Shown here: positions 1 to 36,412 of the stretch, piece after piece
Layout of the letters: each line of letters opens with the position of its first letter
Numbering within the stretch: the stretch's first letter is position 1
NCBI GenBank assembly: GCA_913058255.1
Contig: CAJXQU010000019.1
Span: 1 to 36,412 of the forward strand
Direction: 5' to 3'
DNA: 36,412 bases
Source of the DNA: an uncultured Pseudomonadota bacterium
Lineage (GTDB): Bacteria; Pseudomonadota; Gammaproteobacteria; CAJXQU01
Made by a program: the position numbers and the translations under genes
The notes under the pieces: model-generated
Databases searched by the model: none
Told to the model about the DNA's origin: nothing
Seen by the model: the letters and a program-made list of their open reading frames with translations, nothing else

Positions 1-43
1 CAGAGTAGATCCTCGGCAGCGTCAGAATGTGTATAAGAGACAG
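1..43. other. Nextera i5 index and sequencing adapter (artefact)
   Basis: Not genomic. Bases 2-9 read AGAGTAGA, which is the Nextera i5 index known as N/S504. Bases 10-23 match the Nextera read-1 adapter tail with one substitution, and bases 24-43 match the Tn5 mosaic end (ending TATAAGAGACAG) with one inserted A. The junction with real DNA lies inside a CRISPR repeat at base 44. The contig therefore stops here for technical reasons, and the array continues beyond it in the genome. Confidence 0.95.
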
Positions 44-3000
44 GTGTGCGGCAGCGAACGTGGTTGGAATTTTAGAAAGAACTGACAGTGTTTTCTAAGC
101 TGCGTGTGCGGCAGCGAACTCACTATTCTCAGGTTCCGGCGGAGGCCTGTTTTTCTAAGCTGCGTGTGCGGCAGCGAACTGAAGAAGCCAAACAAAAAGA
201 CTCAATCAATCTTTCTAAGCTGCGTGTGCGGCAGCGAACCAACCGAACACAACGGAATGTCTGATGTTGTCTTTCTAAGCTGCGTGTGCGGCAGCGAACG
301 GTATGTTTTCGATCTTAACCTCCCTCTTTCTTTTCTAAGCTGCGTGTGCGGCAGCGAACTGGGCGCACGATGCAGGCAGTGGTTGTTAGATTTTCTAAGC
401 TGCGTGTGCGGCAGCGAACTCAGTCCTATCATGTAACTGCCAACCGTATACTTTCTAAGCTGCGTGTGCGGCAGCGAACGGTTCACAAGCTGCGGATCGA
501 AATATTCACCCTTTCTAAGCTGCGTGTGCGGCAGCGAACGTTACGTCGGTAGTACTTACGTGTCCATTTACTTTCTAAGCTGCGTGTGCGGCAGCGAACT
601 TTCGCCAGCCGGCTTAAATCTTTTTAACAATTTTCTAAGCTGCGTGTGCGGCAGCGAACCAGCAGAGTGATAGAGTTCGTAAACATCTTTCTTTCTAAGC
701 TGCGTGTGCGGCAGCGAACTTGAAATTATATCTTATATTGCAGACTTTGATTTTCTAAGCTGCGTGTGCGGCAGCGAACCACGCCGAGATTGTCTCATTG
801 TATGCTTCACCTTTCTAAGCTGCGTGTGCGGCAGCGAACCTGTAAAAGTCCTGCAAGCCGTAAAAGCTCAATTTCTAAGCTGCGTGTGCGGCAGCGAACA
901 CTTGGATGAGTGCTGAAGAGTGTGTAGCAATTTTCTAAGCTGCGTGTGCGGCAGCGAACAAGTCAAAGCAAGAGGTAAAAGCAAATAAACATTTCTAAGC
1001 TGCGTGTGCGGCAGCGAACTAATGACAATCTATTTTGTGACAGGAAAACTTTTTCTAAGCTGCGTGTGCGGCAGCGAACTTTCGGTGTACGATTTGGTCT
1101 CTGCAACAAGCTTTCTAAGCTGCGTGTGCGGCAGCGAACGTCCCGAAGGTGAATATTTTGATCAGTTAACTTTTCTAAGCTGCGTGTGCGGCAGCGAACG
1201 TGTGAGTATCCGTGTCCTCAATTTGAACAATTTTCTAAGCTGCGTGTGCGGCAGCGAACGCATCAGAAGACGCGAGCAAAGCGGCAAATCATTTCTAAGC
1301 TGCGTGTGCGGCAGCGAACGAAATTTTCCGACAGTCTCGGGTAAAATTATCTTTCTAAGCTGCGTGTGCGGCAGCGAACCAACCTTAGCCGCGATTTCTT
1401 TTTGACCGACATTTCTAAGCTGCGTGTGCGGCAGCGAACATTACTTTCAGTGAGCCACAGCTTGAATATCTTTTCTAAGCTGCGTGTGCGGCAGCGAACT
1501 GTTGATTCGACGAGATCATTTAAAACACTAATTTCTAAGCTGCGTGTGCGGCAGCGAACGTTAAAAGCTCAACTTTTGAGAATACTAATATTTTCTAAGC
1601 TGCGTGTGCGGCAGCGAACTATTCTTGTCGAATACGACGCTTGCACTTGATTTTCTAAGCTGCGTGTGCGGCAGCGAACTGTACAATGTGCGTCACGTCG
1701 CCCAAATCTTCTTTCTAAGCTGCGTGTGCGGCAGCGAACGCGGTATCGTCGCGATGGCTTTAGGAATTTTGTTTCTAAGCTGCGTGTGCGGCAGCGAACT
1801 TATTTTAGTGGTCGTTTCGATCTACATGCCCTTTCTAAGCTGCGTGTGCGGCAGCGAACAAAGTGAAGAACTGGAAAGAGACGCTAACGAATTTCTAAGC
1901 TGCGTGTGCGGCAGCGAACTGATCCTTTGGCTTAACGATCATGCTGCCACATTTCTAAGCTGCGTGTGCGGCAGCGAACTCGACCGCTTCGCGCGATCCG
2001 CTGGCGGTAGATTTCTAAGCTGCGTGTGCGGCAGCGAACGATCAGGCGTTTCAATATACACAGACCATTCATTTCTAAGCTGCGTGTGCGGCAGCGAACC
2101 AAGCTGATCGCACCCACCTTGCGACGCGTGATTTCTAAGCTGCGTGTGCGGCAGCGAACCTGCAAAAACATGGCCTGTCAACTGCTCCATCTTTCTAAGC
2201 TGCGTGTGCGGCAGCGAACTGATTGTCCCACATTTCCCACATTACAACGTCTTTCTAAGCTGCGTGTGCGGCAGCGAACATGATATGTTTGCTTTGTCAT
2301 TTTCTGACATTTTTCTAAGCTGCGTGTGCGGCAGCGAACGAGGGAACACGAACTCAACTCCGTTAACCGTTTTTCTAAGCTGCGTGTGCGGCAGCGAACT
2401 AGCGGGGTAGCCTCTTTTATGCAGAGCACTCTTTCTAAGCTGCGTGTGCGGCAGCGAACGAATCTCTTCAACGATAACTGGGTTTTCAGTTTTTCTAAGC
2501 TGCGTGTGCGGCAGCGAACAGTGCCAGCCTTGCCGATAATCAGTTGCCCTTTTTCTAAGCTGCGTGTGCGGCAGCGAACGAAATTAGCGGCTTAACACCC
2601 GCCAGCGATATTTTCTAAGCTGCGTGTGCGGCAGCGAACGATAGCTTTAAAAGCATGGAGCCTGATGTTGATTTCTAAGCTGCGTGTGCGGCAGCGAACT
2701 AATGGATAGCACTAAACCAGAACTCTATAACTTTCTAAGCTGCGTGTGCGGCAGCGAACAGAGATCACAAAATTCAGCAGTAACTAATACTTTTCTAAGC
2801 TGCGTGTGCGGCAGCGAACTGTCGCGCAGCCTTGGCGTGACTTCAATCATCTTTCTAAGCTGCGTGTGCGGCAGCGAACAGCTTCGGTTTGTTGGTCAAC
2901 TGCCCTTTGGTTTTCTAAGCTGCGTGTGCGGCAGCGAACCATTCGATGGCGCTCGGAATACGCGGCGAGAATTTCTAAGCTGCGTGTGCGGCAGCGAACC

Positions 3001-3659
3001 CGTCAAAAATTGATAAATTCCAGTTAACGCTTTTCTAAGCTGCGTGTGCGGCAGCGAACGCCGAATTATCGTTTGATCGATCAACAGACTTTTTCTAAGC
3101 TGCGTGTGCGGCAGCGAACAATACGTTCTCCCCGTGATAATCATAGCCGCTTTTCTAAGCTGCGTGTGCGGCAGCGAACATGCAATTGACCAGTTTTTAA
3201 ACGTTCAGGGTTTTCTAAGCTGCGTGTGCGGCAGCGAACTGCCACAGGCATTGAGTTAAGCAACAAAATATTTTCTAAGCTGCGTGTGCGGCAGCGAACT
3301 CTTTTGTTGATAAGCACTCACCGCATTTTAATTTCTAAGCTGCGTGTGCGGCAGCGAACATTCGCGGGACGTTAACAGGCACAAACGTATATTTCTAAGC
3401 TGCGTGTGCGGCAGCGAACCTACCTGTTGCTACAAATATAGACTTGTATATTTTCTAAGCTGCGTGTGCGGCAGCGAACTTTGCGTAGACCGTGTTACCC
3501 TGTGTGAACATTTTCTAAGCTGCGTGTGCGGCAGCGAACGAGTATAGTATATGGAGGCTATTATAAGTGTTTTTCTAAGCTGCGTGTGCGGCAGCGAACT
3601 TGTATTGCTAGTCGAAGTTGATTCTAAAACATTTCTAAGCTGCGTGTGCGGCAGCGAAC
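44..3659 (-). CRISPR. Type I-F CRISPR array, 60 spacers, distal end cut off
   Basis: Sixty identical 28-bp repeats start at 92 and recur every 60 bp up to 3632-3659; a sixty-first partial repeat (16 bp) lies at 44-59. All 60 spacers are exactly 32 bp. Read on the minus strand the repeat begins GTTCGCTGCC and ends CTTAGAAA, the I-F signature, so transcription runs from the leader at 3660-3789 towards base 1. Cas6f should cut after base 20 of the repeat, giving an 8-nt 5' handle CUUAGAAA and a 3' hairpin. No repeat is degenerate, as expected if the old leader-distal end is missing. I saw no duplicated spacers by eye. The 60-bp period is a multiple of three, so open frames made of repeated peptides run through the array; they are not genes. 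Confidence 0.99.
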
Positions 3660-3789
3660 CCAAGTTTATCAGACAAAAAAATAGCTACAACAGTCACTTA
3701 CTTTAAATGTAGAGTTTTTACCCTTTATTTATAGCGGTGTTGTAGCTAATTGTTTTTTAACGTTTTTTTAAAGAACTGGTTTTTATTGG
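3660..3789 (-). promoter_or_regulatory. CRISPR leader
   Basis: This is the AT-rich stretch between the cas6f stop codon and the first repeat, at the end of the array expected for an I-F leader given the repeat orientation. A TATAAA element on the minus strand (3728-3733) could be the -10 box of the array promoter, but I see no convincing -35 box. A TATCAG at 3667-3672 resembles the first half of an IHF site without its second half. In known I-F systems the leader both drives transcription and directs integration of new spacers. Confidence 0.8.
3682..3748. repeat. 11-bp inverted repeat in the CRISPR leader
   Basis: TAGCTACAACA at 3682-3692 is perfectly complementary to TGTTGTAGCTA at 3738-3748, with 45 bp between the arms. 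The inner arm lies about 22 bp from the first repeat and the outer arm just upstream of the TATAAA element. It could be a paired protein-binding site for adaptation or regulation, or a long-range hairpin. Function is not known. Confidence 0.6.
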
Positions 3790-4344
3790 TTAAAACCAAG
3801 GTATTGTTGCAAGTTTACTTAATCCAAAGGTGTCGAAGTCTCCTGTTACAGGAGTCTTTTGAGCATCGCCCATTTGTATATATCTACGATGGAACTGTCC
3901 GTTAGAGCCACTTTCTAATTCAAGGAAAGGTAGTGCGGTCATTTGGGATGCAAACATTTTAGCTTTGTATCCTTTTATTTCATCATCAGATATTGAGCCT
4001 CTTTTTATCAAGCGCCTCAAATGGGACTCGCTCATAGTACTTTGCCAGCGTGAAACTTTACGATTTTCAAAACTGGAAGGAATCGGTAATATATTACTGC
4101 ATTCGCAATAACCAGATAATCCGCCGAGCCACTTGATATGATTCAATTCCAATAGTCGCTTTTCAGTGGAGTGAATACGAAGTAATTTGCCGAGTAAAAC
4201 TTTGGTTTCAGGAAAGCTTATTCCAATATCATTTGATGCCATATCGAATAAGGCCTTGTGTAACTTTGAATAAACTTTATTCATGAGCACATTTTTACGC
4301 ATTTCGGCATCAGGTTTTAATCTAATATCTATATAATAATTCAA
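3790..4344 (-). CDS. cas6f: Cas6f (Csy4) crRNA-processing endoribonuclease
   Basis: Cas6f cuts the pre-crRNA within each repeat and stays bound to the 3' hairpin of the mature crRNA as the head of the Cascade complex. The 184-aa protein matches Pseudomonas Csy4 in length and layout: N-terminal YYIDIRLKPD, catalytic His29 in KLHKAL, the Ser of SGSNGQ near residue 147 corresponding to the catalytic Ser148, Arg99 and Gln101 corresponding to the base-reading Arg102/Gln104 pair, an arginine-rich helix around 108-115, and the C-terminal FGLSK...PWF signature. Trp100 sits between the two base-reading residues where Pseudomonas has Val. It is the last cas gene, 11 bp after cas5fv and directly before the leader. 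Since the repeat hairpin is unusual, this enzyme may have shifted contacts (inference). Confidence 0.95.
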   Translation of the reverse strand: MNYYIDIRLKPDAEMRKNVLMNKVYSKLHKALFDMASNDIGISFPETKVLLGKLLRIHSTEKRLLELNHIKWLGGLSGYCECSNILPIPSSFENRKVSRWQSTMSESHLRRLIKRGSISDDEIKGYKAKMFASQMTALPFLELESGSNGQFHRRYIQMGDAQKTPVTGDFDTFGLSKLATIPWF

Positions 4345-4355
4345 AATATTCTCCC

Positions 4356-5360
4356 TTAAACTCGAATGTCAGAAACATAAGCTAACCCTTTTTTTCCAAG
4401 GTAAAAACTAGATACGCCAGCGTTGTTAATTTTTTCACAAAAGTCTTTCGCGAGTTCACGATCAACAGCAATGTTTATATTAAGTGTTCCTCCTGCCTTT
4501 TTCATCAAGGAGGTGACTTCACCAACGCCTTTTATTCTTTCTTTTCGGATATATGGATTTCCCCAAATTTTCTTTTTTTCACCGGAGGTGTAACGATTCA
4601 TAAAATCTTTTTTTGTGAAGCCATTGTTGGAAATACCGCTTAATCCTCCGGCTTTTGTTTTTGCTGAAGATACATCAAAGTTGTTAGAAAGCCTTTCAAG
4701 CTGTAAATATAAGGCTGAACAATAAAGGCTGACAGGTAATATTTCATCTTTACTATTTAAGCCGTTAAACTTTGAGAACTTAGCGTTTAGATAATTAAAA
4801 GCTTCATTTACTCTATCTTCATTGATAACGGGTTTGAGCTTAAATAGCTCTTCAAGTCGGGCAATAATAACTAAAGGGTTGAGAGCTATTTTCGCGGTAA
4901 TATTTTTTTTATCAAGGATAAAGTCACATAACTCTTCTATATTAAGTTTTAGAACACCCCATAGTTGTTCCGAATAGTCGGAACAAAAAACAGGGTCATC
5001 GACTCGAATCATTCCTGTGTACGAGTTTTGATCTTCGCTGCCGGATATGTTTCTTATGTAGGTCATTTCTTGATTAATGTAACTAGGTTGATCGTCAAAG
5101 GTAACTAAAGGCTCAATATTTTTGAAGTAATAAGATACCTGTTGCCTTGATTGGTAAAGTTTACGCTGATCTCCTATTAGGCGGTTTAATATCCCCATTA
5201 CGGTGTCATGGCCTACTTCTCTAGGAATGTAGTTCTCACTCTTTCTCAGGCTTGTCATAGAACCAATAAATTTTCTTCCGGTCTTCGGTAAAGGGGCATT
5301 ATTTGATCCATCTAGAAAAGAGTTTCGCCAGCTTGACTCATATTTGATTTCAATTTTCAT
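4356..5360 (-). CDS. cas5fv: Cas5fv, PAM-recognising subunit of type I-F2 Cascade
   Basis: The 334-aa protein closely resembles Cas5fv of Shewanella putrefaciens CN-32 as I remember it: the N-terminal WRNSFLDGSNN, LNRLIGDQRKLYQ at about 57-70, YCSALYLQLERL, KTKAGGLSGISNNGFTKKDF and the C-terminal SSFYLGKKGLAYVSDI. In that system Cas5fv binds the crRNA 5' handle, and an inserted alpha-helical region reads the PAM and takes over the role of the missing large subunit Cas8f. The gene is longer than ordinary Cas5 proteins, in keeping with that insertion. It starts with ATG and lies 15 bp after cas7fv and 11 bp before cas6f, so the three Cascade genes are co-transcribed. I could not run an alignment, but the shared blocks leave little doubt about the family. 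Confidence 0.93.
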   Translation of the reverse strand: MKIEIKYESSWRNSFLDGSNNAPLPKTGRKFIGSMTSLRKSENYIPREVGHDTVMGILNRLIGDQRKLYQSRQQVSYYFKNIEPLVTFDDQPSYINQEMTYIRNISGSEDQNSYTGMIRVDDPVFCSDYSEQLWGVLKLNIEELCDFILDKKNITAKIALNPLVIIARLEELFKLKPVINEDRVNEAFNYLNAKFSKFNGLNSKDEILPVSLYCSALYLQLERLSNNFDVSSAKTKAGGLSGISNNGFTKKDFMNRYTSGEKKKIWGNPYIRKERIKGVGEVTSLMKKAGGTLNINIAVDRELAKDFCEKINNAGVSSFYLGKKGLAYVSDIRV

Positions 5361-5375
5361 GGCTATAATCCATTT

Positions 5376-6335
5376 TTATTTTTGATAAAAGTAGGTGGCA
5401 AACTCGCTTTCTGGCTCAACAGAAATACTGTTTTCATCACGTTTGATACGCATCATTTTGTTACTGTCGTTATAATCCACCACAACGTTATCAACATACA
5501 TGTAGGATTTAGCTTGACGGATTGATAAATCGCTAATTAGATCGATGGTGTATTCAATCAATACTTTTAAGGCATCTTGATTTAATAAAATACCGACTTC
5601 TCCTTCTTCGAAAATGGTGCCGCTGCGAACATAGTTTTCGTGAAAAGTAGCTGCAGGTTTTAAACTTGAGTTAAGTGATTGAATAAATTCTTGAACGGTT
5701 TCAGCGACTTCCTCACCTTGACCGACTTTAATGCCCATGGCTTCTCGATCAAACTTTTTATCGAGTGAGATAAATTGCAATTGCTCAATGCTGATAGATC
5801 CATAAGCTGTGTATTTTGTATCACCGAAGGTTGTTTTGGAGAAGAATGATGAGCTGTCTCGTTCTCCGGCTTGACCAAATTGTTCGAAGTTTCCATTGCC
5901 AAGTTGGTCAACGAAATCTTCAATTAATAATGGACTTGTGCGCTTATTTTGACTGGAAGGAACGACATAGCCACGGACTAAGCCTGTTATCGATGCGAGC
6001 ATTTTTGTTAAATCTTCTATCTTATTTTTATTGGCATAGTGCACATCAAAGGCTTGGCTTCTAAATAGATGATGTCGAATACAATTTTGGCTGATGTAGA
6101 GAGGTGTTTTTTTGAAATCGATATCTGTGGCTTCTTTACGATATTTGTAGCCAGTTTCTTCTTTAACCTTACCTGATAGATTGCTATAACCTCGTAGTTT
6201 GGGCAAGGTATGATTGTCAACGGTTGTTCCAGAGTCTCCCGTTAATGATGTAGGCCCATTCCAATTAACGACACCGTGCCCAAGAGCAGTTATTTTAAAG
6301 TCGACACTTTTAATACCTATTACTTTATTTTGCAT
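5376..6335 (-). CDS. cas7fv: Cas7fv, backbone subunit of type I-F2 Cascade
   Basis: Cas7fv multimerises along the crRNA spacer to form the filament of the minimal I-Fv Cascade. The 319-aa length, its place directly between cas2-3 and cas5fv, and the sequence (start [24 protein letters not shown], which I split here as [10 protein letters not shown] then [10 protein letters not shown] then [14 protein letters not shown] at about 82-91; [10 protein letters not shown]; the [13 protein letters not shown] block) identify it. It is distinct from canonical Csy3 of I-F1. It starts with ATG 2 bp after the cas3 stop codon, so no gene or remnant separates them. Expected stoichiometry of several copies per complex is family knowledge. 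Confidence 0.92.
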
Positions 6336-6337
6336 GT

Positions 6338-9292
6338 TTAATCCCTTTCTTTATGAGTTATGTGGTTGATGGATATTGCACCTATGGCTTGTTTTTCGCA
6401 GACACCATAGTAAATAGCTGAGCTATGCCTTGCGGTCTCACCACCCACGGGGAGTAAGTCGTTCGGGCTATAACTTAGATAAATTGGAAACTCTGGATCT
6501 TTGGCATCATTGAGTAGAATAAAATCTTTAAAAGGTTTAGTCCCTCCCATGATGTTGTGATGTTTTTTCACCATGTAGGTCAGCAAGTTTTTACTACTGT
6601 CTCCATAACCTTGTATTAGGTCACATGATGCTGTCAGATTGTCTATTTCTTCTGTTTCAAAAGTGGGGACTGTGTATGCATATCCTTCGATAAATTCAGG
6701 AGCTTCTTTTTCATCAAGATTACACAATGCCATTTGAACAAAACGGCTATCACCTCGGAGTGACTTACTGCTGATCTTTGCCCGCTGCTTTTGTTGTTTT
6801 TTGCGAAATATCATGGTTTGAGGCTCGCTGATTTTAGAGGTTATCACACCAACACTTTTATTCATTGAAGCAAGCATGTCTTGCTCAATAGCATTCATTG
6901 CGGGTGATTGGTGGTTGTAAAACTCTTTATAGTATTGATAGATGTCTGCAATGCTTTGTGCTTTGCTACCGTTATCCGTTTTCTCTAGTAGGAAGGTGTA
7001 CCAGGCTATTGAAGACGACAAGCTATTTGAAGATGAAAGAAAATGCGCTACTGCTCCAGTTCGTTTTCCTGCATGAAGTGTTTCAGGTATTGCTATTCTG
7101 TAGCGGTTAGTGTCTTCATTTTGACCAAAACGATCCAGTCGGCCCATACGTTGCAAACAGTTTTCAGAAGTGGTTATTTCAGACACCATGTGATCACAAC
7201 TAATATTGAGAGAAGCTTGAACAATAGGGCCACTTCTTAAAAGATCATAATCTCTGCCGCCATCGCGTTTAAACGCATTAAACACGTTGTTGAAAATCTG
7301 TTTTTTATCACTTTTTTTGTATTTTGAATGTAATAATATTGCATTTTCATCGGTTAGATTACTAATGAAACTTTTTTGTGCCGTGATAGCGGTATTGCTG
7401 ATGACGAATGTCGTCAAGTCTTGAGTTTGATAAAGGGGATTAGTTTGATCTTCTTTTGTTTCATCATATGTCACAAAATCGAACTGATATTTTTTTTGAT
7501 TAAAAGATGGCATTTCTATTACGTCATAATCAACATCAAGGTTGAGTATCTTTTCAAGATAATAATAATTTGGTGTCGCTGAGACTAATAACGCATTGCA
7601 ACCATTTTTTAATTGATTTCTAGAAAGGATCAGTTCAGCAAATAATAAATTAAATGCGGGCATGTTGATGTATTCATGATATTCATCAAAAACAACGTGT
7701 GCACTAAGGTAGTTAAGCAAACGATCAGCTTTCGTATGGCTGATCACACTACTGAGCAGTTGATCTATTGTGGTTATAACAATATCGCCGGTTAATTGTT
7801 CATTATCTGGAGTGGGCGTTTCGAAATTGTTTGTGAACTTAAATTCGCCGGTAAATATTTCAACCGTTGCATCTTGCAAATAAGGTGTGTCAGAGGTTTT
7901 TAGCTCGTTAAACATGCCCTGGCAAATTTGAACTCGTGGACATACCCATATGATTTGTTGTGCGTTGGTTAAGCCTGCCCATTCGAGTGCAATTTTTGTT
8001 TTGCCACATCCTGCAGCGCCTGCTAGCACTTTCACATGTTCATTATCCTCGGCTAATATTGATGCTACCGAAGCTTGTTTTTGAGTGCGCTCACTGTTTG
8101 GGAATTGGCTAATGCTATCGTGAATATAGGAAGGTAAATTACTTTCTACAATGACATTGTTTATCAATTGTTCTTCTACAAGATCATGAATGTTCTTGTT
8201 TTTAATATATTGGGATAATTTGTTTGGAGATAGCGCTGAAACCCAGCGATCTGCAGTGATTAAGCAAGCACGTATTTCGTTATTATTGGCATTAGTCAAC
8301 GCTTTATCTTGATAATCGTTGATCTGCTCAGATTGACTGTAGTCTTTATAAGAAGCTTGTGGCGTGTTCTCATAGTTGGTTAAAACTTCATCATCTAGTT
8401 CTTGCATGAATGTTTTTTCGAGGAAACTATTTGTTTCACTGCGGTATGCTTTGTCTATGTCACAGACCTTATTCAACATGCTAATGGATTGTTCAGAGAC
8501 AAGTAACGGAGCTTTGTCACCTAAACTGATTTTTAGTTTGTTATAAATTTTCCCATGAGTGTCAAAATCATCTTTGTTTTTTGGACGATAAGGTTTGGCA
8601 TGATGCCAATAAATAGCGTGTTTAATAGATGGCTTTATTTGACTAATTCCTTTGGTTCTGTCTGATAAACACTGAAAAATAAGCGCTGATATTTCATTAT
8701 GTCGCGGATGCTTTTCAAAACTAAACTTGGTGTCATCAATATGTTGACCATCTTCGGCTAGGTAATCTTGATTTTTCGGTTTAATTACCCAGTTTTGGAA
8801 GGATGGATCTAGCTTGCCTATGTCATGTAAACAACCTGCGGCAAAGGAGGCATTAGCTTGATTTTTTTTATTTGGATAAAAGTGTAAATAAAGTAACTCT
8901 GCCACGTGGCCTACACCAAATAAATGCTCTTCTAATGGTTGTAAATGCGTATTCGCATATAACATTCCCTTAACGGGTTTTGCCTGCTTTATATCCATAA
9001 AGACCTCTTTCTGTGTTGTGTTAACTGGAACTATCCCGTTTGTGTTGAACTTTTCTCGGCTCCCTACAAGCCAAACAAGCTCACTGCGCGATCGACTACG
9101 AATCCAATGACAACTAACCGCAGTGTTTTTAGTAGCTGTTTTGCGAAGTAGTTTCTTGACGGCGTTGAGTCCATCTTGAGTGATGACGGTTTGCCAAGTG
9201 TTGTTACCGAGCCGATCGGCAAATGCATCTAGCACTCGTCGTGTTCTGTTGAGTGCTTTTTTTTCGCATTGGGAAATGAATGTGACCATCAT
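6338..9292 (-). CDS. cas3: Cas2-Cas3 fusion: adaptation and target-shredding helicase-nuclease
   Basis: Type I-F Cas3 carries an N-terminal Cas2 domain, so one 984-aa protein serves both spacer acquisition (with Cas1) and DNA degradation. Visible parts in order: Cas2 domain about 3-78 ([27 protein letters not shown]); HD nuclease from about 115 (His123, His129, HDIGK at 156-160, paired His around 230); superfamily 2 helicase with Walker A GAAGCGKT 425-432, motif II DEYH 536-539, motif III SAT 571-573 and motif [10 protein letters not shown] 714-721; then a C-terminal domain. All key motifs are intact, which suggests an active effector. Its ATG overlaps the cas1 stop codon by 4 bp, implying translational coupling. 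DEYH in place of DEAH/DECH is a family-level variation. Confidence 0.96.
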
Positions 9293-10242
9293 CGTGTTTC
9301 TTCTTCTGTTTTTAAGGCGATGGTTTTAACCTGCTCAAACATAAAATCCAATGCTTTGTGTTGGGTAAATGCTTGCAGGCATTGCTGGCGGAATTCTTGT
9401 TCTGTCGCACCTTCTTTTGCGCAGATAAATGCCCATGGCAATACTAGGGTGTCTTTGATGAGATCCGCGACATCAAACACCAGTGCTCCGCGTCTTGTTT
9501 TGCCATGCATGACTGCAAAACCATGGGGTATCCCAAGAACCCAAAGGGTTGTTGCTGCGAGACCGTAAGCTAGGTAGTTTCCATGGTCGAGAAAATTATT
9601 AGCGATGTCTGTGGCTTCTCTGTCTCTTACGAAGTTACCGTATTGTGTTTTACTTGCCGCTGTTTTATAGAGGCTTTTGGTTAGCTGTGCTTCTATTTGA
9701 AGAAGGTCGATAATCCTTGGGGCACGTTCTGTTTTGTATGTGAAGATTTCTAAAGCTTGAGAAATGTCAGTTTCTTCTGCTTTAAAGCCTTCAGCCATGA
9801 GATCACGATCTTTACTCCAAATGTTTTTTAAATACGCTATTCTGGATTGTTGGAATTGGCGTGCGGCTTCGAGACGTTTTTCTTCATCAAACCAGAACTT
9901 CATCCAGCCTTGAACATATTCTGTAGGACGATATTCGCTTTGTGGTGTGAGCCATTCAATCTCATTAGCCATCAATAAGGGTGTTCCACCGCCGCCACAA
10001 AACCCTACTAAGACACCAGCCGACGCTAACATTCGCATAGCTGCTTGAGTAATTGACGTGCCTGTCCCTAGTAATAAGCATGTGGTGTTGGCAATAGGGA
10101 TATTCCAATATTGGTTTTCACTTTTTGCTTCCGTTAGGTAGAGCACGCGACCGTCTTTTTGCATGACACGGCATTTATCCAAATAGTAAATATTGGCTCT
10201 TTTCGAATGCAGTATTGCCTTTAGATCGGTTAGTTGTTCCAA
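9289..10242 (-). CDS. cas1: Cas1 integrase, type I-F
   Basis: Cas1 is the metal-dependent integrase that inserts new spacers at the leader end, here partnered with the Cas2 domain of Cas2-3. The protein is very close to Pseudomonas type I-F Cas1: LHSKRANIYYL, WNIPIANTTCLLLGTGTSI, GFCGGGGTP, TPQSEYRPTEY, and FLDHGNYLAYGLA. The catalytic triad is visible as Glu184 (IEAQLTK), His246 (VMHGKTRRG) and Asp260 (FDVADLIKD). I chose the TTG at 10240-10242 because GGGAG (10251-10255) lies 8 bases upstream, giving 317 aa; another in-frame TTG at 10255-10257 adds five residues but has no good ribosome site. Neither is ATG, and weak initiation could limit adaptation proteins (inference). Confidence 0.96.
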   Translation of the reverse strand: MEQLTDLKAILHSKRANIYYLDKCRVMQKDGRVLYLTEAKSENQYWNIPIANTTCLLLGTGTSITQAAMRMLASAGVLVGFCGGGGTPLLMANEIEWLTPQSEYRPTEYVQGWMKFWFDEEKRLEAARQFQQSRIAYLKNIWSKDRDLMAEGFKAEETDISQALEIFTYKTERAPRIIDLLQIEAQLTKSLYKTAASKTQYGNFVRDREATDIANNFLDHGNYLAYGLAATTLWVLGIPHGFAVMHGKTRRGALVFDVADLIKDTLVLPWAFICAKEGATEQEFRQQCLQAFTQHKALDFMFEQVKTIALKTEEETR

Positions 10243-10320
10243 AGCTATGTCTCCCAACTTAGTTTGATGAATGTTTGAGTCTACACAGGTGGTGGCTCAA
10301 AACATGGCCCAGTAATAATG

Positions 10321-11322
10321 TTAATTTTCATAAGCTTGGTATGCTCGAATGAGACGTTCTTTGACCTTGTTGATTAGACTCTCTGGACTAATAACGTTGA
10401 CATCTTCCCCATATTTAAGAATGTCCCTGATCAATTCTGTAGGGTCGTTATAGGGAATTAATAATTCTAAGCTGCCATCTTTACGTGTCTTGATGATTTG
10501 ATCTGGATGCCAGAGTTCGTCGCTTACCCATTTTGCTGCTTTCGGGCTAAATTTAAGTTTTGCTGTCTTGGTTGCTTTGCCTGCAAATATTCCATAGCTA
10601 GTGGATAGGTATTGGTCGAGTTTTTTCTCATCGACCTTTACCGTTAATTCTTCAAGGAGTTTTCTTGGATGGATACGATCAACAGAAAAGGTGCGTAGTT
10701 CTTTACGAAGGTGACACCATGCATCGAGATACCAGTTGTCTCGGTAATAGATGAGTCTTTGTGCTGATACAACACGTTCGGTGGTTTTGTCTGAGGATCT
10801 ACTGTGGTAAAGAATGCGCAGTTGACGACGTTGGATCAAACTACTACTGATGAGTCGGAAGTATTTTAGAACAGTTGTTCTTTGAGTAATGGGGAGGATC
10901 TTGATACGTTTAAGGATTTCATTACTGCCTAGTTCACTGTGTAATAAAAGTTGCTCTATTTTTGTTCTTATAGGTTGAATCTGCTCTGTTAATAGGCCAC
11001 CTGGTTGTATATTCTTTAAAAGGTGTTGCGAGAAGAGGAGGGCAAAGAGTTCATTCTCATTAAAGCACATGCCAGGTAACGAAAAGGTCGGTTCTTCGGG
11101 ATTGTAATGGTAACCAAGTCTTTGCCTATCATAGTCTAATGGTGCAAATAACCTGTACCTTAGCGTTTTTATTGCGCGTTTAGCAGTGGATTGTGAGCAA
11201 TTTAGATGTTGGCAAATATCTCGCAGACTAGTAGCTGTTCTGCGATCTTGCAATAGTTGATGAAGTTGATAGATATGCTCAATGGTAGACATTGAGTAAT
11301 CTTGTCGTTGTGGCCATTCCAC
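10321..11322 (-). CDS. WYL-domain transcriptional regulator next to cas operon
   Basis: The 333-aa protein has an N-terminal winged helix (DICQHLNCSQSTAKRAIKTL at about 35-54), a WYL domain around 160-235 (RLIYYRDNWYLDAWCHLR followed by the FSVDRI block) and a C-terminal WCX-like extension. WYL regulators often sit beside CRISPR-Cas and other defence loci and are thought to sense nucleic-acid or nucleotide ligands. It points the same way as cas1, about 80 bp upstream, and could be co-transcribed with the operon or control it. The listed GTG start (11320-11322) and an ATG at 11290-11292 are both possible; GAGGGAGG lies too close to the GTG, and the ATG has no clear ribosome site. Family is firm; the regulatory target is inferred from position. 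Confidence 0.85.
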   Translation of the reverse strand: MEWPQRQDYSMSTIEHIYQLHQLLQDRRTATSLRDICQHLNCSQSTAKRAIKTLRYRLFAPLDYDRQRLGYHYNPEEPTFSLPGMCFNENELFALLFSQHLLKNIQPGGLLTEQIQPIRTKIEQLLLHSELGSNEILKRIKILPITQRTTVLKYFRLISSSLIQRRQLRILYHSRSSDKTTERVVSAQRLIYYRDNWYLDAWCHLRKELRTFSVDRIHPRKLLEELTVKVDEKKLDQYLSTSYGIFAGKATKTAKLKFSPKAAKWVSDELWHPDQIIKTRKDGSLELLIPYNDPTELIRDILKYGEDVNVISPESLINKVKERLIRAYQAYEN

Positions 11323-11345
11323 CTCCCTCAGGCTTATAGCGTTCC

Positions 11346-11381
11346 CAAGCTACCCCAGCTTGACGGTGGTTATTTATAACC
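11346..11381 (-). promoter_or_regulatory. Two inverted repeats upstream of the WYL gene
   Basis: CAAGCT-ACCCC-AGCTTG occupies 11346-11362 (6-bp arms, 5-bp centre) and GGTTAT-TT-ATAACC occupies 11368-11381 (6-bp arms, 2-bp centre). The second contains TATAAA on the minus strand, a plausible -10 box for the WYL gene about 45-50 bp upstream of its start. No good -35 box is present. The layout suits operators for a dimeric repressor, most simply the WYL protein itself (inference). Confidence 0.4.
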
Positions 11382-11490
11382 TACTTAGTGGTGTTAAGTA
11401 AATGTTTGTTGATCGTTAGGAAAAAATAATAGGGTGCTGATCTTGTGCTTTGGTGTGAGTTGATATTTGTTGACAGGTATCAGAATCTTC

Positions 11491-11518
11491 TTGACTCTAA
11501 TAAGGGTCTCTGTAGAAT
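11491..11518 (+). promoter_or_regulatory. Sigma-70 promoter of tRNA-Val
   Basis: TTGACT (11491-11496), a 16-bp spacer and TAGAAT (11513-11518) precede the mature tRNA by 17 bp. A GC-rich stretch, GACGCG, follows the -10 box; such discriminators mark stable-RNA promoters under stringent control in gammaproteobacteria. Confidence 0.7.
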
Positions 11519-11535
11519 GACGCGTCCTGTACATC

Positions 11536-11612
11536 AGGCGCGTAGCTCAGTTGGTTAGAGCACCACCTTGACATGGTGGGGGTCGTTGGTTCGAATCCAA
11601 TCGTGCCTACCA
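11536..11612 (+). tRNA. tRNA-Val(GAC)
   Basis: This is a full 77-nt cloverleaf. The acceptor stem AGGCGCG pairs with CGTGCCT (one G-T pair), the anticodon stem CCACC/GGTGG holds loop TTGACAT with anticodon GAC, and the T arm is GTTGG-TTCGAAT-CCAAT. The terminal CCA is encoded. It has its own promoter and is followed by a terminator, so it is a single-gene unit upstream of thrS. Confidence 0.97.
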
Positions 11613-11620
11613 AAAATTCC

Positions 11621-11650
11621 AAAAGCACTGTGAGTATGCGGTGCTTTTTT
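11621..11650 (+). terminator. Intrinsic terminator after tRNA-Val
   Basis: AAAAGCAC and GTGCTTTT form an 8-bp stem (11621-11628 with 11641-11648), with the intervening bases able to add one or two more pairs, and the stem runs into a T tract at 11645-11650. It ends the tRNA transcript before thrS. Confidence 0.8.
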
Positions 11651-11713
11651 ATTTAACGTAGAAAATAATAACCTGAAGATGATCTTTTGTATTGATCACG
11701 ATGGATAAAAAAT

Positions 11714-13639
11714 ATGCCAATTATTACTCTCCCTGACGGTAGCCAACGTCAATTTGATAATCCAGTTTCTATTCACGATGTCGCTGCTTCAATCGGCGAA
11801 GGTCTTGCGCGTGCCGCTTTAGCAGGCAAGGTTAACGGTGAATTAGTCGATACTTCATATATGCTCGATCAAGATGTTGATCTCGCTATTATCACTGCGC
11901 GTGATGAAGAGGGGTTAGAGGTTATTCGTCATAGCTCGGCTCATTTACTAGCACAAGCGGTTAAAGAATTGTTTCCGACGGCTCAGGTAACGATCGGGCC
12001 TATCATAGAAAATGGTTTTTATTATGATTTTGCTTACGAGAGACCATTCACACCTGAAGATCTAGTTGCGATTGAGAAGAAAATGAAAGAACTCTCGAAG
12101 CAAGATTTTGCTGTCGAGCGTAGTGTGATGGGTCGTGATGAAGCTGTTCAGTTCTTCCGTGATATGGGGGAAGAATATAAAGCTGAAATCATTGCTTCTA
12201 TTCCGAGTGATGAAGATCTCTCTTTATATAAGCAAGGTGATTTTATCGATTTGTGTCGCGGGCCTCATGTACCAAGCACTGGAAAGATCAAAGTATTCAA
12301 GTTGATGAAACTAGCCGGTGCTTACTGGCGTGGTGACTCGAGTAATGAGATGTTACAACGCGTTTATGGTACAGCTTGGACGGATAAGAAAGATCTGAAG
12401 GATTATTTACATCGTTTAGAAGAAGCCGAGAAACGTGATCACCGTAAATTGGCTGTGCAGCAAGATCTGTTTCACATTCAGCCTGAAGCTCCAGGTATGA
12501 TCTTCTGGCATGACAAAGGTTGGACGATTTTTAAGGAAGTTGAAAACTATATTCGCGATAAGATCCGTTTACATGATTATAAAGAAGTCCACACGCCAGA
12601 AATGGTGGATCGCAGTTTGTGGGAAAAGTCAGGACACTGGGAAAAGTTTCACGAAGATATGTTTACGACTTCAGTAGAGAATCGTGATTATGCTGTGAAA
12701 CCAATGAACTGTCCTTGTCATGTTCAGATCTATAATCGTGGGATTAAGAGTTATCGTGATTTACCATTACGTATGGCTGAGTTTGGTTCGTGCCATCGAA
12801 ATGAAGCATCTGGTACTTTGCATGGTTTGATGCGACTGAGAAATTTTGTGCAGGATGATGCACATATCTTTTGTACGGAAGGTCAGATCCAATCTGAGGT
12901 GTCAGAGTTTATTGATCTACTCTATGAAGTCTATGAAGACTTTGGTTTCAAAGAGGTCATCATTAAACTATCGACGCGTCCTGATGAACGTGTTGGGGAT
13001 GATGATGTTTGGGATAAGGCAGAAGATGCTTTAGAAAAAGCACTTAACCATAAAAACTTGGAATGGGACTTGCAACCGGGTGAAGGTGCATTTTATGGCC
13101 CGAAAATTGAGTTTTCATTAAAAGACTGCATTGGTCGAGTCTGGCAGTGTGGGACTATTCAGGTTGATTTTTCGATGCCGGGCCGTCTTGACGCAGAATA
13201 TGTTGCTGAAGATGGAAGTCGTCAAACTCCTGTCATGTTACATAGAGCAATCCTCGGATCGCTAGAAAGATTTATCGGTATTTTGATCGAAGAACATGCC
13301 GGATCGTTTCCAACTTGGTTGGCTCCGATACAGGCGGTTATCATCAATATTACCGATTCACAGGCTGAATATGCAACAAAAGTTACAGAAACCTTGAAAA
13401 AACAGGGATTTCGTGTGATTTCGGACTTGAGAAATGAGAAGATCGGGCTTAAGATTCGCGAGCACACTTTACAACGAGTTCCCTACATGCTGGTAACAGG
13501 TGATCGGGAAATAGAAAATGGTACTGTGGCTGTGCGTACTCGAGATGGAAAAGATCTCGGAACAATGACCCCTGGAGAGTTAATTGAACATCTCAAAGGG
13601 GATATTTCTACGCGTGGTCATGATATTTTGGAGAATTAG
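11714..13639 (+). CDS. thrS: Threonyl-tRNA synthetase
   Basis: ThrRS attaches threonine to tRNA-Thr in the cytoplasm. The 641-aa length is the usual one. Domains in order: TGS about 1-61 ([14 protein letters not shown]), the editing domain with [11 protein letters not shown] and the [10 protein letters not shown] block, the class II catalytic core with zinc-binding MNCPCH, motif 2 around [16 protein letters not shown], and a C-terminal anticodon-binding domain. The ATG start opens a conserved thrS-infC-rpmI-rplT-pheST order. The leader between the tRNA terminator and the start is short (about 60 bp), with only a small TGATC/GATCA hairpin near 11680-11698; I see no clear tRNA-mimic operator of the E. 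coli type. Confidence 0.98.
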
Positions 13640-13641
13640 AT

Positions 13642-14160
13642 ATCGCTGCTGATAAAAAGAATCGCGTAAATGACGCGATCTCCGCCCCAAAGGTTCGCCT
13701 TATTGGTCCGGATGGAGAACAGGTTGGTGTTGTTACACTTGAAGAAGCTAAACAAGCTGCAACTGAGAGTAGAAAGGATCTGGTAGAAATTGTACCGAAT
13801 GCTGAACCACCTGTTTGTCGAATTATGGATTTCGGGAAGTTCAAATTTGAACTGAGTAAAAAACGAAATGCCTCGAAGAAGAAGCAAAAGCAAGCGCAAA
13901 TAAAAGAGATTAAGTTTCGCCCAGGTACCGATATAGGCGATTACAATATCAAGCTTAGAAATTTAACCAAGTTTCTGGAAAACGGAGATAAGGTAAAAGT
14001 AACCATGCGGTTTCGGGGTAGGGAAATGGCCCACCAAGAAATTGGTATGCATTTGTTGAAACGCGTAGAAGCGGATCTCGAAGAGCTAGGAAGCGTTGAG
14101 CAGTTTCCTAAAATGGAAGGTCGCCAGATGATTATGGTGATCGCTCCTAAAAAGACATAA
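13642..14160 (+). CDS. infC: Translation initiation factor IF-3, AUC start
   Basis: IF-3 binds the 30S subunit, prevents premature 50S joining and checks start codons. The reading frame is closed by a TGA at 13621-13623 and has no ATG, GTG or TTG before an internal Met at 13825, yet the residues upstream of that Met ([20 protein letters not shown], then [17 protein letters not shown]) are the conserved IF-3 N-terminal domain. The best start is ATC at 13642, with GGAG at 13630-13633 placed 8 bases upstream, giving 172 aa, normal for the family. A rare AUU/AUC-type start lets IF-3 repress its own translation in E. coli, and the same is likely here. It begins 2 bp after the thrS stop. Confidence 0.95.
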
Positions 14161-14179
14161 GTATTGGAGAATATAAGTA

Positions 14180-14377
14180 ATGCCTAAAATTAGATCAAAC
14201 CGTGGTGCTGCGAAACGTTTTAAACGTACAGCGTCTGGTAAAATTAAACATCGCCAGTCGTTTACTAGTCATATCATGACTAAGAAGAGCCCAAAGCGTA
14301 AGCGTCAATTACGAGAAAATACAGTTTTATGCCTAGCTGATCAAAAGCTAGTCGATAAAATGTTGCCTTATTCTTAA
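14180..14377 (+). CDS. rpmI: 50S ribosomal protein L35 (bL35)
   Basis: The 65-aa, strongly basic protein begins [20 protein letters not shown] and contains [15 protein letters not shown], both typical of bL35. It follows infC by 19 bp, with GGAG as ribosome site, and precedes rplT, the standard arrangement. In E. coli the downstream rpmI-rplT unit is controlled by L20 binding to the mRNA; I did not find an unmistakable L20 site by eye. Confidence 0.97.
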
Positions 14378-14432
14378 GCTAATAACTTAAAGTTTAGGCT
14401 AGTTAGAGCAGAATCAACGAGGAATTTAAGAC

Positions 14433-14792
14433 ATGCCAAGAGTAAAAAGAGGTGTAACAGCCCACGCCAGACACAAAAAAGTCATCGCACAAGCGAAAGG
14501 CTACAGGGGTCGACGTAAGAATGTGTATCGAGTAGCAGTACAAGCGGTTACGAAAGCAGGCCAATATGCTTATCGTGATAGACGTCAGAAAAAACGTCAA
14601 TTCAGAGCTCTATGGATTGCGCGTATTAACGCTGCTGCAAGACTGAATGGTTTGTCTTATAGCCGTTTAATTAACGGTTTGTCGAAGGCTTCAATTGAAG
14701 TTGATCGTAAGATGCTTGCTGAGCTGGCTGTGAACGATGCGGCAGCATTCAGTCAATTGGCTGAAAAGGCTAAAAGCGCACTGGCAGCATAA
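14433..14792 (+). CDS. rplT: 50S ribosomal protein L20 (bL20)
   Basis: This 119-aa protein binds 23S rRNA early in 50S assembly and in E. coli also represses its own operon. It starts [17 protein letters not shown] and has the long basic helix ([12 protein letters not shown]) and C-terminal globular part ([14 protein letters not shown]) of bL20. GAGGAA precedes the ATG at a good distance. It ends the infC-rpmI-rplT block and is followed by a strong terminator. Confidence 0.98.
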
Positions 14793-14832
14793 TCGCCTTG
14801 TGTACACCGCGTACACAGAAAGATTGTAAAAC

Positions 14833-15909
<1,077 letters not shown>

Positions 15910-15913
15910 ACCT

Positions 15914-18292
15914 ATGAAATTTAGTGAAAAATGGTTGAGGGAAACTGTAAATCCTTCGCTTTCAACAAGTGAGTTATCGACTTTATTGACGATGGGCGGT
16001 ATGGAAGTCGATGGTGTCGAACCTGCAGCACCTGATTTTTCAGGTGTTGTCGTTGCAAAAATCGTTTCTGCTGAAAGACATCCGGACGCTGATAAGTTAC
16101 AGCTGTGTAAAGTTGATTTCGGTGGCGATGAACATGTCGACATCGTTTGTGGTGCGGCTAATGCGCGTGAAGGCTTAGTGACAGCGTTGGCAACGGTAGG
16201 GGCTGTTTTACCCGGTGGAATGAAAATCAAAAAAGCTAAGCTGCGCGGAGTTCCTTCGTTCGGTATGCTCAGTTCAGCTTCTGAACTTGGTTTGGCCGAT
16301 AAGGCTGATGGTATTATAGAGTTATCTCCAGAAGCCACACTTGGACAAGATTTAAGACAGTACTTTGATCTGGATGATTCTGTGATTGAGGTTGATCTAA
16401 CGCCTAATCGAGGTGACTGCTTTAGTCTGCGTGGTGTTGCTAGAGATGTTGGCGTCTTGAGTAATACGGACGTTTTAGCTGTCGAAGTTACAACAGCTGC
16501 AGTGACGACTGATCAAACTTTTCCTATCGAAGTTAAGGCCAAGGACGCATGTCCAAATTATGTTGGTCGTGTTATCTCAAGCATTAGCACGAATGTAGAA
16601 ACGCCTTTATGGATGCAAGAGCGTTTACGCCGTAGTGGTGTTCGATCGATACATCCCGTTGTTGATATAACCAATTATGTAATGTTAGAACTTGGTCAGC
16701 CAATGCATGCTTTTGATCTAAATAAGCTGCAGGGTGGAATGGTTATCAGAAAGGCTAACCAAGGTGAGCAACTGACCTTGCTTGATGAACAAAAAGTTGA
16801 ATTAAATGCAGATACGCTTGTTATTGCTGATCAAGATAAAGCATTGGCCTTAGCTGGGATCATGGGAGGATTAGATTCTTCCGTAACCGATAATACGCAA
16901 AATATTTTTCTAGAGAGTGCATTTTTCTCACCGACTGAAATGGCTGGTAAGGCGAGGCATTATAAGGCCCAAACAGATTCTTCACACCGATTTGAACGAG
17001 GTGTTGATTTTGAGTTACAAACAATCGCGACTGAGCGGGCAACGGAACTGATCTTAGATATCTGTGGAGGCCAAGCTGGGCCTATCTCAGAGCAAAAATC
17101 TAAAGAACATTTGCCGGCAAGAGAAGCGATCAGCTTACGAAAAGAGCGTGTCACGCGCGTGCTTGGTTTTGAGTTTGATAATGATTATATCGAAACGAGT
17201 CTTAAACGTTTAGGTATGTCTGTTAGCGAGACGGATGCTGGTTGGTTCGTTATCTCGCCATCGCACCGCTTTGATATTGCTATCGAGGCGGATCTCATTG
17301 AAGAAATTGCTAGAGTTAAAGGTTACGATAATCTTACAGTCAACAAGCCTGCGGTTGCGATGGTCATCAAGCCACAAGAAGAGTCTCAGCTTGATCTAAG
17401 CAGCCTACGCTCGGTCTTGGTAGCTAAAGGTTATCAGGAAGCTATCACCTATAGTTTTGTCGAACCAGAGCAGCAAACAAGCTTATCTGATGGTGAAGAA
17501 GCAGTTGCATTGATGAACCCTATTTCAAATGACATGTCTGTCATGCGAACATCTCTATTGACAGGATTAACTCAAGCATTGACTTATAATCTCAATCGTC
17601 AAAATGATCGGGTTCGATTGTTTGAAACGGGTATGATTTTTAGTAATGAGAATGGTCAAATAAGGCAAAAAAATGTTTTTGCAGGTATTGTTTGCGGAAA
17701 AGTTTCTCCAGAACAATGGGATTTAGACAGTAAGCAAGTAGATTTCTTTGATCTTAAAGGTGATGTAGAAGCATTATTGTCTCGATCAGCTGATCTACCT
17801 GAATATGAATTTAAAAAAGCAGACTATTCTGCTTTACATCCTGGACAATCGGCCGCTATCTACAACAATGGCCAAAAAATAGGTTTGATGGGCATGTTAA
17901 GTCCCATCACGGTTAAAGAGTTGGGCTTAGAATCTAAAATAGGTTTTTTCCAGATTGACCTCGATGCTCTTATAGATGGAAAACTACCGAAATTTTCAAC
18001 TTTATCGAAGTATCCAAGAGTAAGACGTGATCTTAGCTTGATAGTTGATAAAGAGGTTGAAGTAACGCGTATTACAGCCTGTATTGAAGAGAATGCGCCT
18101 GATACAATGAAAAACTTGCAGTTGTTTGACGTATATAATGGCGAAGGCATTGATTCAGAGAAAAAAAGTGTCGCTTTGGGCTTGATCTTTCAAGGAACTT
18201 CGAGCACTCTTGTAGAACAAGAAATTGATGCTTCGGTAGATGCGATACTATCAGGCCTCAAGCAAAGCCTGAATGCAGTTCTCAGGGACTAG
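15914..18292 (+). CDS. pheT: Phenylalanyl-tRNA synthetase beta subunit
   Basis: PheT binds tRNA-Phe and edits mischarged Tyr-tRNA. At 792 aa it has the full bacterial layout: an N-terminal EMAP-type tRNA-binding domain (VVVAKIVSAERHPDADKLQLC, split as VVVAKIVSAE and RHPDADKLQLC, at about 44-64), the B3/B4 editing domain with HPVVDITNYVMLELGQPMHAFD (HPVVDITNYV then MLELGQPMHAFD), the B5 domain, the catalytic-like core and a C-terminal ferredoxin-fold anticodon-binding domain starting near KYPRVRRDLSLIV. ATG start, directly coupled to pheS. Confidence 0.98.
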   Translation: MKFSEKWLRETVNPSLSTSELSTLLTMGGMEVDGVEPAAPDFSGVVVAKIVSAERHPDADKLQLCKVDFGGDEHVDIVCGAANAREGLVTALATVGAVLPGGMKIKKAKLRGVPSFGMLSSASELGLADKADGIIELSPEATLGQDLRQYFDLDDSVIEVDLTPNRGDCFSLRGVARDVGVLSNTDVLAVEVTTAAVTTDQTFPIEVKAKDACPNYVGRVISSISTNVETPLWMQERLRRSGVRSIHPVVDITNYVMLELGQPMHAFDLNKLQGGMVIRKANQGEQLTLLDEQKVELNADTLVIADQDKALALAGIMGGLDSSVTDNTQNIFLESAFFSPTEMAGKARHYKAQTDSSHRFERGVDFELQTIATERATELILDICGGQAGPISEQKSKEHLPAREAISLRKERVTRVLGFEFDNDYIETSLKRLGMSVSETDAGWFVISPSHRFDIAIEADLIEEIARVKGYDNLTVNKPAVAMVIKPQEESQLDLSSLRSVLVAKGYQEAITYSFVEPEQQTSLSDGEEAVALMNPISNDMSVMRTSLLTGLTQALTYNLNRQNDRVRLFETGMIFSNENGQIRQKNVFAGIVCGKVSPEQWDLDSKQVDFFDLKGDVEALLSRSADLPEYEFKKADYSALHPGQSAAIYNNGQKIGLMGMLSPITVKELGLESKIGFFQIDLDALIDGKLPKFSTLSKYPRVRRDLSLIVDKEVEVTRITACIEENAPDTMKNLQLFDVYNGEGIDSEKKSVALGLIFQGTSSTLVEQEIDASVDAILSGLKQSLNAVLRD

Positions 18293-18338
18293 GCTAAAAT
18301 AATTTTAAGTAAATATATTATTAGGATTACTAGGAAAT

Positions 18339-18635
18339 ATGGCACTCACGAAAGCTGATATGGCTGAAATGTTGTTTGATGAGTTAGGTCTTAACAAACG
18401 GGAAGCAAAAGAACTTGTTGAAATGTTTTTCGGTGAGATTCGAACAGCTTTAAGCTCTGGGGAACAAGTTAAATTATCAGGATTTGGTAATTTTGATCTC
18501 CGAGATAAAAGCCAGCGACCTGGAAGAAATCCAAAAACGGGTGAAGAAATTCCGATCAGCGCGAGAAGGGTCGTGACGTTCAAACCTGGTCAAAAACTAA
18601 AAGCCAGGGTGGAAGCTTATGCTGGAAGCAACTAA
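18339..18635 (+). CDS. ihfA: Integration host factor subunit alpha
   Basis: IhfA pairs with IhfB to bind and sharply bend DNA at specific sites, helping sigma-54 transcription, recombination and spacer integration in type I-E/I-F CRISPR systems. The 98-aa protein shows [29 protein letters not shown] and the beta-arm [14 protein letters not shown] with the intercalating proline. AGGA precedes the ATG by a suitable gap. Placement after pheT is the conserved gammaproteobacterial position. Two local systems could use it: the CRISPR leader and the NtrC-type activator (inference). Confidence 0.98.
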
Positions 18636-18975
18636 TAACAACGAACTTCCTGTCATACCAGGAAAACGCTATTTCACAATAGGTGAAGTTAGTGAACTAT
18701 GTGCGGTTAAACCACATGTTTTAAGATACTGGGAGCAAGAGTTTCCTCAACTTAGCCCTATTAAAAGACGTGGAAATAGACGTTATTATCAAAGGCAAGA
18801 TGTGATACTTATTCGTCAGATTAGAAGTCTTTTATACGAAAATGGTTTCACTATTGGCGGAGCAAGACAAAGACTGTCAGGAGATGAAGTAAAAGCTGAT
18901 TCCGACATTAGTCAACAAATTGTTAGGCAGCTGCGTGGTGAGTTAGAAGAAGTTTTAGTTATACTCAAACGTTAA
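18619..18975 (+). CDS. MerR-family transcriptional regulator
   Basis: A 118-aa protein with an N-terminal MerR winged helix-turn-helix at about 14-80: [21 protein letters not shown], here split as [10 protein letters not shown] and [11 protein letters not shown], followed by [13 protein letters not shown] and a dimerisation helix. No metal-binding cysteines are seen in the short C-terminal tail, so the signal is unknown. Its ATG lies inside the end of ihfA (17-bp overlap in another frame), implying coupled translation. A MerR gene after ihfA and before tRNA-Pro is conserved in Pseudomonas and relatives, where its role is undefined. Confidence 0.92.
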
Positions 18976-18985
18976 AGTATCTCCC

Positions 18986-19006
18986 AGAGTACCTTTCCGG
19001 TGCTCT
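18986..19006 (+). other. Hairpin after the MerR gene
   Basis: AGAGTACC and GGTGCTCT can form an 8-bp stem with one T-G pair around a 5-nt loop. No T tract follows, so it is either a weak, Rho-assisted end of the pheST-ihfA-merR transcript or a processing signal ahead of tRNA-Pro. Confidence 0.4.
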
Positions 19007-19029
19007 ATCAAAATGTAGTAAAAAATTAT

Positions 19030-19106
<77 letters not shown>

Positions 19107-19495
19107 TGTTCGAGTTCATTTCTTTACTAAACTATATTTATTCTCTAAAGTTTTGTCGTTAATTGACGACATTTATCCTAATGCTATGCTTTATGGGTTT
19201 TAAACCTAAAGAGTCTCTGATTCATCTATGCATGATTAGCTTGAGCCTAGAGTTTTCTATAAAAGGCTAAAAACGATATTACTAAGTACTTGCAATAGAA
19301 ATACTATTACAAACATTTAGTGCTTTGCTTTTGAATACTCTAAATATCAACCTTTTTCATTTATGAATTAATCAGAGGTTCCCTAAAAGTGAACAAGTGC
19401 GTCTATAACAATTTTTTTCAGTGGGTTATAGCACCTTTAGAATAGTATTCCGAAGTCTGTTAATTAATGTTTTGAATTATTGAGGAATTTCATCT
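19107..19495. other. 389-bp intergenic region upstream of glmS
   Basis: No open frame or RNA gene is seen. It contains a small hairpin TGTCGT/ACGACA (19154-19171) without a T tract, an interrupted inverted repeat at about 19398-19437 (TATAAC with GTTATA, flanked by GTGC and GCAC) and the probable glmS promoter. It is not a glmS ribozyme: the expected conserved core is absent, and that element belongs to Gram-positive bacteria. Confidence 0.6.
19415..19443 (+). promoter_or_regulatory. Candidate glmS promoter
   Basis: TTTTCA (19415-19420), a 17-bp spacer and TAGAAT (19438-19443) give four and five matches out of six to the sigma-70 boxes, about 50 bp before the glmS ATG. One arm of the interrupted inverted repeat lies in the spacer, so it might be an operator. 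Confidence 0.4.
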
Positions 19496-21328
19496 ATGTG
19501 TGGAATAGTGGGTGGTGTAGGCCAGCGCGATGTAGCACCAATTTTGTTAGAAGGTTTAAAGCGACTTGAGTACCGTGGTTATGATTCTGCTGGTATGGTC
19601 GTTATGAGTGATGCTGCTGAAATTAAGCGTTTAAGAGTGTTAGGGAAAGTTGCTGGTCTAGAAGAGGCTATGGAACAAGAACCTCTATCTGGTTCATTAG
19701 GAATTGCTCATACACGTTGGGCGACGCATGGAGAACCAAGCACGAGTAATGCTCATCCGCATATTTGTCGTGGCAAGGTTGCATTAGTTCATAATGGAAT
19801 TATTGAAAACCATGAAGCGCTTAGAAAACAACAGCTGGAACAAGGGTACGAGTTCACATCTCAAACTGATACTGAAGTTATTGTTCACCAAGTTTACGAT
19901 CACTTGGAAAGTGGTAAAAACCTACTCGATGCTGTACGAGCAACGATCCCTCAATTGGAAGGCGCATATGCACTAGGCGTTGTCAGTAAATCAGAGCCTG
20001 AGCACTTGATCGCAGCACGCCTTGGTAGTCCTCTCGTCATTGGTGTTGGGATTGGTGAGTATTTTATTGCTTCTGATGTATTTGCACTATTGCCAGTTAC
20101 TCAGCGTTTTATGTTTCTTGAAGATGGTGACATTGCGGATATACATCGAAATTCACTTGTAATCTATGATAAAGATGGCAATGAGGTTGAACGTCCGATT
20201 ACAACGTCTGAACTTTCTGCAGACGCGACAGATAAGGCTGGATATCGACACTATATGTTGAAAGAGATCTTTACACAGCCGCGTGCGATTGCTGACACAT
20301 TAGAAGGGCGTATTATTGGCGGGCAACTTGCGGACGGTATTTTCGGTCCTCAAGGTGATGCAATTCTGGATAAGATTAAAGCTGTTCAAATTGTTGCTTG
20401 TGGTACAAGTTTTCATTCGGGTTTGGTAGCAAAATATTGGTTTGAATCGATCGCTGGGATCCCTTGTCAAATTGAGGTTGCTAGTGAGTTTCGCTATCGT
20501 GATCACGCGGTTAGCCCCGACACTTTATTCGTGACAATTTCTCAGTCTGGTGAAACAGCAGATACATTAGCGGCACTTAAAGAAGCGAAAAAATGTGGTT
20601 TCGATCATTCACTTGTTATATGTAACGTACCTGAAAGTTCATTAACTCGAGAGTCTGATCTTGTGTTATTAACGCGTGCAGGTCCCGAAATTGGTGTTGC
20701 ATCGACCAAAGCATTTACGACGCAACTAGTTGCTCTAATGTTACTTGTCATTGGTTTAGGACGTCGTAATGGGATGTCTGAAGAACTGGAAAAAGACTTA
20801 GTTGGACAGTTAGAAAGCTTACCAGGTAAAGTTAATACTGCACTTGAGCTAAACGATAAAATTGAAGTGCTGTCAGAGCGATTCTCGCACAAACATCATG
20901 CGCTATATTTAGGTAGAGGCACGATGTACCCTATTGCGATGGAAGGTGCTCTAAAGATTAAGGAAATCTCATATATTCATGCAGAAGCTTATCCTGCAGG
21001 CGAACTAAAGCATGGACCACTTGCTTTAGTTGATGAGGATATGCCGATTATTGCCGTTGCTCCTAATAACAGCTTAATTGAGAAATTAAAGTCAAACCTT
21101 GAGGAAGTACGGGCACGAGGTGGAGAGCTTTTTGTCTTTGCTGATGTGAATGCAAATATGAAAGATTCAGAAGGTGTAACGGTATTGAATGTAGCTTCAG
21201 TTGAAGATGCTATTGCACCGATTGTTTATACAGTGCCTCTGCAGCTATTCTCATATCACGTTGCTGTGATTAAGGGAGCCGATGTTGATCAGCCAAGAAA
21301 CTTGGCTAAATCTGTTACAGTTGAGTAA
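19496..21328 (+). CDS. glmS: Glutamine-fructose-6-phosphate aminotransferase
   Basis: GlmS converts fructose-6-phosphate and glutamine to glucosamine-6-phosphate, the entry to UDP-GlcNAc for peptidoglycan, LPS and exopolysaccharide. The 610-aa length is standard. The glutaminase domain begins MCGIVGGVGQRDV with nucleophile Cys2, followed by RLEYRGYDSAGM and HTRWATHGEPS; two SIS domains follow with CGTSFHSG and SQSGETADTLAAL; the C-terminus LAKSVTVE ends in the usual tail. GAGGAA lies about 7 bases before the ATG. It is a single-gene unit here, without a glmU neighbour in the window. Confidence 0.98.
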   Translation: MCGIVGGVGQRDVAPILLEGLKRLEYRGYDSAGMVVMSDAAEIKRLRVLGKVAGLEEAMEQEPLSGSLGIAHTRWATHGEPSTSNAHPHICRGKVALVHNGIIENHEALRKQQLEQGYEFTSQTDTEVIVHQVYDHLESGKNLLDAVRATIPQLEGAYALGVVSKSEPEHLIAARLGSPLVIGVGIGEYFIASDVFALLPVTQRFMFLEDGDIADIHRNSLVIYDKDGNEVERPITTSELSADATDKAGYRHYMLKEIFTQPRAIADTLEGRIIGGQLADGIFGPQGDAILDKIKAVQIVACGTSFHSGLVAKYWFESIAGIPCQIEVASEFRYRDHAVSPDTLFVTISQSGETADTLAALKEAKKCGFDHSLVICNVPESSLTRESDLVLLTRAGPEIGVASTKAFTTQLVALMLLVIGLGRRNGMSEELEKDLVGQLESLPGKVNTALELNDKIEVLSERFSHKHHALYLGRGTMYPIAMEGALKIKEISYIHAEAYPAGELKHGPLALVDEDMPIIAVAPNNSLIEKLKSNLEEVRARGGELFVFADVNANMKDSEGVTVLNVASVEDAIAPIVYTVPLQLFSYHVAVIKGADVDQPRNLAKSVTVE

Positions 21329-21342
21329 GTACTTTAGCCAAG
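21301..21342 (+). other. 10-bp inverted repeat spanning the glmS stop codon
   Basis: CTTGGCTAAA (21301-21310) and TTTAGCCAAG (21333-21342) are perfectly complementary, with 22 bases between them that include the TAA stop. A T-rich stretch follows only 11 bases later. It may be the 3' end structure of the glmS mRNA or an atypical terminator. Confidence 0.5.
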
Positions 21343-21389
21343 ATGAAATGCAAGTTTTCTTTAAACTGAGTTTTTGATAGTTGCTTATA

Positions 21390-21417
21390 TTGAATGAATG
21401 TTGAAGTGGTTTAAAAT
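21390..21417 (+). promoter_or_regulatory. Candidate promoter of the phosphorelay genes
   Basis: TTGAAT (21390-21395), 16 bp, then TAAAAT (21412-21417) fit sigma-70 boxes with four and five matches of six, 45 bp before the GTG start of the response regulator. Confidence 0.4.
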
Positions 21418-21462
21418 AGAACTTATTGAAAAATAATGATTTTTACAGGAAACTAAATCAGC

Positions 21463-22842
21463 GTGGCAAAAAAAAATAGAGTGAAAAAATCTCCTAGGAT
21501 ACTCATCGTTGATGATGACTGTGATGTATTGGTGTTATTTTCTAAGTGGTTAAAAGCTGAAAATTTTGACGTAGTAGCTGTCGAATCAGGGAAGGACGCA
21601 CTTGCGCAGATTAGCATTGCGCGTCCAGATTTGGTCGTTACAGATCTGATTATGGATGAAATGGATGGAATGGCATTATTGTCTGAAATTCATCGTCAAA
21701 ATCCACTTTTACCTGTCATCATGCTAAGTGGTCAGGCTAAAATTCCTGATGCGGTCAAGGCCACTCATCTAGGCTCGTCGGCTTTTTTAACTAAGCCTAT
21801 TGAAAAAGAAGAGCTCGTCATTGAAATACGTAAGTATTTACACCTTTCTAATAATGATGAGGCAAATGATGTTCAAAGGTTTGGTGAGGCAATCATTCAT
21901 CGTAGTTCGAAAATGGCTGAGTTGTTAGAACAAGGCAAGGCTGTAGCTGATGGTGACATCACCGTTTTTATTAGTGGCGAAACGGGTACAGGAAAGGAAG
22001 TCTTAGCAAAGGCGATACACGAGGCAAGTGCGAGGAAAGACCAACCTTTTATTGGTGTTAATTGTGGAGCAATTCCTGATCAACTATTAGAATCTGAATT
22101 ATTTGGACATGAGAAAGGTGCTTTTACAGGTGCATTGTCACACCATGAAGGGCTTTTCAAAGCTGCTGATGGTGGGACTTTATTTCTTGATGAAATTGGA
22201 GATATGCCGCTCGACTTACAAGTTAAGTTGTTGCGCGTTCTGCAAGACTTTCAGGTACGTCCTGTTGGATCCGTCCGGAGTATCCCCATAAATGTTCGGA
22301 TAATTTCAGCAACTCATACTAATTTAGATCGGGCGGTAAAAGCGGGAAATTTTAGAGCTGATCTGTATTATCGCCTAAATGTTGTTCCTTTAGAAATCCC
22401 TAGTCTTGCTGAAAGACCTGAAGATATTGAGCTGTTATTGGAGCACTATCTTGAGAAGTTTGCTTTAAAGAAAGGTGAAACTAAAAAGGTTTTTTCACCA
22501 GATGCTCTTAATTATTTGATGACAGCATCATGGCCGGGAAATATTAGGCAGTTAATCAACGTTGTTGATTTATGCGCAACTTTGAACAAGACTAGCGTTA
22601 TTCCATTGAGCATGGCTCAACGAGCGTTGGGTAATGATGAAAGTGATGTAAAAACGTTAAAAGAAGCAAAGCATATTTTCGAAAGAGACTATTTGATCAG
22701 TGTTTTACAATTGACCAAGGGGCAAGTTGCGAGTTCTGCACGAATGGCAGGAAGAAACCGAACAGAGTTTTACAAGCTGCTGAATGCACATAATCTCGAT
22801 CCTTCTGATTTCAGAGTGATTGTAGAAGACGAAAAAAAGTAA
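21463..22842 (+). CDS. NtrC-family sigma-54-dependent response regulator
   Basis: A 459-aa activator in three parts. The receiver domain (about 11-125) has acidic DDD at 17-19, phosphoacceptor Asp61 (VVTDLIM) and Lys111. The sigma-54 AAA+ domain (about 140-370) has Walker A GETGTGKE 172-179, the sigma-54-contacting GAFTGA 219-224 and Walker [12 protein letters not shown] 237-247. A Fis-type helix-turn-helix closes the protein ([19 protein letters not shown]). All motifs for activation are intact. The GTG start is followed closely by the receiver domain; AGGAAA lies about 11 bases upstream. With the downstream Hpt and hybrid kinase it forms a phosphorelay. In XrtA/PEP-CTERM systems a comparable regulator, PrsR, controls exopolysaccharide genes; whether this is that protein is uncertain. 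Confidence 0.93.
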
Positions 22843-22871
22843 AATAAACAAGGGGCTTTGGGGTATTTATT

Positions 22872-23171
22872 TTGGATAAAATAACAGTACAGTGTGATCC
22901 TGATCTGGAAGATTTAATTCCGGGATACATAAATAATAGAAGAAAAGATATCGTAACGATTCAAGATTGTCTTGGAAACAACGATTTTGATAAGATACGT
23001 ACTATTGGCCACAGTATGAAAGGATCGGGTGGAGGTTACGGTTTTGATGCCATTACTGTGTTAGGTGATCGATTAGAAATTGCTGCACTAGCGAGTAGTT
23101 CTGAAGAAATTAATCTAGCAGCTCGAGAGCTGGAAGACTTTATCCTTAGAGTAGAAGTGGTCTATTCTTAA
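22872..23171 (+). CDS. Histidine phosphotransfer (Hpt) domain protein
   Basis: A 99-aa protein that is a single Hpt domain. The phosphorylatable His47 lies in the motif HSMKGSGGGYGF, with a helical bundle on either side. It should pass phosphate from the receiver domain of the hybrid kinase to the NtrC-type regulator upstream. The TTG start is required: the next ATG falls inside the histidine motif. GGGG 8 bases upstream serves as ribosome site. It lies 29 bp after the regulator and 50 bp before the kinase, so the three are probably one operon. Confidence 0.9.
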   Translation: MDKITVQCDPDLEDLIPGYINNRRKDIVTIQDCLGNNDFDKIRTIGHSMKGSGGGYGFDAITVLGDRLEIAALASSSEEINLAARELEDFILRVEVVYS

Positions 23172-23221
23172 ATCATCTAAGATAGTTTTTTCTATTTTTT
23201 GCTACGAAACTGGGGTTTTCT

Positions 23222-25774
23222 TTGAAACAAAATCGTTTGCCTTCTAGGTTGTTTATCTATTCTGTCACAACCGTTCTTGGCCTATCTTTTACGTTAATTC
23301 TTTTTTTGTTGGCTTGGTTTAACTCGGTTGATAATGAGCAAAAAGAATTTGCGTTCGAATCTGTTTCAATTAGCTCGATGGTCAACCGTGGGGTTTCAGT
23401 CACTGATGATGTAACATCGACAATTTCAAGCCTATATGAGCGATTACCCGAGTTAACAGAGAGTTCTTTCGCCTCTTTTTCTCACTCTTTTCTTGAACGA
23501 CATCCATTTATAGATTCAATTTCATACCATCAGCTTGATACTTCAAATAAACGTTTAGAGTCTGTAAAAAATAAGCAAGCTATGACGCGTTGTGTGTTTC
23601 ATACTGATCTTTCGAAGATAAAAAGCTGTCCGAAAAACCTTGGCTTTCAAAGCTCAGAACAGATGAACGCAGCTATAAATTCTGCGTTAGGTACGGGTGA
23701 TGTAGTGCCCAGCCCTGTTATTAAGATAGAAGGACAGCAGTCTTCATATATTTTAATAAAGTCTGTCAGAAGAAAGAATTCGTCAGGTGAAGACATAGGA
23801 TTAATTTCAGTTAAGGTTAATCCTTCGGAGTTATTTGGACGTTCGTTATCTGAAACGTTATCGATTAAATTACATAGTGAATCTGAAGGTATAACCGGAC
23901 GGCAGCTATTATTTAGAAAAAAAGCAGATAAGAATATTTCCGAAAAAGGCTGGTTAATTTCAACATTAAGTGAAGAAGCCGTGGTTCAATTTCCATATTA
24001 CTCAACCAAGTTGACGATACAACGACCTGTGCACTGGGAAGACCTTGATCAAAGGCTAATATTCACAGCCTTATTTTTAGGTGCTGGCGTTACATTACTA
24101 TTGATCGCACTGGCCCGTGCAAAGGAGATTCAAGCAAGAGAGTTACGTGAAAGAAACAAAGAAATTGAGCGGCAAGTTGAGAGACAAACTCGCGAACTGG
24201 CGACAGCGCGCGATCAAGCACTTGAAGCTTCTAGAGTTAAATCTGAATTCTTGGCTAGTATGAGTCATGAAATACGAACACCCCTGAATGCTATTATTGG
24301 TATGGCTGAACTCCTTTCGGAAACAAGGCTATCCGGTGAGCAGAATCGTTACGTGGGGATTTTCCGAAAGTCAGGTGAAGCCTTGTTAAGCTTAGTTAAT
24401 GATATTCTTGATTTGTCCAAAATTGAAGCTGGACAACTTGTCATTGAAGAAATCGACTTTAACTTACCGAAACTTGTTGAAGAAGCTACCGATATTTACT
24501 CTCTAAAAACTGATGAAAAGGGAGTGGAGCTCATCTGTCAGGTTACCGCCGATACGCCAACTTGGGTAAAAGGTGACCCAGGGCGGTTACGTCAGATCTT
24601 ATTAAACTTGTTGGGAAATGCGATCAAATTTACCGAAAGAGGTGAAATTGTCCTTCGTGTTCGACGTGCCTCGAATCAGGGCGATGCGCATTTGTACCAG
24701 TTTTCAGTGACGGATACCGGGATTGGTATACCTACATCTAAACTCAATACAATTTTTGGAAGTTTTAACCAGGTTGACTCATCTACAACAAGGAAATACG
24801 GCGGTACAGGTCTTGGTTTAACGATCTCAAAGCGTCTAGCTGAGATCATGGGGGGCGATATGTGGGTGGAAAGCCAAGAAGGTATTGGCAGTGAATTCCA
24901 TTTTACAGTTAACATAAAAGACGGTGAGTTTGTTGGAGATTACTTACCTTCTCCAGCGCCGGATCTGGCTGGTCGACGCGTTCTTATCATCGATGATAAT
25001 ACAACTAACAGGTTGATTTTGAGGGAAAGCCTTACTCCTAAAGGTGTGGTTGTTACTGAAGCTAAAGATGGGCAGTCAGGCTTGAATGCGTACAGAGCTG
25101 CATTGCACAGTGGTCACCCATTTGATCTGATCCTATCAGATTGCCACATGCCAGGAATGGATGGATTTAGTGTTGCAAATGCGATAAAGAATGAAGGCGG
25201 AAGCGCGCGAACGGTGCTGATGTTATCTTCTTCAAATCTCAGTAGTGACCTTGATAAAGCGAAAGCCTGTGGTGTCGGTAACTACCTCGTGAAGCCGGTT
25301 AAATCAGAAGAATTATTCAAGGCTGTAGCTGGATCGCTTACAGTGTCGTTTTCTGGAGAAAATAACCATTTAAACACTATCGAACAGAAATCATTTATCG
25401 GTTGTGCTCCAATATTACTGGTTGAAGATAACGAAGATAACCGTTTATTGATCAATGCTTATTTAAAGAAGACGACCTTTGAAGTGGAAGAAGCTGAAAA
25501 TGGACAAATCGCTGTTGATAAGTTTAGCCAGGGTGAATATAGCCTTGTCCTAATGGATGTACAAATGCCAGTTATGGATGGTCATACTGCCACTCGTGAG
25601 ATTAGACGCTGGGAAAAAGAAAATGGCCGAGAGGCCACGCCAATCATAGCTTTGACTGCACATGCTGTTAAAGAAGATATGGATAAAAGTCTTCAGGCTG
25701 GTTGTAACTCACATCTGACAAAACCGGTTAAAAAGGCTACTTTATTGCAAACCATAGATCGGTTTATGCGATAA
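23222..25774 (+). CDS. Membrane hybrid histidine kinase with two receiver domains
   Basis: An 850-aa sensor: membrane helix about 10-33, extracytoplasmic domain 34-277 of a type I do not recognise (with Cys124 and Cys136 that could form a disulfide), second helix about 279-298, coiled coil 300-340, HisKA with His349 in [11 protein letters not shown], HATPase with Asn466, DTGIGIP and GGTGLGLTI, then receiver 1 (Asp640 in [10 protein letters not shown]) and receiver 2 (Asp779 in [10 protein letters not shown]). Both receivers look active. There is no internal Hpt, matching the free Hpt gene beside it. The TTG start is needed to keep the first membrane helix (the next Met is residue 53); GGGG lies 6 bases upstream. 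The architecture is BarA/RcsC-like in general plan. Confidence 0.93.
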
Positions 25775-26188
25775 GGTTTCTTGCTAATATTTATTTTTTG
25801 TAACTGATCTTTCTTTTACAGGTAACATATTTTCTTCAATACTATCTCTATTAGCATTTTACGTTTGAACAGAAGCGTCGTTTGATAACGACAGTGTCTT
25901 AGGCAATATTAAATTTCTAAACGGAATATGACATTTATTGTTAGGTACTTATTACCCCCAGAGTGTTAACATGTAACATGTTGTTATTAAAGAGGTTGTG
26001 TCCTTGTGTTCTGCAGGGATGAATTGCATCATATGATTGTATTGTTGATATTTACCGAAGTAGGGGACGGTTTGTATCGATTGTGGAAGCAGTTTGTTAA
26101 TTTGACTAAAGGGCTGACTCTACATGCCGATATATCTTTAAACTAGGAAAACTCAGGAATCACCCTAAAAGCTGGAAGCGCGTTTTAT
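25775..26188. other. 414-bp intergenic region before the exopolysaccharide cluster
   Basis: No gene is seen on either strand. It holds tandem TAACATG repeats (25967-25980) that overlap the palindrome AACATGTT (25975-25982), a possible operator. I scanned the plus strand for GG-N10-GC sigma-54 promoters and found none, and saw no ops/JUMPstart element. Its length suggests it carries the control region of the exopolysaccharide genes. Confidence 0.5.
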
Positions 26189-27598
26189 ATGTACAGAATC
26201 TTTAGACACTATGTTCCAAAAACGATAATGATGCTTATGATGGTTGAAATTGTCATATTTTTTGTATCAGTATACCTCGGCGTAATTTTACGATTTTATG
26301 ATTGGCACTCATATCAGATCTATAGTATCGAAGGATCAATGCAATCAATTTTTCCTAGAGCAATAGTTTTTTCTATGGTCATGTTTGGTGTGATGACGAC
26401 CATGGGACTTTATCAAAGAGACTATCGAGAAGGTCCAAAAACTACTTTTGTTCGAATTATTGGTAGCTTTGCCATTGGCTTGCTGTTAATGGCTTTAGTT
26501 TTTTACATGACACCTTCCTTGATGTTGGGGCGTGGTGCATTTGGAATGGCTTTTTTCTGTGCATTTATCGGAATTATCTCAAGCCGGTTTTTATGTTTTC
26601 AACGTACGGATACTGCATGGCAAAGAAATCTATTGGTTTTAGGTGTTGGGCATACTGCTCAGTTGATTGGACAGTTGAAGCGTCGAACTGATCATCGTGG
26701 AATTAATTTAGTAGGTTTTGCATCGATAGGGAATGATGAGCACATCGTCTCTAGTGAAAGGATTGTTTCATTTAATGATAAGAACCTAGTCGACTACGTT
26801 GAGTCAAATGGTATTGACGAAATTGTCGTAGCATTCGATGATCGGAGGAATAACATTCCTTCTGATGAAATCCTTAAATGCAAGATGCAAGGAGTACAGG
26901 TCATTGATGTTTCAACATTTTATGAGCGTCAGCTCGGCAAAATCAAGCTGGACTCATTACATCCTAGTAATTTCATATTTTCAGATGGTTTCACCCAAGC
27001 CGTATTAAAATCTTCTGGGAAGCGAGTTTTTGACGTCGTGGTCAGCTCTGTTCTTTCGGTTCTATTATTACCCCTTATGGCCTTGACTGCTCTAGCTGTT
27101 TATATTGAATCAGGCTTTTCTGGTCCAATCATATATCGACAAGTCCGAGTTGGTATGAATGGCGTAGATTTTGAAATTCTTAAATTCAGAAGCATGAGCG
27201 TTGATGCCGAAAAAAATGGTGTCGCTCAATGGGCTAAGTCGAACGATAACCGTGTCACAAAAGTGGGTTCGTTTATACGAAAAACACGTCTTGATGAGCT
27301 GCCTCAGTTGTATAATGTATTGCGCGGAGATATGAGTTTTGTTGGTCCAAGACCAGAGCGCCCACAGTTTGTTTCAGAGTTAGCAAAAACGATTGAATAT
27401 TATGAAATGCGTCATCATGTTAAACCTGGAATAACAGGTTGGGCACAAATCTGTTATCCATATGGAGCTTCAGAGGACGACGCACGTGAAAAGTTACAAT
27501 ATGATCTATATTACTTAAAGAACTATAGCTTGTTCCTCGATACCACTATTTTGTTACAAACGGTGCAAGTAGTGCTTTGGAGTAAGGGTGGCCGTTGA
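26189..27598 (+). CDS. Exopolysaccharide priming sugar-phosphate transferase
   Basis: A 469-aa polyprenyl-phosphate hexose-1-phosphate transferase, which loads the first sugar onto undecaprenyl phosphate at the inner membrane. It has four or five N-terminal membrane helices (about 13-34, 57-75, 89-106, 112-132), a Rossmann-like central domain (LLVLGVGHTAQLI at 148-160) and a C-terminal transferase domain from about 278, with membrane-embedded helix, KFRSM 332-336, the Asp369-Glu370 pair in RLDELPQLYNVL and FVGPRPERP 384-392. The start (MYRIFRHYVPK) resembles members of the XrtA/PEP-CTERM-associated family (TIGR03013). It opens the cluster, with 279 bp of non-coding DNA before the next gene. 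Confidence 0.92.
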   Translation: MYRIFRHYVPKTIMMLMMVEIVIFFVSVYLGVILRFYDWHSYQIYSIEGSMQSIFPRAIVFSMVMFGVMTTMGLYQRDYREGPKTTFVRIIGSFAIGLLLMALVFYMTPSLMLGRGAFGMAFFCAFIGIISSRFLCFQRTDTAWQRNLLVLGVGHTAQLIGQLKRRTDHRGINLVGFASIGNDEHIVSSERIVSFNDKNLVDYVESNGIDEIVVAFDDRRNNIPSDEILKCKMQGVQVIDVSTFYERQLGKIKLDSLHPSNFIFSDGFTQAVLKSSGKRVFDVVVSSVLSVLLLPLMALTALAVYIESGFSGPIIYRQVRVGMNGVDFEILKFRSMSVDAEKNGVAQWAKSNDNRVTKVGSFIRKTRLDELPQLYNVLRGDMSFVGPRPERPQFVSELAKTIEYYEMRHHVKPGITGWAQICYPYGASEDDAREKLQYDLYYLKNYSLFLDTTILLQTVQVVLWSKGGR

Positions 27599-27774
27599 GG
27601 AAACGTACTTTTCAGCTAAGGCAAAGATATATTCGATGTGATTGTCGTTGGGTTTTATTAATGAATATTGTTTGAAGTTGTTTTATGAGACAAAAATTAA
27701 TGTTCTTCTATCATCGATAAGTATTAAGTTATGCTATTATTATCATGATGTTGCGAGTGATATTAGTAGAGGAA

Positions 27775-27800
27775 TATGTCTTTGGAAGTAAAAAGACATA
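27775..27800 (+). other. 9-bp perfect hairpin upstream of the chain-length gene
   Basis: TATGTCTTT (27775-27783) and AAAGACATA (27792-27800) are complementary around an 8-nt loop, 78 bp before the ATG at 27878. No T tract follows, so it is not a simple terminator. It may be an operator or an mRNA leader structure. The rest of 27599-27877 shows no gene. Confidence 0.5.
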
Positions 27801-27877
27801 AATTTAAAGAGTATTTTTCTGTGAGCAGTCAAATACAAGTTATAAACTAAATAAATATATAGAGTGTTCTCGACGTT

Positions 27878-29542
27878 ATGCAAGAAACTATTGATCAATT
27901 AAAACACCTTTTCAGAAATTTCTGGGATAATCGCTGGCAAGCGTTGATCGCTACAGTACTACTTGCCGTTATCGGTTGGATGGCTGTTATTGTGGCGCCC
28001 GATCGATATGAGGTTACCGCCCGAGTTTATGTTGATACTCGGTCAATGCTTAAGCCTTTGCTAAAAGGGATTGCTGTCGATAGCACCGTGACAGAGTCAA
28101 CGGCAGAGATAATGAAGCGAACGTTACTTTCACGTCCCAACTTAGAATTGATCGCGAGAAGAACGGGTTTGGATGCAACGATTGAGTCACCAGAATCGTA
28201 TGATAAAATGATCAAAAAGTTGTCTGAAGTGGTCTTAATCAGTGGCGGCAAGGAAGTGAATAATATTTATACACTTTCTTACACACATCAAGATCCTGTG
28301 ATGGCAAAAAATGTCACACAAGCTTTGGTTGATGTCTTTATCGAAAAAGTAATTGGGGCAAACCGACTTGATACAGATGAAGCTAAAAAGTATTTGGATA
28401 AGAAAATTGAAGAATACGAAGCCAAACTTGTAGAGGCTGAAAATAAACTTAAAAACTTTAAGAAAGAACATCCCGGTGTACTTGTAACGAATGATGATAC
28501 TTATTTTGCTCGTTTGGAGTCGATGAAGAATCAGTTGCAGACAGCACAACTTAATCTGCAAGAGCAAAAACACAGGCGTTCTGCTTTGAGCAAGCAGTTG
28601 AAGTCAACACCAAGCTATACATCTTCAGGCGGTGTTACCAGGCGCACAAGCGGCGGCGTAGTACAAAACCCTATTGACCTTAGTATTATTAAAGCTCAAG
28701 GACATTTGGAATCTTTACTTGGTAAGTTTACGAGTGCTCACCCTGATGTTATGGCAGCAAAAAGAGCATTGCAGCAGTTAGAATCTCAACGTAATGCGGG
28801 AGCTACAGGTGCAGTAGCGAGTACTGGGGAGTCGACGTTCGTTTCTGCCCCCGTGTCTATTGCCAACCCAGCTTACCAGACTTTGAAGTTAGCGTACGGC
28901 GAAGCAGATGCGATGGTCGCAGCGTTAACCACGCGTGTTGCGGAGTATGAAAAACGGCTGGCTGAGCAAGAAGCGAATGTAGATACATTACCTGATATTG
29001 AAGCTAAACTGGCGAATCTTAATAGAGACTACCGCGTCAATAAAAATGAATATGAAGAGCTCTTGAAAAGAAGAGAGTCTGCTGAAATATCTGAAGGTGC
29101 GAATAACGTCGATGAGTTACAGTTAAAAGTGATTGATCCACCAAGAGTGCCTTTAGTTGCTGCAGGTCCTAATAGGCTTAAGTGGCTTACAATGGTCTTT
29201 TTGATGGCGCTAGGCATTGGTGTTGGCGGAAGTATCTTTTTCTCCATGATACGACCTAAAATTTATGATAAGCAGTCTGTAAAACAAATCACTACCTTGC
29301 CTATCTTAGGTAATGTTTCTCACCTGACAAGCGTGGGTGAACATTTTGCAAAGGGTGCTGGTAATATCACGTACTCTTTAGCCTCTGGTGTTTTGTTGTT
29401 GGTATATGCGGCATTGATGTTGGCATATATGTTCAATGTAGGTGAGCTACAGGATTATGCTGGTCTTGGTGCTGGTAAAGTAGAAGAAAGGATTGGAACG
29501 GACGTTATCAATCCGATCAAAGATGCTTTGGAAAAAATTTAG
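27878..29542 (+). CDS. Wzz/GumC-type polysaccharide chain-length determinant
   Basis: A 554-aa inner-membrane protein that sets polymer length and couples export to the tyrosine kinase. It has a membrane helix at about 20-40, the Wzz motif region RYEVTARVYVDTRSMLKPLL, here split as RYEVTARVYV and DTRSMLKPLL, a long periplasmic part with coiled coils at about 170-245 and 345-405, and C-terminal membrane helices around 429-450 and 490-515. It lacks its own kinase domain; the kinase is the next gene, 17 bp away. It fits the XrtA/PEP-CTERM chain-length family (TIGR03007), which has the same size and the extra C-terminal helix. The internal GGVTRRTSGGV segment is low complexity. Confidence 0.9.
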   Translation: MQETIDQLKHLFRNFWDNRWQALIATVLLAVIGWMAVIVAPDRYEVTARVYVDTRSMLKPLLKGIAVDSTVTESTAEIMKRTLLSRPNLELIARRTGLDATIESPESYDKMIKKLSEVVLISGGKEVNNIYTLSYTHQDPVMAKNVTQALVDVFIEKVIGANRLDTDEAKKYLDKKIEEYEAKLVEAENKLKNFKKEHPGVLVTNDDTYFARLESMKNQLQTAQLNLQEQKHRRSALSKQLKSTPSYTSSGGVTRRTSGGVVQNPIDLSIIKAQGHLESLLGKFTSAHPDVMAAKRALQQLESQRNAGATGAVASTGESTFVSAPVSIANPAYQTLKLAYGEADAMVAALTTRVAEYEKRLAEQEANVDTLPDIEAKLANLNRDYRVNKNEYEELLKRRESAEISEGANNVDELQLKVIDPPRVPLVAAGPNRLKWLTMVFLMALGIGVGGSIFFSMIRPKIYDKQSVKQITTLPILGNVSHLTSVGEHFAKGAGNITYSLASGVLLLVYAALMLAYMFNVGELQDYAGLGAGKVEERIGTDVINPIKDALEKI

Positions 29543-29559
29543 GATATCGAGAAAAGATT

Positions 29560-30468
29560 ATGAGTATCATAGAAAAAGCAGTTAACAAGTTAGCCAGCGC
29601 TCCAATAGAGCCAAACAGAATTGCAAAGACGAAAGAGACTGAACGTGTTTCTCAGGTTTTTGGCGCTGTTACTGATGAGGCTGACCGAGCAGGTGACCAT
29701 ACATTTTCGAAGACCAATGATCTAGGTGCAGGTTATAGCGAAGCAGTTGAGACTGTTGATATCGATCTAACACGATTACGAAAAGCTCAGATAGCTTTAG
29801 AAAGCGATGATAATCCTCGTCTTTATGAAGAGCTGCGGATGATCAAAAGAAAGTTGTTGGTTAATGCCGCTGGCTTGGGTGATTCATCGATAGAAAAAGG
29901 TAACTTGATCATGGTTACCAGTTCAGTTCCTGATGAAGGCAAAACTTTCATGGCTACTAACTTGGCCTTGAGCATTGCTCGTGAAATTGATCGAACTGTG
30001 CTTTTAGTTGATGCAGATATTGCTAAGTCAGATGTATCAAAAATATTTGATCTCGATGACAGAAAGGGATTAACGGAATATTTAACAGGTGACGTTGAGC
30101 TTAATGACGTTTTACTTAAAACAAATGTCCAAGGGTTAGAAATATTACCTGCGGGTAGTAAAGCAAATAATACGACTGAGCTAATAGCCAGTAATAAAAT
30201 GGTCGAGCTAGCTAGTCGATTATCAAGTCAAAATAAAGACCGTATTGTTATATTTGATTGCCCCCCTATACTGGTTACCAGCGAAGCACCTATCTTGGCA
30301 AGCTTGGTTGGACAGGTCGCGTTTGTTGTTTGCGCAGGAGTCACTAAAGAAAAGGAATTTATAAATTCAATCGAGCGCCTTGACCACTCGAAGTTTGTTG
30401 GCCTGATCATGAATCAAAGTAATGAAGAAGCTGAGTCTGGTTATTACGGGTATTATACTAATACTTAA
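29560..30468 (+). CDS. BY-kinase-type tyrosine autokinase for exopolysaccharide
   Basis: A 302-aa cytoplasmic P-loop tyrosine kinase that works with the chain-length protein just upstream. Walker A SSVPDEGKT lies at 121-129, Walker A' VLLVDAD at 147-153 and Walker B IVIFD at 229-233. The C-terminus carries a tyrosine cluster, SGYYGYYTNT (Tyr295, 296, 298, 299), the likely autophosphorylation site. The first 85 residues are a less conserved linker. It fits the XrtA-associated tyrosine autokinase family (TIGR03018). Cyclic phosphorylation of the cluster usually controls polymer assembly. Confidence 0.93.
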   Translation: MSIIEKAVNKLASAPIEPNRIAKTKETERVSQVFGAVTDEADRAGDHTFSKTNDLGAGYSEAVETVDIDLTRLRKAQIALESDDNPRLYEELRMIKRKLLVNAAGLGDSSIEKGNLIMVTSSVPDEGKTFMATNLALSIAREIDRTVLLVDADIAKSDVSKIFDLDDRKGLTEYLTGDVELNDVLLKTNVQGLEILPAGSKANNTTELIASNKMVELASRLSSQNKDRIVIFDCPPILVTSEAPILASLVGQVAFVVCAGVTKEKEFINSIERLDHSKFVGLIMNQSNEEAESGYYGYYTNT

Positions 30469-30527
30469 AACGCGCAGATTAATAAAATTAATAGGCCTTT
30501 AATTTTTGTGAGTACAAATAAAAAATT

Positions 30528-31661
30528 ATGTATCGAGAATATTATAATTTCACTGGAAAACCTTTCCAGTTAACACCTGATCATCGATTTTTTTATGAGA
30601 GTGATGGCCATAAAAGAGCGCTGTCATATTTGTTATATGGGATTAAAGCTCAAGAAGGTTTTATTGTAATCACAGGTGATGTTGGTACAGGTAAGACAAC
30701 TTTACTTAATGCTCTGTCTGACGAGCTTGAAAATAAGCATATTGTTACCGCTAAGGTGGTTACGACACAGATTCAAGAAGATGACCTCTTGCGAGTTGTG
30801 GCTGCTGAATTTGGCTTAGCCTACGATGGAATTTCAAAGGCAGTTCTGTTAAAAAATCTTGAGACATTTTTTAGGCAATTAGCTCATGAAGGGAAGAGAG
30901 CACTTCTTCTTGTCGATGAGGCACAAAATCTTCCACCAAGATCAATTGAAGAATTGCGGATGCTCTCAAACTATCAAATGGATAACAGAGCTCTATTGCA
31001 AAGTTTTCTATTAGGACAGCGAGAGTTTCGTGCAACGATGCGCTTACCTCAGTTTGAACAACTTAGGCAACGCGTGATTGCAGCCTATCATCTTAAGCCG
31101 ATGAACAGGGAAGAAACTGAAGGTTATATCAAGCATCGTTTAGAGACCGTCGGTTGGGTAGGTACTCCATCTTTTACTGATGAAGCATTCGATGGTATTT
31201 ATGAAAATACGAAAGGTATACCTCGAAAAATCAATGTGTTTTGTGATCGCTTATTGCTCTGCGCCAGTTTAGAAGATTGTAGTGAAATCAATAAAAGTAT
31301 TTTGGATATGGTTGGTGAAGATCTCATTGAAGAATCTTGGGGAACGGACGAGTTAGATCCTGCTGCAGGTGTTAATAGTCTTGGTTCAATAACCACAGGT
31401 GTTACTAACGAACCAAGTTCATCTACAGGTGATTTATTACAACAGGATCTGCTTATCAGTGCTATTGGCGAGATGATGGATAAAAAGCTTGATGCATATA
31501 AGCAACAAGAAGAAAGTCGTAACAATGATCATTCTGCACAGCTAGTTTCAATTGAAGGTAAAAGCATGGATCAACGACGTGTAGGTGACGGTGTTACTAG
31601 TGGTGAAAATACTGTGGTACACGGATTTTACCCACCAACAGATTCTGATGAGTCTGTTTAA
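30528..31661 (+). CDS. ExeA/GspA-like AAA ATPase, XrtA-associated type
   Basis: A 377-aa protein starting MYREYYNFTGKPFQLTPDHR, the hallmark of this ATPase family (TIGR03015). Walker A GDVGTGKTT is at 50-58 and Walker B LLLVDEAQNL at 127-136, followed by sensor and lid segments to about residue 265. The last 110 residues are polar and low in complexity, without a recognisable domain or membrane helix. The family is found beside chain-length and tyrosine-kinase genes in exosortase-linked exopolysaccharide clusters; the exact role is not established. It follows the kinase by 59 bp. Confidence 0.9.
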   Translation: MYREYYNFTGKPFQLTPDHRFFYESDGHKRALSYLLYGIKAQEGFIVITGDVGTGKTTLLNALSDELENKHIVTAKVVTTQIQEDDLLRVVAAEFGLAYDGISKAVLLKNLETFFRQLAHEGKRALLLVDEAQNLPPRSIEELRMLSNYQMDNRALLQSFLLGQREFRATMRLPQFEQLRQRVIAAYHLKPMNREETEGYIKHRLETVGWVGTPSFTDEAFDGIYENTKGIPRKINVFCDRLLLCASLEDCSEINKSILDMVGEDLIEESWGTDELDPAAGVNSLGSITTGVTNEPSSSTGDLLQQDLLISAIGEMMDKKLDAYKQQEESRNNDHSAQLVSIEGKSMDQRRVGDGVTSGENTVVHGFYPPTDSDESV

Positions 31662-31691
31662 ACAGCATAACCTTTCAAATAGATACCTGAA

Positions 31692-32858
31692 ATGAAGAGA
31701 ATTTTAGTTCTGATAGATACTACTGTTGGGGGCACAACAGGCGGTGCAGAAACACATATTTGGAATTTGCTCTCTAGACTTGATCTATCTCAGTATGCAG
31801 TTGATGTTATCTATTTTGATACTGATGAGATGGACTCAGATGTTATTGATAGCACTAAAGGTGAAATAGCAGGTATCAATTATTATCGTATCCCCGTTAG
31901 GCGCGTGTATGCACCATCTTCATTTAAATATCTGAAAGAAATATATCAGATTATGAAAAAGGGTGACTATGATGTCGCTATGTCCTTTTTTGAAACGTCA
32001 GATGTTATTGTCGCGATCTTAGGCAAACTTGCCGGTATCAAAATGAGGATCTCAAATCGTCGAGATACGGGTTTCCGAAATAGTAAAAAACTCGCATTTG
32101 CTTACCGAATTGTTAATAAATTCTTTACTGGTTTTATCGCAGTTTCTGCTGCAGTGAAAGACTCTATTATCGCTCAAGGGGTCGAGTCAGACAAAATCCA
32201 GGTTGTTTACAATGCTGTTGATATTCATCGGTTTGAAGCAGCAGATGGGAATAAGATCCGTCACGAAACTGACATTAACACAGAAGAGATGGTTTTTGGT
32301 TTAATCGCAAATCTGCACCCAGTTAAAAACCATGTTGCGATTATAGACGCTCTGTTTGAGCTTCATAAGAAAGATAAGAAGGCGCACCTAATGCTCGTCG
32401 GTGATGGTGTGTTGAGGGAAGAACTAGAATCCCAAGTAGAACGCTTAGGCTTATCTAATCATGTACATTTTCTTGGCGCACGATTTGATATCGAGAATAT
32501 TCTCGATTCGCTCAATGTTTTTGTTTTAGCAAGCCATACTGAAGGTTTATCTAATGCGCTTCTTGAGGCGATGGCATCAAAAAAAGCCGTTATTGCAACA
32601 CGCGTAGGTGGAAATGTCGAGGTTGTCGAAGATGAGATTGATGGACTTCTGGTGTCTACAGATGCATCTTCTATAGCGAAGGCAATGATTCGGCTTATGG
32701 ACTCAGAAAAGACCCGAAAAGAAATGGGCGAGAATGCTCTAAACCATATCAAAAGACAGTTTTCTATAGAACAAATGATGTCGCTTTATACTAATATGAT
32801 TAATACAGCAGACTCTACCTCTGGTTTAACCGAACATACAACACGGCCAGCCCCCTGA
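31692..32858 (+). CDS. GT4-family glycosyltransferase
   Basis: A 388-aa GT-B retaining glycosyltransferase (group 1). The N-terminal half has the glycine-rich acceptor loop GGTTGGAETH at about 13-22; the C-terminal half has GLIANLHPVKNH, LVGDGVLREEL, HVHFLGAR and the nucleotide-sugar motif SHTEGLSNALLEAMA with its E-x7-E pair. It should add one sugar to the lipid-linked repeat unit on the cytoplasmic face. Donor and acceptor cannot be told from sequence. It lies 30 bp after the ATPase gene and 13 bp before the polymerase gene. Confidence 0.92.
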   Translation: MKRILVLIDTTVGGTTGGAETHIWNLLSRLDLSQYAVDVIYFDTDEMDSDVIDSTKGEIAGINYYRIPVRRVYAPSSFKYLKEIYQIMKKGDYDVAMSFFETSDVIVAILGKLAGIKMRISNRRDTGFRNSKKLAFAYRIVNKFFTGFIAVSAAVKDSIIAQGVESDKIQVVYNAVDIHRFEAADGNKIRHETDINTEEMVFGLIANLHPVKNHVAIIDALFELHKKDKKAHLMLVGDGVLREELESQVERLGLSNHVHFLGARFDIENILDSLNVFVLASHTEGLSNALLEAMASKKAVIATRVGGNVEVVEDEIDGLLVSTDASSIAKAMIRLMDSEKTRKEMGENALNHIKRQFSIEQMMSLYTNMINTADSTSGLTEHTTRPAP

Positions 32859-32871
32859 GAATAAAATCACA

Positions 32872-34185
32872 ATGTCAGAATCCGTAATTATCAAAAAATC
32901 TCGAGGCAGAGTTAAAACTCCATTAGCTGTTGGTGGTCAAGAACAAGATAGCCTAAAGGCAAATTATGTTTTGCTATTTTTGATCTTTCTAATTCCTCTC
33001 CAAAATATTTATGTTGGTAGACTTCCTAGTTTTGGTGGTGGTTTAAATGTATTAAACATCTGTTTTCTATTGGCTTTCTTTGTTTGGAAGACGCGCCCCG
33101 AACTAAATGTTAAAACTAAGACATCGCTTAATAAGCCGATAATGTTTCTTATGCTATCAATGATTTTTTCACTGATCATGCATAAGGTTTCTTTGGGAGT
33201 GATGAATAAAGAGCTTATCACGGGTCTCAAAGACATGTTGCTCGCACCATTCTTATTTTTTATCACTCTGAATTGTGTCCGAGATAGAAAAGGCATTATT
33301 TGGGCTATTGGTGCGACAGTCTTACCATTGCTTTATATGTTTAGAGTTTTCTATTCTCAACATCGAGCTGTTTCAAGTTATCACTATGATCATGATTTGC
33401 GGATCAGTGGTACCTTCTCACAGCTAGGAGCGAATGAGATGGCAACTTTTTATTCTGCGTTTACCCTCATCCTTATTACGATATTTTATTTCTCTAAGAA
33501 TAAAAAAGTCAGGTATATTTTTGGATTCATGATCGCTTTGAATCTGTATAGCCTTATCTATACTTATTCTCGTGGTGCTTATATTGGTTTCTTATTGGCT
33601 TTGGTTGCAATTATTTGGCACACAAGAAAGAAACTTGTTTTTATTTTGATCCCATCAATCTTTATATTCGGTGGTGTTATGTTGAATTTTTTACCGACCT
33701 CCGTTCAAGAACGGTTTTCAAGTATTACGGTAGAAGATGAATCTGAAAGGGATGAATCTGCACAGTCTCGATTCGTTTTTTGGGCACTTGCATACGAACA
33801 ATTTACTGAAAGTCCAATAGTTGGTAAAGGTTATTTAACCTTTCAAGAATTCAATCCAGCTGGCCTTGACACACATAATTACTATATGAAGCTGTTGGCT
33901 GAAAATGGAATTATAGGCTTTATCATTTTCTTAGTCATTTTGTGGCGTACAGCTAAAGTGGGCCGAAATCTCTATGATGAGTCGAGTGATCCACTCTATA
34001 AAGCACTCGGAATAGGTTTCTTTGGGGTCGTCGTGAGTTTTGCTTTTGGTAATATATTTGGTGACCGCTTCACTCACTACCCACTTTCAGCTTATTTTTA
34101 TGTTTACTTAGCCTTGTCGTTACGAGCTTTAATTATTACTCGCGAAAGCAATCCTGCTAGTAGTGTAATTCTTCGAAAAAGTTAA
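32872..34185 (+). CDS. O-antigen ligase/polymerase (Wzy-like) membrane protein
   Basis: A 437-aa protein with about ten to twelve membrane helices, from residue 28 onwards. The family signature is visible: TYSRGAYIGFLLAL near 236-249, a large periplasmic loop after it (ERFSSITVEDESERDES), and DTHNYYMKLLAENGIIGFI near 343-361, the conserved His-Asn and Glu region of PF04932 proteins. It likely polymerises repeat units in the periplasm; ligation to an acceptor is an alternative. Its stop codon TAA shares one base with the ATG of the next gene, so translation is coupled. Confidence 0.88.
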   Translation: MSESVIIKKSRGRVKTPLAVGGQEQDSLKANYVLLFLIFLIPLQNIYVGRLPSFGGGLNVLNICFLLAFFVWKTRPELNVKTKTSLNKPIMFLMLSMIFSLIMHKVSLGVMNKELITGLKDMLLAPFLFFITLNCVRDRKGIIWAIGATVLPLLYMFRVFYSQHRAVSSYHYDHDLRISGTFSQLGANEMATFYSAFTLILITIFYFSKNKKVRYIFGFMIALNLYSLIYTYSRGAYIGFLLALVAIIWHTRKKLVFILIPSIFIFGGVMLNFLPTSVQERFSSITVEDESERDESAQSRFVFWALAYEQFTESPIVGKGYLTFQEFNPAGLDTHNYYMKLLAENGIIGFIIFLVILWRTAKVGRNLYDESSDPLYKALGIGFFGVVVSFAFGNIFGDRFTHYPLSAYFYVYLALSLRALIITRESNPASSVILRKS

Positions 34186-35291
34186 TGACATTGAAGGTTT
34201 TGCATTTACGATCCAGCGCTGGTTTCTATGGCGCGGAACGAGTCATTGTTACTTTGATGAAGCGCTTGCCTGAAGATGGCATAGAAACAACGCTAGCTTG
34301 TATTGAAAATTATATCAGCGGTGATAAGTCTCTTCTTGAGCATGCGATAACGGCTAACTTAAATGTGGTTGAAGTTCCTTGTAAGTCACGAATGGATTTT
34401 AATACCATTAAAAGTCTGATTACTCACTGTAAAGAAAATCAGATTGATGTGATTCATTCACATGATTATAAAAGTCATTTCTATGCTGCTATAGTTGCCA
34501 AGCTCGCACACTGCCGACAAGTTGCAACACTACACGGTAAAACTTTTGGAGGCTTAAAAAATCGTATTTACGAATGTGTAGAAAACTTATTACTTCGACC
34601 TGCCTCACATATTACCGTTGTTTCAGAACAGCTTTACTCTGCTTTATCAAAAACAAGTTTGAAAAATAAACTTTCTCAGATTGCAAATGGTGTTGATGAC
34701 CATAGCTTTAACCCTAAAGTTGAAGGTTTTGGAAAAGAATACTGGGGTTTTCAACCATCGAATTTTGTATTTGGGATCATTGCACGCTTAAGTGAAGAAA
34801 AAGGTCATCAGGTTTTGCTAGAGGCTTTTGCAAAAGTCGTAGAACAGTATGACCAAGCACGACTATTGCTTGTCGGTGATGGTCCTTTGCATGATGAACT
34901 TTTAGAACAGGCAAGGGCATTAGAGATCTTTGATAAGGTTAACTTCGCAGGTTCGCAAACAGGAGTAGAACGTATACTTAATGATATGGACTGTTATGTT
35001 TCACCATCTCATACTGAAGGAATGCCGATGAGTATTCTCGAAGCTATGGCGGCCGCACTACCTATCGTTGCTACCGATGTTGGTGCGGTTGGACATCTAC
35101 TGCGTGATGATTACGGAAAACTGGTTGAAGCGGGTAATGTTGATGCCTTTGCTGTACAAATGCAGTCAATTTTGGATGAACAAGAAATGATTCAAGTTTT
35201 AGGCACAAAATGCCGAAAAAGAGTTGAACAAGACTACAGTGCGAGTATCCAGAGTCATAAATTTGCAAAGGTATACCGCTCCATCCTATAA
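34185..35291 (+). CDS. GT4-family glycosyltransferase
   Basis: A 368-aa GT-B glycosyltransferase, different from the one at 31692. It has the N-terminal SSAGFYGAERV loop, IARLSEEKGHQVLLEAF, LLVGDGPLHDEL, VNFAGSQ and the motif SHTEGMPMSILEAMAAALP with the E-x7-E pair. It presumably adds another sugar to the same repeat unit. Linkage is unknown. It starts within the polymerase stop codon, and the deacetylase gene follows 12 bp downstream. Confidence 0.92.
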   Translation: MTLKVLHLRSSAGFYGAERVIVTLMKRLPEDGIETTLACIENYISGDKSLLEHAITANLNVVEVPCKSRMDFNTIKSLITHCKENQIDVIHSHDYKSHFYAAIVAKLAHCRQVATLHGKTFGGLKNRIYECVENLLLRPASHITVVSEQLYSALSKTSLKNKLSQIANGVDDHSFNPKVEGFGKEYWGFQPSNFVFGIIARLSEEKGHQVLLEAFAKVVEQYDQARLLLVGDGPLHDELLEQARALEIFDKVNFAGSQTGVERILNDMDCYVSPSHTEGMPMSILEAMAAALPIVATDVGAVGHLLRDDYGKLVEAGNVDAFAVQMQSILDEQEMIQVLGTKCRKRVEQDYSASIQSHKFAKVYRSIL

Positions 35292-35303
35292 AAGAGAGAG
35301 ACA

Positions 35304-36323
35304 ATGATAAATAAAACAAAACTTAGGCAGGTAGTGAAACGAACAACTGCTGCGGTTCTTAATAGAGCAGGTTTTGTTAATCATCGTTTAAAAAAGGGTG
35401 GTGTTATTATCCTTATGTTCCATAAGGTAGATGATAAAAATGACCCATTACCTTTGACTGTCTCTCCCTCAACATTTGATCAAATTCTGTCACAATTAAA
35501 CAAGCGTCATGACATAGTTGCACTTGAATCCTTATTTGATTCAGAAGGGAAACTGGTGGTTGATGATAAGGTTAAATTTGCGATCACTTTTGATGATGGT
35601 TATCTTGATAATTATGAAAAAGCTTTTCCAATTTTACAAAAATATCATACGCCTGCAACAATCTACTTATCCTACGGACACCTCGAAGGTGAATACTTTT
35701 TTTGGTATGAAAAACTCACGCTAGGTTTGCAACATACTCAACAAACATCATTAGATTTGAGCGATATGGGTTCAGAAAAATTCGCGCTGGAAAACACAGA
35801 AGATATAAATATAGCTATCACTAGCCTTAATTTTTGGTTGAAACAGTTCACTGATAAAGAGCGTTTAGAAAAGCTAGAAGAGATTCTATCAAGGCTTGAT
35901 GTTAACGATACTGATGAGCTTGTCAGCCCAATGCTAACTTGGGAGATGGTGAAAGAAATGCAGGAAAATAATATCAACTTTGGGTCGCATACACTTTCTC
36001 ACCCTATTTTAGCGAGAGAAGATAGCCGTTCAATAGAGCGAGAAGTTGTCGAGTCAAAAAAACTGTTGGAAGGTAAAACAGGTAAAACGATAGAAGGCTT
36101 CGCATATCCGAACGGTACCGTTGATGATTATAATGATACCGTCCTTGACTATGTTGGCAAGGCAGCTTATCAACATGCCTGCACAACGATGGCAGGTATC
36201 AACTATGCAGGCCAAGATCCTTATCAGCTTCTAAGAATTAATATCGATCCTTTTATGTGCACAAATGAAAAAGGTGAGTTTTTGCCTGATATGTTCTGGG
36301 CTAAGGTTTCTGCACTTATTTAA
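35304..36323 (+). CDS. NodB-type polysaccharide deacetylase (CE4)
   Basis: A 339-aa carbohydrate esterase family 4 protein, predicted to remove N- or O-acetyl groups from sugars. The metal site is intact: Asp97-Asp98 in TFDDGY and His229/His233 in SHTLSHP; FAYPNGTVDDY supplies a later motif. A stretch of about 100 residues (125-220) is inserted between the first two motifs. No signal peptide is seen, although the start is basic; the N-terminus reads INKTKLRQVVKRTT. Either it acts on lipid-linked precursors inside the cell or is exported by another route. AGAGAG lies upstream of the ATG. It is the last gene before the contig end. Confidence 0.9.
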   Translation: MINKTKLRQVVKRTTAAVLNRAGFVNHRLKKGGVIILMFHKVDDKNDPLPLTVSPSTFDQILSQLNKRHDIVALESLFDSEGKLVVDDKVKFAITFDDGYLDNYEKAFPILQKYHTPATIYLSYGHLEGEYFFWYEKLTLGLQHTQQTSLDLSDMGSEKFALENTEDINIAITSLNFWLKQFTDKERLEKLEEILSRLDVNDTDELVSPMLTWEMVKEMQENNINFGSHTLSHPILAREDSRSIEREVVESKKLLEGKTGKTIEGFAYPNGTVDDYNDTVLDYVGKAAYQHACTTMAGINYAGQDPYQLLRINIDPFMCTNEKGEFLPDMFWAKVSALI

Positions 36324-36342
36324 CAAAAGGTAGTCGAATAGG

Positions 36343-36412
36343 TTTAGAAGTTTAGAAGTTTAGAAGTTTAGAAGTTTAGAAGTTTAGAAGTTTAGAAGTT
36401 TAGAAGTTTAGA
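36343..36412. repeat. Octanucleotide tandem repeat at contig end
   Basis: The unit TTTAGAAG repeats about 8.75 times without a mismatch and runs off the end of the window. It begins 20 bp after the deacetylase stop codon. Such repeats often stop short-read assembly, so the true length is unknown. Confidence 0.95.

What the first reader, a model, noticed from the sequence alone, without database searches (positions are those of the whole stretch)
60..3631. First spacer base almost never C: a footprint of PAM choice
I counted the leader-side (crRNA 5') first base of all 60 spacers: A 28, G 16, T 15, C 1. The last base shows no comparable gap (in crRNA orientation A 22, C 17, T 11, G 10). I-F systems use a CC PAM just 5' of the protospacer. 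If capture slides to the innermost CC in a run of Cs, the first spacer base would rarely be C. The bias therefore records adaptation by this system and predicts a CC-type PAM.
Basis: partly seen in the sequence, partly recalled or inferred. Interest (0 to 1): 0.6.

Follow-up and report, generated by a model that had tools for sequence, protein, structure and literature searches.

The report
CRISPR array avoids C-starting spacers
The memory units of this bacterial CRISPR array almost never begin with the base C, because the system cuts them out next to a CC signal; the effect is real and strong, but it has been described before for this CRISPR type.

Summary
The 60 spacers of this type I-F2 (I-Fv) array begin A28 G16 T15 C1.

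Adjacent spacers 54 and 55 match one family of phages, always with CC immediately 5' of the protospacer (best matches have 3 and 6 mismatches). Among I-F2 arrays from other genomes and plasmids, 41 of 42 arrays with at least 20 spacers have too few C-first spacers (7.3% against 21.8% overall). In a second set of I-F arrays it is 25 of 25.

Two qualifications. A C-run rule alone does not explain the family: A/T is favoured and G disfavoured at position 1, with A/T in excess over positions 1-5 (this array itself fits a plain "no C" rule). And 33-nt spacers often begin with C (36% against 6.7%), as expected if one PAM base is kept.

The phenomenon and the innermost-PAM preference were published for type I-F by Staals et al. 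2016 (PMC5059440). Added here are mainly the extension to I-F2 and natural-array statistics.

The parts
60..3631 (-). CRISPR array, 60 spacers of 32 nt; leader-proximal spacer 1 at 3600-3631, spacer 60 at 60-91; continues on contig G000:C29 for 23 more spacers
3632..3659 (-). first (leader-side) repeat, 28 nt
3660..3789 (-). leader-side region between cas6f and the array
   Evidence: position only; polarity supported by the decayed repeat at the far end of the array
420..451 (-). spacer 54; protospacer in Vibrio phage PS25B.1 head-tail connector gene, 29/32 identical, 5'-CC flank
360..391 (-). spacer 55; matches the same phage family with 6 mismatches at best, 5'-CC flank in 7 of 7 places
1740..1771 (-). 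spacer 32, the only spacer that begins with C
3790..4344 (-). cas6f
   Evidence: TIGR02563
4356..5360 (-). cas5fv; PAM-reading glutamine of Shewanella Cas5fv (Q113) conserved as Q111
   Evidence: PDLC02041; alignment to 5o6u chain; role of Q113 from PMC6546366
5376..6335 (-). cas7fv
   Evidence: NF040577
6338..9292 (-). cas3fv, helicase-nuclease; residues 1-98 match the N-terminal part of the type I-F Cas3f (Cas2-3) model
   Evidence: PDLC02033 and TIGR02562 1-98
9289..10257 (-). cas1f
   Evidence: TIGR03637, PDLC02026
10321..11322 (-). WYL-domain regulator upstream of cas1
   Evidence: PDLC01457

Best explanation
The missing C is an adaptation footprint of a type I-F2 system. Cas1 with the Cas2-3 fusion captures prespacers at a CC dinucleotide (GG on the other strand) and prefers the copy that directly abuts a non-C base, so that in runs of C the innermost CC is used; 32 nt starting just after it are integrated. 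Shown here: the C gap in all parts of the array, in nearly all other I-F2 arrays, the CC flanks of two window spacers, and the excess of C-first among 33-nt spacers. Inferred: that the gap arises at capture or 3'-end trimming by Cas1-Cas2-3 and not by later selection; this rests on the published I-F acquisition data. In the family a second, weaker preference for A/T at positions 1-5 acts on top; that is the length of the splayed single-stranded end of the I-F prespacer, which suggests that easily opened PAM-side ends are captured better (inference).
For: C-first 1 of 83, 0 of 23 in the hold-out. Spacers 54 and 55 have CC flanks in 38 of 38 and 7 of 7 homologous phage places. For 10 I-F2 spacers with matches of 6 mismatches or fewer, CC sits at the canonical offset in 7, against 5 in 100 spacer-offset chances elsewhere. 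41 of 42 I-F2 arrays and 25 of 25 arrays of the second I-F set are depleted. 33-nt spacers begin with C in 16 of 45 against 6.7% of 32-nt ones, p = 3e-8, repeated at 15 of 51 against 117 of 1252, p = 7e-5, as in the slipping data of Staals 2016. C-first frequency does not fall with array age, against slow selective loss. The I-Fv effector reads the same two G-C pairs and its glutamine is conserved here. I-F prespacers carry 5-nt splayed ends and a 3' GG.
Against: Only two window spacers could be matched, to one phage family, with 3 and 6 mismatches at best; their homologous places are not independent. Innermost-CC choice was not tested here on C-runs. Family-wide, G is also depleted at position 1, which a C-run rule does not predict. 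L057 lacks the gap (17 of 73) although three of its spacers match phage sites flanked by CC.
Confidence: 0.85

Rival explanations
1. Trimming model: capture is not choosy about register, but the unidentified nuclease that removes the 3' GG PAM goes on removing G until a non-G base is reached, so a C rarely stays at spacer position 1.
For: The nuclease that trims the PAM in type I-F is unknown and trimming is required for full integration. 33-nt spacers are rich in C at position 1, as if one PAM base was left on.
Against: Over-trimming should yield 31-nt spacers; only 6 of 2442 are 31 nt long, unless the far end is measured afterwards.
Confidence: 0.25
2. Melting or sequence preference: capture favours prespacers whose PAM-side end is A/T-rich and easily splayed; C (and G) at position 1 are depleted for that reason, not because of C-runs.
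For: In I-F2 arrays A/T excess covers positions 1-5 (0.23, 0.08, 0.15, 0.11, 0.05) and is absent at 6; G is depleted at position 1; the splayed end is 5 nt.
Against: C (ratio to composition about 0.33) is depleted far more than G (about 0.72). In the window array G is not depleted at all (22 of 83), so there the C gap stands alone. The dip at position 6 partly reflects a codon-phase period of 3.
Confidence: 0.3
3. Selection after acquisition: C-first spacers are acquired normally but lost because they give poor interference.
For: No direct support found here.
Against: C-first frequency is the same in young and old quarters of arrays (0.062, 0.070, 0.054, 0.076). The bias is present in freshly acquired spacers in both naive and primed experiments (PMC5059440).
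Confidence: 0.04
4. Chance, base composition or a wrongly placed repeat boundary.
For: None.
Against: Permutation and hold-out tests; 66 of 67 arrays in two sets; uniform 32-nt spacers and the standard I-F repeat boundary.
Confidence: 0.01

Closest known systems
Type I-F spacer acquisition bias in Pectobacterium atrosepticum (Staals et al. 2016, PMC5059440)
   Same: C strongly under-represented at the first spacer base; preference for the protospacer-adjacent GG in G-runs; one-base slips linked to 33-nt spacers; stated to be common in species with type I-F only
   Different: Measured on new acquisitions in a non-I-F2 species (the latter from own knowledge). A and T were favoured there; in this array A, G and T keep their normal ratio and the C gap is deeper than the I-F2 average (1 of 83 against 7.3%, p = 0.03)
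Type I-F2 (I-Fv) system of Shewanella putrefaciens CN-32
   Same: cas1, cas3fv, cas7fv, cas5fv, cas6f gene set; GG (CC) PAM read by Cas5fv; conserved glutamine
   Different: Literature read here covers its effector and PAM, not a first-base bias of its natural spacers
PAM-trinucleotide avoidance in prespacers of E. coli type I-E (PMC6282206)
   Same: A PAM-like motif inside a prespacer lowers its use
   Different: Different subtype and motif (AAG anywhere inside the prespacer), seen in primed adaptation only; here the gap is confined to the base next to the PAM

Membership tests
CRISPR-Cas type I-F2 (I-Fv) | cas5fv and cas7fv in place of Csy1/Csy2/Csy3, no large subunit | tested here: met
   PDLC02041, NF040577, PDLC02049; five cas genes only between 3790 and 10257
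CRISPR-Cas type I-F2 (I-Fv) | cas1f, Cas2-3 fusion and cas6f present | tested here: met
CRISPR-Cas type I-F2 (I-Fv) | 28-nt I-F repeat with 32-nt spacers | tested here: met
CRISPR-Cas type I-F2 (I-Fv) | CC/GG PAM | tested here: met
   two window spacers, CC in 38/38 and 7/7 homologous places; small number of independent protospacers
Type I-F first-base acquisition bias (Staals 2016) | C under-represented at spacer position 1 | tested here: met
   1 of 83 in this array
Type I-F first-base acquisition bias (Staals 2016) | A and T favoured at spacer position 1 | tested here: inconclusive
   A35 G22 T25 in this array does not differ from composition once C is left out (p = 0.34); met in the I-F2 pool
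Type I-F first-base acquisition bias (Staals 2016) | innermost GG chosen in G-runs | not tested
   too few protospacers with C-runs; some homologues of the spacer 54 and 55 sites have CCC or longer before the protospacer, but these are not the source phages
Type I-F first-base acquisition bias (Staals 2016) | bias arises at acquisition | not testable with these tools
   needs acquisition experiments; array-age test agrees

The most novel reading that the evidence does not exclude
Beyond the known C gap, I-F2 capture prefers an A/T-rich PAM-side end of exactly the length of the splayed prespacer end (5 nt), and individual systems have their own first-base preference (for example T in 76% of spacers in L041, no C gap in L057, no A/T preference in this array), so Cas1-Cas2-3 variants differ in how they read the base next to the PAM.
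Probability: 0.3. Interest if true: 0.4.

Novelty: already known. Interest (0 to 1): 0.25.

Why it matters
It shows that the adaptation PAM of an uncultured or unstudied CRISPR system can be predicted from spacer sequences alone, without any matched phage: the base gap at position 1 named CC, and the phage matches agreed. It also extends a bias known from type I-F experiments to the minimal I-F2 branch, and gives a cheap test for odd systems: arrays without the gap, such as L057, are candidates for altered capture or PAM use.

Tried and rejected
Array searches of the phage and plasmid collections gave only one full-length protospacer (spacer 54); other hits were repeats or partial. Searches of three other I-F2 arrays (L024, L025, L034) against phages gave mostly repeats. 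A class-wide genome search with the array gave only other CRISPR arrays, which were reused as a second count set. The idea that the A/T dip at position 6 reflects the flipped-out sixth base of the Cascade seed was dropped: the pooled spacers carry a period-3 signal, which already lowers A/T at every third position. No link was found between Cas1 similarity and first-base profile (Mantel rho about 0). Two paper searches failed on syntax or length.

Full report
What is there. The window carries a complete type I-F2 (I-Fv) locus on the minus strand: cas1f, cas3fv (its first 98 residues match the N-terminus of the I-F Cas3f model), cas7fv, cas5fv and cas6f, with a WYL regulator upstream, followed by a CRISPR array at 60-3659. 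The array runs off the contig. The first 43 bases resemble a Nextera adapter, and contig G000:C29 of the same genome starts with the last 12 bases of spacer 60, then a repeat and 23 more spacers, ending in a decayed repeat. The whole array thus has 83 spacers, all 32 nt long.

The count. The 23 spacers it could not see serve as a hold-out: A7 T10 G6 C0. Over all 83 the C count is 1 against an expected 18 (p = 3.7e-8), and no shuffle of 20,000 produced a position with so few C. Given that C is absent, A, G and T keep the ratio of the spacer body (p = 0.34), so in this array the bias is simply 'not C'.

The PAM. Spacer 54 matches the head-tail connector gene of Vibrio phage PS25B.1 at 29 of 32 bases, with CC directly 5'; the three mismatches lie at spacer positions 13, 25 and 28, all in one codon phase. 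Viral contigs related to that phage were collected with four of its proteins. In them spacer 54 has 38 places and the neighbouring spacer 55 has 7 within 7 mismatches, all preceded by CC. The 55 sites have 6 mismatches or more. Under the same search, ten I-F2 spacers have a match of 6 or fewer mismatches (one low-complexity case left out); CC is at the canonical offset in seven and in 5 of 100 other spacer-offset combinations. The literature gives the same two G-C pairs as PAM of the Shewanella I-Fv effector, and the glutamine that acts on the first pair is conserved here (Q111).

Other arrays. Loci with Cas7fv from 80 genome contigs and three plasmids gave 2442 unique spacers. First base: A 0.367, C 0.073, G 0.152, T 0.408, against 0.286, 0.218, 0.211, 0.285 in the rest of the spacer. 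Of 42 arrays with 20 or more spacers, 41 have fewer C than expected; the exception is L057, from a methane-oxidising endosymbiont (17 of 73). A second set, four plasmid loci and arrays with I-F-type repeats from other genomes of the class, mostly of unchecked subtype, gave 25 of 25.

More than a C-run rule. In the pool, G is depleted at position 1 too and A/T is in excess at positions 1-5 (0.23, 0.08, 0.15, 0.11, 0.05), not at 6. A preference for innermost CC cannot produce that. Type I-F prespacers used in structural work have 22 bp plus 5-nt splayed ends and a 3' GG, so an easily opened PAM-side end is a plausible second factor; this is inference. First-base preference differs between arrays (chi-square 270, 114 df, against p of 0.002-0.7 at four other positions). 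A period-3 signal in the spacers is what capture anchored to a short motif in coding DNA would give.

Slips. Spacers of 33 nt begin with C in 16 of 45 cases against 6.7% of 32-nt spacers, and in 15 of 51 against 9.3% in the second set. That fits retention of one PAM base. One L099 spacer that begins with C matches phage sites in which CC straddles the boundary (7 mismatches, so weak).

Known or not. Staals et al. 2016 report that cytosine is strongly under-represented at the first spacer base in naive and primed acquisition, that species with only type I-F show the same trend, and that the protospacer-adjacent GG is preferred in G-stretches. The finding is therefore a correct rediscovery, made from sequence alone, in a branch (I-F2) that the papers read here do not treat for this point.

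Noticed in passing
window 1-43: The contig starts with a sequence resembling a Nextera transposon adapter (TCGGCAGCGTCAGA.TGTGTATAAGAGACAG) fused into a truncated repeat: an assembly artefact at the array.
   Followed up: partly
G000:C29 8117-9536 (L006): The rest of the array lies on this contig: 23 spacers and a terminal repeat with 4 differences from the consensus; it overlaps spacer 60 by 12 nt.
   Followed up: yes
L057 12736-17178: I-F2 array of a methane-oxidising endosymbiont without the C gap (17 of 73); three of its spacers match PS25B.1-like phage sites preceded by CCC.
   Followed up: partly
L041 9250-12430: First spacer base is T in 41 of 54 spacers, far more than in other I-F2 arrays.
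   Followed up: no
window 360-451: Adjacent spacers 54 and 55 target the same phage family, which would fit primed acquisition from one phage.
   Followed up: partly
G001:C77 28791-28820 (L004): A single I-F-type repeat at a contig end in a genome of the same genus, with a sequence different from the window repeat.
   Followed up: no
I-F2 spacer pool: Spacer base composition has a period of 3 from the spacer start, C highest at positions that are multiples of 3.
   Followed up: partly
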